From NCBI RefSeq assembly GCF_015354575.1, contig NZ_JACAFQ010000003.1, positions 1 to 64,000 of the forward strand: a DNA stretch of 64,000 nucleotides, in the 5' to 3' direction. Both the position numbers and the translations under genes were made by a program. Under the pieces are notes generated by a model that worked only from the letters and a program-made list of their open reading frames with translations, was not told the DNA's origin and did no database searches. Positions 1 through 64,000 of this stretch are shown here, one piece after another; within the stretch, counting starts at the first letter, position 1, and the number at the start of each line of letters is the position of its first letter. This DNA comes from Pseudomonas sp. UFMG81. GTDB lineage: Bacteria > Pseudomonadota > Gammaproteobacteria > Pseudomonadales > Pseudomonadaceae.

Positions 1-2
1 CA

Positions 3-197
3 CCGCCACCGCCACCACCCGCACCTGCGCTTAATTCTGGCGCGGCTGTAACCTATGGAGGGGGAGGTACAAGACCTATAGTCGTGCCGCTCCCAGAGGG
101 GCCGATCGCACGAGTCGACATCGGCCCTCTGGAATTTCCTGACGCGAATCAAGATAGTTACGGTTGCAGTTCGGCAACTCAAGATGGGTATTACTAA
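3..197 (+). CDS. C-terminal end of an unknown protein, cut by the window edge
   Basis: An open frame enters from the left edge and ends at a TAA at 195-197. The visible 64 residues begin with a proline run, continue through a Gly-rich stretch (YGGGGTRP) and end in a polar tail (CSSATQDGYY). The next gene starts 57 bases later with its own ribosome site. The proline-rich linker and the following small membrane protein would fit a secreted toxin or effector tail, but nothing in the visible part identifies a family. No function is assigned. Confidence 0.55.
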   Translation, partial: PPPPPPAPALNSGAAVTYGGGGTRPIVVPLPEGPIARVDIGPLEFPDANQDSYGCSSATQDGYY

Positions 198-254
198 GAG
201 GGGTTTCGGCCTCTAACGCCAGAGCAATCTGAATACATCAATTAAAGGAGCGTC

Positions 255-800
255 ATGCAGTATCTGATATCGGACCACAAGCAGTTACCCGATAGAGAAA
301 AGGCCGTGGGGTACCTTGCCTTTGGCGTGTCGGGCTTGTTATTCGCGTGCCTGTATTTACTGTTTTGGGAGCAGTACCACGAGCCTGATTATGCACGTTG
401 GATCGAGGTCCCGGGAAAGTTGAACGGCGATGGCACGTCATGGAAGGCAGACACTAAGCTGCTGATATTCGGTGTGCGGTTTACGCTGCCAGGCGAGGCA
501 AAGTCTCAGGTTCGACCCGTCTATGCCGACGTGAAGGCCTTCCGTGAAGCCAGAGTACGCATAGGTACTCCTGTGACGCTAACCGTCGAGCCTCGACAGG
601 ATGAGGTAATCGTTCGCGAAGTGGTGATGCTTGATGGCCGGGTGCTGTATGACGATAGCCTCTATCACCACGTGGTCTCGGCCAATAATGCTCAGGCCCT
701 GCGCGTCATGGTCCCTCTCTCCATCATTTCACCGATCGCCTTGGTGCTTGCCGCAATCCTCTGGTTCCGCAACGAAGGTGCTTGCGAGGGTGAACCCTGA
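255..800 (+). CDS. Two-segment membrane protein, DUF3592-like
   Basis: A 181-residue protein with one hydrophobic segment near residues 17-38 (YLAFGVSGLLFACLYLLFW) and a second near 149-171, with a soluble domain of about 105 residues between them. This layout, with a beta-rich middle containing a GTPVTLTVEP-type stretch, resembles DUF3592 inner-membrane proteins; that is a resemblance only. A strong ribosome site (AAAGGAG) lies 5 bases before the ATG. It follows the cut gene at the window edge by 57 bases, so it could be that gene's immunity partner, but this is inference. Confidence 0.7.
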   Translation: MQYLISDHKQLPDREKAVGYLAFGVSGLLFACLYLLFWEQYHEPDYARWIEVPGKLNGDGTSWKADTKLLIFGVRFTLPGEAKSQVRPVYADVKAFREARVRIGTPVTLTVEPRQDEVIVREVVMLDGRVLYDDSLYHHVVSANNAQALRVMVPLSIISPIALVLAAILWFRNEGACEGEP

Positions 801-810
801 ACCAATCGAT

Positions 811-839
811 GCCCGTACTCTCGATCAGAGCGTACGGGC
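811..839 (+). terminator. Inverted repeat after the membrane protein gene, possible terminator
   Basis: GCCCGTAC at 811-818 pairs with GTACGGGC at 832-839 across a 13-base loop, 10 bases after the stop of the upstream gene. Only a short mixed T/C stretch follows (ATTCTCGTT), so intrinsic termination would be weak. Confidence 0.4.
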
Positions 840-931
840 ATTCTCGTTCAGGCAGGTTTTCTGCCCTGAGGCAGTGGCTTGCATGCCCATTGATCAGTTG
901 GAGTGGACAGCCGGCTTTTGAACGACTTAAC

Positions 932-952
932 TGTGGCCACGTTGTGGCTACA
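932..952 (+). promoter_or_regulatory. Candidate autoregulatory operator of the antitoxin gene
   Basis: TGTGGCCAC and GTGGCTACA form a 9-base inverted repeat with one mismatch around a 3-base centre. The site ends 17 bases before the antitoxin ATG. RelB/DinJ antitoxins carry an N-terminal ribbon-helix-helix domain and usually bind such repeats to repress their own promoter, so this is a plausible operator by position. No protein-binding evidence is available. Confidence 0.4.
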
Positions 953-969
953 AATTGCCCGGAGGTCCC

Positions 970-1236
970 ATGGCCCATACAGAAGTCGTCCGCACGCGGA
1001 TCGATAGCGAACTGAAGACCAATGCAACCAGAATCCTGGATGAGATGGGCATCACCGTCTCGCAGGCTATCCGCATGATGTTGGTGCAGGTCGTGCAGAC
1101 CAAAGCACTGCCGTTCGAGGTAAAGGCCCTCACGCTCAACGACCGAGCCAGGCAGGTGATGGAGGCTCAGGACCGCGAACCGGTCGTACAGGCGCACGAT
1201 AGCGCCGAAGCGCTGTTCAAGGATCTGGGTGTGTGA
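970..1236 (+). CDS. RelB/DinJ-family antitoxin
   Basis: An 88-residue protein beginning MAHTEVVRTRIDSELK and continuing through ILDEMGITVSQAIRMML, the ribbon-helix-helix pattern of RelB/DinJ antitoxins (strand, then helix with the TVSQAIRMM turn). The C-terminal half is charged and probably wraps the toxin. The ATG at 970 is preferred over an in-frame TTG at 955 because GGAGG lies at 961-965. Antitoxins of this family dimerise, neutralise an mRNA-cutting toxin and repress their own promoter. Unusually, the candidate toxin is not downstream on the same strand: it lies on the opposite strand and the two 3' ends overlap by 20 bases. Confidence 0.85.
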   Translation: MAHTEVVRTRIDSELKTNATRILDEMGITVSQAIRMMLVQVVQTKALPFEVKALTLNDRARQVMEAQDREPVVQAHDSAEALFKDLGV

Positions 1237-1510
1237 GTGGCTCGAACAGGTAGCCGTGCGGGCCGGTCTGTTCCAGCGTGATGGTTCCGGCAGTGGTGTC
1301 GCATTGGTAGATCAGCCACCAATCGAAACCGATAAGGCAGCACCAGCGCCCAGGGGCACCCACCAGCTGGCCGTCGCAATGCCGAGGAGGCAAGGGGCGT
1401 TGTTGTTCAAGATGGCGGACAACGGACTTGAATGCGGCAATGTCCGGTTCCCTGGCCAGTTGATGCTGGAAGTCGGACCTGAATTGAGCGGTTGTCTGGA
1501 TCTTGAACAT
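1217..1510 (-). CDS. YafQ-like mRNA interferase toxin (RelE superfamily)
   Basis: A 97-residue basic protein with the YafQ layout: an N-terminal helical part, then RPLPPRHCDGQLVG, FDWWLIYQ and TGPHGYLF. These correspond to the LPLP...L-G, DW-LIY and TGTHAALF elements of YafQ, a ribosome-dependent mRNA-cutting toxin. The Asp and His of FDW and GPH are kept. The two upstream His residues of Escherichia coli YafQ seem not conserved, so activity is uncertain. The gene converges on the antitoxin with a 20-base 3' overlap, whereas dinJ-yafQ is normally one operon, antitoxin first. The ribosome site is weak. Confidence 0.75.
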   Translation of the reverse strand: MFKIQTTAQFRSDFQHQLAREPDIAAFKSVVRHLEQQRPLPPRHCDGQLVGAPGRWCCLIGFDWWLIYQCDTTAGTITLEQTGPHGYLFEPLTHPDP

Positions 1511-1664
1511 GGCGAGCTCGCTGCCAGTTGAGCGACGGGAGCTTCGGGTATCGCGAGCACTCCATGTTCGCTTGAACGGGCCGCGTCCTGCGGCCCGGCA
1601 AAGCTTAGTGACCTCCCTGGATTGCCCGCGGGAAAGAGTGAGTCGAGGTTTTTCCGTTTACCGC

Positions 1665-2021
1665 CTAGCGTCTGAGAGGTTTGCCGCAGACCACCACGAG
1701 CCCCTCACCTCGCGCGCGTGCCAGCAACTCTTCGGTATCGTCCCCACCCGGCAGCGCCAGCACCAGGTCAGGCCGGCTGTCGCGCAGCATGAACACATTG
1801 CGCAGGCGCTCGGCCAATTTGCCGTGCAGTTGCCAGTTGGGCGGGTAGCGGACGATGTCGGCGCCATGCTCGCGCGCCCAGCCTTCGATTTCTCCGCCCA
1901 GGTGCTGGCTGCCGCCATGGATCAGCACCAGGATCGGGCATTGGCGCTGCACGTCATCCAGCGCCTGGCGGCAACGTTGGTTGTCGGCGTAGTTGCGCCC
2001 CGCACAGATCAGTACACGCAT
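1665..2021 (-). CDS. SLOG-family (YspA-like, DUF2493) nucleotide-binding protein
   Basis: A 118-residue protein opening with MRVLICAGRNYAD, the signature of the DUF2493/YspA branch of the SLOG superfamily, which has a Rossmann-like fold and binds nucleotides or their ligands. An IHGGSQHLGGEIEGWAREHG stretch near residue 40 matches the Gly-rich ligand loop. ATG at 2021 follows a G-rich ribosome site; a GTG two codons upstream is also open. It starts 10 bases after the mgtA stop on the same strand and may be co-transcribed with it. SLOG proteins are linked to nucleotide sensing and sometimes phage defence; the substrate here is unknown. Confidence 0.75.
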   Translation of the reverse strand: MRVLICAGRNYADNQRCRQALDDVQRQCPILVLIHGGSQHLGGEIEGWAREHGADIVRYPPNWQLHGKLAERLRNVFMLRDSRPDLVLALPGGDDTEELLARARGEGLVVVCGKPLRR

Positions 2022-2031
2022 GCCCACCCCC

Positions 2032-4737
2032 TCAGAACCACTGGCCGAAGCGGCGGATGTACAGGGTCTTCATGCCCTGGGCCACCAGGCAGTAGCCCAG
2101 CAGGGTGGCGGCCAGCCAAGGGAAGTATTCCCACGGCAGCGGCACCAGCCCGACCATCGCCCCCAGTGGCGAGAACGGGATGTAGATACCCAGGCACATC
2201 ACCAGGCCGGTCGCCAGGATCACCGGCAACGCTGCGGTGCTCTGGAAGAACGGCACCTTGCGGGTGCGCAGCATGTGCACCACCAGCGTCTGCGACAACA
2301 GCCCCTCGACGAACCAGCCGGACTGGAACAGCGCCTGCATTTCCACGCTGTTGGCGGCGAACACGTACCACATCAGGGCGAAGGTGGTGATGTCGAAGAT
2401 CGACGAGGTGGGGCCGATCCACAGCATGAAGCGGCCGATGTTGCCCGCATCCCACTTGCGTGGCTGGCGCAGAAATTCCTTGTCCATGCGATCCCAGGGC
2501 AGCGACAGCTGGGAGAAGTCATACATCAGGTTCTGCAGCAGCAGGTGGATCGCCAGCATCGGCATGAAGGGGATGAAGGCGCTGGCCACCAGCACCGAGA
2601 ACACGTTGCCGAAGTTGGAACTGGCGGTCATGCACAGGTACTTCATGATGTTGCCGAAGGTTTCGCGGCCTTTGAGCACGCCTTCTTCCAGCACCATCAG
2701 GCTCTTTTCCAAGAGGATGATATCGGCCGATTCCTTGGCGATATCGGTGCCGCTGTCCACCGAGATACCCACGTCGGCATCACGCAGGGCCGGGGCATCG
2801 TTGATGCCGTCGCCGAGGAAGCCCACGGTATGGCCGTTGCTTTGCAGCGCCTTGAGCACCCGCGACTTCTGCAGCGGGGTGAGCTTGGCGAACACCGTGC
2901 GTTCTTCGACCAGCGCCTTGAGCTGGGTGTCGTCCAGGCGCTCGATGTCCTGGCCGAGCAGTGGCTGGCCGGGCTCCAGGCCCACTTCACGGCAGACCTT
3001 GCAGGTGACCACGGGGTTGTCACCGGTGAGCACCTTCACACTCACGCCCATCTCGCGCAGTGCGGCAATGGCAGGGCCGGCAGTTTCCTTGGGCGGGTCG
3101 AGGAAGGTCAGCAAGCCCCGGATCACCAGCGCTTGCTCGTCGTCGGTGTGGTACTGAGCCTTGCTTTCGGCGGCCGGAATGTCGCGGGTAGCGACCAGCA
3201 GCACGCGGAAGCCGTCGTGGTTGAAGGTGCTGGCCGTGGCCAGCAGTTGCTGGCGCTGCGCGTCATCGAGGGGAACGCGCCGGCCGTCATCCTCCACATG
3301 CGTGGCGATGGCGAGCATTTCCTCGACCGCACCTTTGCTCACCATCAGGTGATCGCCTTGTGCATTCTTGACGATCACCGACAGGCGCCGACGAATGAAG
3401 TCGAAGGGCAGTTCATCGACCTTGGCGTAGGCGTACGGCGGCTGGAACCCAGTGTTTTCGCCGGCGAAGCGCAGCACGGCCTGGTCCATCAGGTTCTTCA
3501 CGCCGCTCTGGTGGTGGCTGTTGAGCCAGGCCAGTTCGAGCAGGTGCGGGTCGCTGCGGCCGCTGGGGGCGACGTGGTGCTCGAGGATGATGCGGTCCTG
3601 GGTGAGGGTGCCGGTCTTGTCGGTGCACAGCACGTCCATCGAACCGAAGTTCTGGATGGCGTTGAGGCGTTTGACCACCACCTTGCGCCGGGCCATGGCC
3701 ACGGCGCCCTTGGCCAAGTTGGCGCTGACGATCATCGGCAGCATTTCCGGGGTAAGGCCCACGGCTACGGCCAGGGCGAACAGGAAGGCGTCGCTCCAGT
3801 CGCCCTTGACCACGCCGTTGAGCACGAACACCACCGGCACCATCACCAGCATGAAACGGATCAACAGGCCGCTGACGCTGTTCACCCCACGGTCGAAGGC
3901 AGTCTGGCTGCGCGAGCCGGCGATGGCCTTGGCCAGCGAGCCGAAGTAGGTGCGCTTGCCGGTGGCCACCACCACGGCGCGGGCGCGGCCGCTGACCACG
4001 TTGGTGCCCATGAAGCCGATGTTGGGCAGGTCGAGCAGGTTGCCTTGGTCGCTGGTGTTGTCGGCAGCGGACTTCTGCGCGACATGGCCGAGGGTGTCGT
4101 ACTTTTCCACAGGCAGCGCTTCGCCAGTGAGCACGGCCTGGCTGATGAACAGGTCGCGCGATTCGATCAGGCGGATGTCGGCGGGGATCATGTCGCCGGC
4201 GGCCAGTTGTACGATATCGCCGGCCACCAGTTCGTTCATAGGGACTTCACGCAGGCGCGCGGGGCGGTCCTGGCGTTCGCGGCGCAGCACGGTAGCGGTG
4301 GTGCGGACCATCGCCTTGAGCGCTTCGGCGGCCTTGCTCGAGCGGTACTCCTGCCAGAAGCGCAGCAGGCCGCTGACGCTGACCATGGTGAGGATGATGA
4401 TGACCTTGGTCAGGTCCAGATCGTCGAGGTCACCGGCGCGCAGCGGCAGCCAGTAATCGGTGACGAAGCTGATGGCGGCAAGGGTGAGCAAAACATAGAT
4501 GAAGGGGTTGTGCAGGGCCTTGAGCAGTTGCACCAGGGCCGGTTGCGGTTTGTCGTGGGCGACTTCGTTGGCGCCGTCGCGTTGCAGGCGCTTGGCGGCT
4601 TCGTGCTCGGTCAGGCCCAGTTCGCTGGCGTCGAGGTTGGCGAGGGTCACGGCCAGGCCGTTGCGCGCTTCGCGGGCGGCACGCATGGACAGGCGAGCGT
4701 CCTGGGATGTGGTGGTGTTGCGGTCTTTTACGGTCAT
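2032..4737 (-). CDS. mgtA: Magnesium-importing P-type ATPase MgtA
   Basis: A 901-residue P-type ATPase of class IIIB that imports Mg2+ across the inner membrane. The phosphorylated aspartate is D373 in CTDKTGTLTQD; the TGEALPVEK actuator loop, VLTGDNPVVT and GDGINDAPAL hinge motifs follow in the usual order, with transmembrane helices around residues 75-125, 280-345 and in the C-terminal 220 residues. Length equals the enterobacterial MgtA (about 900). ATG 4737 is chosen over an upstream in-frame start because AGGAG at 4747-4751 is 9 bases before it. That ribosome site lies in the 3' arm of a hairpin, and a 46-codon ORF precedes it, suggesting leader control by Mg2+. Confidence 0.95.
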   Translation of the reverse strand: MTVKDRNTTTSQDARLSMRAAREARNGLAVTLANLDASELGLTEHEAAKRLQRDGANEVAHDKPQPALVQLLKALHNPFIYVLLTLAAISFVTDYWLPLRAGDLDDLDLTKVIIILTMVSVSGLLRFWQEYRSSKAAEALKAMVRTTATVLRRERQDRPARLREVPMNELVAGDIVQLAAGDMIPADIRLIESRDLFISQAVLTGEALPVEKYDTLGHVAQKSAADNTSDQGNLLDLPNIGFMGTNVVSGRARAVVVATGKRTYFGSLAKAIAGSRSQTAFDRGVNSVSGLLIRFMLVMVPVVFVLNGVVKGDWSDAFLFALAVAVGLTPEMLPMIVSANLAKGAVAMARRKVVVKRLNAIQNFGSMDVLCTDKTGTLTQDRIILEHHVAPSGRSDPHLLELAWLNSHHQSGVKNLMDQAVLRFAGENTGFQPPYAYAKVDELPFDFIRRRLSVIVKNAQGDHLMVSKGAVEEMLAIATHVEDDGRRVPLDDAQRQQLLATASTFNHDGFRVLLVATRDIPAAESKAQYHTDDEQALVIRGLLTFLDPPKETAGPAIAALREMGVSVKVLTGDNPVVTCKVCREVGLEPGQPLLGQDIERLDDTQLKALVEERTVFAKLTPLQKSRVLKALQSNGHTVGFLGDGINDAPALRDADVGISVDSGTDIAKESADIILLEKSLMVLEEGVLKGRETFGNIMKYLCMTASSNFGNVFSVLVASAFIPFMPMLAIHLLLQNLMYDFSQLSLPWDRMDKEFLRQPRKWDAGNIGRFMLWIGPTSSIFDITTFALMWYVFAANSVEMQALFQSGWFVEGLLSQTLVVHMLRTRKVPFFQSTAALPVILATGLVMCLGIYIPFSPLGAMVGLVPLPWEYFPWLAATLLGYCLVAQGMKTLYIRRFGQWF

Positions 4738-4746
4738 TTGGCTGTG

Positions 4747-4761
4747 CTCCTGCCGCAGGAG
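4747..4761 (-). promoter_or_regulatory. Hairpin that sequesters the mgtA ribosome binding site
   Basis: Read on the minus strand, CTCCTG and CAGGAG pair around a 3-base loop, and the second arm is the Shine-Dalgarno sequence of mgtA. A GTG/CAC pair outside a bulge could lengthen the stem. This is a direct anti-Shine-Dalgarno structure, so translation of mgtA probably needs the leader to open, for example through a ribosome on the upstream small ORF. Confidence 0.5.
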
Positions 4762-4782
4762 GCGGCACGACACACAGTCGAC

Positions 4783-4923
4783 TCACGGTTGGGCGGGTGA
4801 GTGAGCGTGTCTCGGGCCGCGATCATTCGATCGGTGAAAAGCGTTGTTTTTCCGGCGGTTGCAAGTTCGCTGGCGAGTGCCGGGATTAATATCGGCAGCG
4901 AACGTTCTACTGGCGGAGTCCAT
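4783..4923 (-). CDS. Candidate mgtA leader peptide ORF, 46 codons
   Basis: An ATG at 4923 opens a 46-codon frame ending in TGA at 4783-4785, 45 bases before the mgtA start. GAGGA lies about 12 bases before the ATG, a rather long spacing. The product is very basic and ends in a proline-containing stretch (GPRHAHSPAQP). In Salmonella a short proline-containing leader peptide, MgtL, couples low Mg2+ to mgtA transcription. The position and the downstream hairpin invite the same idea here; the peptide itself is not recognisable as MgtL. Confidence 0.3.
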   Translation of the reverse strand: MDSASRTFAADINPGTRQRTCNRRKNNAFHRSNDRGPRHAHSPAQP

Positions 4924-4967
4924 GGCGGTGTTATTCCTCTGATAAGTTGCAGGCAATAAGTGGTCGG

Positions 4968-4991
4968 CGAACTTTAATAATTAAAAGTTCG
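4968..4991. repeat. AT-rich inverted repeat upstream of the mgtA leader
   Basis: CGAACTTT and AAAGTTCG pair exactly across 8 A/T bases. The site lies about 45 bases before the leader ORF and could be an operator, a promoter-proximal hairpin, or part of a terminator for the small gene upstream. Confidence 0.35.
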
Positions 4992-5035
4992 TGCTTTATT
5001 GGGGGTGAATCACTGTTTAAGTGGCGACGCGCCCG

Positions 5036-5263
5036 TCAGCCCAAGCTCAACAAGGCGCGCCATCGACTCGGAGGCTCCTGGCTTTCGTCAGCGTGCCAGT
5101 GCAGGCGTAGCGCATCGTTGTCGGCTTGCGATAGCCAGGTGGCACGCAGGCGCGCGCCATGCAAGAGAGGCGTGGGGAAGGGCGGCAGCGCCGCGCAGGC
5201 ATTGGTGTGCAGCGCCGTGGGGCAGGCGTGCAGGCAGGTGCGGATAAAGGTGATGAGGTTCAT
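5036..5263 (-). CDS. Small hypothetical protein upstream of mgtA
   Basis: A 75-residue frame with a good ribosome site (GGAGG, 7 bases before the ATG). The product starts with a short hydrophobic stretch (MNLITFIRTCLHACPTAL) with three cysteines, then a Pro-rich middle and a C-terminal part rich in Trp, His and Arg. It is on the same strand as mgtA, with about 300 bases of leader between them. No known family is recognised. The ribosome site argues for translation; coding status is otherwise unproven. Confidence 0.45.
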   Translation of the reverse strand: MNLITFIRTCLHACPTALHTNACAALPPFPTPLLHGARLRATWLSQADNDALRLHWHADESQEPPSRWRALLSLG

Positions 5264-5507
5264 GAGCTTGCCTCCGACCGGGCTGGCACCCGGGGCGGCA
5301 AGCTACGGCGGAGCATCAGGCTCTGGCGCGGCTTGCCCAGCCAGGGAGGCGGGCCCGGAGTTCCGGTTCAAGTGCCTGGCAGCTATGGGCGGCCAGGCAG
5401 CGACTAGATACTGTGTCCATTGAATTCTTCGTGAGTTGAAATAAAGGCCCGGCATTTCGGGCGGGTGAACTTTATGCAAAGCATAGCGGCCAAGTCAACC
5501 CGCAAGG

Positions 5508-5527
5508 TGAAACTTAATTAAGTTTCA
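5508..5527. promoter_or_regulatory. Perfect 20-bp palindrome, orphan operator candidate
   Basis: TGAAACTTAA at 5508-5517 is followed directly by its exact reverse complement at 5518-5527. It sits in the 355-base gap between ubiK and the small gene upstream of mgtA, a gap with no convincing gene. A perfect 20-bp operator of this kind is typical for dimeric repressors, but the regulator and target promoter are unknown. The rest of the gap (5264-5507) shows nothing else I can name. Confidence 0.4.
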
Positions 5528-5585
5528 TCTGGTTTAATCAATGCAACTATATGTAGGAAGTTTCAACGGCAGGTCAGGTCCCAGC

Positions 5586-5606
5586 TGGAGCGGCAAGGCC
5601 GCTCCA
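5586..5606 (-). terminator. REP-type hairpin downstream of ubiK, possible terminator
   Basis: TGGAGCGGC and GCCGCTCCA pair across AAG, 13 bases after the ubiK stop on the minus strand. The sequence belongs to the same palindromic repeat family seen elsewhere in the window. No T-run follows. Confidence 0.4.
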
Positions 5607-5618
5607 ACGTCAGGGTGG

Positions 5619-6628
<1,010 letters not shown>

Positions 6629-6681
6629 GCCAAGCGCTACAAAAAAGCCTCACCAAACCCAACGCCCCAGGAGAAAACAAC

Positions 6682-8016
6682 ATGACTCTGCGTAAGATCG
6701 CAGGGCTAGGAGCCCTATTGTCCCTCGTAATGCCAGGGCTGGCCCTGGCCGAGGAAACGGCCGCCCCGGTGCTGAATTCCGGCGACACCGCCTGGATGCT
6801 CACCTCGACGGCACTGGTCCTGTTCATGACCATCCCGGGCCTGGCCCTGTTCTACGGCGGCATGGTGCGCTCGAAGAACGTGCTGTCGGTGATGATGCAG
6901 TGCTTTGCCATCACCGGGTTGATCAGCATCCTGTGGGTCATCTACGGCTACAGCCTCGCCTTCGATACCACCGGTATGGAAAAGGGCGTGCTCAACTTCA
7001 ATTCCTTCATCGGTGGCTTCTCCAAGGCCTTCCTCAACGGCGTCACGCCGTCGGGCCTGACCTCGGCCACCGCGCTGTTCCCCGAGGCGGTGTTCATCAC
7101 CTTCCAGATGACCTTCGCCATCATCACCCCGGCGCTGATCGTCGGTGCCTTCGCCGAACGCATGAAGTTCTCGGCCATGCTGATCTTCATGGGCGTGTGG
7201 TTCACCCTGGTCTATGCACCGATCGCGCACATGGTCTGGAGCGGTGACGGCGCGCTGATGTGGGACTGGGGCGTACTGGATTTCGCCGGCGGTACCGTGG
7301 TGCACATCAACGCTGGTATCGCTGGCCTGGTCTGCTGCCTGGTACTGGGCAAGCGCAAAGGCTACCCGACCACGCCGATGGCGCCGCACAACCTGGGCTA
7401 CACCCTGATGGGCGCGGCCATGCTGTGGATCGGCTGGTTCGGCTTCAACGCAGGCTCTGCCGCCGCAGCCAACGGCACCGCCGGCATGGCCATGCTGGTC
7501 ACCCAGATCGCCACCGCTGCCGCAGCAATGGGCTGGATGTTCGCCGAGTGGGTCTTCCACGGTAAACCAAGCGCACTGGGCATCGCCTCGGGCGTGGTCG
7601 CTGGTCTGGTCGCCATCACTCCGGCCGCCGGCACCGTCGGCCCGATGGGCGCGCTGGTGATCGGCCTGGTGTCCGGTGTGGTCTGCTACTTCTGCGCCAC
7701 CAGCCTCAAGCGCAAGCTCGGCTATGACGACTCCCTCGACGCCTTCGGCGTGCACGGCATCGGCGGCATCATCGGCGCGCTGTTGACCGGTGTGTTCGCA
7801 GCGCCCGCCCTGGGTGGCTTCGGTGCGGTCACCGACATCGCCGCGCAGTTCTGGATCCAGGCCAAGGGCGTGCTGTTCACCGTGGTCTACACCGCCATCG
7901 TCACCTACGTGATCCTCAAGGTGCTGGACCTGGTGATGGGCCTGCGGGTCAACGAAGAAGAAGAGTCGGTTGGCCTCGACCTGGCTCAGCACAACGAGCG
8001 CGGCTACAACCTGTAA
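6682..8016 (+). CDS. amtB: Ammonium transporter AmtB
   Basis: A 444-residue Amt/Rh channel with a cleavable signal peptide (MTLRKIAG...GLALAEE) and about eleven membrane helices. Family motifs present are FYGGMVRSKNVLS near residue 55-67, the pore histidines in VVHINAGIAG and FGVHGIGGIIGALLTG, and the conserved DYAG-equivalent LDFAGGTVVHINAG. It moves ammonium across the inner membrane and is blocked by GlnK when nitrogen becomes plentiful. AGGAG precedes the ATG. An intrinsic terminator follows 20 bases after the stop. Confidence 0.95.
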   Translation: MTLRKIAGLGALLSLVMPGLALAEETAAPVLNSGDTAWMLTSTALVLFMTIPGLALFYGGMVRSKNVLSVMMQCFAITGLISILWVIYGYSLAFDTTGMEKGVLNFNSFIGGFSKAFLNGVTPSGLTSATALFPEAVFITFQMTFAIITPALIVGAFAERMKFSAMLIFMGVWFTLVYAPIAHMVWSGDGALMWDWGVLDFAGGTVVHINAGIAGLVCCLVLGKRKGYPTTPMAPHNLGYTLMGAAMLWIGWFGFNAGSAAAANGTAGMAMLVTQIATAAAAMGWMFAEWVFHGKPSALGIASGVVAGLVAITPAAGTVGPMGALVIGLVSGVVCYFCATSLKRKLGYDDSLDAFGVHGIGGIIGALLTGVFAAPALGGFGAVTDIAAQFWIQAKGVLFTVVYTAIVTYVILKVLDLVMGLRVNEEEESVGLDLAQHNERGYNL

Positions 8017-8035
8017 CCGCCACGCGGGAAAACTT

Positions 8036-8059
8036 GCCCGGTTCGCCGGGCATTTTTTT
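8036..8059 (+). terminator. Intrinsic terminator of glnK-amtB
   Basis: GCCCGG-TTCG-CCGGGC followed by A and seven T residues; a UUCG tetraloop closes the stem. It stands 20 bases after the amtB stop. Confidence 0.9.
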
Positions 8060-8154
8060 GCCTGTAATTTGCCGTTTTGCGCCGTGCAAACGGTTTCGCT
8101 GTCCTGTTCGCGACCCGGGTTGAAAACTTACAAGTCATCGAGCGTTTCTGGTGC

Positions 8155-8182
8155 TTTGCTTTTTCTGCGAGCGCGCTAGAAT
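8155..8182 (+). promoter_or_regulatory. Candidate sigma-70 promoter of sutA
   Basis: TTTGCT at 8155-8160 and TAGAAT at 8177-8182 are spaced by 16 bases. Transcription would start near 8188-8190, which gives a leader of about 260 bases before the sutA ATG. Confidence 0.45.
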
Positions 8183-8187
8183 GCGCG

Positions 8188-8446
8188 CCGAAGGGTGTGG
8201 GACGAGTAGCCCGCACACTTCGCTACCCTTTGCTAGGCTTGCCAGTAGCCTGTGGCCAGCTAGGGTCAAGACAGTTTTGTCAGGCCTTGCCAGGAGCAGG
8301 GCCTGCAGGGTGCCGAAGCCCCATCAGGAGGCGGACACCCAGGGCAGTGGCCAACCCACGGCCAGTTGAATTTTCACTGGTGGCTGCCGGTCTACGGCTG
8401 CACCGGTCTATAACTAACCTGCTTTTCGCAAGTCATGAGGTAGAAC
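8188..8446 (+). ncRNA. Long structured 5' leader of sutA, or an unannotated small RNA
   Basis: The 430 bases between amtB and sutA have no convincing gene. From the candidate start a strong hairpin forms at once: CGAAG...GTGTGGG pairs with CCCGCACA...CTTCG around 8189-8222. It is followed by several more complementary blocks (for example TGGCCAG/CTGGCCA-like and CAGGGCC/GGCCTG around 8230-8320) and two AGGAG-type segments near 8290 and 8325. I do not recognise an Rfam family. A leader this long before a regulator gene suggests post-transcriptional control. Confidence 0.35.
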
Positions 8447-8776
8447 ATGAGCGACGACGATCTGGAAAATGATGACCTCGAAGTAGGCGACGAAGACGAG
8501 GCTGATGAAGGCCTTGAAGCGGCTGCTGACGATGGCGCGGAAGATGCTGGCGATGACGACAGCAGCCCCGCACCGGCTGCCAAGGGCAAGTCCAAAGCCG
8601 CAGTCTCGGTAGATGAGATGCCGAGCATGGAAGCCAAGCAGAAGGAGCGTGATGCCCTGGCCAAGGCGATGGAGGAATTCCTTTCGCGCGGTGGCAAGGT
8701 GCAGGAAGTCGAGGCCAACGTGGTCGCCGACCCGCCCAAGAAGCCGGACAACAAGTACGGCAGCCGCCCTATCTGA
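8447..8776 (+). CDS. sutA: RNA polymerase-associated growth-arrest regulator SutA
   Basis: A 109-residue protein with a very acidic N-terminal half (runs of D and E up to residue 42), a central helix (VDEMPSMEAKQKERDALAKAMEEFL) and a conserved basic-polar end (ADPPKKPDNKYGSRPI). This is the layout of Pseudomonas SutA, which binds RNA polymerase and supports transcription of ribosomal and upkeep genes in slow or arrested cells. It also resembles the CrpP/PA14_69770-type short acidic proteins only in size. Gene position beside glnK-amtB matches Pseudomonas. An intrinsic terminator follows. Confidence 0.85.
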   Translation: MSDDDLENDDLEVGDEDEADEGLEAAADDGAEDAGDDDSSPAPAAKGKSKAAVSVDEMPSMEAKQKERDALAKAMEEFLSRGGKVQEVEANVVADPPKKPDNKYGSRPI

Positions 8777-8787
8777 GTGGTTGAATA

Positions 8788-8819
8788 CAAAAAAGCCCGC
8801 CGTCGCTGCGGGCTTTTTT
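8788..8819 (+). terminator. Intrinsic terminator of sutA
   Basis: GCCCGC at 8795-8800 pairs with GCGGGC at 8808-8813, flanked by an A-run before and six T after, so it can act in both directions. Confidence 0.9.
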
Positions 8820-8845
8820 GTGGCTGTCAGTCAGGTTGGCGTATT

Positions 8846-8900
8846 CCCTGTAGGAGCGGCCTTGCCGGTCCGGCGCCCCGGCAAGGCCGCTCCTACAGGG
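8846..8900. repeat. REP-like inverted pair, GGAGCGGCCTTGCCGG type
   Basis: Two exact 23-base arms (8846-8868 and 8878-8900) face each other across 9 bases, between the convergent ends of sutA and the HAD hydrolase gene. Same family as at 19541, 50370, 52057 and 54573. Confidence 0.85.
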
Positions 8901-8927
8901 AAGCATGGAAGACAACTGCGGCCCCTC

Positions 8928-9623
8928 TCAGCGCCAGCGCGCCAGCACGTCGGGCAATTGCGACAACCGCTGGATCTGGGCATCCGGCGCCTGCTCGCCG
9001 GCCCAGACCTTGCCCTGCGGGTTGAACCACACCGCCCGCAACCCGGCGCGTTGGGCCCCGGCGATGTCGTCGCCCGGGTGGTCGCCAACGTGCACCGCAG
9101 CTTGCGCGTCCACTTCACCGAGTTTCAGCGCCTCCAGGAACGGCGCCGGGTCCGGTTTGCCAATACCCAGGTCCTCGGCGCACAAGGCAAAGCGGAAGTA
9201 GTCCGCCAGCCCCAGCCGGCGCACGTCGGCATTGCCGTTGGTAACCACCCCGAGCACGTAGTGATGGCGCAAGATCTCCAGCACCGGCTGCACCTCGGGG
9301 AACACCTCGACCTGGTGCCGCGCGTGCAGGAACACTTCGAAGCCTTCGTTGGCCAGCGCCTGGGCATGTTTCTCGCTGTAGCCCACCTCTTCCAGGGCAT
9401 GGAACAGCACGCGTCGGCGCAGCGCGCTGATGCGGTGTTTGAGGCCGGGCTCGGCCTGCACCAGGCGTTCGCGGATGGCGAACAGGTGCTCGACCGGCAC
9501 GCCCCCCAGCACGGGTGCGTTGGCCGCGAGCCAGTCGCGCAGGACGATCTCGGCACTGGCGATCACCGGTGCGGTGTCCCACAGGGTGTCGTCCAGGTCG
9601 AAGGTGATCAGCTTGATGCTCAT
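8928..9623 (-). CDS. HAD-superfamily hydrolase
   Basis: A 231-residue haloacid dehalogenase-like phosphatase. Motif I is [10 protein letters not shown] at residues 7-16, motif II is VVTNGNAD, the lysine is in [10 protein letters not shown] and motif IV is [17 protein letters not shown] helical cap sits between motifs I and II. It is the last gene of the lptM-lysA-dapF-DUF484-xerC operon; its ATG overlaps the xerC stop. Substrate not evident: the subfamily includes nucleotide and sugar phosphatases. Confidence 0.9.
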
Positions 9624-10519
9624 GAGTCTGTGCCTTTGCTGCGTTTGGCCCGGGGGTGGGCGCTGTCGTACACCGCGGCCAGGTGCTGGAAGTCCAGGTG
9701 GGTATAGATCTGCGTGGTGCTGATGTCGGCATGGCCGAGCATCTCCTGCACCGCGCGCAGGTCCTGGGACGATTCCAGCAGATGGCTGGCGAAGGAATGG
9801 CGAAGCATGTGCGGGTGCAGGTGCTGGCCCAGCTCGCGTTCGCCGACGGTCTTGACCCGTTGCTGGATGGCCCGTGGGCTCAGGCGCTTGCCCTGGCGGG
9901 TGATGAACACCGCACCGTCCAGGGGGCTGCCGATACCCCGCAGACGCAGCCATTGCTGCAGCGCCTCGCGGGCCTTGCGCCCGACCGGCAGCACGCGGCT
10001 CTTGCTGCCTTTGCCAAGCACCTGGACCAGCCCGCCGGTCAGGTCCAGGCACTCGAGGTCGAGACCGGCCAGTTCCGACAGGCGCAGGCCGGAGGAGTAG
10101 AACAGTTCGAGCATGGCTTGGTCGCGGCGGGCGATGAAGTCGTCATCCACGCCACCGTCCAGCAGTTGCAGGGCGCGGTCGGTGTCGAGCACCTTGGGCA
10201 GGCGCCGCTCACCTTTGGGGGGCGCCAGGCCGTTGGCCGGGTCGTGCTGGCACAGCCCTTCGCGAACGAGGTAGCGGTACAGCCCGCGCACCGCCGAGAG
10301 CAGCCGTGCCAGGCTGCGCGAAGATTGGCCATGGTGGTGCAGGCGTGCCACCAGTTGACGCAGCTGCTGCACCTGTAGCCCAGGCCAGTCGGCAATGCCC
10401 TGGCTGTTGCAGAACTCGATGACTTTCGCCAGGTCGCGGCGGTAGGCCAGCAGGGTGTGCTCGGACACCTGGCGCTCGTTGCGCAGGTGCGCGCAATAAG
10501 CCTCCAGCTGGCGTTCCAT
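9620..10519 (-). CDS. xerC: Tyrosine recombinase XerC
   Basis: A 299-residue tyrosine recombinase that works with XerD at the dif site to resolve chromosome dimers. The SAM-like N-terminal domain (residues 1-90) starts [23 protein letters not shown]. The catalytic domain shows R in [10 protein letters not shown] in [33 protein letters not shown] and the final tyrosine in that motif. ATG 10519 overlaps the DUF484 stop by one base; a TTG one codon upstream is the alternative. Known in Pseudomonas as sss. Confidence 0.95.
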
Positions 10520-11217
10520 CAACGCACCGAGCGCAGCGTCTGGGTAAAGCGCGGCAGCACCCGGCCGAGTACTTCGGCGATATAGCTGAGGAACAGGGTG
10601 CCGACGCTGCTTTTATAGTGCTGCGGGTCGCGGCTGCCGATCGCCAGCACACCGTGCAGCCCCTGGTATTCGAGGGTGACCACGGCGCTGGAGCCGACTT
10701 CCTTGTGTTGCTCGCTGCCGAACAGGAAGGCCAGCTCGTGCTCGCGCAGGCTGCCGCTGACGGTCTTGCCGCCACCGATCAACCCGCCAATGGCCTGCTG
10801 CGCCTCGCTGCCGGGTACCCAACGGCCGACGGGCGCGGCGTTCTCGCCGAACAGGATCAGGCTGACGAAGGGCACCTGGAACTCCTGGCGCAGGCTGTCC
10901 TCGACCGCCATCACCACGTCTTCCAGGCTGTTGGCGTCCAGCAGGTCGAGGATCAGCCGGCGGGTCTTGTCGAACAGCCGATCGTTGTCGCGGGCCACGT
11001 CCATCAGTTGCGACAGGCGATGACGCATCTCGATGTTGCGGTCGCGCAGCAGCTTGAGCTGGCGCTCCACCAGCGACACGCTGTCACCGCGCTGGTGGGG
11101 GATGTGCTGCTCGACCAGCAGCTCGTCGTGCTCGGCGAAGAACGTGGGGTGGGCGCGCAGGTAGGCGACCACGGTGTCGACGTCGAGCTCGGGTGCTGCG
11201 TTTGGCTGATCGGTCAT
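10519..11217 (-). CDS. DUF484 family GAF-like protein
   Basis: A 232-residue DUF484 protein. Residues 10-60 carry the family opening ([19 protein letters not shown], then [20 protein letters not shown]), followed by a helical linker and a GAF-like C-terminal domain (VSLILFGE...[13 protein letters not shown]). The gene is always found between dapF and xerC in gammaproteobacteria; its role is not established. It lies 13 bases after dapF and abuts xerC. Confidence 0.9.
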
Positions 11218-11230
11218 GGCGGATACTCGC

Positions 11231-12061
11231 TTAGAGACGAACTTGTCCTTCGAAGACGCGCACGGCAGGGCCGGTCATCAGCACCGGCGTGCCTGGGCCG
11301 TCCCACTCGATGTTGAGGCGCCCGCCTGGCAGGTCGATGGTCACTGGCGAGTCCATCCAGCCCTGGCTGATGGCCGCCACGGCCGCAGCACAGGCGCCGG
11401 TCCCGCAGGCCAGGGTCTCGCCCGCGCCACGTTCCCAGACCCGCAGGTTGGCGCGGTGACGGTCGACGACCTGGATGAAACCGGCGTTGACCCGCTGCGG
11501 GAAGCGCGGGTGGTGCTCGATCTTCGGCCCCAGTTCGTGCACCGGTGCGCTGCGCACGTCATCGACGCGCAGCACCGAATGCGGGTTGCCCATGGACACG
11601 GCGGCGATCTGATGGTGCTGGCCATCGACTTCCAGCGGGTAGCTGGTGGCCTGTTGGTCGGCAACGAACGGGATCTCGGCCGGGGTGAAGCGTGGCGGGC
11701 CCATGTCGACGCAGACCTGGCCGTCGTTGCGCACATCGAGCTCGATAACGCCGCCCTTGGTTTCGACACGGATGCGTTTCTTGGCGGTCAGGCGCTTGTC
11801 CAGCACGAAGCGGGCGAAGCAGCGCGCGCCGTTGCCGCACTGTTCGACTTCGGAGCCGTCGGCGTTGAAGATCCGGTAGCGGAAGTCGACGTCCGGGTTG
11901 TTCGGGGCCTCGACGATCAGCAGCTGGTCGAAGCCGATGCCGGTGTTGCGGTCACCCCATTGCTTGGCGTGCTTGGGTTGGATGTGCGCGTGCTGGCTGA
12001 CCAGGTCGAGGACCATGAAGTCGTTGCCCAGCCCGTGCATTTTGGTGAAGCGCAGCAGCAT
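11231..12061 (-). CDS. dapF: Diaminopimelate epimerase DapF
   Basis: A 276-residue enzyme that interconverts LL- and meso-diaminopimelate, the last step before lysine and a cell-wall precursor. The two catalytic cysteines are C75 (EQCGNGARC) and C219 ([10 protein letters not shown]); the [10 protein letters not shown] opening and DQLLIVE are also typical. It begins 4 bases after the lysA stop, in a lysA-dapF-DUF484 series, which joins both ends of the meso-DAP branch in one transcript. Confidence 0.97.
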
Positions 12062-12065
12062 GGGG

Positions 12066-13313
12066 TCACTCCGGCAGCAGGCTTTCGCCGGCGAACAGCT
12101 CGGCAATGGTCTCGCGGCGACGCACTTCGAAGGCCTGGTCAGCATCGACCAGCACTTCGGCGCAGCGGCCACGGGTGTTGTAGTTCGAGCTCATGACGAA
12201 ACCATAGGCGCCCGCCGACCGCACGGCCAGCAAGTCGCCTTCGGCGAGGTTCATCACCCGCTCCTTGGCCAGGAAGTCACCGGTCTCGCAGATCGGCCCG
12301 ACCAGGTCGTAGGCACGGCCTTCACCTTCGCGTGGCTTGACCGCGCTGACCCCCATCCAGGCCTGGTACAGGGCTGGGCGGATCAGGTCGTTCATGGCCG
12401 CGTCGATGATGGCGAAGTCCTTGTGCTCGGTGTGCTTGAGGTATTCCACGCGGGTCAGCAGCACGCCGGCGTTGGCCACGATGTAGCGGCCCGGTTCGAA
12501 CACCAGGGCCAGCTCGCGGTCACCCACGCGCTCGCGGATAGCCTTGATGTAGTCGGCCAGCACCGGTGGCTGTTCGTCGCGATAGCGCACGCCAACGCCA
12601 CCACCGAGGTCGAGGTGCCGTAGGTGGATGCCGCATTCGGCCAGGCGGTCGACCAATACCAGCAAGCGGTCCAGGGCATCGAGGAAGGGTTCGACGGTGG
12701 TCAGTTGCGAACCGATGTGGCAGTCGACGCCAACCACGTCCAGGTTAGGCAGTTGCGCGGCGCGCACGTAGATCGCTTCGGCATCGGCGATGGCGATGCC
12801 GAACTTGTTCTCTTTGAGGCCGGTGGAGATGTAGGGGTGGGTACCGGCATCGACGTCCGGGTTCACCCGCAGCGACACCGGGGCCACCTTGCCCAGTTCG
12901 GCGGCCACCACTTGCAGGCGCTCGAGCTCGTCGGTGGACTCGACGTTGAAGCAGTGCACGCCGACCTCCAGGGCGCGGCGCATGTCTTCGCGGGTCTTGC
13001 CGACGCCGGAGAACACCACGCGGTCGGCGCGCCCGCCTGCCGCCAGCACGCGCTCCAGCTCACCACCGGAAACGATGTCGAAACCCGCGCCCAGGCGGGC
13101 CAGCAGGTTCAGCACGCCGAGGTTGGAGTTGGCCTTGACCGCGAAGCAGACCAGGTGCTCGGTGCCTTGCAAGGCGTCGGTGTAGCTACGGTACTGGGCC
13201 TCGATATGAGCGCGCGAGTACACGTAGGTGGGGGTACCGAACCGTTCGGCGATGGCCGTCAGGGCCACGCCCTCGGCGAACAGTTCGCCGCCGCGGTAGT
13301 TGAACGCATCCAT
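12066..13313 (-). CDS. lysA: Diaminopimelate decarboxylase LysA
   Basis: A 415-residue PLP enzyme that decarboxylates meso-diaminopimelate to L-lysine. The PLP lysine is in CFAVKANSN near residue 59. The family's HIGSQ motif (GVDCHIGSQ), [20 protein letters not shown] and the active-site cysteine in GPICETGD are present. It follows lptM by 9 bases on the same strand. Confidence 0.97.
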
Positions 13314-13322
13314 GGGATTTCC

Positions 13323-13529
13323 TTACTGCGCGGGAGACGCTTCAGGCTGCTCTTGCTCTTCCTGCGGTGCCTGTTGGGCCGGCTGGGCGTGCTTGTGCTG
13401 GTGCGACTTGCTTGGGCCTTTGCCATTCTTGCCGTCTTCAGGCAGGTACAGGGGGCCTTTCTGACCGCAGGCCGAAACGAGGCAGGCAACCGCGACCAGT
13501 GCCGCGAGGGAGGAAATCAGGCGTTTCAT
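13323..13529 (-). CDS. lptM: Small lipoprotein LptM (YifL)
   Basis: A 68-residue lipoprotein. The signal peptide ends in the lipobox LVSAC, followed by the family motif GQKGPLYLPED, then a polar tail rich in Lys, His, Gln and Glu. LptM binds the LptD-LptE outer-membrane translocon and helps it mature. ATG 13529 is chosen because it begins a proper signal peptide (MKRLISSLAAL); the longer frame upstream lacks one. First gene of the lysA-dapF-xerC operon, diverging from cyaY. Confidence 0.9.
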   Translation of the reverse strand: MKRLISSLAALVAVACLVSACGQKGPLYLPEDGKNGKGPSKSHQHKHAQPAQQAPQEEQEQPEASPAQ

Positions 13530-13652
13530 GGGTGAAATCCTTGGAAATATGCAGTATTGCGGCCGAGTATACCGAGCGACCACCTGATTGCCTATGCAAG
13601 GGCCGGCCCGCCTGGCGGGCTATCCTTGGGCTATCACTGCTGGCCCGTTCGC

Positions 13653-13710
13653 GGCGGAACCCACTCCCACAAAGGCCGCCACAGCTTCTGTGGGAGCGGG
13701 TTTACCCGTG
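13653..13710. repeat. Partial REP-like palindromes between lptM and cyaY
   Basis: CCACTCCCAC and TGTGGGAGCGGGTTTACCCG-type arms, like those at 22232-22291, face each other imperfectly. The rest of this 282-base gap presumably holds the divergent promoters; no clear boxes are seen. Confidence 0.5.
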
Positions 13711-13811
13711 AACAGGTCGAAGCAGTCATCCGCTAGTCTTTGCATTCAGCCGCCAGCGCCCGTATCTTCCCCGCCTTGCTTGTAACGCAGCCAATTTTCG
13801 AGGTCCTTGCA

Positions 13812-14144
13812 ATGAGTTTGAGCGAAGCGCGTTTCCACGACCTGGTCGACGCGACCCAACAGGCCCTGGAAGACCTGTTCGACGAGAGCGGCCTGGACCT
13901 GGACATGGAGAACTCCGCCGGTGTCCTGACCATCAAGTTCGACAACGGCAGCCAACTGATCTTCAGCCGCCAGGAGCCGCTGCGCCAGCTGTGGCTGGCC
14001 GACCGCTCCGGTGGGTTCCACTTCGACTACGACGAAGAGAGCGGCAAGTGGGTGTGCGAGAAAAGCGAGGAGCTGCTGGGCGAGATGCTCGAACGCATCG
14101 TCTGGGAGCGTGCCGGCGAAAAGCTGGACTTCGACGAGATCTGA
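13812..14144 (+). CDS. cyaY: Frataxin-like protein CyaY
   Basis: A 110-residue bacterial frataxin. The acidic first helix (MSLSEARFHDLVDATQQALEDLFDE) and the strands with DNGSQLIFSRQEPLRQLWLA and GGFHFDYDEESGKWVC are family hallmarks. CyaY binds iron and IscS and tunes iron-sulfur cluster assembly. Start chosen at ATG 13812, which gives the normal length. The DUF1289 gene begins 2 bases after its stop. Confidence 0.95.
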   Translation: MSLSEARFHDLVDATQQALEDLFDESGLDLDMENSAGVLTIKFDNGSQLIFSRQEPLRQLWLADRSGGFHFDYDEESGKWVCEKSEELLGEMLERIVWERAGEKLDFDEI

Positions 14145-14146
14145 AG

Positions 14147-14365
14147 ATGAGCACCCCGCCGCGGCCCCCAAAGCCGCTCTACAGCAATGTCAGCCCAGCG
14201 GTGCCGTCACCTTGTATCAGCGTATGTCGGCTGGACGAGCACAAGGTCTGCACCGGCTGTCACCGTCACGTCGAGCATATTCGCGAGTGGCGTGCGGCCG
14301 ACGATGAGCGGCGCCGGCAGATTTGCCGCGAGGCCCTGGCCATCAAGGCGCAGGCACAGGCATAA
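14147..14365 (+). CDS. DUF1289 small cysteine-rich protein
   Basis: A 72-residue protein with the DUF1289 pattern: PSPCISVCRLDEHKVCTGCHRHVEHIREW near residues 20-48. Four cysteines suggest a metal or Fe-S site. Translationally coupled to cyaY by its 2-base spacing. Function unknown. Confidence 0.85.
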   Translation: MSTPPRPPKPLYSNVSPAVPSPCISVCRLDEHKVCTGCHRHVEHIREWRAADDERRRQICREALAIKAQAQA

Positions 14366-14384
14366 CCACAACGAAGTTGCGGGC

Positions 14385-14412
14385 TTGAGTATTTGCCCCG
14401 CTGTGGTAGTGT
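14385..14412 (+). promoter_or_regulatory. Candidate promoter before a short hairpin transcript upstream of rnk
   Basis: TTGAGT at 14385-14390 and TAGTGT at 14407-14412 with 16 bases between. Transcription from about 14419 would run through two hairpins and stop at the terminator at 14449-14470. Confidence 0.3.
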
Positions 14413-14448
14413 CGGGTTCTGCGTCGGTGACGCCAAAGCATTCACAAA

Positions 14449-14470
14449 CCCCGCCCTTGGGCGGGGTTTT
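14449..14470 (+). terminator. Intrinsic terminator between DUF1289 gene and rnk
   Basis: CCCCGCCC and GGGCGGGG pair across TT, followed by TTTT and GCTTT. It ends the cyaY operon, and possibly a short RNA starting near 14419. Confidence 0.85.
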
Positions 14471-14520
14471 GCTTTATCTGCCTCAAGTAAATTGTCTGTT
14501 CAAAGGAGTCTGACTGGATC

Positions 14521-14931
14521 ATGAGCACCAAGCCTTCCCTCACCCTCACCCGCTTGGACGTGCAGCGTCTCGAGCGCCTGCTCGACAGCCTCGATGAAAG
14601 CACCCCGGGTGTGCTCGCCCTGCAGGACGAGCTGGACCGTGCCGAGCAGGTGGTCGGTCACGAAGAGGTGCCGGCAGGGGTGGTGACCATGAATTCGCGC
14701 GTGCACTGCCGTGAGATCGCCAGTGGCAAGGATTACCACCTGACCCTGGTCTACCCGAAGGACGCCGGCCCCGAGGGCAATGTGTCGATCCTCGCGCCGA
14801 TTGGTTGCGCGTTGCTGGGCCTGTCGGTGGGCGACCAGATCGACTGGCCGGCTCCGGGCGGCAAGACCCTCAAGCTGGAACTGCTGGCGGTGGAGTACCA
14901 GCCCGAAGCGGCAGGCGATTTCGACCTCTGA
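14521..14931 (+). CDS. rnk: Nucleoside diphosphate kinase regulator Rnk
   Basis: A 136-residue protein with an N-terminal helical part (LTLTRLDVQRLERLLDSL) and a GreA/GreB-like C-terminal domain (residues 50-130, containing TMNSRVHC, LTLVYPKDA and GNVSILAPIGCALLGLSVGD). Rnk binds RNA polymerase and was first found to influence nucleoside diphosphate kinase levels and alginate. ATG follows an AAAGGAG ribosome site. Confidence 0.9.
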   Translation: MSTKPSLTLTRLDVQRLERLLDSLDESTPGVLALQDELDRAEQVVGHEEVPAGVVTMNSRVHCREIASGKDYHLTLVYPKDAGPEGNVSILAPIGCALLGLSVGDQIDWPAPGGKTLKLELLAVEYQPEAAGDFDL

Positions 14932-14950
14932 TCCTGCGGCCGATTACCTG

Positions 14951-15023
14951 CCCTGTAGGAGCCAGCTTTGCTGGCGAACCACTCTCTGCGGGCTGTTGGC
15001 CAGCAAGGCTGGCTCCTACAGGG
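14951..15023. repeat. REP-like inverted pair, GGAGCCAGCTTTGCTGGC type
   Basis: Arms at 14951-14975 and 14999-15023 pair over about 25 bases between the convergent ends of rnk and cyaA. The right arm reaches the last codons of cyaA. Confidence 0.8.
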
Positions 15024-17871
15024 GGCCTTGCAATTCTTCCAGCCCATCGTTCAAAGCTTGCTCCAGTTCACGCTTGTAGCGCAGATAGAGGCTGGTCGAG
15101 CCCTGTTCGTCCCCCAGCAGTTCGGACAAGTCCAGGTCGGTGATGTAGCACCGGTAACTGCCGGCACCGCGGCGTTGGCCCAGGATCTGCTGGGCGACCA
15201 CGCTGTACAGCTGGTCACCGTGCTCCAGTTCGGAAAACTCCTGTTGGTCGCAATAGAGCGTGACGTGTACCGCGTCGCCCGCGCCCGCCTGGAGAATCGC
15301 CTGCACCTCGTAGTAGGGCTGGTTGCGGCCGTCCTTGGGCGTCGGCCGCGGTTCCAGGGTGCGCGCCCTGCCAACACCGGACGGCAGCAATTGGTAGTAG
15401 CGAATCGCCAGGGCCGACTGTTGCAGGCTGTCCAGCGGTAGCTGTGCGTCGCGGCGCATCACCATCGATCGCAGGAAGCGCTGCAGCGGCAACAGCAGGT
15501 GCTGCTCGTCCTGCAGCGGCAGGCGTTGCTGCCACAGGGCATTGTGCTCGTCGAGCACATACAGGTCGGCCCAGCCCTCGAACAGGCGATAGAACACCTG
15601 GATGCAGTCGGGATGCCCCTGCTCGAGGACAAGCGGCAGGTCGTGGTCTTGCAGCGCATGGGGGTCCAGGTAGAGCGGGCTGTAGCAGCCGCGATCCTCG
15701 CCGAGCGCCTCGAGCACCGCGTCGTAGTCGTCCAGGGTGGCCAGGGTGACCTGCCCAGGCAGCAGCTCCAGCACGTGGGTGTGCTGGGCCACTTGCAGCA
15801 GGTAGCGGTGGCCCAGGCGCTGGTCGAGGAGCAATTGCACGGTGTCGAAGATACCCTCGACCCGCTGGGCGATGGCGTGGGCACGATTGTGGCAGTAACA
15901 CCGCACCCGTACTCGCGGTCGGTGGCTGCGCTGGCCCAGGCTGTTGAGAAAGTCGCGCAGGCAGCGCACCAGTGCGTTTTCGCCGTCGTAGCGCTGTACT
16001 AGCACCTCGTTCCAGCTGTTGAGCGTGACCTGGTCAAGCGTCAGTACCAGGTTCTCGCGCACCCCTGCGTAGCTCAGCGAATCGGTACGCTCCGTGGTCA
16101 TCAGGATGTTCAGGTCGCGATGGTGGCGCAGCGGGTCCAGGCCCACGTTGACCAACAGGAGGATTTCATCGGCCATGCTGGGCTGCAACAGGCGTACTTC
16201 ACTGACCGGTTCGAGCGGCAGCGGGATGCTCTGTTGCAGGCTGCCGATCAGGTTGAACAGCTCGAACTCGCTGAGGTCGCTGGCCCCTGGGTGCAGGGCG
16301 ATCCGCGTGCTGCTGTCGATCACGCCGTTGCGGTGTGCCCAGGTCAGCAGTTCGAGCAGTTCGCGGCAACGCTTGATCGGGCTGAAGTGCTCCCACTCGT
16401 GCACGCCGAGGCTGCCGTTGTACAGCCCCCAGTGATGGCAGCCCGGTTCCTTGCGGTTGGGCGCGTTCACCAGCGTGAGGGTGTCCTCGGCCAGGTCTGG
16501 GGCGATCCCGGGGTTGATCACCTCGATCTTGCCGGCGCGCCGCTCGAAGGCGGCGTAGAGACGCCGGCCAAGGACGTTGAGGTCGCGCTGGTCGGCACGG
16601 CTGCTGGCGTCCTGGTCGCGGGCGAACTGGGCCAGGAAGCGGTAGCAGTGGTTCAGTTCCGCCACCAGTTCGCGGCGTTCCACCGCCACCTGGCGCACCT
16701 TCCACTGGCTACGGCTGTCGAGCAAGGCCAGTTGGCGCTCGTCCCAGCCCCATTCCTCGACCAGTTTCGCCAGCAGTTGGCGCTGCCAACCACTGCTGCG
16801 GGCGCTGGCGCCGGTGAGCTTCTTGTTGACTTTCAGGTAGAGGCTGCGCCTGGCCAGTTCCAGGCGTTCGGTTTCGCCACGCTGCTGAAGGTAGCGTTCG
16901 ATACGGCGGTAGACCATCACGTAGGGGTCGAGCTCGTCGAGCTCCAGGCGATTGGCAAACACCGCCTGCTTGTAGTCCAGGCTCAGGCAGCGCACCTCAG
17001 GGTGTTCGCTGGCATAGGCCTCGGTGAGCAGCAGTTTGAGCAGCGATTTGTAGGGTGAGTCGATGCCTTTGTACAACTGCCAAAGCCCGGCACCGACGTA
17101 TTCCCCCGCAGGGATGTGCGCCAGGTGGCCAAGGTCGAGATCGTCGCGGGCGCGAATGAAGCGCTTGGACAAAAGGGTCTGGGTATAGGCGCGGTAGTTA
17201 TGCTCCTGGTACACCGGCACCAGCCACCACAGCGGGGTGCGCCCGGCCAGCCAGAGGGCGGTGCGGTAAAACTCGTCGAGCAGCAGGTAATGCTGGGTGG
17301 TGCCGCAATCGTCGGAACTGAGCTGGCTGTCGCGTTCGCCTTGGACGAACCCCTGCGGCTCGATCAGGAACAGATGCGCTTCGGCGCCTTGGCTGGCGGC
17401 CCAGGCCTCGAGCAGCTGGCATTTGCGCCGCAGCTCGGCCTGCGCCGGTTCGGGCAGGTCGGGCGCATGGCATACCCACAGGTCCATGTCGCTCTGCTCG
17501 GCCTGGGCCAGGGTGCCGAGGCTGCCCATCAAGAACAGCCCATGGATCGGCTGTGGTGGGTTGCCGTGGCGGGCTTTGTAGGTGAACGAGCGGGTCAGGC
17601 GCTGGGCCTCGGCCAGCAGCTCCTCGTCCGGCTCGAAGCCTGAGATGCCGGCTGGCGTGTTGCCGGAGACATAGCCCGGGAGCAGGGGATGATTGACGTG
17701 GAGGAACAGCGGCAACAGCGTGAGTACCAGCTGTTGGCGCGTGGACAGCCCTTCCCTCGCCCGTGCCAGGCGGCCTTGGTTGATCTTCAGAAAGCGTGCG
17801 CGCAGCCTCGACAGTTCCTTGCGGTCGATGCCTTGATCGATGTCGGGGCGGATTTCGTGGGGGTGGGTCAT
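15016..17871 (-). CDS. cyaA: Class I adenylate cyclase CyaA
   Basis: A 951-residue class I adenylate cyclase that makes cAMP. The N-terminal catalytic nucleotidyltransferase region shows LFLMGSLGTLAQAEQSDMDLWVCH near residues 105-135, where G-S and D-x-D form the active site. The long C-terminal regulatory part is typical, with length near the Pseudomonas norm (about 950). The last codons overlap a REP arm. Minus-strand gene, with a REP pair and a TIGR02647 gene upstream. Confidence 0.95.
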   Translation of the reverse strand: MTHPHEIRPDIDQGIDRKELSRLRARFLKINQGRLARAREGLSTRQQLVLTLLPLFLHVNHPLLPGYVSGNTPAGISGFEPDEELLAEAQRLTRSFTYKARHGNPPQPIHGLFLMGSLGTLAQAEQSDMDLWVCHAPDLPEPAQAELRRKCQLLEAWAASQGAEAHLFLIEPQGFVQGERDSQLSSDDCGTTQHYLLLDEFYRTALWLAGRTPLWWLVPVYQEHNYRAYTQTLLSKRFIRARDDLDLGHLAHIPAGEYVGAGLWQLYKGIDSPYKSLLKLLLTEAYASEHPEVRCLSLDYKQAVFANRLELDELDPYVMVYRRIERYLQQRGETERLELARRSLYLKVNKKLTGASARSSGWQRQLLAKLVEEWGWDERQLALLDSRSQWKVRQVAVERRELVAELNHCYRFLAQFARDQDASSRADQRDLNVLGRRLYAAFERRAGKIEVINPGIAPDLAEDTLTLVNAPNRKEPGCHHWGLYNGSLGVHEWEHFSPIKRCRELLELLTWAHRNGVIDSSTRIALHPGASDLSEFELFNLIGSLQQSIPLPLEPVSEVRLLQPSMADEILLLVNVGLDPLRHHRDLNILMTTERTDSLSYAGVRENLVLTLDQVTLNSWNEVLVQRYDGENALVRCLRDFLNSLGQRSHRPRVRVRCYCHNRAHAIAQRVEGIFDTVQLLLDQRLGHRYLLQVAQHTHVLELLPGQVTLATLDDYDAVLEALGEDRGCYSPLYLDPHALQDHDLPLVLEQGHPDCIQVFYRLFEGWADLYVLDEHNALWQQRLPLQDEQHLLLPLQRFLRSMVMRRDAQLPLDSLQQSALAIRYYQLLPSGVGRARTLEPRPTPKDGRNQPYYEVQAILQAGAGDAVHVTLYCDQQEFSELEHGDQLYSVVAQQILGQRRGAGSYRCYITDLDLSELLGDEQGSTSLYLRYKRELEQALNDGLEELQGPL

Positions 17872-17981
17872 TGCGCGCTCAGGCAGGCCGGTGGGGCAGT
17901 GCCGAGTTTAGCCTGAGTGGCGGGGTCGGATAAGCGTTAAATGATTTTTTGGCGCCAGTAATCCAGCGCTTGTGCGGGCCT

Positions 17982-18048
17982 CATCGCCGGCAAGCCGGCT
18001 CCCACAGGCACGGTGCTGTCAGGTGTGGGAGCCGGCTTGCCGGCGATG
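17982..18048. repeat. REP-like inverted pair, CATCGCCGGCAAGCCGGC type
   Basis: 25-base arms at 17982-18006 and 18024-18048 pair between cyaA and the TIGR02647 gene. The same type lies at 32889-32967. Confidence 0.85.
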
Positions 18049-18063
18049 GCTGCACCACGAATC

Positions 18064-18309
18064 TCAGGCGGGTTGTGGGGTTTTCAGGATGGTCAGCAGC
18101 AATTGGACGCTTTCGGCGGCATCGTTGCCGAGGCTGGTGAGGTAGCCGCCATCGGGCTGGTCGGTCAGCTCTTTCTCATACAGGCGCTTGGCGGCGGCGA
18201 TCAGGGCGGGGGGCGCGCTGCTGCCAACCTTGATGCCTTCCTGGTGGCTGTCCAGGTTGAACAGGGCGAGGACTTCCAGTTCGGCGATCAATTCGGGGGT
18301 GAAGGACAT
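18064..18309 (-). CDS. TIGR02647 family protein
   Basis: An 81-residue protein matching TIGR02647 from start to end (MSFTPELIAELEVLALFNLDSHQEGIKV..., QPDGGYLTSLG), a small helical family of gammaproteobacteria thought to bind DNA. ATG 18309 follows AGGAG by 7 bases. That ribosome site is inside a 14-bp perfect hairpin (18316-18351) that separates it from the upstream acidic-protein gene, so its translation may be controlled or coupled. Confidence 0.85.
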   Translation of the reverse strand: MSFTPELIAELEVLALFNLDSHQEGIKVGSSAPPALIAAAKRLYEKELTDQPDGGYLTSLGNDAAESVQLLLTILKTPQPA

Positions 18310-18315
18310 AAGGCG

Positions 18316-18351
18316 ACTCCTGACTTCCAGACAAGGATGGAAGTCAGGAGT
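18316..18351 (-). promoter_or_regulatory. 14-bp perfect hairpin burying the ribosome site of the TIGR02647 gene
   Basis: ACTCCTGACTTCCA at 18316-18329 and TGGAAGTCAGGAGT at 18338-18351 pair without mismatch around 8 bases. On the minus strand the 3' arm contains AGGAG, the Shine-Dalgarno of the TIGR02647 gene, 7 bases before its ATG. No U-run follows, so control of translation is likelier than termination. Confidence 0.6.
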
Positions 18352-18361
18352 GTAGTCAGGC

Positions 18362-18664
18362 TTATTCGATATCGCCTTGATCCGCCTCAGGTGGCAGCTC
18401 CGGCAGGGCGCGCAGGGCGGCTTCGTACCACTCGGTATTGAACGCGCGGTCCGCATCGAGCATGGCGTCGATCTCGATGGCCAGCACATGAGCCATGAGG
18501 TTGAGGATGTCTTCGCGCTCGTAGCCGACCAGGGTCAGCTTGTTGAATGTGGCCTTGGCCGCAGGCGGCTCGCCGCTTTCGATCTGGTTCTCGATGGCCT
18601 GGGTCAGCGTGGCCTCGGCGAAGTCTTCTTCATCATTGTTGTCGATGTCTTGGGGTTCGCTCAT
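18362..18664 (-). CDS. Conserved acidic hypothetical protein
   Basis: A 100-residue protein with an acidic start (MSEPQDIDNNDEEDFAEA) and a helical rest (LTLVGYEREDILNLMAHVLAIEIDAML..., RAFNTEWYEAALRALPELP). The YEREDILNLMA segment suggests a helical bundle related to small proteins found beside cyaA in pseudomonads, but no named family is certain. Same strand as the TIGR02647 gene, 52 bases upstream, so probably one transcript. Confidence 0.7.
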   Translation of the reverse strand: MSEPQDIDNNDEEDFAEATLTQAIENQIESGEPPAAKATFNKLTLVGYEREDILNLMAHVLAIEIDAMLDADRAFNTEWYEAALRALPELPPEADQGDIE

Positions 18665-18809
18665 GGCGGTGCTCCTGTGGTGAAGCGCACAGTGTGCCAT
18701 GCCCGCCGCGCCAATGCCCGGCCATCGACGTCGCCCATGACGCTGGCCAAGGGTGGGGAAGGGGGCTATAACAGCCGGGCCATCCCCACACGGCCTGGAG
18801 GCTGTCTCA

Positions 18810-19472
18810 ATGCTCAAGCTTCATGGATTCGCGGTCAGCAACTACTACAACATGGTCAAGCTGGCGCTGTTGGCGAAAGGGCTGCCATTCGAAGAAGTGC
18901 CATTCTTCGGCGGCCAGATGCCCCAGGCCCTGGCGATCAGCCCGCGCGGCAAGGTGCCGGTGCTGGAGACCGAGCACGGCTTCCTCAGCGAGACCGGGGT
19001 GATCCTCGACTACATCGAGCAGACCCAGCCCGGCACGCCGTTGCTGCCTGCCGACGCCTTCGGCCAGGCCAAGGTGCGCGAGCTGCTGAGGGAGATCGAG
19101 CTGTACATCGAATTGCCGGCGCGCACCTGCTACGCCGAGGCGTTCTTCGGCGCGGCGGTGGAGCCGCTGATCAAGGAGCGTGCCCGGGCCGACCTGCTGG
19201 CGGGCTTCGCCACCCTCAAGCGCAATGGCAAGTTCGCCCCTTACGTGGCGGGCGAGCAGATGACCATCGCCGACCTGATGTTCTGCTTCTCGGTGGACCT
19301 GGCCTGCGCGGTGGGCAAGAAGGTGCTGAACATCGACTTCCTGGAGGACTTCCCGCAGGCGAAGGCGTTGCTGCAGCTGCTGGGGGACAACCCGCACATG
19401 GCGAAGATCGTGGCGGACAAGGACGCGGCGATGCCGGCGTTCATTGAGATGGTGAAAAGCGGTAAGCGTTGA
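18810..19472 (+). CDS. Glutathione S-transferase family protein
   Basis: A 220-residue GST. The thioredoxin-like N-terminal domain includes SNYYNMVKLALLAKG, ISPRGKVPVLET (the cis-Pro glutathione loop) and LSETGVILDYIEQ. The helical C-terminal domain carries MTIADLMFCFSVDLA. ATG 18810 starts the domain exactly; the longer upstream frame adds no homologous sequence. Substrate unknown. Confidence 0.9.
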   Translation: MLKLHGFAVSNYYNMVKLALLAKGLPFEEVPFFGGQMPQALAISPRGKVPVLETEHGFLSETGVILDYIEQTQPGTPLLPADAFGQAKVRELLREIELYIELPARTCYAEAFFGAAVEPLIKERARADLLAGFATLKRNGKFAPYVAGEQMTIADLMFCFSVDLACAVGKKVLNIDFLEDFPQAKALLQLLGDNPHMAKIVADKDAAMPAFIEMVKSGKR

Positions 19473-19503
19473 ATCTGGAGAAGGGGCTGTGCTGTGCAGC
19501 CCA

Positions 19504-19657
19504 TTCGCCGGCAAGCCGGCTCCCACATCTTGCGCGGTATCTGTAGGAGCGGCCTTGTGTCGCGAAAGGGCTGCATAGCAGCCCCGGCGATCTTGGGCGT
19601 ACTCGAGAACCTGGGGGCGCTGCGCACCCCTTTCGCGACACAAGGCCGCTCCTACAG
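19504..19657. repeat. REP-like cluster between the GST gene and argH
   Basis: 30-base arms at 19541-19570 and 19628-19657 (GGAGCGGCCTTGTGTCGCGA type) pair. Inside is a second stem-forming stretch, and a lone CGCCGGCAAGCCGGCTCCC element lies at 19506-19526. The 312-base gap between convergent genes is otherwise empty. Confidence 0.85.
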
Positions 19658-19784
19658 AAGATCTGTGCCAGGCAGTTGCTCCCACAGGGATTGCGCAGAC
19701 GCCAGAGCAGCGCTGCACCTGTGGGAGCGGCGGTTCGCCGCCGCGATTTACCCGCGAACGAGGGCGAAGCCCTCGCGTTGCTGC

Positions 19785-21179
<1,395 letters not shown>

Positions 21180-21478
21180 GGATTCACTCGTTGAAGGCGT
21201 GAACGGAAAAAAGTGCCGCGATCATAGCAGGGTTGCGCGTGCCGACGCAGGGGCGCTGGTCGACAGAATCCTCTGATAGAAGGGGCGCACGGCATATTCA
21301 ACGATTGAACGGCAGTGTTCCACGGACCGTCTACAGTTGGACAAAGGACTGGCGGTGAATCTGCCAGGCCAGTGAATCTTTGGCCTTCGCACCGGTCTGT
21401 AGCGTGACCGCTTACCAGTCACCCCACACCTGTCTACGCTATACCCGTGCGAGACTCACTCAGGAATCCAGCGCAATT

Positions 21479-22225
21479 ATGAATGTCCTGATCGTTGATG
21501 ACGAACCCCAAGCCCGCGAACGCCTGAGCCGGCTGCTCGGCGAGCTGGAGGGCTACACCGTGATGGAGCCCAGCGCCACCAACGGCGAGGAGGCCCTGGC
21601 ACTGATCGAGAGCCTCAAGCCCGATGTGGTGCTGCTGGATATTGGCATGCCGGGCCTCGATGGCCTGCAGGTCGCCGCCAGGCTGTGCGAGCGCGAGGCG
21701 CCGCCGGCGGTGGTGTTCTGCACCGGTGATGACGAATACGGCCCCGAGGCCTTCAAAGACAGCACCCTCAGCCACGTGACCAAACCCATTCAACCCCAGG
21801 CCCTGCGCGATGCCCTGCGCAAGGCCGAAAAACCCAACCGCGCACAGCTGGCAGCCTTGACCAGGCCAGGCACGGAAGGTGGTGGCCCGCGCAGCCATAT
21901 CAGTGCGCGGACCCGTAAGGGCATCGAGTTGATCCCTCTGCCGCAAGTGATCTACTTCATCGCCGACCACAAGTACGTCACCTTGCGCCACGAGGCCGGC
22001 GAGGTGCTGCTCGACGAGCCGCTCAAGGCACTGGAGGACGAGTTCGGCGAACGTTTCGTGCGGATTCACCGCAATGCCCTGGTCGCCCGCGAGCGTATCG
22101 AGAAGCTGCAACGCACGCCGTTGGGGCATTTCCAGCTCTATCTCAAGGGCCTCGACGGCGATGCGCTGACCGTGAGCCGGCGCCATGTGGCCGGCGTGCG
22201 CAAGATGATGCAGTCATTGCACTGA
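21479..22225 (+). CDS. algR: LytTR response regulator AlgR
   Basis: A 248-residue response regulator. The receiver domain (residues 1-120) has the phosphorylated D54 in VVLLDIGMPGLDG and the acidic pair in IVDDEP. The C-terminal LytTR DNA-binding domain runs from about residue 145 (IELIPLPQVIYFIADHKYVTLRH ... RIHRNALVARERI). In P. aeruginosa AlgR controls alginate and twitching with the kinase AlgZ. Here argH lies directly upstream and no kinase gene is present. hemC follows after a REP pair. Confidence 0.95.
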   Translation: MNVLIVDDEPQARERLSRLLGELEGYTVMEPSATNGEEALALIESLKPDVVLLDIGMPGLDGLQVAARLCEREAPPAVVFCTGDDEYGPEAFKDSTLSHVTKPIQPQALRDALRKAEKPNRAQLAALTRPGTEGGGPRSHISARTRKGIELIPLPQVIYFIADHKYVTLRHEAGEVLLDEPLKALEDEFGERFVRIHRNALVARERIEKLQRTPLGHFQLYLKGLDGDALTVSRRHVAGVRKMMQSLH

Positions 22226-22231
22226 CGCTTT

Positions 22232-22291
22232 CGCGGGTAAACCCGCTCCCACGGGCTGGCGATCTACCCTGTGGGAGCGGGTTTACCCGCG
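22232..22291. repeat. REP-like inverted pair, GGGTAAACCCGCTCCCAC type
   Basis: 21-base arms at 22232-22252 and 22271-22291 pair between algR and hemC; it may act as a transcript-end or stability element. Confidence 0.8.
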
Positions 22292-22381
22292 TAGGGGCGC
22301 TACGCAATCCTGATCTGAATCTGCGGGAACCATGGGAGGAGCTGTTATGATCGGCAGCATTTCTCTGGTTCGGGGCGTTCC

Positions 22382-23323
22382 ATGTCCACTCGCGAAATCC
22401 GCATTGCCACCCGTAAAAGTGCCTTGGCCCTGTGGCAGGCCGAGTATGTAAAAGCCCGCCTGGAGCAGGCTCACCCAGGCCTGCTGGTCACCCTGGTGCC
22501 AATGGTCAGCCGTGGCGACAAGCTGCTCGACGCACCCTTGGCGAAAATCGGCGGCAAGGGCCTGTTCGTCAAGGAGCTGGAAACCGCACTGCTCGACAAC
22601 GAAGCCGACATCGCCGTGCATTCGATGAAGGACGTGCCCATGGACTTCCCCGAGGGCCTGGGCCTGTACTGCATCTGCGAGCGCGAAGACCCGCGCGACG
22701 CCTTTGTCTCCAACACCTTCAAAAGCCTCGAGGCGTTGCCGGCCGGCAGCATCGTCGGCACCTCCAGCCTGCGCCGCCAGGCCCAGTTGCTGGCGCGTCG
22801 CCCCGACCTGCAAATCCGCTTCCTGCGCGGCAACGTCAACACGCGCCTGGCCAAGCTCGATGCCGGCGAATACGACGCCATCATCCTCGCTGCCGCCGGC
22901 CTGATCCGCCTGGGCTTCGAGGACCGCATCACCGATACCATCAGCGTCGACGACAGCCTACCGGCGGGCGGCCAGGGTGCGGTGGGCATCGAGTGCCGCA
23001 GCGCCGATCATGAAATCCACGCCTTGCTGGCCCCCCTGCACCATGCCGATACCGCCGACCGGGTGGTCGCCGAGCGCGCCTTGAACAAGCGCCTGAATGG
23101 TGGCTGCCAGGTGCCGATCGCCTGCTACGCGGTGCTTGAAGGCGAGCAGCTGTGGCTGCGCGGCCTGGTCGGCCAGCCTTCCGGCGGCACCCTGCTGGTG
23201 GCCGATGCGCGCGCCCCGCGTGCCAGTGCCGAGGCGCTGGGGGTGCAGGTCGCCGAAGACCTGCTCGGCCAGGGCGCCGAGGCGATTCTCAAGGAAGTCT
23301 ACGGCGAGGCCGGCCACCCGTGA
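22382..23323 (+). CDS. hemC: Hydroxymethylbilane synthase HemC
   Basis: A 313-residue porphobilinogen deaminase that joins four porphobilinogens into hydroxymethylbilane. The dipyrromethane cofactor attaches to C242 in [31 protein letters not shown] and [11 protein letters not shown] are family signatures. Its stop overlaps the GTG start of hemD. Confidence 0.97.
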
Positions 23324-24087
23324 GCCCTTGGCGCCTGCTGCTGACCCGGCCCGAAGAGGACTGTGCGGCACTGGCGCTGTCGCTGGCCGAGGCGGGCATC
23401 GCCAGCGCCAGCCTGCCGTTGCTGGCCATCGAAGCGCTCGCGCCGAGCCCCGCGCAGCAACAGTGCCTGCGCGACATCGGCCAGGCCAGGGCGATCATCG
23501 TGGTCAGCAAACCGGCTGCACGACTGCTGCTGGAACGGCTCGAGCAGGCGGGTATCGAGCCGCCGGGCACCGGCTGGTTCACGGTAGGCGAGGCGACCGC
23601 GCGGGTCCTTCAGGATCGCGGGCTGTTGGTGACATACCCTACAGCTGGCGATGACAGTGAGGCCTTGCTCGGCCTGCCTGCCCTACGCAAAGCTATCGCT
23701 CTTCCTACGCCGCGCGTCCTGATCGTCCGTGGTGTGGGAGGTCGCGAACTGCTGGCCGAGCGTCTTGCAGAGCAAGGTGCTAGTGTCGATTATCTGGAAC
23801 TGTATCGCCGCTGCCTGCCGGAGTACCCGCTGGGTACCTTGGCGCACTGCGTCGATGGGGAACGCCTCAACGGCCTGGTGGTCAGCAGTGGGCAGGGGCT
23901 TGAACACCTGCATCGGCTGGCCGGGGCGGATTGGCCGAGGCTGGCGGGCCTGCCGTTGTTCGTACCCAGCCCCCGCGTGGCCGAACAGGCCCGTGCGCTG
24001 GGTGCTCGAAGAATTGTGGATTGCCGTGGCGCCAGCGCCGCGGCATTGCTGGCAGCCGTGCAGCACACCGCTGCACCTGCCCCTTGA
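23320..24087 (+). CDS. hemD: Uroporphyrinogen-III synthase HemD
   Basis: A 255-residue HemD that closes and isomerises hydroxymethylbilane. It starts at a GTG overlapping the hemC stop (GTGA), so the two are translationally coupled. Recognisable parts are [45 protein letters not shown] and [17 protein letters not shown]. Sequence divergence is normal for HemD; neighbours confirm the call. Confidence 0.93.
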
Positions 24088-24131
24088 GGCGCTAAGCTTG
24101 AGCGATGCGCCACCATGCAAAGGATGGATAC

Positions 24132-25229
24132 GTGAGCGAAACAGTCTTGCCCAACGCTGAACAGACCTCGGCGCCAGAAGCGTCGCAAACCTCGTCCACA
24201 CCCGCCCGACGCTCTGGCAATGGCGTAGCGTTGCTGGCCCTGCTGCTGGGCGCCGCGGGCGTTGCCATCGGTGGCTGGGGCGCCTGGCAGGTTCGTCAAC
24301 TGCAAGGCAGCGAGCAGGGGCAGGGCGAGCACCTGCAAGCCCTCAACCAGCGCGCCGACGCCCTGCAACAACGTGAGCAGCAGCTCACCGCACAATTGGC
24401 CAGCCTGCCCGCCGCCAGCGAGCTGGAAGACCGTCGCCGCCTGGTGGCGCAACTGCAGGGCGACCAGCAGCGCTTGAACCAGCGCCTGGAAACCGCACTG
24501 GGTGAAAGTCGCAAGGAGTGGCGCCTGGCCGAGGCCGAGCATTTGCTGCGCCTGGCCACCCTGCGCCTGTCGGCGTTGCAGGACATCACCAGCGCCAAGG
24601 CCCTGGTGCAAGGTGCCGACGAAATCCTCCGTGAGCAGAGCGACCCAGGCGCCTTCGCCGCCCGCGAGCAACTGGCACGCAGCCTGGCCACCCTGGACAG
24701 CACCCAGCAGCCGGATCGCACCGGGCTGTTCCTCAAGCTCGCCGCCCAGCGCGAGCAGGTCCAGCAGCTCAGCGCCCAGTCGCCGGAGTTCGACAGCAAG
24801 GCCGACGCCATGGGCGCGCTCACCGCCGATGGCGACGGCGCCAGCCGCTGGTCGCAGTGGTGGGCCGAGATATCCAAGTACTTCCAGATCGAGTTCGACG
24901 CCGACGACAATGTGCGCCCGCTGCTCTCCGGGCAGTCGCTCAACCAGCTGCGCCTGGCCCTGAGCCTGACCATCGAGCAGGCCCAGTGGGCCGCGCTCAA
25001 CGGAGAGGCCAAGGTCTACGCCCAGGCGCTGGACGATGCCCGCAGCGTCCTGCTGGCCAACTTCAACCCAGACAACGCGCAAAGCAAGGCGATGCTCGAC
25101 AGCCTCAACCAGCTGGCCGAGCAGCCCGTGTCGGTGGTCACCCCCGACCTCTCCGAAAGCCTGGCTGCGGTGCAGGCTTATATCCAGCGTCGCCACCTGC
25201 CGGCCGAAGCCGAGGGGGCCAAACCATGA
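24132..25229 (+). CDS. hemX: HemX family protein
   Basis: A 365-residue protein with a single membrane helix near residues 26-49 (VALLALLLGAAGVAIGGWGAW), a coiled coil (LQALNQRADALQQREQQLTAQLA) and a conserved periplasmic domain (EWRLAEAEHLLRLATLRLSALQD). Often annotated as a uroporphyrinogen-III methyltransferase, but it lacks the methyltransferase fold, so a scaffold role is more likely. GTG 24132 is chosen; an ATG 9 codons upstream is possible. hemY overlaps by ATGA. Confidence 0.9.
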   Translation: MSETVLPNAEQTSAPEASQTSSTPARRSGNGVALLALLLGAAGVAIGGWGAWQVRQLQGSEQGQGEHLQALNQRADALQQREQQLTAQLASLPAASELEDRRRLVAQLQGDQQRLNQRLETALGESRKEWRLAEAEHLLRLATLRLSALQDITSAKALVQGADEILREQSDPGAFAAREQLARSLATLDSTQQPDRTGLFLKLAAQREQVQQLSAQSPEFDSKADAMGALTADGDGASRWSQWWAEISKYFQIEFDADDNVRPLLSGQSLNQLRLALSLTIEQAQWAALNGEAKVYAQALDDARSVLLANFNPDNAQSKAMLDSLNQLAEQPVSVVTPDLSESLAAVQAYIQRRHLPAEAEGAKP

Positions 25230-26464
25230 AGCGCACCTACCTGCTGGCGGTGCTGGCGATCGTGGTTGCCGCAGCGCTGGGCATCGCCATCGCCAAGCAC
25301 AGCGGCTATGTGCTGATCGCCTATGGCGGCTTCCGCTACCAGTCAGGGCTGTGGGCGGCACTGGGGGCGTTGGTCGGCATCGTGCTGTTGCTGCTGGTGC
25401 TGCGCTATCTGGTCGGGCTGGTGCTCACCTCCACCGGGGTGGTCAACCCTTGGTCGCGGCGCAACCGCAGCCGGCGTACCCGCATTGCGGTCGAACAGGG
25501 GCAACTGGACCTGGCCGAAGGCCGCTGGAGCAGTGCCCAGCGGCACTTGCAGCGCGCCGCCGAGGCCGAGCGTCAGCCCTTGCTGTACTACCTGGGTGCC
25601 GCCCGTGCCGCCAACGAGCAGGGCCGTGTGGAAGAGCGTGACAACTTGCTCGAGCGGGCACTGGAGCGCCAACCACAGGCTGAACTGGCCATCGCCCTCA
25701 CCCATGCCCAATTGCAGATGGACCGCGGTGAGAGCGACGGTGCCCTCGACGCACTGCAAGCCATGCAGGCGCGTCATCCGCACAACGCTCAGGTACTGCG
25801 CCTGTTGCAGCGCCTGCACCTCGAGCGTGGTGACTGGCCGGCACTGATCCGGTTGCTGCCTGACCTGCGCAAGCACAAGGTGCTGCCAGCCTCCGAGCTG
25901 GCCGAACTTGAACAGCGTGCCTGGGGCCAGAACCTGGGCCTGGCGGCAACCCGTGGAGAAGACCAGCAGACCGCACGCCAGGCGCTCGAACGTGCCTGGC
26001 AGCAGCTCACCGCGGCCCAGCGTCAGGAACCGCGGCTAGTGTTGGCCTATGCCGAACAGTTGCGCCAGGTGGGTGCCCAGGGCGAGGCTGAACAGGTGCT
26101 GCGCGCCGCCCTCAAGCGCGAATACGAAAGCCACCTGGCACGGTTGTATGGCCTGGTACGCGGCGACGATCCGGTGCGCCAGCTGCAAACCGCCGAAGGC
26201 TGGTTGAAGGACCACCCGCAAGACCCGAGCCTGCTGCTCACGCTCGGCCGCTTGAGCCTGCAGAATCGCCTGTGGGGCAAGGCCCGTGACTACCTGGAGA
26301 GCAGCCTGAACCTGCAACGCAACCCGGAAGCCTGCGCGGAGCTTGCGCGCCTGCTGGCCGGGCTGGGTGAGACCGAGCGCAGCAATCAGTTGTTCCAGGA
26401 AGGCCTGGGGTTGCTGGATGAGCGTCTGCTAGCTTTGCCGTTGCCAGAGGCGGTGCGGGCCTGA
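25226..26464 (+). CDS. hemY: HemY family protein with TPR-like repeats
   Basis: A 412-residue protein with two N-terminal membrane helices (residues 4-24 and 40-63) then the HemY N-domain and TPR-like helical repeats (LAEGRWSSAQRHLQRAAEAE, RVEERDNLLERALERQP and others). It is the proteobacterial HemY associated with haem synthesis, not the Bacillus protoporphyrinogen oxidase. Last gene of hemCDXY; a long hairpin follows. Confidence 0.92.
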   Translation: MKRTYLLAVLAIVVAAALGIAIAKHSGYVLIAYGGFRYQSGLWAALGALVGIVLLLLVLRYLVGLVLTSTGVVNPWSRRNRSRRTRIAVEQGQLDLAEGRWSSAQRHLQRAAEAERQPLLYYLGAARAANEQGRVEERDNLLERALERQPQAELAIALTHAQLQMDRGESDGALDALQAMQARHPHNAQVLRLLQRLHLERGDWPALIRLLPDLRKHKVLPASELAELEQRAWGQNLGLAATRGEDQQTARQALERAWQQLTAAQRQEPRLVLAYAEQLRQVGAQGEAEQVLRAALKREYESHLARLYGLVRGDDPVRQLQTAEGWLKDHPQDPSLLLTLGRLSLQNRLWGKARDYLESSLNLQRNPEACAELARLLAGLGETERSNQLFQEGLGLLDERLLALPLPEAVRA

Positions 26465-26470
26465 TGCTTA

Positions 26471-26523
26471 CCCCCTCAGGCTCGCCGGAGGCGCGAGCTT
26501 GAGGGGGCTCCTCAGCAGTTTTT
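26471..26523 (+). terminator. Long hairpin after hemY, probable terminator
   Basis: CCCCCTCA at 26471-26478 pairs with TGAGGGGG at 26500-26507, continued by GCTCG/CGAGC inside, with a T-rich stretch (GTTTTTGC) 10 bases later. Confidence 0.6.
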
Positions 26524-26686
26524 GCGGAAAGCCGATTTTTCGGCGGGCTTCATCGGATTACTCCTACTCGCTTCAGCAATGATTCACTGCCAAACAGCGA
26601 CGTCTCCCCGCTGTATCGCCTTGATACAACGCGCGTGTTTCCTCTACCGTTTCAAGCCCATTTTCCTTCGCGGACTTCCATCGCCC

Positions 26687-27193
26687 ATGTCGTTGGCCTG
26701 CTTGCGCAGCTTTTTTCTCCCGGCCTTGCTGGTCTCGATCACGGTGCTGGTCGCATCGTTGCGCCTGGAGTCGGTAGTCGGCCTGGTGCCCTGCGCCTTG
26801 TGCTTCAGTCAGCGCCTGATGCTGGGGCTGTATGCACTGGTCTGCCTGGCAGCGCTCATTCACCGGCCCGGCACCCGCGGCCAACGCAGTTATGGCTGGC
26901 TGGCGCTGGGGTGCGCTGTTGGGGGCGCGCTGCTGGCCGGGCGGCATGTCTGGTTGCAGGCAGACCCACAACTGCTCGAGGGATGTCACCTACCGCTGGC
27001 TCAGCTCATTGATCAACCGCTGGGTGAGCTCGCCAGGGCGTTGCTGATGGGGACCCCGGACTGCGTGTCCATCAGTTGGAGCTTCCTTGACCTCACGCTG
27101 CCTGAGTGGAGTCTGCTGGCCTTCCTGCTGCTCGCCGCGTTGCCATTGTCGTGGCTGACGGCCAATCGCTTGCGCCAGCGGGCGTGGGATTGA
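26687..27193 (+). CDS. dsbH: DsbB-family disulfide bond protein (DsbH)
   Basis: A 168-residue inner-membrane protein with four helices. The first redox pair is CALC in LVPCALCFSQR near residue 37, and a second pair lies in the periplasmic loops (EGCHLPL and TPDCVS), as in DsbB, which re-oxidises DsbA with quinone. Between hemY and algQ, exactly where the Pseudomonas paralogue dsbH is known. ATG 26687 gives a proper first helix; upstream in-frame sequence is not homologous. Confidence 0.88.
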   Translation: MSLACLRSFFLPALLVSITVLVASLRLESVVGLVPCALCFSQRLMLGLYALVCLAALIHRPGTRGQRSYGWLALGCAVGGALLAGRHVWLQADPQLLEGCHLPLAQLIDQPLGELARALLMGTPDCVSISWSFLDLTLPEWSLLAFLLLAALPLSWLTANRLRQRAWD

Positions 27194-27424
27194 CCCAAGA
27201 CAATGCGCAACGGTTTGTTCGACCAGTGGTGAGTAGGAAAGGGATTAAACACTTGTATGAACTTTGTGCGCTGCGTACCTTGAAGGGCACGGCGCACGGG
27301 AATAATCTCCCAGCACACATACTCAACATACAACTGTTCGATGCCGTCCTGCTGATGTCACCTTTGTGCCACGGGCTTGTGGCGCGAGGTGCAGCGGCAT
27401 CTACCCAGAAGGGAAGAGATCGCC

Positions 27425-27895
27425 ATGCTCGATAGTTGCCAGAACGCCCAGGAACGCTGGGGCGGTGTTCATAAGCTGATCGATCGTTGGCTGGAGGAGC
27501 GCCAGGAGCTGGTGCAAGCCTTCCGCGCTCTGCGCGATGCCAAGCCGGCCTTTGCCGACAAGGAGCAGAACCGGGATTTCTGTGCGGTGTTGGTCGACTA
27601 TGTGTCGGCCTGGCACTTCGAAGTCAGCGAGCAGCTGGTCAGCGAAGCCAAGGCCTTTGGCGACACCCGTGGCTTGGAACTGGCCACGCAGATCAATCCT
27701 CGCATCGATGAAAGCACCCAGATCGCGCTGGCCTTCAATGACCACTGCGAGAAGGGCGAGTGCAAGGACACCGAGCGCTTCGCCGAGAAGCTGGGCAAGC
27801 TTGGCAGCTTGCTGCATGAGCGCTTCGAACTGGAAGACTGCCTGATCGAAGTGCTGCACAACGCGCACAAGGAAGAGGACGCGGTGCAGGCCTGA
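27425..27895 (+). CDS. algQ: Rsd/AlgQ anti-sigma factor
   Basis: A 156-residue Rsd/AlgQ protein: [30 protein letters not shown] is the conserved N terminus. AlgQ binds region 4 of the housekeeping sigma factor and helps other sigma factors; in P. aeruginosa it influences alginate and siderophore genes. AAGGGAAGAG precedes the ATG. Its end lies 1 base from the convergent isomerase gene. The 231 bases before it show no gene and no clear promoter. Confidence 0.95.
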
Positions 27896-27896
27896 C

Positions 27897-28556
27897 TCAG
27901 TCGGCCACGGCCAGCAGTTCGATCTCGAACACCAGGGGGGTGTAGGGCGCGATCAGGTCGCCCGCACCTTCGGCGCCGTATGCCTGCGCCGAAGGGATCA
28001 CCAGCCGCCATTTCGACCCGGCCTTCATCCTCGGCAGTGCCACCTGCCAGCCTTCGATCACCGAATCCAGCTTGAACCATTGCGGTTGCTGGCTCTGGTC
28101 GAACACCGTGCCATCCGGCAACTTCCCCACATAACGCACCTGCACACTGCCGCTGGCCTTGGGTTGCGCGCCAGTGCCGCTGGCCAGCTCGCTGTAGAGC
28201 ACACCCTCGGGCAGTTCGTGCACACCGGCCTTGGCCCGTTCACCCGCCATGAAGCGTTTTTCGGCGCTCAGCAGTTGGTCCACCTGGGCCTGTTCAGCGG
28301 CGGCGCTGGCTTGCGCGTCGTGCTGCGCAAGGATGGCTTGCATCTGCGACTTGGCGATCCGTGGCGGTTGGCCCTGATAGGCCTGGCGCAGGCCATCGAC
28401 CAGCGCGTCGAGCTGCAGGCCGGGGACTTCCTGGCGCAGGCGCTCACCCAGGCTGGCGCCGATGCTGTAGGCCAGGTCGTTGTCGGAAACGGGTTCAGGG
28501 GATGCCAGCGCCAAGGGGGCGACCAGGCACAGGCCGAGGATCAGGTAACGTGGCAT
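27897..28556 (-). CDS. FKBP-type peptidyl-prolyl isomerase, FklB/Mip-like, exported
   Basis: A 219-residue protein with a signal peptide (MPRYLILGLCLVAPLALASPE), an N-terminal dimerising helical domain (AYSIGASLGERLRQE) and a C-terminal FKBP domain (GSVQVRYVGKLPDGTVFDQS, VIEGWQVALPRMKAGSKWRLVIPSAQAYG). It speeds proline isomerisation in the periplasm. Same neighbours as in P. aeruginosa, between algQ and algP, on the opposite strand. Confidence 0.92.
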   Translation of the reverse strand: MPRYLILGLCLVAPLALASPEPVSDNDLAYSIGASLGERLRQEVPGLQLDALVDGLRQAYQGQPPRIAKSQMQAILAQHDAQASAAAEQAQVDQLLSAEKRFMAGERAKAGVHELPEGVLYSELASGTGAQPKASGSVQVRYVGKLPDGTVFDQSQQPQWFKLDSVIEGWQVALPRMKAGSKWRLVIPSAQAYGAEGAGDLIAPYTPLVFEIELLAVAD

Positions 28557-28780
28557 GCGCGACTCCAGCTGCAATAAGCGCGAAGTATGCCAGCCTTGTT
28601 GGCGAATGATTTGTAAATCTGCGCAATACATTAAACGGCATCTACACTTGTTTCCTGCTGCAAGACAACAACTTTGCCCAGGCATGCAACGCGGCGCTAC
28701 TGATACTGTCAACATGCCCTAGCGGCGGTAGCAGCAGAAGCATAGTATGAGCCGCACTCTCGTCAGCCAGGAGGTAAGCC

Positions 28781-29857
28781 ATGTCGGCTAAAAAGAAGCC
28801 AGTCAGTACGCCTTTGCACCTGCTCCAGCAACTTTCCGGTAGCCTGCTCGAACATTTGGAAGATGCCTGCTCCCAAGCGATGGCGGATGCCGAGAAACTG
28901 TTGGCCAAGTTGGAAAAACAACGTGGCAAGGCCCAGGAAAAACTGCACAACGCTCGCCTGAAGTTGCAGGACGCGGCCAAGGCCGGTAAAGCCAAGGCAC
29001 AAGGCAAGGCAAAGAAGGCCGCCGGCGAACTGGAAGACTTGCTCGATTCGCTCAAGGATCGTCAGACCCAGACCCGCACCTACATCCAGCAGCTCAAGCG
29101 CGATGCCCAGGAAAGCCTGAAGCTGGCCCAGGGTGTCGGCAAGGTACGCGAAGCTGCCGCCAAGGCGCTCGACTCGCGCACCACCGCACCGAAAGTCGCG
29201 GCCAAGCCTGCCACCAAAGCCCCGGCCAAACCGGCTGCCAAAACCGCAGCTGCCAAACCAGCCGCCGCCAAGCCAGTGGCTGCCAAGGCCCCGGCCAAGC
29301 CTGCCGTGAAAGCCGCCGCCAAGCCAGTTGCGGCTAAAGCCCCGCCCAAAACCGCTGCCGCTAAACCTGCCGCCAAGCCAGCGGCTAAACCGGTAGCTGC
29401 CAAGGCCGCCGCCAAGCCTGCTGCCGCTAAAGCTCCGGCCAAAACCGCTGCAGCCAAACCTGCCGCCAAAGCCCCGGCCAAGCCTGCTGCCGCTAAACCG
29501 GCTGCCGCCAAAGCCCCGGCCAAGCCCGCTGCCGCTAAATCGGCTGCCGCCAAAGCCCCGGCCAAGCCCGCTGCCGCTAAACCGGTTGCCGCCAAAGCCC
29601 CGGCCAAGCCTGCTGCCGCTAAACCGGCCGCAGCCAAAGCACCCGCCAAGCCCGCTGCGGCCAAGCCGGTCGCCGCCAAGGCACCCGCCAAACCAGCAGC
29701 GACCAAACCGGCCGCCAAGCCCGCCGCTGCAAAACCTGTCGCCAGCAAACCGGCCGCTCCAGCCTCCAGCGCCGCACCGGCACCGGCTGCCAGCCCGGCT
29801 ACCCCGGCAGCAGCCCCTGCCAGCACCCCGGCTCAGGCGCCGTCCTCGGCCTCCTGA
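28781..29857 (+). CDS. algP: Histone H1-like regulator AlgP
   Basis: A 358-residue protein. Residues 1-135 are a charged helical domain (LHLLQQLSGSLLEHLEDACSQAMADAEKLLAKLEKQRG...). From about 145 to 330 it is made of KPAA-type tandem repeats (AAKPAAAKAPAKP), like the lysine-alanine-proline tail of histone H1. It binds DNA and was found as a regulator of algD in P. aeruginosa. The repeat number probably varies between strains through recombination. CAGGAGG precedes the ATG. Its 3' end overlaps the convergent TIGR02444 gene by 25 bases. Confidence 0.95.
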   Translation: MSAKKKPVSTPLHLLQQLSGSLLEHLEDACSQAMADAEKLLAKLEKQRGKAQEKLHNARLKLQDAAKAGKAKAQGKAKKAAGELEDLLDSLKDRQTQTRTYIQQLKRDAQESLKLAQGVGKVREAAAKALDSRTTAPKVAAKPATKAPAKPAAKTAAAKPAAAKPVAAKAPAKPAVKAAAKPVAAKAPPKTAAAKPAAKPAAKPVAAKAAAKPAAAKAPAKTAAAKPAAKAPAKPAAAKPAAAKAPAKPAAAKSAAAKAPAKPAAAKPVAAKAPAKPAAAKPAAAKAPAKPAAAKPVAAKAPAKPAATKPAAKPAAAKPVASKPAAPASSAAPAPAASPATPAAAPASTPAQAPSSAS

Positions 29858-30312
29858 AGCTGTCGGGCCGCGGCGCGCAGCTGATGCAGCGCGTCGTGGC
29901 CTTGGGCCTGGTCCGGCACCAGCCGGGCCAGCCAGTCTTCGCCAGCGCCCGCTCCGGCGGGCCAGGTGCGCGCAAGCGATTCCAGGCGCTCCAGCAAGGT
30001 GCGCTCGGCTTGCAGTTCCAACCTCTTCACTTGTTCGCGCAGCACCGCCAGCTGCGGGTCGGCCAGCGCCTGCTCGCGCCACTGTTGGCGAAGTGCGCGC
30101 AGCGGTTTCACCACGTCTCGCTGCCAGGGCTCGGCACTCAACTGCAACGCCGCAATGCGTTGCGCGTCGGGGGCCACCCTGCGGGCCTGCAGCCAGGTGC
30201 CGCAGAGCAGCAGGCAGACATCGCCGCCCAGCGCTTGAAGGGTGAGGCAGGCCGTTTCGACCCCCGGCCGGGCATACAGGGCCAGGGCATGATTCCACAG
30301 GTCGGTGTGCAT
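29833..30312 (-). CDS. TIGR02444 family protein
   Basis: A 159-residue protein of TIGR02444: LWNHALALYARPGVETACLTLQ at the start, LLLCGTWL, and LRALRQQWRE in the middle. Function unknown; the family is found beside algP and the ABC-F gene in pseudomonads. It diverges from the ABC-F gene with 50 bases between, and its 3' end overlaps algP. Confidence 0.85.
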   Translation of the reverse strand: MHTDLWNHALALYARPGVETACLTLQALGGDVCLLLCGTWLQARRVAPDAQRIAALQLSAEPWQRDVVKPLRALRQQWREQALADPQLAVLREQVKRLELQAERTLLERLESLARTWPAGAGAGEDWLARLVPDQAQGHDALHQLRAAARQLQEAEDGA

Positions 30313-30362
30313 GGTTTCGCTCGCGCCAGTGATCGGGGAAGCTGGTAGACTCCGCGACCATC

Positions 30363-32273
30363 ATGATCAGACTATCGAACCTCACTTTACAGCGTGGTCC
30401 ACAGCGCCTGCTAGAAGGCGCCGAGATGACCCTGCACGCCGGTCACAAGGCCGGCCTGATCGGTGCCAACGGCGCCGGCAAATCCAGCCTGTTCGCCCTG
30501 CTGCGCGGCGAGTTGACGCCCGACGGCGGCGACTGCCAGCTGCCCGGCGACTGGCGCATCGCCCACATGCGCCAGGAGGTCGACACGCTCGACCGCATTG
30601 CCGTGGACTATGTGCTCGACGGCGACGCCCGTCTGCGCAAGGTCCAGGCCGAGCTGGCGGCGGCCGAAGCGGCGCACGACGGCACCGCACTGGCGCGCCT
30701 GCACAGTGAGCTGGACAGCGCCGACGGCTACACCGCCGACGCCCGCGCGCGCAAGCTGCTGGCCGGCCTTGGTTTCAGCAACGAGCAGATGGACCGCCGC
30801 GTCGGTGACTTCTCCGGTGGCTGGCGGATGCGCCTGAACCTGGCCCAGGCACTGATGTGCCCCTCCGACCTGCTGCTGCTCGACGAACCCACCAACCACC
30901 TCGACCTCGACGCCATCCTCTGGCTGGAAGACTGGCTCAAGGGCTACCCGGGCACGCTGCTGCTGATCTCCCACGACCGCGACTTCCTCGACGCCGTGGT
31001 CGACCATGTGCTGCATGTCGAGCAGCGCAAGCTCAACCTCTACAAGGGCGGCTACAGCGCCTTCGAGCGCACCCGCGCCGAGCGCCTGGCGCAACAGCAG
31101 CAGGCGTACGAGAAGCAGCAGGCGCAGCGCGCGCACATGGAAAAGTACATCGCCCGCTTCAAGGCCCAGGCCACCAAGGCCCGCCAGGCGCAGAGCCGGA
31201 TCAAGGCCCTGGAGCGCATGGAGGAGCTGACCGCGGCGCATGTCGATTCGCCGTTCGACTTCGTCTTCCGCGAGTCGGAGAAGATCTCAAGCCCGTTGCT
31301 CGACCTTTCCGAAGCCCACCTGGGTTACGGCGACAAGGCCATCCTCGAGAAGGTCAAGCTGCAACTGGTGCCGGGCGCGCGCATCGGTTTGCTTGGCCCC
31401 AACGGTGCGGGCAAGTCGACGCTGATCAAGAACCTTGCCGGTGAACTGCAGCCCTTGTCCGGGCGCCTGGTGCGTGGCGAGAACCTCGCCGTCGGCTACT
31501 TCGCCCAGCACCAGCTCGATTCGCTGGACGACAAGGCCAGCCCGCTGCTGCACCTGCAACGCATCGCCCCGACCGAGCGCGAGCAGACCCTGCGCGACTT
31601 CCTCGGTGGCTTCGACTTCCACGGCGACCGTGTCGACGAGCCGGTGGTCAACTTCTCCGGTGGTGAAAAGGCGCGCCTGGCCCTGGCGCTGATTGCCTGG
31701 GAGCGGCCCAACCTGTTGCTGCTCGACGAACCCACCAACCACCTCGACCTCGAGATGCGCCTGGCCCTGACCATGGCCTTGCAGGAGTTCGCAGGTGCCG
31801 TGGTGGTTGTCTCCCACGACCGTCACCTGCTCAAGAGCACCACCGACGACTTCCTGCTGGTGGCCGACGGCAAGGTCGACACCTTTGACGGCGACCTGGA
31901 CGACTACAGCCGCTGGCTGGTGGAGTACCGCCAGCGCAACGCGCCAGCCAGTAACGCGCCGGTGAACCCGGACAAGACCGACAAGAAGGCCCAGCGCCAG
32001 GCGGCCGCCGCCCTGCGCCAGCAGCTGGCACCGCACAAGAAGGCCGCCGACAAGCTGGAGACTGAGCTCAACCAGTTGCACAAGGACCTGGCGCACGTCG
32101 AAGCCGTCCTGGGTGACAGCGGTGTGTACGAAGCGGCGCGCAAGGATGAGCTGCGCGACCTGCTGGCCCGCCAGACCAAGCTCAAGCAACGCGAAGGCGA
32201 ACTGGAAGAGGCCTGGATGGAAGCGTTGGAACTGCTGGAAAATATGCAGGCCGAGCTCGAGGCGCTGTCCTGA
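30363..32273 (+). CDS. ABC-F family ATPase, YheS-like
   Basis: A 636-residue soluble protein with two ABC domains and no membrane part. Walker A motifs are GANGAGKSS (near residue 34) and GPNGAGKST (near 345); signatures FSGGWRMRL and FSGGEKARL; Walker B LLLLDEPTNHLDLD and LLLLDEPTNHLDLE. The linker between them is charged. ABC-F proteins bind the ribosome E site; the C-terminal coiled coil (about 540-630) fits the YheS group. The next gene starts at its last base. Confidence 0.92.
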   Translation: MIRLSNLTLQRGPQRLLEGAEMTLHAGHKAGLIGANGAGKSSLFALLRGELTPDGGDCQLPGDWRIAHMRQEVDTLDRIAVDYVLDGDARLRKVQAELAAAEAAHDGTALARLHSELDSADGYTADARARKLLAGLGFSNEQMDRRVGDFSGGWRMRLNLAQALMCPSDLLLLDEPTNHLDLDAILWLEDWLKGYPGTLLLISHDRDFLDAVVDHVLHVEQRKLNLYKGGYSAFERTRAERLAQQQQAYEKQQAQRAHMEKYIARFKAQATKARQAQSRIKALERMEELTAAHVDSPFDFVFRESEKISSPLLDLSEAHLGYGDKAILEKVKLQLVPGARIGLLGPNGAGKSTLIKNLAGELQPLSGRLVRGENLAVGYFAQHQLDSLDDKASPLLHLQRIAPTEREQTLRDFLGGFDFHGDRVDEPVVNFSGGEKARLALALIAWERPNLLLLDEPTNHLDLEMRLALTMALQEFAGAVVVVSHDRHLLKSTTDDFLLVADGKVDTFDGDLDDYSRWLVEYRQRNAPASNAPVNPDKTDKKAQRQAAAALRQQLAPHKKAADKLETELNQLHKDLAHVEAVLGDSGVYEAARKDELRDLLARQTKLKQREGELEEAWMEALELLENMQAELEALS

Positions 32274-32860
32274 TGGAGGAGCTGCGTTCGCTGCTGCCGG
32301 GGCAATGGATGGACACGTTCTGGCTGGGGCTGCAGATCCTGTTGATCCTGATCGCGGCGTTCGTGCTGCAACGCATGATCGCCCGCGGCCTCAGGAGCCT
32401 GGGTGACCGCTACCCGCTGCCCCACGAGCTGATGATGCCGGTGCGCGGCGCCCTGCGCTGGCTGATCATGGGCAGTGCATTGCTGTTCGTACTGGAGCGT
32501 CTGGGCGTCTCGGCCACGGTGTTGTGGACGGCGCTGTCAGGCTTCGTCGCGGTGGCGGCGGTGGCGTTCTTCGCCATCTGGAGCGTGCTGTCCAACCTGC
32601 TGTGCGCGGTGCTGATCTTCACCGTGGGGCCGTTTCGCATCGGCGATGTGGTCGAGCTGGTCGACACCACCGACAAACCGGGGGTGAAGGGCCGGGTGAT
32701 CGCCATCAACCTGCTGTACACCACCTTGATGGAAACACCAGAGGCCGGCGGGGCGCTGGTGCAGGTGCCCAACAGCCAGTTCTTCCAGAAGGCGGTGCGG
32801 CGCTGGCGCGGGGCGGAAGTCCCCGTGACGGCCAAGGCTGAGTCCATCGAAGGCGACTGA
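32273..32860 (+). CDS. MscS-like mechanosensitive channel family protein
   Basis: A 195-residue protein with three membrane helices (residues 15-40, 58-80 and 85-115) and an MscS-type beta domain (VGPFRIGDVVELVDTT...GRVIAINLLYTTLMET...VQVPNSQFFQKAV). It is shorter than MscS and lacks most of the C-terminal cage. Start overlaps the ABC-F stop (TGATG), so the two are coupled. Confidence 0.85.
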   Translation: MEELRSLLPGQWMDTFWLGLQILLILIAAFVLQRMIARGLRSLGDRYPLPHELMMPVRGALRWLIMGSALLFVLERLGVSATVLWTALSGFVAVAAVAFFAIWSVLSNLLCAVLIFTVGPFRIGDVVELVDTTDKPGVKGRVIAINLLYTTLMETPEAGGALVQVPNSQFFQKAVRRWRGAEVPVTAKAESIEGD

Positions 32861-32888
32861 CTGCATAGCCTTGCGTTGGCTGTCAGGG

Positions 32889-32967
32889 CCTCATCGCCGG
32901 CAAGCCGGCTCCCACAGGTTTCATCCCGAGCTCGATCTCTGTGGGAGCCGGCTTGCCGGCGATGAGG
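32889..32967. repeat. REP-like inverted pair, CATCGCCGGCAAGCCGGC type
   Basis: 28-base arms at 32889-32916 and 32940-32967 pair exactly, between the mechanosensitive channel gene and the LysE gene. Confidence 0.85.
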
Positions 32968-33057
32968 GCCTGCTAGAAAGGCGCAGATAGTTCTGGTTAT
33001 TTTTTCGCCAACACCGTAGCTTAACGTTTTGCAACAAACGTTCGGATGAGGTGTGCG

Positions 33058-33690
33058 ATGTCGATGGAAACGTGGTTGGCCTTCTTTGCCGCGTGCTGGG
33101 TGATCAGCCTGTCGCCGGGTGCCGGGGCCATCGCCTCGATGTCCAGCGGGCTGCAGTACGGTTTCTGGCGCGGTTACTGGAACGCCCTGGGGCTGCAGCT
33201 GGGCCTGATCGTGCAGATCGCCATCATCGCCGCCGGTGTCGGCGCCATTCTCGCCGCCTCGGCCACCGCCTTCCAGGCCATCAAGTGGTTCGGCGTCGCC
33301 TACCTGGTCTACCTCGCCTACAAGCAATGGCGCGCGCTGCCCATGGACATGAGCGACGAGTCCAGCGTGCGGCCGATCGGCAAGCCGCTGAGCCTGGTGT
33401 TCCGCGGCTTCCTGGTCAACGTCAGCAACCCCAAGGCGCTGGTGTTCATGCTGGCGGTGCTGCCGCAGTTCATCAACCCGCATGAGCCGCTGCTGGCGCA
33501 GTACGTGGCAATCACCGTGACCATGATCAGCGTCGACATGCTGGTGATGGCGGGCTACACCGGGTTGGCGTCGAAGGTACTGCGCCTGCTGCGCACGCCG
33601 AAGCAGCAGAAACGCCTGAACCGTACCTTCGCCGGGCTGTTCATCGGCGCCGCGACCTTCCTCGCCACGCTGCGTCGTGCGCCGATCTGA
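33058..33690 (+). CDS. LysE/RhtB family amino acid exporter
   Basis: A 210-residue membrane protein with about six helices. LysE-family features: ISLSPGAGAIASMSSGLQYGFWRGYWNALG near residue 18 and the FLVNVSNPKALVFMLAVLPQFI motif near 120. Exports amino acids or analogues; substrate unknown. GAGG lies 6 bases before ATG 33058; an ATG at 33046 overlaps that site and is less likely. Confidence 0.88.
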   Translation: MSMETWLAFFAACWVISLSPGAGAIASMSSGLQYGFWRGYWNALGLQLGLIVQIAIIAAGVGAILAASATAFQAIKWFGVAYLVYLAYKQWRALPMDMSDESSVRPIGKPLSLVFRGFLVNVSNPKALVFMLAVLPQFINPHEPLLAQYVAITVTMISVDMLVMAGYTGLASKVLRLLRTPKQQKRLNRTFAGLFIGAATFLATLRRAPI

Positions 33691-33749
33691 CTGGATGATG
33701 GGGGCTGCTGCGCAGCCTCTTTCGCTGGCAAGCCAGCGCCTACACCCCG

Positions 33750-34502
33750 TCAGCGCTGTTTGTCGACCAAGCCCTTGAGCAGGTCCACCGGCAGCGGGAA
33801 CACGATGGTCGAACTCTTGTCGCCGGCAATCGAGCCCAGGGTCTGCATGTAGCGCAGCTGCATCGCCCCTGGCTCCTTGCTCAGCATCTGCGCTGCCTGC
33901 ATCAGTTTCTCCGAGGCCTGCAACTCGCCTTCGGCGTGAATCACCTTGGCCCGCCGCTCGCGCTCGGCTTCGGCCTGGCGGGCGATGGCGCGGATCATCG
34001 ATTCGTTCAGGTCGACATGCTTGATTTCGACGTTGGCCACCTTGATGCCCCAGGCGTCGGTCTGCGCGTCGAGTACCTCACGAATATCGCCGTTGAGCTG
34101 TTCGCGCTCGGCCAGCAGCTCGTCCAGCTCATGCTTGCCGAGCACCGCGCGCAGGGTGGTCTGGGCCAGCTGGCTGGTGGCGGCGAGGAAGTCCTCGACC
34201 TGGATGATCGCCTTCTGCGGGTCGAGCACGCGAAAGTACAGCACCGCGTTGACCTTGACCGAAACGTTGTCGCGGGTGATCACATCCTGCGGCGGTACAT
34301 CCAGCACCACGGTGCGCAAGTCGACGCGAACCATCTGCTGGATGCCCGGGATCAGGATGATCAGCCCCGGGCCCTTGACCTGCCAGAAGCGCCCGAGCTG
34401 GAACACCACACCGCGTTCGTATTCACGCAGGATGCGCAGCGCCGACAGTAGCAGGAGCACCACCAGCACGAGCAGGGTGCCGAAACCGAATTGCATGAAC
34501 AT
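33750..34502 (-). CDS. Slipin family SPFH-domain protein
   Basis: A 250-residue slipin (stomatin-like). One N-terminal membrane helix (residues 6-24), then the SPFH/band-7 domain ([39 protein letters not shown] ... [29 protein letters not shown]). It forms membrane scaffolds and is paired with NfeD1b, whose gene starts 2 bases upstream of its ATG in the same operon. A good ribosome site (AGGAG) precedes ATG 34502. Confidence 0.93.
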
Positions 34503-34504
34503 CT

Positions 34505-35845
34505 TCACTCTCCTAGCGCTGATGGCGCGGTGGCGCTGACCTCCAGCATCACGCCGTTGCGTGCGGTCACCCGCACATGCTGGCCGGGCTGCAGCGGCGT
34601 GGCGCACTGCGCCTGCCATTGCTCACCTTGAGCCTGTACCGAGCCACGAAACGGGTTGTCGGCGTGCACGAAGGTCACCGTGACCAGGCTGCCCACCAGC
34701 CCGGCGTCACCACTGACCAGGGCCCTGCGTCGTGCCTTGACCGCCATGCCCAGCACACCGCCCAGCAGCAGAGCCGAAAGCACCGCCAGGCTGACGATCA
34801 GCGCCAGCGGGATGCCAAAGCCTGGCGCGTCGGTGTCCATCAGGATCAGCGCGCCGACGATGAACGCGACGATGCCGCCGAAACCGACCACGCCAAAGCT
34901 GGGCAGGAACGCCTCGGCGATCATGAACGCCATCCCCAGCAGGATCAGTGCGACCCCGGCGTGGCTCACCGGCAGCAGTTGCAGGGCATACAGCGCCAAC
35001 AGCAGGCAGATACCGCCAATCACGCCACCGGCGGCGGTGCCGGGGTTCATGAACTCGAACAGCAGGCCGTACACCCCGATCATGATCAGGATCAGCGCCA
35101 CGCTGGGGTTGGTGATCACCGCCAGCAGGCGCGTGCGCCAGTCCGGCAAGTGCTCGACCACGGTCGCGTCGGCGGTGCGCAATTGCACGGGCTGGCCTGC
35201 GGCGACCAGGTTCTGCCCGTCGAGCTGGCGCAATAACTCGGGCAGGTCGTTGGCGACCCGGTCGATCACTTTCAGGCGCAAGGCTTCGCTGGCTGGCAGG
35301 CTCACCGCCTCGCGTACCGCTTTCTCTGCCCAGTCGGCGTTGCGCCCGCGCAGCTCGGCCAGGCCGCGGATATAGGCTGCCGCGTCGTTGACCTGCTTGC
35401 GGGCGAGGGTGTCCTGTTGTTTGTCGGCATCCTTCTCGGGTGTGCCGGGCGAACCTATCTGCACCGGTGTGGCGGCACCCAGGTTGGTCCCGGGCGCCAT
35501 GGCCGCCACATGGCTGGCATAGAGGATATAGGTGCCGGCGCTGGCCGCGCGGGCACCGCCGGGGGCGACGTAGGTGGCCACCGGCACGGGGCTGGCCAGG
35601 ATGGCCTTGATGATCTGGCGCATGGCGCTGTCCAGCCCGCCAGGGGTGTCGAGGCGGATCACCACCAGCTGTGCACCTTGTGCCTGGGCCTGGTCCAGCC
35701 CACGTAGCAGGTAGTCCGCGCTGGCCGGGCCGATGGCGTCGTCGACGCTGAGCAGCCACACCGTGCCACCGGGCGCTGCCTGGCCGCCTGGGCTCAGGCC
35801 GAGCATCAGCAGCAACAGCAACACGCGCCAGCCGTGAGCGATCAC
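34505..35845 (-). CDS. NfeD1b-type ClpP-class membrane serine protease
   Basis: A 446-residue protein with a signal peptide, a ClpP-like serine protease domain (residues 27-220, with [27 protein letters not shown] and the catalytic serine in [16 protein letters not shown]), four or so membrane helices (235-375) and a C-terminal OB-fold NfeD domain. Homologues with a Ser-Lys dyad cut stomatin near its C terminus, which agrees with the downstream slipin gene. Confidence 0.92.
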
Positions 35846-35941
35846 CTGTCGTCACCTCATTGGGGCTTGTCCTTGAAGTTTAGCCGTGGCCACCTGTGCG
35901 CGGCCTAAACTTGTGGGTGGGGGCGAAACCGGAGGTGCATC

Positions 35942-36400
35942 ATGCGTATGGCCAAGACCCTTCAGCAGCGCCTGGACCAGGCCAACTGCGACTACGACAT
36001 CATTGCCCACCCACATTCGGCCACCAGCCTCGAGTCGGCGCGCACGGCCAGCGTACCCGCCGAGCGGGTCGCGAAATCGGTGATGCTGGATGACCGCCAT
36101 GGCAACTACATCATGGCCGTGTTACCGGCCAACCGGCACCTGGACATGACCGAGGTGCGCATGACCGGCGCCTGGCAACTGACCAGCGAGAGCAACCTGC
36201 CGAGCCTGTTCGGCGATTGCGAACGCGGTGCCGTCCCAGCATTGGGCGATGCCTACAATATTCCGATGCTGCTCGACCGCAGGCTTACCCGCCAGGGTGA
36301 TATCTATTTCGAGGCGGGTGACCACGATCACCTGATCCACATGAGCATGGAGCAATACCTGAAACTGGTGCCGCACGCCGAAGTGCGCGAACTGAGCTGA
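35942..36400 (+). CDS. YbaK/ProX-type aminoacyl-tRNA deacylase
   Basis: A 152-residue protein of the YbaK/EbsC/ProX family, which hydrolyses wrongly charged tRNAs in trans. Features: HPHSATSLESARTASVPAERVAKSVMLDD near residues 23-50, where the lysine of AKSV is the catalytic residue in the family, and GAVPALGDAYNIPMLLD. GGAGGTGC precedes the ATG. Which aminoacyl-tRNA is corrected is not visible. Confidence 0.88.
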   Translation: MRMAKTLQQRLDQANCDYDIIAHPHSATSLESARTASVPAERVAKSVMLDDRHGNYIMAVLPANRHLDMTEVRMTGAWQLTSESNLPSLFGDCERGAVPALGDAYNIPMLLDRRLTRQGDIYFEAGDHDHLIHMSMEQYLKLVPHAEVRELS

Positions 36401-36459
36401 TGCTCGCAACCCACGCCGGGCCGGCGTCGTGGACGGCCCGCCCGGCCCGAGGAGGAACC

Positions 36460-36702
36460 ATGGAAGCACCGACCCATCCATTCGCCGACCTGTTCAAGCA
36501 ACTGGGCTTGCCCGACGACGCTCAGAGCATCGACCAGTTCATCACCTCGCATTCGCCACTGAAAAACGAGATCAAGCTGGTGGATGCGCCCTTCTGGAGC
36601 GAATCGCAACGGGCTTTTCTCAAGCAAAGCATCATAGAGGACGCTGATTGGGCGGTGCCCTTCGATCAACTCAACGAGGCCCTGCGCCGGCCCCGAAAAT
36701 AA
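36460..36702 (+). CDS. DUF2789 family protein
   Basis: An 80-residue protein matching DUF2789 (HPFADLFKQLGLPDDAQSIDQFITSHSPLKNEIKLVDAPFWSESQRAFLKQSI). Small helical family of unknown role. GAGGAGG lies 6 bases before ATG 36460, fixing this start over an earlier in-frame ATG. Confidence 0.88.
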   Translation: MEAPTHPFADLFKQLGLPDDAQSIDQFITSHSPLKNEIKLVDAPFWSESQRAFLKQSIIEDADWAVPFDQLNEALRRPRK

Positions 36703-36772
36703 AGCGCCGAGCGGCACCTGATGGGTGAACGGGGCGTTGCTATGCTCAGGAAAAACAAGAGGGGATGGCGCG

Positions 36773-37411
36773 ATGAAAGATCCCTACGCACCAGGCTTCT
36801 GGTGCTCCGTGACGATCCTGGGCACCCTGACCGGCGGCTACTTCTACGGCATCCGGCACACCCAGCAGATGAACCAGGCCGTGCAGTTTCTGTATGCCGC
36901 CGCCGCCGTGACCGCGGCGGTGGCGCTGTGCGGCCTGGCGTGGATCGCCTGGCAGCAGCTGCACCTGAACAAACGCGAAGTGGCCCAGGGGCGAACGTTG
37001 CTGACCATCTGGAACACCAAGGTCGCCCTGCGCCGGGTCGAAACGGTGTTCGACCGCTATTTCTGGGGCAGCTACTGGCATTCCGGGCGCACTTTCGAAG
37101 AGGTGATGGGCGAGCTCAAGGGCACGCCGCTGGAACAGAGCCTCGACGCCCTCAAGCGCCAGTGCCGCGAACTCGACCGGGAAATCCACGACCACCATCA
37201 CCATTGGCTGGCCAATGCCCGTGACCTGTCCAGTGTCGCCACCGCCATGGCCCGTGAACGCTATCAGCTGGACCTGTGTGATGCGCCCGTGCGTGAGGGG
37301 GGCAACACCGCCGTGCTCAACCGTGACCTGGAAGTACTGGTGTACACCTGGTCGGCGCGCCTGCGCAGCTTCGACCATCAGCTGGACGAGCTGGAGCGCG
37401 CCTACCACTGA
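36773..37411 (+). CDS. Two-helix membrane protein of unknown function
   Basis: A 212-residue protein with two membrane helices (about residues 9-27 and 36-61) followed by a cytoplasmic helical domain (LHLNKREVAQGRTLLTIWNTKVALRRVETVFDRYFWG, then HDHHHHWLANARDLSSVATAMARERYQLDLC). The His-rich HDHHHH segment near residue 140 could bind metal. No family recognised. GAGGGG precedes ATG 36773. Convergent with the CBS gene, 3 bases apart. Confidence 0.7.
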   Translation: MKDPYAPGFWCSVTILGTLTGGYFYGIRHTQQMNQAVQFLYAAAAVTAAVALCGLAWIAWQQLHLNKREVAQGRTLLTIWNTKVALRRVETVFDRYFWGSYWHSGRTFEEVMGELKGTPLEQSLDALKRQCRELDREIHDHHHHWLANARDLSSVATAMARERYQLDLCDAPVREGGNTAVLNRDLEVLVYTWSARLRSFDHQLDELERAYH

Positions 37412-37414
37412 GGG

Positions 37415-37852
37415 TCATTCGCCGCGGATGTACTGCTCCAACTGAAGGATCAGGTTGGCCTGCTCGGCGATGGTTTCCTTCACCAGGTCGCCGATCGACA
37501 GCAACCCCAGCAACTCGCCGTTGTGCACCACCGGCAGGTGACGCAGATGGCGGTTGGTCATCAGGTTCATGCAGTACTCGAGGTTCTGCTTAGGCTCTAC
37601 GGTGACCACCGGTGAGCTCATGATCTCGCGCACTGGCGTCGCTGCCGAAGAGCGCCCCTTGAGCACCAGCTTACGGGCATAGTCACGTTCGCTGACGATC
37701 CCCACCACTTGGTCGTTCTCCACCACCGGCAATGCGCCGACGTTCTTTTCCGCCAGCATTTTCAAGGCATCCAGCACCGAGTCATCAGGGCCGATGGTGT
37801 ACACGGTCTGATGCTGGGATTTGGTCTTGAGGATTTGTTCGACGTTCTTCAT
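37415..37852 (-). CDS. CBS-domain pair protein
   Basis: A 145-residue protein made of two CBS domains: first SVLDALKMLAEKNVGALPVVENDQVVGIVSERDYAR, second MSSPVVTVEPKQNLEYCMNLMTNRHLRHLPVVHNGELLGLLSIGDLVK. Such stand-alone pairs bind adenine nucleotides and sense energy status. Target unknown. Confidence 0.9.
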   Translation of the reverse strand: MKNVEQILKTKSQHQTVYTIGPDDSVLDALKMLAEKNVGALPVVENDQVVGIVSERDYARKLVLKGRSSAATPVREIMSSPVVTVEPKQNLEYCMNLMTNRHLRHLPVVHNGELLGLLSIGDLVKETIAEQANLILQLEQYIRGE

Positions 37853-38027
37853 ACGGGCCTCGGTGGGTGAAAAAGCACGGTGTCGGAGTAAATAAAGCAT
37901 CCGGCACGGCGCTCTGCACGGCAATGCAGGAAACGGCATCGAGGCGATTGAAAAACGTCATGGTTGCAGGTGCATGAAAAAAAGGCGGCCCTAAGGCTAA
38001 TGCCAGTCAGTTAAGCCACATTTGGGG

Positions 38028-38155
38028 CTGCTTCGCAGCCCTTCGCGGCGGTTCGGCGCTCCGACAAGCCCGCTCCCACAGGTACGGCGCATATGTTGAG
38101 AAATGCGCAATCCTGTGGGAGCGGGCTTGCCCGCGAAGGGCCGCAGAGCGGCCCC
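38028..38155. repeat. REP-like cluster upstream of the zinc-ribbon/DUF805 gene end
   Basis: ACAAGCCCGCTCCCACAGG at 38064-38082 pairs with its complement at 38112-38130, inside larger GGGGCTGC/GCAGCCC and CGCGAAGGG blocks. This fills most of the 376-base gap 37853-38228 between the CBS gene and the DUF805 gene; no gene is seen there. Confidence 0.75.
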
Positions 38156-38228
38156 AATCAATGCGATGGCGCACTAACTGATCAGCATTAGCCCGAAGGC
38201 CGCCTCATCATTCCCGCTCAGGCTGCGC

Positions 38229-38690
38229 TCAGACCAGACCCTTGGGGCTTGGGCCGAAACGGTTGTTGCCGGGCGTGCCGTCCTGGATCAGGAACACCAG
38301 GTTGACGATCGGCACCAGTAGCCACCAGCCACTGTGGTCGTTGTCGTGCAGGCGACGCACGCCCACGGCGATGCTCGGGATCAGGATCGCCAGGTTGTAC
38401 ACCAGGCCCAGCAACGGGGTAGTGCCAAGCGCGTTGTCGATGAAGCCGACGGCGATTGTGATCAGGAAGTTGATCAGCACGAACATCCAGTATTCCTTGC
38501 GGCGTGCACGGCCTTTGAATACGGCGTACTTCTTCAAGACTTCGAGGTAGGGCGTGCCGCTGCTCACTTCGGCGGTACCCACGAAGGCACCGTTGGTGGC
38601 AGTGGCAGCCTGGGGTGCGCCGCAGCCTGGGCAGCTCAGGGCCGATTGATGGATCTGTTTGGCGCAGCCACGGCAGAACACCATGCTCAT
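38229..38690 (-). CDS. Zinc-ribbon DUF805 membrane protein
   Basis: A 153-residue protein with an N-terminal zinc ribbon (MVFCRGCAKQIHQSALSCPGCGAPQ, CxxC...CxxC) and a DUF805 membrane domain (FKGRARRKEYWMFVLINFLI ... VGVRRLHDNDHSGWWLLVPIVNLVFLIQDGTPGNNRFGP). DUF805 proteins are small inner-membrane proteins of unknown role. The next gene upstream encodes a second zinc-ribbon membrane protein, 21 bases away, so both are likely one operon. Confidence 0.9.
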   Translation of the reverse strand: MSMVFCRGCAKQIHQSALSCPGCGAPQAATATNGAFVGTAEVSSGTPYLEVLKKYAVFKGRARRKEYWMFVLINFLITIAVGFIDNALGTTPLLGLVYNLAILIPSIAVGVRRLHDNDHSGWWLLVPIVNLVFLIQDGTPGNNRFGPSPKGLV

Positions 38691-38711
38691 TTGTTTTCCC
38701 TCACAGTTGGA

Positions 38712-39068
38712 TTAGCTTGCGGATATCAGGCCGACCAGGCACAGCAGCGAGATGCCTGCCATGACAACGCCGGCGATCGCCAAGCCGTTGCCGGGTTTGT
38801 TCTGGTTGATGCTGATGACGCCGAGGATCAGGCTGGTGCTTGCGAACAGGCCCAGCCCCAGGAGGGTTTCATCCTCCCAGGCGGAATCATCGAACAGGGT
38901 CATGAAACACAGAATGCCAAGCATCAGGGAGACGATACCCATCCACGGCGATTCGCCGCCGGCAGGTTTCGTGGAGGATGTTGCGTGCTGTGGAGCACCG
39001 CATTGGGGGCAGGTAGGTGCCGTTTCGTGCAGCTGTCTGGCACAGCCGCGGCAATAGACCATTGCCAT
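38712..39068 (-). CDS. Zinc-ribbon small membrane protein (DUF4190-like)
   Basis: A 118-residue protein with the same zinc ribbon as its neighbour (MVYCRGCARQLHETAPTCPQCGAPQ) and two to three membrane helices (SLMLGILCFMTLF, GLFASTSLILGVISI, GLAIAGVVMAGISLLCLVGLI). The GNGLAIAGVVMAG motif is typical of DUF4190. The near-identical ribbon suggests duplication of this module. AAAGGATTTGCG precedes ATG 39068. Confidence 0.82.
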   Translation of the reverse strand: MAMVYCRGCARQLHETAPTCPQCGAPQHATSSTKPAGGESPWMGIVSLMLGILCFMTLFDDSAWEDETLLGLGLFASTSLILGVISINQNKPGNGLAIAGVVMAGISLLCLVGLISAS

Positions 39069-39212
39069 CGCAAATCCTTTTGTGGCGTTCGCCGAACGCA
39101 TCCCTGTTCGCATACCGTGTCACCCGTCTGGGTGGCCGGCGCAGAGGTTACCAAACATTTCGTAGGTGGCGAAACAGTGGCGTCAAAAAATCCGAAGGTC
39201 GCCTCGACCCAA

Positions 39213-39236
39213 TTAAAAAGGCGCCCGCAGGCGCCT
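39213..39236 (-). terminator. Intrinsic terminator of the M20 peptidase gene
   Basis: AGGCGCC at 39219-39225 and GGCGCCT at 39230-39236 pair; on the minus strand the stem is followed by a T-run (TTTTTAATT). Confidence 0.85.
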
Positions 39237-39290
39237 GATGCTCTTTAGTTAAGTCAGATGGGGCCGCCGGGCGGCCCTAGGCCGCGAGCC

Positions 39291-41021
39291 TCAGAGCTTG
39301 GGCATCTGCCCGATCCGCGCCACCATCTCGCTGACGATCTGCAGATCGAGCATGAACTGCTCCACGGTCTTGAACTCGTTGTCGTTGTGCCCGGTGTACT
39401 TCACGTCCGGCATGGCCAGGCCGAACTGCACGCCGTTGGGCAGGTCGTGTACCGAGGTGGCGCCGGCGGAGGTGCCGAACTCGTGCTTCATGCCCAGGTT
39501 CTCGCTGGCCACGGCCAGCAGCGCCTTGACCCACTCGCCCTCCGGGTTGCGGTACATCGGCTCGTCCATGCTGTAGTCGAAGGCCACCTGGGTCTTGCTC
39601 TTGGCTACCCATTGGTCGAGCTTGCCGGAAATCTCGGACTTGAGGGTGGCCAGCGCCTTGCCTTTGGGGATCCGCAGGTTCACCGCCAGCTTCAGCGCCT
39701 TGTCGTCCAGGCCGACGAAGGTCAGCGAGGTGGTCAGCGGGCCCATGAAATCATCCTTGAAGCCTACGCCGAGTTTATTGCCCAGGTAGTCCAGGCCCCA
39801 GTTGTCGGCGGCATAGCGGGCGGCGTCGGTGATGTGGTTGTGCTTGAGCGGCACCTGCTTGCCCAGGCCATTGAGGAAGTCGAGCATGCGTGCCACCGGG
39901 TTGACCCCCGACTCGGGCTCGGAGGAGTGCGCCGATACGCCGGTTACGGTCAGCAATACCTGCTTGCCCGCGACCTTGGCATCGATGCTGAAGTCGCCAC
40001 CGTGCTTCTTCACGTACTCGGCGCCGGCCTTGTTCAGGGCCTTGGCCAGGTCGGCCGGCTTGTCGCCGATCAGGGTCGCCACCGAGCTGCCGGGGATCTG
40101 GTTGGTGGCCAGGCCGCCGGTGAGGTTGACCACTTCGGCGCCTTTGCCGCTGCCGGCGCGCTTGGCGAAGGTGGCCATGACCGTGCCGTAGCCTTTCTCG
40201 GCGATCACTACTGGGTAGCCGCCATCCAGTGCCAGGTTGTAGTCGGGCGTGGCGTTACGCTCGAAGTAGTAGGGGATGGCGTCGCCGGTGGTTTCTTCGG
40301 TGGTGTCCACCAGCAGCTTGAACTGGCGCGCCAGCGGCAGTTTCTCGTCCTTGGCCACTTTCAGCGCATAGAGCGCGACGACGATGCCGTTCTTGTCGTC
40401 CTCGGTGCCACGGCCGTACATGCGGTCGCCCACCAGGGTGACCTTGAACGGGTCGAGCTTGGTGCCGTCGGCAAGCTTCCAGTTTTCCGGGGTGACCGGT
40501 ACCACGTCGGCGTGGGCATGGATGCCGATGACTTCCTTGCCCTCGCCGAGGGAGATCTCGTAGACGCGGTTGTCGACGTTGCGGAACGTCAGGCCGAAGC
40601 CCTCGGCCAGGGCCTTGATCTTGTCGGCGATCTTGAGGAACTCGGGGTTCTCGTGCTGCGCCACGCCGTCTTTGCGGTAGGTGGGGATCTCCACCAGCTC
40701 GCGCAGGGTCTGGGTGGCGGCCTTGCCGTACTTGATGCGGGTGTACAGGCCCAGCAGGCGGTTGATTTCGTCCTGCTGCTCGGCAGTGAGCGGCTTGCCG
40801 GCCAGGTACAGCTTGAGGGTTTCATCGAGCTTGTCGACCTTGGCCAGGTCACTGCCGGCCAGCTTGCCGAGGAACTGCTTGAAGTCGGCCGGGTCGCTGC
40901 CGTCGTAGGCCTTGATGATGGCGGCGGACTGTTGCTGGGACAAGTTGGCCTGGGCCGGGATCGAGAACAGGGCCACGCTGGCCAGCAGCAACGACGCGGC
41001 GGAGAGCTTGGTAAATGGCAT
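39291..41021 (-). CDS. Exported M20-family dipeptidase
   Basis: A 576-residue metallopeptidase with signal peptide (MPFTKLSAASLLLASVALFSIPAQA). Zinc-site motifs of M20 are in order: HAHADVVPV, GRGTEDDKNG, DTTEETTGD, then SAHSSEPESGVNP in the lid domain and a final His region (GHNDNEFKTVEQF). Probably cleaves dipeptides in the periplasm. ATG 41021 is chosen because AAGGA is too close to the ATG four codons upstream at 41033; either is possible. Own terminator downstream. Confidence 0.9.
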   Translation of the reverse strand: MPFTKLSAASLLLASVALFSIPAQANLSQQQSAAIIKAYDGSDPADFKQFLGKLAGSDLAKVDKLDETLKLYLAGKPLTAEQQDEINRLLGLYTRIKYGKAATQTLRELVEIPTYRKDGVAQHENPEFLKIADKIKALAEGFGLTFRNVDNRVYEISLGEGKEVIGIHAHADVVPVTPENWKLADGTKLDPFKVTLVGDRMYGRGTEDDKNGIVVALYALKVAKDEKLPLARQFKLLVDTTEETTGDAIPYYFERNATPDYNLALDGGYPVVIAEKGYGTVMATFAKRAGSGKGAEVVNLTGGLATNQIPGSSVATLIGDKPADLAKALNKAGAEYVKKHGGDFSIDAKVAGKQVLLTVTGVSAHSSEPESGVNPVARMLDFLNGLGKQVPLKHNHITDAARYAADNWGLDYLGNKLGVGFKDDFMGPLTTSLTFVGLDDKALKLAVNLRIPKGKALATLKSEISGKLDQWVAKSKTQVAFDYSMDEPMYRNPEGEWVKALLAVASENLGMKHEFGTSAGATSVHDLPNGVQFGLAMPDVKYTGHNDNEFKTVEQFMLDLQIVSEMVARIGQMPKL

Positions 41022-41190
41022 GGGCGTGCGCATTCCTTTGCAAGGGTTTGAGGGGGTCCGTTTACGCAAACGGAAGAGGCCAACGCTACCACCAATGACG
41101 CGCTGAAGGGGAGAGGTGGCAATGTGCGCTCAAGCACAAACGAAACAGCTTTCATGCAGCGGCGAAACAGGAGGTCTGCAGGCCATATAC

Positions 41191-41209
41191 AAAAATGCGT
41201 ATCATTAGC
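41191..41209 (-). promoter_or_regulatory. Fur-box-like site upstream of the DUF3857 gene
   Basis: Read on the minus strand, GCTAATGATACGCATTTTT agrees with the 19-base Fur consensus at 14 positions by hand alignment. It lies between the divergent M20 peptidase and DUF3857 genes, about 40 bases before the ATG of the latter. A single site without experimental support. Confidence 0.35.
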
Positions 41210-41248
41210 GTTTTTCAGCGGTACCCCGCGTTACCGAGAAGGATCCTC

Positions 41249-43102
41249 ATGTTGATGAAATACTTTGCACCCCTGGCCGGGGTGCTCGCATTCGCCCTCG
41301 CCTGCATCAGCCCCGCCCAAGCGCGTGACGATGGAACCGACCACTCCGTTACCCTCGAGAAGGTTATCCAGGCCTATACCGTCCAGGCCGATGGCAGCTT
41401 CCAACTTGAGGTAGAAACGGTCACCCGCATCAACGAGGAACGGGCCATCCAGGCCAAGGCGCAGCAACCCCTGAGCTACAACCGCTCGTTCGAAACCCTC
41501 GAGGTCGTCGAAGCATTCACTCGCAAACCCGATGGCCGCACGGTCAAGGTGGATGCCTCGCAGATCAAGGAGCAGCAGGAGCGGGCTTCATCCTTCGCCC
41601 CAATGTTCCAGGACTCGCGGGTGAAGGTGGTGATCTTCCCGGAGGTCGCGGTCGGCGACCAACTGGTGCTGCGCTACAAGCTTCATCGCACCACTGCGCT
41701 GTTCCCCGGGCAGTTCGAAGACATCACCTCGCCGGACTTCCACCCAGTGCAGCAATTCACGCTCCTCTACGACCTGCCAGCGGACATGCCACTGTTCGCC
41801 GACGCCCGTGGCTTCAAGGCTTCGGCCCCCAAGGCCGGCAAGGGCCGCAAGGCCTACCGCTGGGACTTCGTGCCCACCGAGCGGGCCCGGACCGAGGCAG
41901 GCTCGGTGTCTTATCTGGACTATGGCCAGTACCTGGCCGTGTCGACGTTCAAGGACTATTCGGCGCTGGCGGCCGCCTATCAGGCCCGTGCCGGGGTAGA
42001 GGTAACGCCCGCCATCGCCGCCTTGGCCGCACAGTTGACCGAGCACCTGCCCAGCGCGCGGGAGAAGGCCTACAAACTCAACGACTGGGTGCGTGAGAAC
42101 ATCCGCTATGTGGCCGTCTATGTCGGCCCCGGCGGCGTGGTGCCCCATTCAGCGCAGAGCGTGCTGGACAACCGCTACGGCGATTGCAAGGACCATGTGG
42201 CGCTGCTCGAAGCGCTGCTCAAGGCGGCCGGGATCGAAAGCTCGCCCGCCTTGATCAACCTGGGCAACGCCTACACGCTGCCCAAGGTGCCCACACTGGG
42301 CGTGCTCAACCACGTGCTGACCTACATCCCAAGCCTGGACTTGTACCTGGATTCGACCGACCCCTCGATCGCCGCTGGTTACCTGCCCCTGCCAGACCTG
42401 GACAAGCCGGTGCTGCTGACCGCCTCGGGCGCGTTCGGTAAAACCCCGGCCAGCCAGCTCAACAAGCAGTCGGGCGAAATGCTGTTCAAGGTCCAGGGCA
42501 CCGGTGCCGCAGACTTCACCAGCGCCTCGGTCATCGAAGGTTGGGCCAGCGAGTTCAGCCGCTACAGCGCCAAGTCGATGCAGCCGGCCGACCTCGACCG
42601 GATGGTCGAGCAGGTGCTCAACGCCTATGGGCAACGGGGCAGCGGCAAGCTGCTGATTCAGCCGTCGGTGGAGCCCGAGCAGTTTCGCAGCAAGGTCGAG
42701 GGGCGCAGCGAAAACCTGGTCAACCTGCCGGGCCCGGTCGGGGTGCAGGCATTCAGCAGCCTGGTCGGTGGCATTGCGCAGACGGTGTACGGTTTCGCCG
42801 CCGAGAACGAACGCACCCAAGCGTTCATCTGCCTGGCCAATGAAGCGGTGGAACAATCGCGCTTCGAGTTCCCGGCCGAAGTCACCATCCTGGCGACGCC
42901 CAAACCGGTTGCCGTGCAGGATGCCAGCTTCGACTACAGCGCCCAGTACAGCCGTGATGGCAACGCCGTGGTCATCGAGCGCCGCCTGCGGTTCAAGCAC
43001 CCGAAAGCGGTGTGCACGCCGGAGGAGTTCAAGGCCATGAAGCCGACCATCGAAACCATGGTCAAGGACCTGCAAGGGCAGATCATCGTGCAGGCAAGTT
43101 GA
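41249..43102 (+). CDS. Exported DUF3857 and transglutaminase-like protein
   Basis: A 617-residue protein with a signal peptide (MLMKYFAPLAGVLAFALACISPAQARD), a DUF3857 domain (about 30-200, with YTVQADGSFQLEVETVTRINEERAIQ) and a transglutaminase-like core: DNRYGDCKDHVALLEALLKAAGIESSPALI holds the Cys, and LNHVLTYIPSLDLYLDSTDP the His and Asp. Such proteins are periplasmic and may handle peptides or oxidised substrates. AAGGA precedes ATG 41249. The next small membrane gene is 38 bases downstream. Confidence 0.88.
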   Translation: MLMKYFAPLAGVLAFALACISPAQARDDGTDHSVTLEKVIQAYTVQADGSFQLEVETVTRINEERAIQAKAQQPLSYNRSFETLEVVEAFTRKPDGRTVKVDASQIKEQQERASSFAPMFQDSRVKVVIFPEVAVGDQLVLRYKLHRTTALFPGQFEDITSPDFHPVQQFTLLYDLPADMPLFADARGFKASAPKAGKGRKAYRWDFVPTERARTEAGSVSYLDYGQYLAVSTFKDYSALAAAYQARAGVEVTPAIAALAAQLTEHLPSAREKAYKLNDWVRENIRYVAVYVGPGGVVPHSAQSVLDNRYGDCKDHVALLEALLKAAGIESSPALINLGNAYTLPKVPTLGVLNHVLTYIPSLDLYLDSTDPSIAAGYLPLPDLDKPVLLTASGAFGKTPASQLNKQSGEMLFKVQGTGAADFTSASVIEGWASEFSRYSAKSMQPADLDRMVEQVLNAYGQRGSGKLLIQPSVEPEQFRSKVEGRSENLVNLPGPVGVQAFSSLVGGIAQTVYGFAAENERTQAFICLANEAVEQSRFEFPAEVTILATPKPVAVQDASFDYSAQYSRDGNAVVIERRLRFKHPKAVCTPEEFKAMKPTIETMVKDLQGQIIVQAS

Positions 43103-43140
43103 GGTCGCGTGCAGCGACTTTCGGTTGAGGAGTAGTACCG

Positions 43141-43422
43141 ATGGTGTTCGATGGATTCGCCCTGCTCAATGGCCTGTGGGGCTTCATCTGTGTGGCGGTG
43201 ATCACGCCGATCCTGGCCAACCGCAAGTACGGCCTGTGCGCGCTGTTGGCCCTGCTGCTTTGCGCAGGTTGGGCGCTGTTGCTGCACGACTACAGGCGGA
43301 TGCCCGTCGACGAGTCATTGCTCAGAAGTGCAGGCGTGGTGCTGCTCAACGTTGCGATCGCCTTCCTGCTGGTGCACTTCGTTCATCGCAAGCGCTCGCT
43401 CAAGGACTTGCTCCGGCGCTGA
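43141..43422 (+). CDS. Small membrane protein after the DUF3857 gene
   Basis: A 93-residue protein with three hydrophobic segments (residues 6-25, 31-48 and 64-82) and a basic C terminus (HRKRSLKDLLRR). GAGGAG precedes the ATG. Likely co-transcribed with the DUF3857 gene. No known family recognised. Confidence 0.75.
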   Translation: MVFDGFALLNGLWGFICVAVITPILANRKYGLCALLALLLCAGWALLLHDYRRMPVDESLLRSAGVVLLNVAIAFLLVHFVHRKRSLKDLLRR

Positions 43423-43428
43423 AGCGCA

Positions 43429-44292
43429 TCATGGCCCCGCGCGGCAAAGGGCGGGTTCGGCGAGTAGCCCGGGCCAGCGTCGCCCCCAGTCATCACCATG
43501 ACGCATGCCAGGTACTGCGCGCACTTGCGCACAGTCACCGGCCACGGCCTGGGTGAAGCGCAAGGCGATTACCCCCGGTACGACATCATCTTCGGTCCCG
43601 AAGTAATGAACCTGAGGCAGCCCGTGCAGCCGGGCGGCGCTGTCGATGGGGTTGAGCGAGGCGGGCATGGGGGTGGTCCTGTGCAACCGGTTGAACTCGC
43701 CGACATCGAGATTGCCCGCCACCGTGCGCAGGCTGGCCACGTCCGTCCGCCGGGCGGCAAGCAGCGCGGCAATGGCGCCGCCACCGGAATAGCCGACCAG
43801 GTGCAGCGGCTGCTTGGGTAACTGCCGGGCGTAGTGCTGCACGGCCTGATCCATGGCCTGCACCACCTCCTCGGCAAAACGCTTCCCCGTCCAGTACGCC
43901 ACGGTGCAGTGCGGATTGTCGGCGCGTCGGGCGAATTGGCAGGGGCGGGCGAGGTACAGCACATTGGCGCTTGGGTCGGCCGCGGCCAGGGCCAGCCCCT
44001 GTGGATTGACGGGGGTGGGATCGTCCGACGGTTGCGAGCGGGTACGGAAGGCCAGCCCATCGCCTTCGATGTACACCGTCAGCGGCAGGTCCTGCCGCGT
44101 GATCCGGGCAAAACTGGTCAGCACGAAGCTGTCGGTACGCACCTGTTCGCGCGCCAGGCCGGCTGCGCGGGCAAGGGCGTCGGCGTGCTGGCTGCGCTGC
44201 TCTGGCGAGGGCAGCGTGGTGCAGCCGGGCAGTAGCAGGCTGGCAAGCAGCGCGGCTATGCCCATGCCATGGACCAAGGGATGTGTGCGCAT
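43429..44292 (-). CDS. Alpha/beta-hydrolase lipoprotein
   Basis: A 287-residue lipoprotein: signal peptide with lipobox LLPGC near residue 24, then an alpha/beta-hydrolase domain with the nucleophile elbow GYSGGG near residue 168, an acid in GTEDDVVPG and a His in MRHGDDW near the end. Oxyanion part VYIEGDGLAF near residue 75. Acts on the inner face of the outer membrane or the periplasm. Substrate unknown; lies 50 bases downstream of the autotransporter gene on the same strand. Confidence 0.85.
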   Translation of the reverse strand: MRTHPLVHGMGIAALLASLLLPGCTTLPSPEQRSQHADALARAAGLAREQVRTDSFVLTSFARITRQDLPLTVYIEGDGLAFRTRSQPSDDPTPVNPQGLALAAADPSANVLYLARPCQFARRADNPHCTVAYWTGKRFAEEVVQAMDQAVQHYARQLPKQPLHLVGYSGGGAIAALLAARRTDVASLRTVAGNLDVGEFNRLHRTTPMPASLNPIDSAARLHGLPQVHYFGTEDDVVPGVIALRFTQAVAGDCAQVRAVPGMRHGDDWGRRWPGLLAEPALCRAGP

Positions 44293-44342
44293 GCTTGCTT
44301 GCCCGTTGCACCGGGCACCCCATGCGAGGCGCCCGGCAGCAC

Positions 44343-47300
44343 TCAGAATGCCCAGCGTGCCTCGACCGATGCCGTCTGGTTGAGGAAGTGGGTGCGTTTT
44401 TCCACATCGTAGCGTGCCGACAGCTGCAACTGCTCGTTGGCCTGGTAGCTCAGGGCGGTGGCGCCGCGTGCCAGCCAGCGCTGGGGCTCGCCCGACACGG
44501 TGGTGAACGCTGCGCCCGGCGCACCGGCGAAGGCCGTGGTGATCGCGTCACGTTCGGCGAGGAAGTCGTAGCCGGCGCCCAGCAGGGCGCTGACCTTCAA
44601 CCGTTCGCTCAGGTCATGCTCAAGCTTGCCGTCCAGGCCCAGGATGAACTGGTCGGTGCTGCGGCTCTTGGCATTCAGGTTCAGCTCCTGGGCGCCGGTT
44701 TCGCGGTAGTCCTCATCCTTGATCCAGGTGTAGTCCGCGCGTACCGAGGGGGTGATGCGGGTGGCCTGGGTCAGGCTGTAGGTGCGGTCCAGGGCCACAC
44801 CGGCGTGGGCGGTCCAGCTGTCGTAACGGGACTTGGCGCGCAGGCCGGCGAAGTCGATGTCGCGCGTGCCTTCGTTGCGGTTCTTGCCGCCGTCGACCTG
44901 CAGGCGAAGGTCGGTGACGTCGTCGATGTGGTAGATGCCATAGCCCACCAGCTGGTAGACATCGGTGTCCAGGCTCTGGCGCGTGCTGCCGCCACGGGTG
45001 CGGGTGTCGGCGTTGGCGTAGACGAAGGCGCTGCCCAGGGTCCAGCTGTCGCTGAACGCCGCGTCGGCACCAATGGCCAGGCCGCCGACGTTGGTGCGCG
45101 CGCCGTCCGCGCCGCCGCTGCTTTCCAGGTCGGCCCAGGAGCCGAACGGCTTGATCCACAGGTGCTGCTCGGTCAGGGCCAGGTCACCCGAGGCGGCGCC
45201 GCGCAAGGTGTCGCCACGCACTTCGATGAGGCGGTTGACCGAGGTCAGGGCGGTCTTGGCGGCCACGGTGGAGCCCCCGGCCATCAATGGCAGGGCTTCG
45301 CTGGCGGCCTGGGATACCTCGGCCTGGGTGCTCAGGGGGATGAAGCGGCTGGCCAGCCCACTGGCAGGGGCGCTGGCGATCACGCCGTCGAGCACGGCGG
45401 CGGCGCCGACAGCCGGGGTGTTGCCCAATGCCTGAACGCTACCGCGCACGGTGTTGTGGCCGGGCGAGGAGCCGCCTGCGCTGTTGTGGCCACCCACCAC
45501 ATTGAGGTCGACGCTGTTGCCGGTGTAGGTCGGGGTGAAGTCGAACAGCAAGCTGTTGTCGGTGACCTGGCTGAAGCGACCGGAGACCGTGCCCGTGGTG
45601 CTGACCACATTGCCCAGGCGGTTGTTGCCGGCCAGGGTATTGCCGGCTTTCACGTCGATATCCAGGGTGCCGTCCAGCTGGGCATTGCCGTTCACCTGGA
45701 GGGCGCCGTACTGGCTGGCGCTGAGGGCGCCGACACGCAGCACGCCGCTGGCCTGTTGGGTGAAGTCGCCGACAGTCAGCGTGGCATAGGGCGAGCCGGC
45801 GCTGCCCACGCTCAGCAGGCCGCTGTTGTTCAGGCTGCCGCCAATACGCGCGGCGCCAGCGTTGAGCGTGGCGCCCTGAGCGATGTTGACCGAGCCCAGC
45901 AGGCTGGCGCCATCGGCCAGTTGCAGGGTGCCGGCCTTGACGCTCCAGGCTTTGCCCCAGCTGTCGGTGCCGGTGAGGGTCCAAACGCTGCTGCCCTCTT
46001 TCTCGAAGGCGCCGAAGCCCTGGTACTGCTTGTCACTGCCCACGTCGCCCAGGTTGCCCAGGTCGAAGGTGTCGGGGCCGTCACGCTCATCCCAGCTGCC
46101 GCCCAGTATCAGCACGTCCGAACCGGTGCCATCGGTGGTGACCTTGCCATTGATGACCGAGAACGGGCCGAGCACCAGGCGGTTGTTGCCCAACAGCAGT
46201 TCGATGGCGTCCTGCTGCTCGCCACTGCCGCCATTGGCGTAGCCGCCGGAAATGGTGCCGTAGTTGTAGACGGTCGAGTTGCCCAGGCCGATGACGCCCA
46301 CGCCGCCCCAGCCGAACTGGCCGCTGGCGCCATCGGCGCCCTTGGTGCCCGCGTTGATCGGGCCCAGGTTGCCGGTGCCGCCTTGGCCGCCGATACCTCC
46401 GGCACCTCCCGTGCCGCCGTTGCCACCTTGGATCAGGCTGTGGTTGACCACCTGCAGGTTTTGGCCAAACACACCGTGCCCACCCGTGCCGCCGCTGCCA
46501 CCATCGCCCCCACGGCCACCGTTGCCACCGTTGGAAGAGGCGATGCTGCCGACGCCACTGTTGCCACCCGCGCCGCCCGCGCCACCTTGCACGCCGTTGG
46601 AGCCGTTGCCGCCGATGATCATCGCGTAGTTGGTCAGGCTGATGTTGTCGGCGAAGAAGCCCGAGCCACCGTTGGCGCCGTAGCCGCCGGCACCGCCCGC
46701 GCCGCCATTGCCCCCGCTGAGCGGTATCGGGGTGCTGCCGGACGCACCGGCGTTACCCCCTCTGCCGCCGGCACCGGAGACTGCGGTGGTGATGCCCTGG
46801 CCGCCCCACACCGTGGCCATGTTGGTCACGCTGAAACCGTTGCCGGTGATGGCGGACTGGCCATCAGGCTGGCCGACCAGCGCACCGAGGCCGCCATTGC
46901 TGCCGCTGCCGCCTGCCGTGCCGAGGGTACCCGGCATGCCGAAGGTGCCATCGATGCCATTGGCGCCGTTGCTGCCGTTGTAAGGGCTGACGGTGCCCGA
47001 GCGTGCGCCGATGTAGATACCGGTCAATGTCGCGCCGATGGCGCCGTCGAGGGTCAGCATCTTGCTGTCGCCCCGCAGGCTGGCGCCGCTGATGTTCACA
47101 GGGGCGCTGGCCTGGAGGCGCGTGGTGGCATTCAGGTCGATGGGGCTGGCGTTGTTCAGCGCGATGCTGGACACGGACGGCGCAATGCTCACCGTACTCA
47201 TGTGTTGCAGCGCGTCGCGCAGCGAACCTGGCCCTGAGTCGGCGCCCGTGGTGACGGTGTACAGCGGTGTGGCCGACAGGCCGGAGGCAACGCCCAGTGA

Positions 47301-47381
47301 TAACAGCGCCAGGGGCCAGGCTGCGTGCTTGGCTGCACCAGGACGTGTGTTCCATACCAGGCGGTAGAGGGCCTTGCTCAT
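44343..47381 (-). CDS. Glycine-rich autotransporter
   Basis: A 1012-residue type V secreted protein. The N terminus (MSKALYRLVWNTRPGAAKHAAWPLALLSLG) resembles an extended signal peptide. The passenger starts with GADSGPGSLRDALQ and has a long Gly-rich region (about residues 120-375, GGAGGAGG type), then PL-like beta-helix repeats (TLQLADGASLLGSVNIAQGATLNAGAARIGG). The C-terminal barrel (about 740-1012) ends in RWAF with a terminal Phe, as needed for outer-membrane assembly. Adhesion or aggregation is likely but inferred. Confidence 0.9.
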   Translation of the reverse strand: MSKALYRLVWNTRPGAAKHAAWPLALLSLGVASGLSATPLYTVTTGADSGPGSLRDALQHMSTVSIAPSVSSIALNNASPIDLNATTRLQASAPVNISGASLRGDSKMLTLDGAIGATLTGIYIGARSGTVSPYNGSNGANGIDGTFGMPGTLGTAGGSGSNGGLGALVGQPDGQSAITGNGFSVTNMATVWGGQGITTAVSGAGGRGGNAGASGSTPIPLSGGNGGAGGAGGYGANGGSGFFADNISLTNYAMIIGGNGSNGVQGGAGGAGGNSGVGSIASSNGGNGGRGGDGGSGGTGGHGVFGQNLQVVNHSLIQGGNGGTGGAGGIGGQGGTGNLGPINAGTKGADGASGQFGWGGVGVIGLGNSTVYNYGTISGGYANGGSGEQQDAIELLLGNNRLVLGPFSVINGKVTTDGTGSDVLILGGSWDERDGPDTFDLGNLGDVGSDKQYQGFGAFEKEGSSVWTLTGTDSWGKAWSVKAGTLQLADGASLLGSVNIAQGATLNAGAARIGGSLNNSGLLSVGSAGSPYATLTVGDFTQQASGVLRVGALSASQYGALQVNGNAQLDGTLDIDVKAGNTLAGNNRLGNVVSTTGTVSGRFSQVTDNSLLFDFTPTYTGNSVDLNVVGGHNSAGGSSPGHNTVRGSVQALGNTPAVGAAAVLDGVIASAPASGLASRFIPLSTQAEVSQAASEALPLMAGGSTVAAKTALTSVNRLIEVRGDTLRGAASGDLALTEQHLWIKPFGSWADLESSGGADGARTNVGGLAIGADAAFSDSWTLGSAFVYANADTRTRGGSTRQSLDTDVYQLVGYGIYHIDDVTDLRLQVDGGKNRNEGTRDIDFAGLRAKSRYDSWTAHAGVALDRTYSLTQATRITPSVRADYTWIKDEDYRETGAQELNLNAKSRSTDQFILGLDGKLEHDLSERLKVSALLGAGYDFLAERDAITTAFAGAPGAAFTTVSGEPQRWLARGATALSYQANEQLQLSARYDVEKRTHFLNQTASVEARWAF

Positions 47382-47615
47382 GTGTGCGTCATTCCTTGCC
47401 TTTGGCGTTTTGCTGGCGCTGGGCTCGAAAGCAGCCTGGCCTGTCAGACAGCGAGTGAGTGGCGGCTCACGATGGGATGGTGGCTATGTGATATCGCCGG
47501 CGCGCATCATGCCAAATTTTCAGGAAAACGCTACTGATTCGCCGCAGGTAAACAGGGCGATTGAGCAAAGACGAAGAGGAGGGTGAAACGCAGCCCGTGG
47601 GATGGGCGAGAAGGG

Positions 47616-47692
47616 TGGCGCACTCGGCGGGATTCGAACCCACGACCCCTGCCTTCGGAGGGCAGTACTCTATCCAGCTGAGCTACGAGTGC
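47616..47692 (-). tRNA. tRNA-Arg, anticodon CCG
   Basis: 77 bases on the minus strand that fold as a cloverleaf: acceptor GCACTCG/CGAGTGC, D arm with AGCTCAGCTGGATAGAG, anticodon stem CTGCC/GGCAG around CTCCGAA (anticodon CCG), T arm GTGGGTTCGAATCCC and encoded CCA at 47616-47618. Reads CGG codons. It lies between the autotransporter gene and the GntR regulator gene; tRNA genes are common places for accessory DNA to enter. Confidence 0.95.
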
Positions 47693-47840
47693 ATCGGGGC
47701 GCATGATACCCATCTGCATCGGCGGCGTCCATCGCCTTGATCTACGGCTGTTTTTCCCTGCGTGCCCGGTCTTGCGCTCTAACGATATTCGATTTCGGTA
47801 TTTTTCAGCCCCGGCTTATGCCCGTTATCTTCTGGTCACA

Positions 47841-47856
47841 ACTTGTTATAACAAGT
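47841..47856. promoter_or_regulatory. 16-bp palindromic operator of the GntR regulator
   Basis: ACTTGTTATAACAAGT is a perfect palindrome ending 21 bases before the regulator ATG. Its centre GTTATAAC has the GT-N-TA-N-AC form typical of HutC-subfamily GntR operators, so autoregulation of the whole operon is likely. Confidence 0.7.
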
Positions 47857-47877
47857 CAGCCAATAGCGAAGACAATC

Positions 47878-48627
47878 ATGGCCGAACTGCTTCCCCTGTC
47901 CCCCGTACCGCTCTACACCCAGCTCAAGGCACTGCTGCGCGAGCGTATCCTCGACGGCACCTACCCACCCCACAGCCGCATGCCTTCGGAAAACGAGCTG
48001 GGCACAGCTTTCGACGTCAGCCGCATCACCGTGCGCCAGGCGCTGGGCGACCTGCAAAAAGAGGGGCTGATCTTCAAGATCCATGGCAAGGGTACCTTCG
48101 TCGCCAAGCCCAAGGCGTTCCAGAACGTCAGCACCTTGCAAGGCCTGGGCGAGTCGATGACGCAGATGGGCTACGAAGTGCTCAACCGCCTGCGCAGCCT
48201 GCGCCATGTGCCGGCCACCGCGCTGGTGGCTGCGCGCTTGCAGGTGGAAGAGGGCAGCCTGGTCACCGAGATCCGCCGGGTGCGCCTGGTCAACCGCGAG
48301 CCGGTGTCGCTGGAGATCACCTGGCTGCCGCACAGCGTCGGCGAACAGCTGGAAAAGGCCGACCTGGTCACCCGCGACATCTTCCTGGTGCTGGAGAACG
48401 ACTGTGGCATCGCCCTCGGCCACGCCGACCTTGCCATCGACGCGGTGCTCGCCGACCACGACCTCACGCAGGCGCTGGACGTGCAGGAGGGCGCGCCAAT
48501 CATGCGCATCGAGCGCCTGACCCACACCGCCGACGGCACGCCGCTGGACTTCGAACACCTCTACTACCGCGGCGATGCCTTCCAGTACCGCCTGCGCATC
48601 GACCGCCAGAAAGGAGGCACGGCATGA
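47878..48627 (+). CDS. GntR-family regulator, HutC/UTRA type
   Basis: A 249-residue repressor. The N-terminal winged helix (residues 10-80) has PLYTQLKALLRERILDGTYPPHSRMPSENELG, DVSRITVRQALGDLQKEGLI and the wing HGKGTFV. The C-terminal UTRA effector domain (about 95-240) ends in DFEHLYYRGDAFQYRLRI. ATG 47878 sits just after a palindromic operator. It overlaps the flavoprotein gene by ATGA, so the regulator is the first gene of the operon it most likely controls. Effector unknown. Confidence 0.92.
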   Translation: MAELLPLSPVPLYTQLKALLRERILDGTYPPHSRMPSENELGTAFDVSRITVRQALGDLQKEGLIFKIHGKGTFVAKPKAFQNVSTLQGLGESMTQMGYEVLNRLRSLRHVPATALVAARLQVEEGSLVTEIRRVRLVNREPVSLEITWLPHSVGEQLEKADLVTRDIFLVLENDCGIALGHADLAIDAVLADHDLTQALDVQEGAPIMRIERLTHTADGTPLDFEHLYYRGDAFQYRLRIDRQKGGTA

Positions 48628-50348
48628 GCATCCAGACTCAGGACTACGACATCGTCGTGATTGGCGGCGGCACCGCCGGGCCCATGGCCGCGATCAAGGC
48701 CAAGGAGCAGGACAGAACCCTGCGCGTGTTGTTGCTGGACAAGGCCAACGTCAAGCGCAGCGGTGCCATCAGCATGGGCATGGACGGCCTGAACAACGCC
48801 ATCATCCCCGGGCATGCAACGCCTGAGCAGTACACCAAGGAAATCACCGTCGCCAACGATGGCATCGTCAACCAGGCCGCGGTGTATGCCTACGCCACCA
48901 AGAGTTTCGAAACCCTCGAGCAACTCGACCGCTGGGGCGTGAAGTTCGAGAAGGACGAGACCGGCGACTACGCGGTGAAGAAGGTCCACCACATGGGCGC
49001 CTACGTGTTGCCGATGCCCGAGGGCCATGACATCAAGAAGGTGCTGTACCGCCAACTCAAGCGCGCCCGGGTGGAGATCAGCAACCGCATGGTCTGCACC
49101 CGTGTGCTGCTCGATGGCGAAGGCGCGGCGGCGGGTGTGCTGGGCTTCGATTGCCGCAGCGGCGAGTTCCGGGTGATCCGCGCCAAGGCGGTGATCCTTG
49201 CTTGCGGCGCCGCCGGCCGCCTGGGCCTGCCGTCGTCGGGCTACCTGATGGGCACCTACGAAAACCCGACCAACGCCGGTGACGGCTACGCCATGGCCTA
49301 TCACGCCGGTGCCGAGCTGGCCAACCTCGAGTGCTTCCAGATCAACCCGCTGATCAAGGACTACAACGGGCCGGCCTGCGCCTACGTCACCGGCCCGCTG
49401 GGTGGCTACACCGCCAACGGCAAGGGTGAGCGCTTCATCGAATGCGACTACTGGAGCGGGCAGATGATGTGGGAGTTCCACCAGGAACTCGAAGGCGGGA
49501 ATGGCCCGGTGTTCCTCAAGCTCGATCACCTGGCCGAGGAAACCATCCAGAACATCGAAGAAATTCTGCACAGCAACGAGCGCCCCAGCCGTGGCCAGTT
49601 CCATGCGGGGCGCGGCACCGACTACCGCCAGCACATGGTCGAGATGCATATCTCCGAGATCGGCTTCTGCTCCGGGCATTCGGCCTCGGGGGTGTGGGTC
49701 AACGAGAAGGCCGAGACCAGTGTGAAGGGCCTGTACGCCGCCGGCGACATGGCCGCGGTGCCGCACAACTACATGCTCGGTGCCTTCACCTATGGCTGGT
49801 TCGCCGGGGTGAATGCCGCGCAGTACGTGGCCGGGCGTGAGCTGGCCGAGGTCGATACGCAGCAGGTCGAACGTGAACAGGCGCGGGTGTTCGCGCCGTT
49901 GCAACGAGAGCACGGCCTGCCGCCGGCCCAGGTCGAGTACAAGCTGCGGCGCATGGTCAACGACTACCTGCAACCGCCCAAGGTGACCAAGAAGATGGAG
50001 ATCGGCCTGGCGCGCTTCGCCGAGATCGAGCGCGACCTTGAGCAGATGAAGGCCAACAACCCCCATGAGCTGATGCGCGCGATGGAAGTCACGGTGATCC
50101 GCGACTGTGCCGAAATGGCCGCGCGGGCTTCGTTGTTCCGCCAGGAGAGCCGCTGGGGGCTGTACCACCACCGGGTCGATTTCCCCGAGCGCAATGATGG
50201 CGAGTGGTTCGTTCATTGCCACCTGAAGAAGGGCGAGGACGGTGAGATGACCAGTTTCAAGAAAGCGGTCGAGCCGTACCTGATCCCGCTGGATGCCGAG
50301 GAACAGGCCGCGTACGACCGGCTGCGGGTGAAAGCCGACGCGGCATAG
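48624..50348 (+). CDS. APS-reductase-like FAD flavoprotein (fumarate reductase/succinate dehydrogenase fold)
   Basis: A 574-residue flavoprotein. The FAD-binding opening is DIVVIGGGTAGPMAAIKAKE at residues 8-27, then NVKRSGAISMGMDGLNNAI, which resembles the RSGA...N element of AprA. A second FAD contact is IRAKAVILACGAAGRLGLP, and GLYAAGDMAAVPHNYMLGAFTYGWFAG closes the site. The C-terminal helical domain contains EVTVIRDCAEMAARASLFRQESRWGLYHHRVDFPERND. It is shorter than dissimilatory AprA and its partner ferredoxin is the small type, so the substrate is probably not adenylylsulfate. Coupled to the GntR gene; ferredoxin gene downstream. Confidence 0.88.
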   Translation: MSIQTQDYDIVVIGGGTAGPMAAIKAKEQDRTLRVLLLDKANVKRSGAISMGMDGLNNAIIPGHATPEQYTKEITVANDGIVNQAAVYAYATKSFETLEQLDRWGVKFEKDETGDYAVKKVHHMGAYVLPMPEGHDIKKVLYRQLKRARVEISNRMVCTRVLLDGEGAAAGVLGFDCRSGEFRVIRAKAVILACGAAGRLGLPSSGYLMGTYENPTNAGDGYAMAYHAGAELANLECFQINPLIKDYNGPACAYVTGPLGGYTANGKGERFIECDYWSGQMMWEFHQELEGGNGPVFLKLDHLAEETIQNIEEILHSNERPSRGQFHAGRGTDYRQHMVEMHISEIGFCSGHSASGVWVNEKAETSVKGLYAAGDMAAVPHNYMLGAFTYGWFAGVNAAQYVAGRELAEVDTQQVEREQARVFAPLQREHGLPPAQVEYKLRRMVNDYLQPPKVTKKMEIGLARFAEIERDLEQMKANNPHELMRAMEVTVIRDCAEMAARASLFRQESRWGLYHHRVDFPERNDGEWFVHCHLKKGEDGEMTSFKKAVEPYLIPLDAEEQAAYDRLRVKADAA

Positions 50349-50369
50349 CGGATCCAGCGCAATGCTTTT

Positions 50370-50482
50370 GTAGGAGCGGCCTTGTGTCGCGAAAGGGCCG
50401 CGCAGCGGCCCCAGGATTCCAGCAGCAAGGGAAATTGCCGGGGCTGCTCCGCAGCCCTTTCGCGACACAAGGCCGCTCCTAC
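50370..50482. repeat. REP-like inverted pair between flavoprotein and ferredoxin genes
   Basis: 28-base arms at 50370-50397 and 50455-50482, with smaller GGCCGCGCAGCGGCC and GGGGCTGCTCCGCAGCCC stems inside. It lies within the operon and might set different mRNA stability for the two halves. Confidence 0.85.
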
Positions 50483-50541
50483 AGTGACCGCGTCATGTCA
50501 GACATAAATCGAGGGCCGAAGGCCCCCAAGGACCCCGTGAA

Positions 50542-50787
50542 ATGGCCTACCAACCCCAGGAAATCTTCTTCCGCAGCAATGCCCCGGTGACCATCGACGA
50601 AGACAAGTGCATCGCCGAGAAAGGCTGCACCGTGTGCGTCGAGGTCTGCCCCATGGACCTGCTGGCGATCAACCCGGCCACGCAGAAGGCCTACATGGCC
50701 TTCGACGAATGCTGGTACTGCATGCCCTGCGAAAAGGACTGCCCGACCGGGGCGGTCAAGGTCGATATCCCTTACCTGCTGCGTTGA
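50542..50787 (+). CDS. Small ferredoxin with two [4Fe-4S] clusters, AprB-like N part
   Basis: An 81-residue protein with two cluster motifs: CIAEKGCTVCVEVCP and CWYCMPCEKDCPTGA. The first motif, with an expanded C-x5-C-x2-C-x3-CP spacing, is like the ferredoxin part of AprB, which carries electrons for AprA. The AprB C-terminal tail is absent. It most likely passes electrons to or from the flavoprotein encoded just upstream. Confidence 0.9.
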   Translation: MAYQPQEIFFRSNAPVTIDEDKCIAEKGCTVCVEVCPMDLLAINPATQKAYMAFDECWYCMPCEKDCPTGAVKVDIPYLLR

Positions 50788-50804
50788 CGCACACGGACCG
50801 CCCC

Positions 50805-51764
50805 ATGACCGACACTGACAATCAACACATCCTCGACCTGCTGCCCCGTCTGGGCGACAGCGATGCCCGTGTGCGGCGCATCGCCCTGATCGAACTGGCC
50901 GACCTGGAGGACCCGGACGGCCTGCCCTGGTTGACCCAGGCGCTGCGAACCGATGCCGACGCGCAGGTGCGCGCCGAGGCTGCGCGCCTACTCGAGGCCT
51001 GGGAGCAGCCAGGCGTGGTGCAGGGCCTGTGCGCGGCCCTGGCCGACCCCGCCGACGCAGTACGCCAGGCGGCTGCCCAGAGCCTGAGTGAACTCAAGAC
51101 TCAGGAAGCAGGCCAACTGCTCCTGCCCTGGGCCACCCATGCCGATGCCTTCGTGCGGGCCAGCAGCCTGCGTGCCTTGCGCGAGCTGCGGCTGGAGGCC
51201 GCCGCCGGCCCGGCGCTGAGCGCCCTGGTCGATGCCGATGCCGGGGTGCGCCGCGAAGCGGTGGGCATCCTCGGCTGGCTCAAGCACACACCCGCCATGC
51301 CGGCATTGGCACGGCGCGCCGCCGCCGAGCCGGACACCGAGGTGCGCCGCGCCGTGATCGGTGCGCTGGGCATGGCTCAGGACGCCACGGTACTGCCCAC
51401 TCTGATCGAGGCCTTGGCCGATGAGGCCTGGCAAGTACGCGAAGAGGCGGCGACTACCCTGGGCAAGGTTGGCCAAGCCGAAGCGGGCCAAGCCTTGATT
51501 GCGGCGCTGAGCGACAGCTATTGGCAGGTCCGCCTGCGTGCGGCACGGGCCCTGGGGCGGCTGCGCCATGTCGCGGCCCTGGATGGGCTGGCGCAGTTGC
51601 TCGGCCATGGCATTGCCAACCTGCGCAAGGAAGCCGCGCTGGCGCTGGGCGAACTGGGCGATGCCCAAGCATTGCCGGCGTTGCTGGCGGCCGAAGCCGA
51701 CAGCGATCCGGAAGTGCGCAAGGCCGTGCGCATCGCCCTGGCGCAGTTGCAGGGGGTGGTGTGA
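50805..51764 (+). CDS. HEAT-repeat (PBS lyase-type) protein
   Basis: A 319-residue all-helical protein built of about nine HEAT/PBS-lyase repeats of roughly 31 residues (DADAGVRREAVGILGWLKHTPAMPALARRA, EPDTEVRRAVIGALGMAQD, and so on). Related repeats act as scaffolds or as chaperone-like lyases for redox enzymes. Starts 17 bases after the ferredoxin stop and overlaps the DUF971 gene, so it is in the same transcript. A maturation or scaffold role for the flavoprotein and ferredoxin is inference from position. Confidence 0.88.
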   Translation: MTDTDNQHILDLLPRLGDSDARVRRIALIELADLEDPDGLPWLTQALRTDADAQVRAEAARLLEAWEQPGVVQGLCAALADPADAVRQAAAQSLSELKTQEAGQLLLPWATHADAFVRASSLRALRELRLEAAAGPALSALVDADAGVRREAVGILGWLKHTPAMPALARRAAAEPDTEVRRAVIGALGMAQDATVLPTLIEALADEAWQVREEAATTLGKVGQAEAGQALIAALSDSYWQVRLRAARALGRLRHVAALDGLAQLLGHGIANLRKEAALALGELGDAQALPALLAAEADSDPEVRKAVRIALAQLQGVV

Positions 51765-52039
51765 TGAACACGCCCAGTGCTCTTTACAACCGGCGTGAAT
51801 GCGGCGAATTGCGGGTGCAGTGGGGTGAGGCTGAACAGGTGATCAGCCATGCCCGGCTGCGTGGTGCCTGCCCGTGTTCACGGTGCCGGGCGGGGCGCTT
51901 GAAGGGTGCGATTTCAGTCGTGGACGAGGAGGTCCGCGTCGAGCGGATCGAGGCGCAGGGGTATGGAGTGCAGCTGGTGTTCAGCGATGGGCATGAGCGG
52001 GGGATCTATCCCTGGAGCTACCTGCGAGGGTTGGGGTGA
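51764..52039 (+). CDS. DUF971 protein
   Basis: A 91-residue DUF971 domain protein: LRVQWGEAEQVISHARLRGACPCSRCR, then VERIEAQGYGVQLVFSDGHERGIYPWSYLRGL. The same fold is the N-terminal domain of gamma-butyrobetaine hydroxylase-like proteins and is often fused or linked to Fe-S proteins (ApbC/Mrp, SUF). A CPCSRC motif could hold a metal. Last gene of the operon, overlapping the HEAT gene by one base. Confidence 0.88.
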   Translation: MNTPSALYNRRECGELRVQWGEAEQVISHARLRGACPCSRCRAGRLKGAISVVDEEVRVERIEAQGYGVQLVFSDGHERGIYPWSYLRGLG

Positions 52040-52056
52040 CAGGGCCTGCACTTTAT

Positions 52057-52173
52057 CTGTAGGAGCGGCCTTGTGCCGCGAAAGGGCCGCGCAGCGGCCC
52101 CAGATTCCTGGTTTGCTACAAAATTGCCGGGGCTGCTACGCAGCCCTTTCGCGGCACAAGGCCGCTCCTACAG
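52057..52173. repeat. REP-like inverted pair between the DUF971 gene and atsC
   Basis: 30-base arms at 52057-52086 and 52144-52173 (GGAGCGGCCTTGTGCCGCGA type) separate the two convergent operons. Confidence 0.85.
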
Positions 52174-52202
52174 GCGATGAGGCCGGTACAGGCAACCCAC
52201 TC

Positions 52203-53066
52203 CTAAAGCGCAATCAACTCCGGCCGCAACCCTTCCACCCGCTGCACCACCGGCCGCAGGTAACCACCATCCCCGGTAATCTGGTGCAGCACTTTCTCGC
52301 GCAACCCATGCAGCGCCACCCCGGTGCGCTGGCGCGGGTGCGGCAGGCCGATCTCCACCACCGCCTTGATCCGCCCCGGCCGTGGCTCCAGCACCACCAC
52401 CCGGTCGGCCAGGTAGGTCGCCTCCTCGGCATCGTGGGTCACCAGCAAGATGGTCACCCCCGAGCGTTCGCGAATCGCCAGCAGCTCGTCCTGCAACTGC
52501 TGGCGGGTCAGCGCATCCAGCGCACCGAATGGCTCGTCCAGCAGCAGGATGCGCGGGCTGGCCACCAGCCCACGGGCGATCGCCACACGCTGGGCCATGC
52601 CGCCGGATAGCTGGTGCGGGTAGGCCGTTTCGAAACCGACCAGGCCCACCAACTGCACGAACTCATGCACCCGGCGGCTGCGCTCACCTTGGCTGAGCTT
52701 GTCGTTGACCAGCCCAAGTGCAATGTTCTGCGCCACCGTCAGCCAGGGGAACAGCCGGTGTTCCTGGAACACGATGCCGCGCTCGCCGCCGATACCGCTG
52801 ACCGGCTTGCCATCGACGCGGATGCTGCCGCTGTAGTCATTGTCCAGCCCCACCAGCAGGCGCAGGAGCGTGGATTTGCCACAGCCGGACGAACCAACGA
52901 TGGCGATGAACTCGCCCTCATTGATCGACAGGTCGAAGTCATGGATGGCCTCGAACGGCTGGCCATCGACGCTGAAGGTCTTGCCGACCTTGTCGAAGCT
53001 GACCAGCGGTGGGGTGGCGTCGGCCTGGTTGGCGGCGTGCAGGTGCGGGGTGATGAAGGCGTTCAT
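52203..53066 (-). CDS. atsC: Sulfate-ester ABC transporter ATPase AtsC
   Basis: A 287-residue ATPase of the nitrate/sulfonate/taurine import family. Walker A GSSGCGKSTLLRLL near residue 58; signature LSGGMAQRVAIARGL; Walker B RILLLDEPFGALD; then ILLVTHDAEEATYLADRVVVL with the switch His. It overlaps atsB by ATGA. With atsB, atsR and atsK next door, it matches the P. putida alkyl sulfate uptake system. Confidence 0.85.
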   Translation of the reverse strand: MNAFITPHLHAANQADATPPLVSFDKVGKTFSVDGQPFEAIHDFDLSINEGEFIAIVGSSGCGKSTLLRLLVGLDNDYSGSIRVDGKPVSGIGGERGIVFQEHRLFPWLTVAQNIALGLVNDKLSQGERSRRVHEFVQLVGLVGFETAYPHQLSGGMAQRVAIARGLVASPRILLLDEPFGALDALTRQQLQDELLAIRERSGVTILLVTHDAEEATYLADRVVVLEPRPGRIKAVVEIGLPHPRQRTGVALHGLREKVLHQITGDGGYLRPVVQRVEGLRPELIAL

Positions 53067-54652
53067 GCGGTTCTCCAGCGCGTGGCGCGCGATTCGAGGC
53101 GTTGGCCGAGCTGGCCGAGCAGGGCGCCGACCAGGCCGATCAGGACCATGGCGGCCATCACCTGGTCCATGCGGAACAATTGCTGGGCGCCGATCATCAG
53201 GCTGGCGATGCCGCCGTCCGAGGGCATGAAGTATTCGGCGCCGATGGTGCCCAGCCAGGCGTAGATCAACGACAGGCGCAGGCCGGCGAAGATCGCCGGC
53301 GCGGCGCCGGGCAGCACCAGCAGGCGCAGGCGTTGTGACACATCCAGGCGCAGGGCCTGGGCTGCCTCGCCCAGTTGCGGCGACAAGCTGGCGATACCCC
53401 GTTGGGTGGCGATCAGCAGCGGGAAGAACGCGGCCAGGGCGACGAACACCAGCTTGGCGCCTTCACCCAGGCCAAACCACGCGGTGAGCAGCGGCACCCA
53501 GGCGAACAACGCCACCTGGCGCAGCGCCGACAGGCTCGGGCCGAACAGGCGTTCGCTGCGCGGCGACAAACCCAGCAGCAGCCCCACGGCGAAGCCTGCG
53601 CCGCCACCCAGCAGCAACCCGGCCAGGGTGCGTTGCAGGCTCAGGCGCAAGGCCTCGCCCAGCGAGCCATCCAGCAGCCCGGCGTACAGGCTGCGCAGCA
53701 CGTCCAATGGTGAGGCGAGAATGTTGGCATCGACCCAGCCGAAACTGTTGGCGGCCTGCCACACGGCCAGCAGCGCTGCCGGCAGCAGCAGGCTTTGCCA
53801 ACCCTTGGCCACCCCACCGCGCGGCTGTTCGCCGGTAGCCGGTTGCGGCCAGTACAGCAGGCGGCGCTCCAGGTGCGAGAAACCACGGTCCATCATCGCG
53901 CCGACCAGGCCGATCAGCAGGATGCACAGGAACACCAGGTCGAGCATGAACAGCTGGCGCCCCCACACCATCAGGTAACCGATGCCCTCGCTGGAAGCCA
54001 GCAGTTCCACGGCCAGCAGCGACGTCCAGCCGGTCGCCAGGGCCAGGCGCACGCCGGCAAGAAAGGCGGGCAGGGCGGCCGGCAGCAGCAGGCGCAGGAA
54101 CAATAGGTGCGCCGGCAGGCGCAAGGTGGCGGCGGCTTCGCGCAGCTTGGGCTGGGCGTCGCGCACGCCGACCAGGGTATGCAGGGTGACCGGCACCACC
54201 ACCGCCTTGACCAGCACCACCAGCTTGAGCAGTTCGCCAATGCCGAAGAACAGCATGAACAGCGGGATCCAGGCCAGGGTGGGGATTTGCGCCAGGGCCA
54301 CGAAGGTCGGCAGCACCAGGGTCTGCGCCCGCCGCGAAGCCCCCAGCCAGGTGCCCAGCAGCAGGCCACTGCCGATACCCGCCAACAGCCCCCAAAGCAG
54401 GCGTTGCAGGCTTATCCACAGGTGGCTCCAAAGCTCCCCGGAGCCGAACTCCAAGGCGCTCTGCCAGACCAGCGCCGGCGCCGGCAGGATCTGCTCGCTC
54501 ATCCAGTGCAGGTGGCTGGCGCTGATCCACAACACCGCGACCAGCACTGGCACCCCCCACGGCGCAAGGGTGTTGTAGGAGCGGCCTTGCGCCGCGAAAG
54601 GGGCGCGCAGCGGCCCCCACAGCCATTTGCGCCTACTCAGGACTCCGCTCAT
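53063..54652 (-). CDS. atsB: Double-length ABC permease AtsB
   Basis: A 529-residue permease with two complete MetI-like domains in one chain. Each has an EAA loop: EAAATLRLPAHLLFLRLLLP near residue 170 and EAAQALRLDVSQRLRLLVLP near 450. Two such domains normally come from two copies of one subunit. AtsB of pseudomonads is known as a fused form. Start ATG 54652 follows GGGAG by 8 bases. Residues about 10-27, ahead of the first membrane helix, are coded by a REP-like repeat (54573-54618), which gives an unusual in-frame N-terminal extension. Confidence 0.85.
   Translation of the reverse strand: MSGVLSRRKWLWGPLRAPFAAQGRSYNTLAPWGVPVLVAVLWISASHLHWMSEQILPAPALVWQSALEFGSGELWSHLWISLQRLLWGLLAGIGSGLLLGTWLGASRRAQTLVLPTFVALAQIPTLAWIPLFMLFFGIGELLKLVVLVKAVVVPVTLHTLVGVRDAQPKLREAAATLRLPAHLLFLRLLLPAALPAFLAGVRLALATGWTSLLAVELLASSEGIGYLMVWGRQLFMLDLVFLCILLIGLVGAMMDRGFSHLERRLLYWPQPATGEQPRGGVAKGWQSLLLPAALLAVWQAANSFGWVDANILASPLDVLRSLYAGLLDGSLGEALRLSLQRTLAGLLLGGGAGFAVGLLLGLSPRSERLFGPSLSALRQVALFAWVPLLTAWFGLGEGAKLVFVALAAFFPLLIATQRGIASLSPQLGEAAQALRLDVSQRLRLLVLPGAAPAIFAGLRLSLIYAWLGTIGAEYFMPSDGGIASLMIGAQQLFRMDQVMAAMVLIGLVGALLGQLGQRLESRATRWRTA
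54573..54618. repeat. REP-like element inside the atsB coding sequence
   Basis: TGTAGGAGCGGCCTTGCGCC, continuing into the GCGAAAGG and GCGCGCAGCGGCCCC blocks, is the same element found between genes at 19541, 50370 and 52057. Here it lies in frame near the start of atsB. Confidence 0.8.
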
Positions 54653-54950
54653 CAAGCCATCTCCCAAACCGATCCTTGTTTATTCGTTTATGAAATTAAA
54701 AATTCACAAAAATAACGATCAAGAGATAAGAGCACGACCATCAAGCCAGTGAAAGTCTGGTTCCGTTGCGTTTTCCTCATATTTTCCATGCGTTTTCTGC
54801 AAGCCGGCCGCCGGCCCGCATGCCCGCTGATTTATGCCTTCTGGTTACTAAAAAATGACGTATGGATCTTTGTAAGTGCTAACCCAACCCGCCTAGCTTC
54901 TGGCCAAAGCGCCGGCCATCGCCGGTGGCAGCTTGCCAAGGAGCCTTGTC
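54653..54950. promoter_or_regulatory. AT-rich divergent promoter region of atsBC and atsRK
   Basis: 298 bases with clearly lower GC than the flanks (54670-54720 and 54840-54880 are A/T dense). It must contain the promoters of both divergent transcripts. No sigma-54 -24/-12 element is clear. CysB-type control under sulfate starvation is expected for alkyl sulfate genes, but I cannot point to a defined site. Confidence 0.45.
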
Positions 54951-55991
54951 ATGAAAACCGCTTTCCGCCATCTGCTCACCCCGCTGCTCGCTAGCCTGTT
55001 GAGCGCCTTGCCCCTGTCGGCGCATGCCGGCCAACCCGACGTCATCCGCATCGCCGTGCCCGACCTCAGCGCCGGCAGCAAGCCCAGCGCCGGTGGCGTG
55101 GTGGATGTGCTGCGCGACCAGCAGTTGCTGGAAAAAGAATTCGCCAAGGACGGCATCCGCATCGACTGGCGCTTCTTCAAAGGCGCAGGCCCGGTGGTCA
55201 ACGAGGCCCTGGCCAACGGCCAGGCCGACTTCGCCTACCTGGGTGACCTGGCCGCGATCATCGGCAAGGCCAACGGCCTGGATACCCGCGTGCTGTCGGC
55301 CGGGGTGCGTGGGGTCAAGAGCTACCTCGGCGTGGTGCCGGGCTCGGGCATCCACAGCCTGGCGGACCTCAAGGGCAAGCGCGTGGCGGTGTTCCGCGGC
55401 ACCGCCAACCAGCTGTCGTTCGCCAGCGCCCTGGCCAGCCAAGGCCTTTCCGAGCGCGAGCTGAAAGTGATCAACCTGGACTTCAATGCTGCCAACGCCG
55501 CCCTGGCCGCCAAGCAGGTCGACGCCACCTGGGGCCTGTCCAACCTGCTGTCGCTGCGCGAGCGCGGGCTGGTCGAGCTGCCGGTCAACTCCCGCGATCT
55601 CAAGGGCGCCGGCAGCACCCAGGCGGTCCTGATAGGCACCGGCGAGTTCATCCGCCAGCACCCCGACCTGGTGCAGCGCCTGGTCAACGCCCAACAGCAC
55701 GCAGTGAAGTGGCTGCGTGACGAAAACAATCGCGAGGCCTACGTCGACCTGGTGGCCAGCACCGCCAACTGGCCCAAGGGCATCCTGCGCGACGACCTCG
55801 CCGGCGAAGACCTGTCGCGCTACTTCGACCCCCGTCTTGACGCCGAATTCGTCGACCTCTTGCAACAGGGCGTCGACCTGGCCGCCAGGGAGCGCCTGAT
55901 CCGCCGCGGTTTCCAGGTAGCGCAATGGGTCGAGCCACGCTTCCTCGATGCCGCCCTGCAACAGAACCAGGCCATCCAGGCCGCCCGCTGA
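54951..55991 (+). CDS. atsR: Sulfate-ester substrate-binding protein AtsR
   Basis: A 346-residue periplasmic protein with a signal peptide ([26 protein letters not shown]) and the SsuA/TauA-type fold: [18 protein letters not shown], then [38 protein letters not shown] near 70-110 and [30 protein letters not shown]. Ligand likely an alkyl or aryl sulfate, judged from the partner genes. AAGGAG precedes ATG 54951. atsK starts 29 bases later. Confidence 0.85.
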
Positions 55992-56020
55992 TCCCGACAA
56001 AAACCGTGAGGAGCACCACC

Positions 56021-56926
56021 ATGAGCAATGCCGCATTGGCCACCGCGCCACACACCCAGGAACTGGACATCCACCCCGTCGCCGGGCGCATCGGCGCCGA
56101 GATCCGTGGCGTCAAACTGTCCGCCGACCTCGACGCCGCCACGATCGACGCCATCCAGGCGGCGCTGGTACAGCACAAGGTGATCTTCTTCCGGGGCCAG
56201 GACCACCTCGATGACGTAGGCCAGGAAGCCTTCGCTCAACTACTGGGCGAGCCAATCGCCCACCCCACCGTGCCGGTGGTCGACGGCACCAGCTACTTGC
56301 TTCAGCTCGACGGCGCCGAAGGCCAGCGGGCCAACTCCTGGCACACCGACGTGACCTTCGTCGACGCCTACCCCAAGGCCTCGATCCTGCGCAGCGTGGT
56401 AGCCCCGGCTTCCGGGGGCGACACGGTGTGGGCCAACACCGCCGCCGCTTACGAGGAACTGCCCGAGCCATTGAAAGCGCTGGCCGAAACGCTATGGGCG
56501 GTGCACAGCAACGAGTACGACTACGCCAGCGTGAAGCCGGACGTCGACCCGGCCAAGCTCGAACGCTACCGCAAGGTGTTCACCTCGACGGTGTACGAGA
56601 CCGAGCACCCGGTGGTGCGCGTGCACCCGATCAGCGGCGAGCGGGTGTTGCAGTTGGGGCATTTCGTCAAACGCATCAAGGGCTATTCGCTGGCCGATTC
56701 GCAGCATTTGTTCGCGCTGCTGCAGGGGCATGTGACGCGCCTGGAGAACACCGTGCGCTGGCGCTGGCAGGCGGGCGACGTGGCGATCTGGGACAACCGG
56801 GCGACCCAGCATTACGCGGTGGATGACTATGGTGTGCAGCCGCGCATCGTGCGCCGAGTGACGTTGGCTGGCGAGGTGCCGGTTGGGGTGGATGGGCAAG
56901 CAAGCCGGACCACACGCAAGGGCTGA
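56021..56926 (+). CDS. atsK: Alkyl sulfate 2-oxoglutarate dioxygenase AtsK
   Basis: A 301-residue Fe(II)/2-oxoglutarate dioxygenase of the TauD family. The iron ligands fall at H108 and D110 (SWHTDVTF) and H264 ([12 protein letters not shown]), the numbers known for AtsK from P. putida S-313, and length is identical. The Arg for 2-oxoglutarate is in RIVRRVT. AtsK hydroxylates medium-chain alkyl sulfates, releasing sulfate and aldehyde, for sulfur supply. GAGGAG precedes ATG 56021. Co-transcribed with atsR. Confidence 0.93.
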
Positions 56927-57013
56927 AGCCACCCAGCACGCCTTTGGATGCGGTAGGAGCCTTGCTGGCGAAGGCCACACCGCAGTCTCACGCCGAACCG
57001 AGATTCGGCGCGA

Positions 57014-57106
57014 CCTCTGTAGGAGCGGTTTCAGCCGCGATCACCCGCCCAGCGGGAGCCAGGCACCGCGCCGCTTGCATCGCGGCTGAAGCCGCTCCTA
57101 CAGAGG
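57014..57106. repeat. REP-like inverted pair at the junction before the truncated rhs
   Basis: 28-base arms at 57014-57041 and 57079-57106 (GGAGCGG-TTCAGCCGCGAT type) with one mismatch. The rhs frame begins about 30 bases later without a start codon, so this element marks the breakpoint. The region 56927-57013 also holds a partial GCCTTGCTGGCGAAGG element. Confidence 0.8.
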
Positions 57107-57136
57107 CCTGCTGCCCCCCCAGCATTCCCACACCCA

Positions 57137-59950
57137 CCCTATGTCACCGACGCCCACGGCCAGGAAACCTGGCACTACTACGACGCCCTCGGCTACACCT
57201 ACCGCCTGATCCACCCGGACGGCCGCGAGGAATGGCTGTTCCGCGATGAACGCAAGAACGTCATCCGCCACGTCCACCCCGACGGCAGCCAGGACCGCTA
57301 CACCTACGATGAGCGCAGCAACCTGCTGCAGCACATCCGCGCCGACCACAGCACGGTGCACTACACCTACGACGAGCACGACCAACCGATCAAGCTGCGT
57401 GATGCCGAGGGTGGCTTGTGGCTACGCGACTATGACGAGCGCGGCAACCTGCTCGAGAGCATCGATCCGCTGGGCCATAAGACCGAGTTCGCCTACACCC
57501 CGGCCGGGTTGGTCAAGGCGATCAAGGATGCGCTGGGCAACGAGAAGACACTCGCCTACAACGCTGCTGGGCAGTTGCTTGAATACACGGACTGCTCGGG
57601 CAAAACCAGCCAGTGGACATACAACGCCTTCGGCCAGCTGACCGCCTTCGCCGATGCAGCGGGTAACACGACCGCTTACGAATACCAGGCCGGGCAACTG
57701 GCCAAGGTCACCCACCCGGACAAGACCGAGGAACGCTTCAACTACGACGCCGAAGGGCGTCTGCTGGCGCATGTCGACGCGCTTGATCGCTGCACCACGT
57801 GGTCCTATACCGCTGCCGGTATGCTCGCTGAGCGCATCGACGCCAACGAGCACACCCTGCGTTATCGCTGGGACAAGCTCGGCCGCTTGATCGGGCTGGA
57901 AAACGAAAACATCAGCAAGGCCACCTTCCTCTACGACCCGGTGGGCCGACTGCTGCAAGAGACCGGTTTCGATGGCCTAGTCACCCGCTACCAATACGAC
58001 CCGTACAGCGGTCGATTGGCGAGCACCCAGGCTGGCCAACGCCGGATCGAGCTGACCTTCGACCCGATGGGCCGATTGAGCGAGCGCACGGCCCGCCTGG
58101 GCAACCAGAGCCAAAGCGAAACTTTCGCCTACGACGGCAACGGCCAGTTGATCCAAGCCGTCAACGCCGCCAGCAAGCTGCAATGGTTCCACGACGAAGC
58201 CGGCAACCTGACCCGCGAGCACCAGCACTACCTGGCCACCGGCACACCGATGGTTGCGGTGTGGCAGCACGAGTACGACGCGCTCAACCAACGCACCGCG
58301 ACGATTCGTCCGGACGGCCACAAGGTCAGCTGGCTGACCTACGGCAGCGGCCACCTGCTCGGCATGACCCTCGACCAGCACGAAATGCTGGCTTACGAGC
58401 GCGACGACCTGCACCGCGAAATCGTGCGCCATCAGGGCAATCAGCTGATGCAGACCCAGGACTGGGACCCGGCCGGGCGTTTGCAGGAGCAGTTGTTGGG
58501 CAGCCACGACGGCCAGTCCACGCTGCTCAAGCGTCAGTACCGTTATGACGCTGCTGGGCAACTGACCAACATCCACGACAGCCGTCGTGGCCCGTTGGCG
58601 TACCAGTACGATCCCGTCGGCCACCTGCTCAAGGCCACCAGCCGCCTCGGCGTGGAAACCTTCGCTTTCGACCCGGCCGGTAACCTGCTGGATCAGAAAA
58701 CCCAGGAACTGAACCGCCCGCTGGAAGCCGATCCACGGCGTAACAAGCTGATGGACAACCTGCTGCGCGAGTACGCCGGCACCCACTACAAATACGACGA
58801 ACGCGGTAACCTGATCCACCGCCTGCATAACGGCGCACATGCCCATTTCACCTGGGACCTGTTCGACCGTCTGGCCAGCTACAACGATGACCAGCTCAAG
58901 GTCGATTACAGCTACGACGCCCTGGGCCGGCGCCTGCACAAGCATTCGGTGGCGCATTTCTGGGATCGCCCGGAAGCGGGCACCGGCTGGAACCAGCTGC
59001 AACGGGCCAAGCGGCAACGCGAACTTGGCTGTGGCTTCACCCTGTTTGGTTGGGATGGCGACACCCTGGCCTGGGAGAGCTCACCGCCGCGTGATGAAGG
59101 CGACACCGGCCGAACCGTGCATTACCTGTACGAGCCAAACAGTTTTGTGCCGGTGGCCCAGGCTCTGCGCAAAAGTCCGATCCGCTTGCACAAGCAACCA
59201 GACTGGAGCCAGCGCGAATACGACTTCGATCAGGATCCGTTGTGGCACACCGAGGTGAAACCACAGGCGTTCGACGCAATTGCCTGGTACCAGTGCGATC
59301 ACCTTGGCACGCCGATGGAGCTGACCGATGAGCACGGCCACATCGCTTGGGCAGGGCAGTACAAGGCGTGGGGCGAAGTGCGTGAGGAGCGTTCGGCATG
59401 GGCCAAACAGCATGGCCTGGGCAACCCGATTCGCTTCCAGGGTCAATACCACGATCATGAGACCCGACTGCACTACAACCGTTATCGCTACTATGATCCG
59501 CTGGCTGGCCGGTTTGTTTGCCCGGATCCAATTAAATACGCGGGCGGCTACAATTTCCTCACATATGCTCCAAACCCGATAAACTGGATCGACCCTTACG
59601 GTTTAAGCGCTAGTGCTGACGACTGCAAATGTGGGCCTAAAACGCCTAAAACACTAGAAACGATTGCAAACCCACCTCAAGCGCCGGTGATACCTCCGGG
59701 CTGGGAGAGTCGCCCAGGTCGAAATGGGGGTGAAATTTATTACCCACCTGGCACAGATCCCGCGAAAGGGGAGCATATCCGTGTCATGCCACCAGGTTCC
59801 TCGCCAGTGCCAGGTTATGAGCATGGTTACTGGAGATGGCAAAACGAACATAAGCAACCGATGAACCCGGCCTCAGGTAAACCTGGCAAGGGACAAGGTG
59901 ACACACATGTTCCGCTACCACCTGATTCATTACCACCATTACGTCGCTAG
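57137..59950 (+). pseudogene. 5'-truncated rhs gene with an intact toxin tip
   Basis: An open frame of 938 codons coding for Rhs/YD repeats (YTYDERSNLLQHI, YDERGNLLESIDPLGHKTEF, and so on), the conserved closing motif (RYYDPLAGRFVCPDPIKYAGGYNFLTYAPNP...DPYGL, about 59500-59608) and a variable tip of about 115 residues. The Rhs sequence starts at 57137 with no start codon; the first possible one is GTG 57356. Full Rhs proteins have about 1400 residues with an N-terminal PAAR part, so this copy is cut. The tip (GWESRPGRNGGEIYYPPGT...IRVMPPG...DTHVPLP) resembles BECR-fold RNase toxin tips. An immunity gene follows. Confidence 0.85.
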
Positions 59951-59969
59951 GGAAAAATGAGGAAAGTTT

Positions 59970-60362
59970 ATGTATCGGCTACCAGAAAATTTTGATTTCG
60001 AGCTATTGTCGGGCTGCTACTTGGAAACAATTTGCTTTGGCGCCCAAGTGACTGTATTTAACTTTAAACGCCCACAACACACCCCGGGAATCAGGGCGTA
60101 TACGGTGTCGTTTGCTGTGGAAGGGGGCTTGATTTTCAATATAGGAGAGCACAATGGAAATCGAGATTTTGGTGACCCCTATAGCAGCGCAGCACTATTA
60201 AATTTGATATTGAGCGATGTAAGTAGCGTGACAATATCGAAAGCTTCCGACCTGAAGATAAGTTTCGACACTGATGACCACCTGACAATAGCATCATCTG
60301 ACAATGATGAATTTGAAAGTTGCACCATATATCTAAATGATGGCGAGGTCATAGTTATTTGA
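59970..60362 (+). CDS. Rhs-tip immunity protein, DUF6188-like
   Basis: A 130-residue protein starting MYRLPENFDFELLSGCYLETICFGAQVTVFNF, like DUF6188 proteins found next to polymorphic toxins. It lies 19 bases after the toxin stop, with GAGGAAAG before the ATG. Codon use is AT-richer than the flanking core genes. It should neutralise the tip just upstream. Specificity is inferred from position. Confidence 0.75.
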   Translation: MYRLPENFDFELLSGCYLETICFGAQVTVFNFKRPQHTPGIRAYTVSFAVEGGLIFNIGEHNGNRDFGDPYSSAALLNLILSDVSSVTISKASDLKISFDTDDHLTIASSDNDEFESCTIYLNDGEVIVI

Positions 60363-60420
60363 TTTCGGTCAGTTGACGAAAGATTGATTCGCGCAGCTCG
60401 GTGAAAGGCAGTAGCGCGCA

Positions 60421-60456
60421 ACGTATTGAGGGCGGCACCTTCCACCCTCAATACGT
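60421..60456 (+). terminator. 12-bp hairpin after the first immunity gene
   Basis: ACGTATTGAGGG and CCCTCAATACGT pair around 12 bases, 58 bases after the immunity stop. There is no clear T-run, so termination or mRNA protection are both possible. Confidence 0.5.
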
Positions 60457-60504
60457 ATAGCGTCACATTATCGAACCTTGTTGATTGGCTGTCGGAGGCC
60501 TAGG

Positions 60505-60885
60505 CCGAGCCATATGAGCCTCAGTGCCTCATCCCCAGTTCCGCATCATCCATCAGCGCCTTGGCCAGCGCGCTCAGATAATACGACGCCCAGAGCAGTT
60601 GCGGCTTCTCTTCCATGATCCCGGCGATGGTCAGGTCGCGCACGCAGCCCATCAGCTCCGAGGCTTGGTCGCGGGCGTGTTGGCAGGGGATGCCGGGTTC
60701 GATGCAGAACAGCGGGTCGGTTTGGCCTTCGCCCTGGTAGAACTTGGTTTTGCCGGCTGTGGTGTTGGGGGTGGTGTCGTCTGTGGCCATTGTTTTTTCC
60801 CTGAAGTGGTGGGTGCCTGGGCGGGCCCTTTCGCCAGCAAGGCTGGCTCCTACAGGTGGAGCGTGGCGTTTTTCGTAGGAGCCGG
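60505..60885. repeat. Direct repeat copy 1 (about 381 bp) with a DUF3077 gene
   Basis: Almost identical to 63201-63582, with a few substitutions and one indel. It holds the whole DUF3077 gene, its upstream spacer and a REP-like arm, and stops inside that arm, where rhs sequence begins. Confidence 0.85.
60521..60790 (-). CDS. DUF3077 protein, copy 1
   Basis: An 89-residue protein: MATDDTTPNTTAGKTKFYQGEGQ, then FCIEPGIPCQHARDQASELMGCVRDLTIAGIMEEKPQLLWASYYLSALAKALMDDAELGM. The helical part matches DUF3077, a small family common in pseudomonads and of unknown role. The copy at 63217-63486 differs at only a few residues. ATG 60790 follows a weak ribosome site. Confidence 0.8.
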   Translation of the reverse strand: MATDDTTPNTTAGKTKFYQGEGQTDPLFCIEPGIPCQHARDQASELMGCVRDLTIAGIMEEKPQLLWASYYLSALAKALMDDAELGMRH

Positions 60886-61868
60886 GTTGGGATGGCGACA
60901 CCCTGGCCTGGGAGAGCTCACCGCCGCGTGATGAAGGCGACACCGGCCGAACCGTGCATTACCTGTACGAACCCGGCAGCTTCGTGCCGGTCGCCCAGGC
61001 CTTGCGCAAGAGCCCAATCCGCCTGCACAAGCAACCGGATTGGAGCCAGCGCGAGTACGACTTCAATCAGGATCCGTTGTGGCACACCGAGGTAAAGCCA
61101 CAGCCGTTCGACGCGATTGCCTGGTACCACTGCGATCACCTTGGCACGCCGATGGAGCTGACCGATTAGCATGGCCACATCGCTTGGGCAGGGCAGTACA
61201 AGGCGTGGGGTGAAGTGAGGGAGGAGCGCTCGGACTGGGCCAAGCAGCACGGTCTGGGTAACCCGATTCGGTTCCAGGGCCAATACCACGACCATGAGAC
61301 CGGGCTGCACTACAACCGCTATCGGTATTACAACCCAAGAAACGGAACGTTTATAAGTCAGGATCCAATCGGCTATTTAGGGGGAGGGAATTTTTACGAG
61401 TACGCGCCCAACCCCGCCATGTGGGTAGACCCACTGGGTCTGGCTCGTGACTTGTCAGGATGCGACAAATCAAATCGACCGTTAAGCAGTAGTCAATACT
61501 CCGTGCTTTACGAGGTTCAGCTTACTCCTGGCCAAGAGATCGGTAGTGACCCATCCCATTTCAGAGAGTCTAATCGACAGCTCGATGCGGCAATGAAAAG
61601 TGATCCACATCTCAAGAAAATGGTGGATCAACACTACCCTGGCGTTTCTGATCATGTTGCAGCAGGCCCTCGAGGCGGTTACAAATCGAGTGCACCGAAA
61701 GGCTTTACTTGGCATCATCACCCATGCCGCAAAGGTGTGCTTCAATTGGTTCCAATGCCGCAACATCGGGCCCCCGGGCCGGCCCAGAGCGTACTGCATC
61801 CGGGAGGGCAAGGCGGCAAAAAAAATTGGGGGGAGGACGTACTAGATGATGAAACTCGAAACACTTGA
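60885..61868 (+). pseudogene. Orphan rhs tip cassette with WHH-type nuclease, broken by a stop codon
   Basis: About 450 bases (60885-61333) repeat the 3' end of the rhs core at 59048-59495, then a different tip follows. There is no start codon or N terminus. One in-frame TAG at 61167-61169 replaces a Glu codon present in the first copy, so translation is split; the second part could start at GTG 61215. The tip after DPLGL (61426-61440) contains FTWHHHPCRKGVLQLVPMPQH and GGQGGKKNWG, the WHH signature of HNH/endonuclease VII-like DNase toxins. An immunity gene overlaps its end. Confidence 0.85.
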
Positions 61869-62187
61869 GTCAGTGCTTGCAGGCATCGACAAGCAACCGT
61901 GGGATTTTGCACTTTACATGCCTCATGGAGTCCCTTGGAACAAGGATACGCTTTGTGCCGTACTTGATCCCGATGACTTCGAAAACGAGCCGAACCCTGA
62001 CAGGCCAAAATTCGCACTGGACAACGACCTGCATTATGCCCTCGGCATCGAGATCATACAAAGCATTATCGAAAATGCCAAAGAGCAACGACCACGGGCG
62101 AACGCTTTCGAATTAGCAGGCGCATTTATTTACTACTATGACAATGACGCTTACATAGACTTATCCAAAAACAATAAAAGACAGTAA
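61846..62187 (+). CDS. Immunity protein for the WHH tip
   Basis: A 113-residue acidic protein (MMKLETLESVLAGIDKQPWDFALYMPHGVPWNKDT ..., ends with AGAFIYYYDNDAYIDLSKNNKRQ). Starts inside the toxin reading frame, with GGAGG upstream, and overlaps it by 23 bases. This is the normal toxin-immunity arrangement. The sequence resembles DUF7716-type immunity proteins only weakly. Confidence 0.75.
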   Translation: MMKLETLESVLAGIDKQPWDFALYMPHGVPWNKDTLCAVLDPDDFENEPNPDRPKFALDNDLHYALGIEIIQSIIENAKEQRPRANAFELAGAFIYYYDNDAYIDLSKNNKRQ

Positions 62188-62261
62188 TATTTCACGCCGC
62201 ACGCGCCGAACGAATAGCAATCCTCGCTAGGCGTTTAGTCCAACAATCCCAAGAATCCACT

Positions 62262-62411
62262 ATGAAACCGTTTTGGATTTTCACTGGATCAGAAAATCTA
62301 TTTCCATCAGGAGTATTTTCCGCGCTAGCCGATGCAGATAAGCGGATAAAAATGGCGGAAAGTGGACAGCGGAAAGGTGATGGATTTATTTTTACTCTAA
62401 CTGCTACCTAA
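62262..62411 (+). pseudogene. Remnant immunity gene, DUF7710-like
   Basis: A 49-residue frame: MKPFWIFTGSENLFPSGVFSALADADKRIK. The opening, with FW-F-G...FPSGVFS, fits the DUF7710 immunity-like family, and the frame stops after a further 19 residues. The family is longer at the C terminus, so the gene looks truncated. Its toxin is gone; the 74 bases upstream (62188-62261) carry no gene. Confidence 0.5.
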
Positions 62412-62662
62412 GCGGGACCTGAGGAGTCACGAAACTTAGGTGGTATCGGCCGAAGAGAGCAGCCCTATTCAATAGGCTATCTAACGAGGAAGCTGACTGG
62501 CAATAGTCGGTGAATGCACGTAGAGAAAACAGCGCGGAAGTTGAAATGAACAGAACAAACGGCGAGGGATACAGAGCTGGAGGCGGCGACTTGCAAACAA
62601 CTTCAAGGGCAGTAATTGTTCGTCGAAACAACAACATCATCACAGCGTGCCCTAACCTATGA
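62412..62662 (+). pseudogene. Frameshifted remnant of a third toxin tip
   Basis: Two pieces in different frames: AGPEESRNLGG..GRREQPYSIG with YLTRKLTGN up to about 62513, then VNARRENSAEVEMN..NGEGYRAGGGDLQTTSRAV and NNNIITACPNL ending at TGA 62660-62662. The stop overlaps the ATG of the next immunity gene as ATGA, the normal toxin-immunity overlap. The tail NNNIITACP looks like toxin ends such as IITAYP. At least one frameshift has killed the gene. Confidence 0.5.
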
Positions 62663-63045
62663 ATAAAACAATTTACCTGCGCTCCCTGCACAAGCTTTAC
62701 TATCATCTGCTATCGATGACAGACGATGAAATTGCTGAGTTTGACATAAATAACAAAAAAAACAGGCAGGCTTTTTTTGCCGAAATGAGAGCTCAATTCG
62801 ATAACTACGGAAACGTTACGCAAGCCTCCATGGTCGACACATTAGAATATTTGTGCGCATCAGGTAAGTGCGAGAAATATTGGGAGAGTATTATCCCGCA
62901 TGAAATCCCGCTTGATGAAATCCACGATAAAAGCGGCTACGCACATGATCTATTTTTGGCCCTAACAGATAGAGAGCCTCATTCAAGCATCAAAGACACA
63001 TTTACAATTAGCTATGAGTTGGCACCAAGAGACCCTATTGATTGA
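62659..63045 (+). CDS. Immunity-like protein of unknown family
   Basis: A 128-residue protein starting MNKTIYLRSLHKLYYHLLSMTDDEIAEFD, AT-rich and helical, with a Glu/Asp-rich middle. Its ATG overlaps the stop of the degraded toxin, and the frame is intact, which suggests it is kept as protection against relatives that still carry the toxin. No known family is recognised. Confidence 0.65.
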   Translation: MNKTIYLRSLHKLYYHLLSMTDDEIAEFDINNKKNRQAFFAEMRAQFDNYGNVTQASMVDTLEYLCASGKCEKYWESIIPHEIPLDEIHDKSGYAHDLFLALTDREPHSSIKDTFTISYELAPRDPID

Positions 63046-63134
63046 CTGTGGAGAAATATTTCTATTGTCAGCGTAGACAGAACAACTCGGTGAGGCTTCC
63101 TGAAGCCTGTATGACATAACTGATGGTACTCAAA

Positions 63135-63154
63135 GGGGTGGCATCTGCCACCCC
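63135..63154 (+). terminator. Hairpin after the last immunity gene
   Basis: GGGGTGGCA and TGCCACCCC pair around TC, 90 bases after the immunity stop. No T-run, so the role is open. Confidence 0.45.
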
Positions 63155-63200
63155 GTACAGTGTTGTTTCGCAACATGCCAGCTAACTGCGGAGTACCCAA

Positions 63201-63582
63201 CCGAGCCGTACTAGCCTCAGCGCCTCATCCCCAGCTCCGCATCATCCATCAGCGCCTTAGCCAGTGCGCTCAGGTAATACGACGCCCAGAGCAGCTGAGG
63301 CTTCTCTTCCATGATCCCGGCGATGGTCAGGTCGCGCACGCAGCCCATCAGCTCCGAGGCTTGGTCGCGGGCGTGCTGGCAGGGGATGCCGGGTTCGATG
63401 CAGAACAGCGGGTCGGTTTGGCCTTCGCCCTGGTAGAACTTGGTTTTGCCTGCTGTGGTGTTGGAGGTGGTGTCGTCTGTGGTCATTGTTTTTCTCCCTG
63501 AAGTGGTGGGGGCCTGGGCGGGCCCTTTCGCCAGCAAGGCTGGCTCCTACAGGTGGAGCGTGGCGTTTTTCGTAGGAGCCGG
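63201..63582. repeat. Direct repeat copy 2 (about 382 bp) with a DUF3077 gene
   Basis: Nearly identical to 60505-60885. Here the REP-like arm continues normally into CTTGCCGGCG, so this is probably the original context and copy 1 the rearranged one. Confidence 0.85.
63217..63486 (-). CDS. DUF3077 protein, copy 2
   Basis: An 89-residue protein almost identical to copy 1 (MTTDDTTSNTTAGK in place of MATDDTTPNTTAGK, last residue Arg in place of His). Both copies lie on the strand opposite to the rhs modules. Next on the same strand is a DUF6124 gene; together they are typical small companion genes in pseudomonads. Confidence 0.82.
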   Translation of the reverse strand: MTTDDTTSNTTAGKTKFYQGEGQTDPLFCIEPGIPCQHARDQASELMGCVRDLTIAGIMEEKPQLLWASYYLSALAKALMDDAELGMRR

Positions 63583-63610
63583 CTTGCCGGCGAACAGGGC
63601 CGGCCAGGGC

Positions 63611-63853
63611 CTAGTGCATTACCTGTGGCTGCGCCGACATCTGCACCTGGATCAACGCCGATTCGAGCAACACGCGCAGCGATTCGACTTCGTGGATCGA
63701 CGCCATCATCAGGATGGTGGCCGGTGACCTGGGCTGGGCGTGCACGGCCTGATGGGCCACGGTCAGCGCGCACAGGGCGTACTCGGTGGCCTGGATGAGG
63801 ATGTCTTCGAGGGAGTGAGGGTTGCGGGGTGGATCGGGAACAATCTTAAGCAT
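63611..63853 (-). CDS. DUF6124 family protein
   Basis: An 80-residue protein: MLKIVPDPPRNPHSLEDILIQATEYALCALTVAHQAVHAQPRSPATILMMASIHEVESLRVLLESAL. It fits DUF6124, small helical proteins frequent in Pseudomonas; role unknown. 124 bases upstream of DUF3077 copy 2 with a REP-like pair between. The last 147 bases of the window (63854-64000) show nothing else definable. Confidence 0.75.
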   Translation of the reverse strand: MLKIVPDPPRNPHSLEDILIQATEYALCALTVAHQAVHAQPRSPATILMMASIHEVESLRVLLESALIQVQMSAQPQVMH

Positions 63854-64000
63854 GTGGTCTGCCTCTATAAGGGCCGCTACAGGCTTGCTGTCAAACAAGT
63901 GGGTGGCAGCTGTACATGGGTTGACAGACCGGCAGGCAAACCAAAACCCGGCGCACATGAAGTGCCCCATGCACAGCAGCCATTGAGGGCTAAGCCATGT

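Follow-up and report, generated by a model that had tools for sequence, protein, structure and literature searches.

A perfect 14-bp hairpin covers the ribosome-binding site of a TIGR02647 gene in Pseudomonas sp. UFMG81, and the outer end of its 5' arm overlaps CTACACT, a conserved element that resembles a -10 box. We consider the chances about even that this arrangement is a lineage-specific fold-back lock, lying across the gene's own promoter and acting on read-through RNA. According to this proposal, RNA polymerase directed by CTACACT would begin within the 5' arm. The resulting own-promoter mRNA, which would lack the AGGAG-pairing half of the arm, would carry a terminal stem-loop of 5-8 bp and leave the Shine-Dalgarno sequence (SD) exposed. 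RNA reading through from the 100-aa gene upstream would contain both arms, and its SD would be shut. Production of the TIGR02647 protein would then rely on the gene's own promoter, with read-through RNA contributing nothing, and any benefit to the cell is presumed. The perfect stem would be lineage-specific, probably left when the SD arm was copied by templating in inverted orientation.

The TIGR02647 locus

The window, the whole stretch of DNA that was analysed, comprises 64,000 nucleotides of contig NZ_JACAFQ010000003.1. The TIGR02647 gene lies on its minus strand, a point left unstated in the earlier note on this DNA, as was the neighbouring CTACACT at 18355-18349. The relevant features are the following.

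18064..18309, minus strand: TIGR02647/DUF5669 gene, 81 aa, assigned by profile matches
18309-18307, minus strand: ATG of the TIGR02647 gene
18317..18321, minus strand: Shine-Dalgarno AGGAG, read from the sequence 7 nt ahead of the ATG; relatives have a GGAG-like box
18316..18329, minus strand: 3' arm of the hairpin, TGGAAGTCAGGAGT, which holds the SD (inverted-repeat analysis)
18330..18337, minus strand: loop, TCCTTGTC, which many long-leader relatives share exactly or with one letter changed
18338..18351, minus strand: 5' arm, ACTCCTGACTTCCA, whose first three bases are shared with the -10-like hexamer
18349..18355, minus strand: CTACACT, -10-like, with hexamer TACACT at 18354-18349, conserved in leaders of relatives
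18342..18345, minus strand: predicted transcription start, 4-7 nt past the hexamer and within the 5' arm, placed by spacing; stem starts cluster here in relatives
18322..18345, minus strand: predicted residual 8-bp hairpin, GACTTCCA/TGGAAGTC, for an RNA starting at 18345 (5 bp if at 18342), from stepped-start folding
18362..18664, minus strand: 100-aa gene, co-directional and upstream of the TIGR02647 gene, with a homologue at 107 of the 108 loci inspected (duplicates included)

The 81-aa product matches the TIGR02647 profile with 132.7 bits, above the curated cut-off of 44.6, and the DUF5669 profile with 107.7 bits (cut-off 25.9). A TIGR02647 protein was present in all 199 Pseudomonas genomes searched. 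The ortholog name is presumably PA5273. A literature search by name found nothing on TIGR02647, no main-text mention of DUF5669 and nothing under PA5273. The choice of start codon is backed by relatives, since nearly all listed leaders show an aligned ATG with an adjacent upstream GGAG-like box. The 100-aa upstream protein had no match in Pfam or NCBIfam. The hairpin sits in the gap of 52 nt between its stop codon and the ATG of the TIGR02647 gene, with 10 nt from the stop to the 5' arm and 6 nt from the stop to CTACACT. Just 3' of the TIGR02647 gene, a long inverted repeat with GCCGGCAAGCCGGCTCCCACA spans 17974-18053, which we take to be a REP-type element. Stems of the same kind recur in the genome sample, for example at L209, L210 and L225.

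The hairpin is not a chance product

The inverted repeat joins 18316-18329 to 18338-18351, with all 14 pairs formed around a loop of 8 nt, and the minus-strand RNA reads ACUCCUGACUUCCA-UCCUUGUC-UGGAAGUCAGGAGU-CGCCUU-AUG. The mismatch-free stem over the SD was thus correctly described in the earlier note, and its placement of AGGAG in the 3' arm, at 18321-18317 and 7 nt before the ATG, was likewise borne out. The region 18280-18380 (minus strand) folds at -33.8 kcal/mol, compared with -19.67 (sd 3.05) for shuffled sequences (z = -4.63), and none of 200 dinucleotide shuffles folded as well. The hairpin is present as a single copy in the 6.06-Mb genome, even with up to 3 mismatches allowed and the loop left free.

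To place the stem against a background, perfect stems of at least 14 bp with loops of 3-12 nt were counted in 464 kb of the same genome, made up of the window and 20 stretches of 20 kb, and 14 were found. With both strands read (28 in all), five stems had an SD-like motif in the 3' arm and a formal start downstream, that is, a start 4-12 nt past the motif followed by at least 60 open codons. The TIGR02647 hairpin is the only ATG case of the five, and the other four are GTG or TTG frames at REP-type repeats. Because of the shuffle folding, the uniqueness of the hairpin and its rarity among background stems, it is not a chance product. An Rfam search over 17500-19200 returned nine matches, all under the gathering score and none over the hairpin; eight were microRNA families on a REP-type repeat and one was a lncRNA domain.

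Since the hairpin comes directly past the stop codon of the 100-aa gene, it could be taken for the intrinsic terminator of that gene. This reading is hardly credible, as no T run follows the stem on the minus strand, where CGCCTTAT is found instead, and a scan of 17800-18900 called no terminator-like site on this strand.

A -10-like element shares bases with the 5' arm

The 5' arm begins with the last three bases of CTACACT. Leaders of relatives were drawn from 207 loci (duplicates included), 182 of them distinct over 150 nt; the 199-genome search listed its best 150 matches, so that the most distant leaders are under-represented. Among the matches listed, CTACACT is the commonest leader 7-mer besides the SD box, being found within 200 nt of the ATG in 120 of the 182 distinct leaders and missing from this range in the remaining 62. 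Its distance from the ATG varies from 43 to 161 nt. Four loci (L066, L067, L068 and L092) have the 100-aa gene and the TIGR02647 gene about 900-990 bp apart. Two of these, the distant L067 and L092 (65-66% protein identity), keep CTACACT near TIGR02647 despite the gap of about 900 bp; L066 and L068, which have the same wide-gap layout, have no CTACACT within 200 nt.

By its sequence, CTACACT looks like a -10 element and is a candidate promoter of the TIGR02647 gene. Passages of PMC2375449 and PMC11784136 give CTATACT as the RpoS-type -10 element of pseudomonads. CTACACT differs from the form given there by one letter, and the six letters of seven that are alike take in both the C that precedes the hexamer and the closing ACT. 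A sigma70 promoter scan found no promoter (0.2 expected), and no good -35 is visible ahead of CTACACT. In P. syringae, the start-site motifs described in a section of PMC3247240 have a pronounced -10 and no obvious -35. Within the 464-kb sample, CTACACT showed no significant enrichment or strand orientation upstream of genes, though sites were few: two sense and four antisense upstream and one in coding sequence, which ranks it 57th of 210 anagrams.

From the conservation of the motif and the usual spacing, we infer a start at 18345-18342. The earlier note had counted a transcription start inside the hairpin against its view of the stem. The predicted start does fall in the 5' arm, and the predicted lock would therefore be limited to RNA arriving from upstream.

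Two other patterns are shared among the leaders. CTGGACA followed after about 17 nt by CACCTTA occurs in leaders without a near CTACACT (e.g. L094 and L110); CTGGACA is found in 101 and CACCTTA in 97 of the 182 distinct leaders, and the pair may be another promoter. An AAGTC-(A/T/C)-GGAG box around the SD (18317-18327 in the window) recurs in most leaders, hairpin-less ones included, and GTCTGGA is present in 151 of 182, not always at the SD. A role of this box beyond that of the SD may exist.

Predicted accessibility of the SD depends on the origin of the RNA

The earlier note held that so strong a stem should block initiation unless something opened it. Stepped-start folding upholds this for RNA with both arms, in which opening of the SD (GGAG) is predicted to cost about 11 to 11.6 kcal/mol when the RNA starts upstream of the arm. 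The claim is not supported for own-promoter mRNA: the predicted cost is 3.2 kcal/mol when the RNA starts 2 nt past the hexamer and 1.7-2.1 kcal/mol at the expected starts. For the 5-nt AGGAG, the values are 13.5 kcal/mol, computed with a different upstream end, versus 2.8-3.1 for own-promoter RNA. The median SD opening cost of the hairpin-type leaders is 11.6 kcal/mol in read-through RNA and 3.0 in own-promoter RNA. The gap between the two exceeds 5 kcal/mol in 13 of 13 distinct hairpin-type leaders, in 4 of 39 long leaders (L092 included) and in 1 of 53 far leaders. Given the gap of only 6 nt from the upstream stop to CTACACT and the lack of any called terminator-like site, RNA crossing from the 100-aa gene is plausible.

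The high cost for RNA with both arms would suit a main mRNA whose SD is blocked until a regulator, ribosomes from upstream or heat opens it. We find this quite improbable, since a conserved -10-like element overlaps the arm and the hairpin form is confined to a small minority of the genus. Opening by ribosomes from the upstream gene, which had been suggested in the earlier note, is unlikely on a footprint argument, because these would stop 10 nt short of the 5' arm and 52 nt short of the ATG. Nor would heat suffice: the predicted read-through cost falls from 13.6 kcal/mol at 20 C to 10.3 at 42 C and is still 7.6 at 60 C. A site for a post-transcriptional regulator of the RsmA/CsrA type, whose targets present GGA in the loop of a hairpin that covers the SD or lies close to it, is not indicated either, as the loop UCCUUGUC has no GGA and the only GGA of the hairpin lies in the paired 3' arm.

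An RNA thermometer was considered as a separate candidate and rejected, since by its predicted cost the SD stem stays shut in the physiological temperature range.

In three P. guariconensis-like loci (L051, L060 and L061), folding of read-through RNA predicts that another upstream stretch, CCTGACT, pairs with AGTCAGG. This CCTGACT adjoins and overlaps the promoter element, and the SD opening cost is 8.8-9.7 kcal/mol. Such pairing is predicted to be a second route to SD sequestration.

Stems at the predicted 5' end are common among relatives

The lock might also have no role at all. In that case, the palindrome would be a tolerated by-product of template switching, the main mRNA would start inside it, and selection would act on the promoter, on the SD region and on a 5' hairpin that shields the mRNA from decay. 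We regard this as a possibility to be taken seriously, though one that falls short of probable. It gains from the finding that 5' secondary structure impedes RppH and RNase E, as stated in a passage of PMC3997798, and from the absence of covariation in the 14-bp stem (see below). Its main support comes from the leaders of relatives. The 105 distinct leaders with CTACACT were grouped into 24 clusters, each represented by one leader. Across them, the folding energy of 28-nt segments dips at the predicted +1, with a mean z of -1.07; the means at -2 and -4 are -0.83 and -0.87, and those at the remaining offsets tried range from -0.53 to +0.34. Of the 24 clusters, 16 have a strong stem beginning at -3..+4. 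Among 66 background sites the count is 15, made up of six of 24 TACACT sites (the window's own site is one of the 24) and nine of 42 TATA-like sites. The stem enrichment at +1 is moderate, and the shared descent of the clusters means that independence is overstated in the Fisher p of 0.0003. Furthermore, the GGCACC..GGTGCC of long leaders has 93.0% of its cells paired at +1, as against 36-64% when the positions are slid.

Several observations speak against this no-role reading. Four of the 24 clusters lack a stem of at least 5 bp beginning at -3..+5, where the other 20 have one. With -4.9 kcal/mol at +1, the 5'-terminal stem in the window itself ranks fifth weakest of 24. Covariation in 37 long leaders (38 less L067; L092 belongs to neither class) is weak, with one pair and two cells altered on both sides, levels reached by 184 and 22 of 500 shuffles, respectively. 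A 5'-terminal stem that shields mRNA would fit the cluster pattern, and in the window it would correspond to the inner 5-8 bp of the hairpin stem.

Distribution and origin of the perfect stem

The hairpin-type pattern was found in 16 of 398 Pseudomonas genomes; named loci of this type include strains of P. mosselii, P. entomophila, P. sichuanensis, P. farsensis and P. peradeniyensis; two other strains named entomophila are of the long type. Conservation, the lack of which the earlier note would have counted against its view, is thus limited to this small set. Long-type relatives, one of them at 94% protein identity, have a separate GGCACC..GGTGCC hairpin instead and keep TCCTTGTCTGGAAGTCAGGAG, identical or nearly so. 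The segment TGGAAGTCAGGAG of the 3' arm also occurs in many long-leader relatives that are without the 14-nt 5' arm.

The search for covariation in relatives that had been proposed as a check gave no compensatory change in the stem, none of the 14 pairs being altered on both sides. The pair C17-G28 is broken in 5 of 13 hairpin-type leaders, and one base has been lost from the 5' arm in L007/L037. Hairpin-type leaders have hardly diverged: they differ by 0.019 per site in the 5' arm, 0.034 in the loop and 0.063 in the 3' arm, and the fourfold sites of both flanking genes by 0.275 (20 distinct loci). Since the loop varies as little as the arms do, the constraint is not assignable to pairing. The low divergence of the leader may stem instead from constraint on the promoter and leader or from recent exchange.

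The dyad could alternatively act as DNA, as the operator of a repressor covering the promoter: both the -10-like element and the expected start share bases with it, and its arms are perfect in the window. We hold this to be very improbable, because the 5' arm is shortened in L007/L037, the long-leader relatives do without a 5' arm yet largely keep the sequence of the 3' arm, and an operator motif would here be single-copy in the genome.

Seven of the 13 hairpin-type leaders correspond exactly to the prefix of a present-day long leader, an inverted copy of that leader's SD arm and its suffix (81 of 481 pairs); for the other six there is no exact derivation from a present-day long leader. Judging from these sequences, an older, separate hairpin probably gave way to the perfect stem when the SD arm was copied in inverted form. 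An exact match of this kind would be the expected trace of a templated switch between near-palindromic arms. On the tree built from both coding sequences, leader type must have changed at least four times. A single clade for the hairpin leader was rejected as disfavoured by this tree (AU p = 0.024), and loss, recurrence or recombination is therefore involved. Three loci nested among Pseudomonas in the tree (L034, L043 and L061) come from records titled Pantoea sp. or Paucimonas sp. and are probably from mislabelled genomes.

These data could also be extended to a rule for TIGR02647 genes over much of the genus, in which CTACACT is accompanied by a 5'-terminal hairpin of changeable sequence at about +1. 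In one part of the genus, a template switch would have fused this hairpin with the SD in a single mutational step, giving a promoter-dependent translation switch. The fusion would perhaps have occurred more than once or have been spread by recombination. This wider reading seems rather unlikely to us.

Relation to known systems

Taken as a lineage-specific lock on read-through RNA, the TIGR02647 arrangement would by analogy work like that of T4 gene e. Passages of PMC3014915 describe sequestration of the SD and/or AUG in T4 genes e (lysozyme), soc, 49 and I-TevI; for gene e, they report that long transcripts give 100-fold lower synthesis and that late promoters lie within the region encoding the 5' strand. 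In both cases, the SD is contained in the 3' arm of a strong stem. By that account, transcripts from the proximal promoters of gene e do without the 5' strand of the stem and longer transcripts are shut; for TIGR02647, both would be so by prediction. Unlike gene e, TIGR02647 is a chromosomal gene with a -10-like element in place of a phage late promoter and with no known timing programme, its start and the effect on translation are predicted, and its stem is confined to a small part of the genus.

The IS10/Tn10 transposase is also protected from read-through RNA. There, as proposed here, RNA from outside folds over the ribosome site. In contrast to the TIGR02647 lock, that of IS10/Tn10 serves a transposon against chance activation.

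The predicted terminal stems recall the 5'-terminal stem-loops that stabilise mRNA, a principle described in PMC3997798, which cites papers on ompA and papA. Like these, the stem predicted in 20 of the 24 clusters would begin at the 5' end of the mRNA or a few nt from it; unlike them, the window's version is weak and is a prediction from folding. The presumed mutational origin resembles quasi-palindrome template switching, which a portion of PMC3820800 presents as an imperfect inverted repeat made perfect by copying one arm. Present-day sequences likewise suggest a perfect repeat made from one copied arm. Compared with that description, a longer segment would have been replaced here, and the tree demands several changes of leader type.

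If the lock is real, TIGR02647 would be a bacterial chromosomal case of the T4-type arrangement, in which translation of an RNA depends on where that RNA was started. The natural variants with and without the lock would then offer a measure of its effect, and a single templated mutation would be able to create a regulatory hairpin. The claim of the earlier note would be tempered as well, since a gene whose SD sits under a strong stem may still be translated if the promoter lies in the stem.
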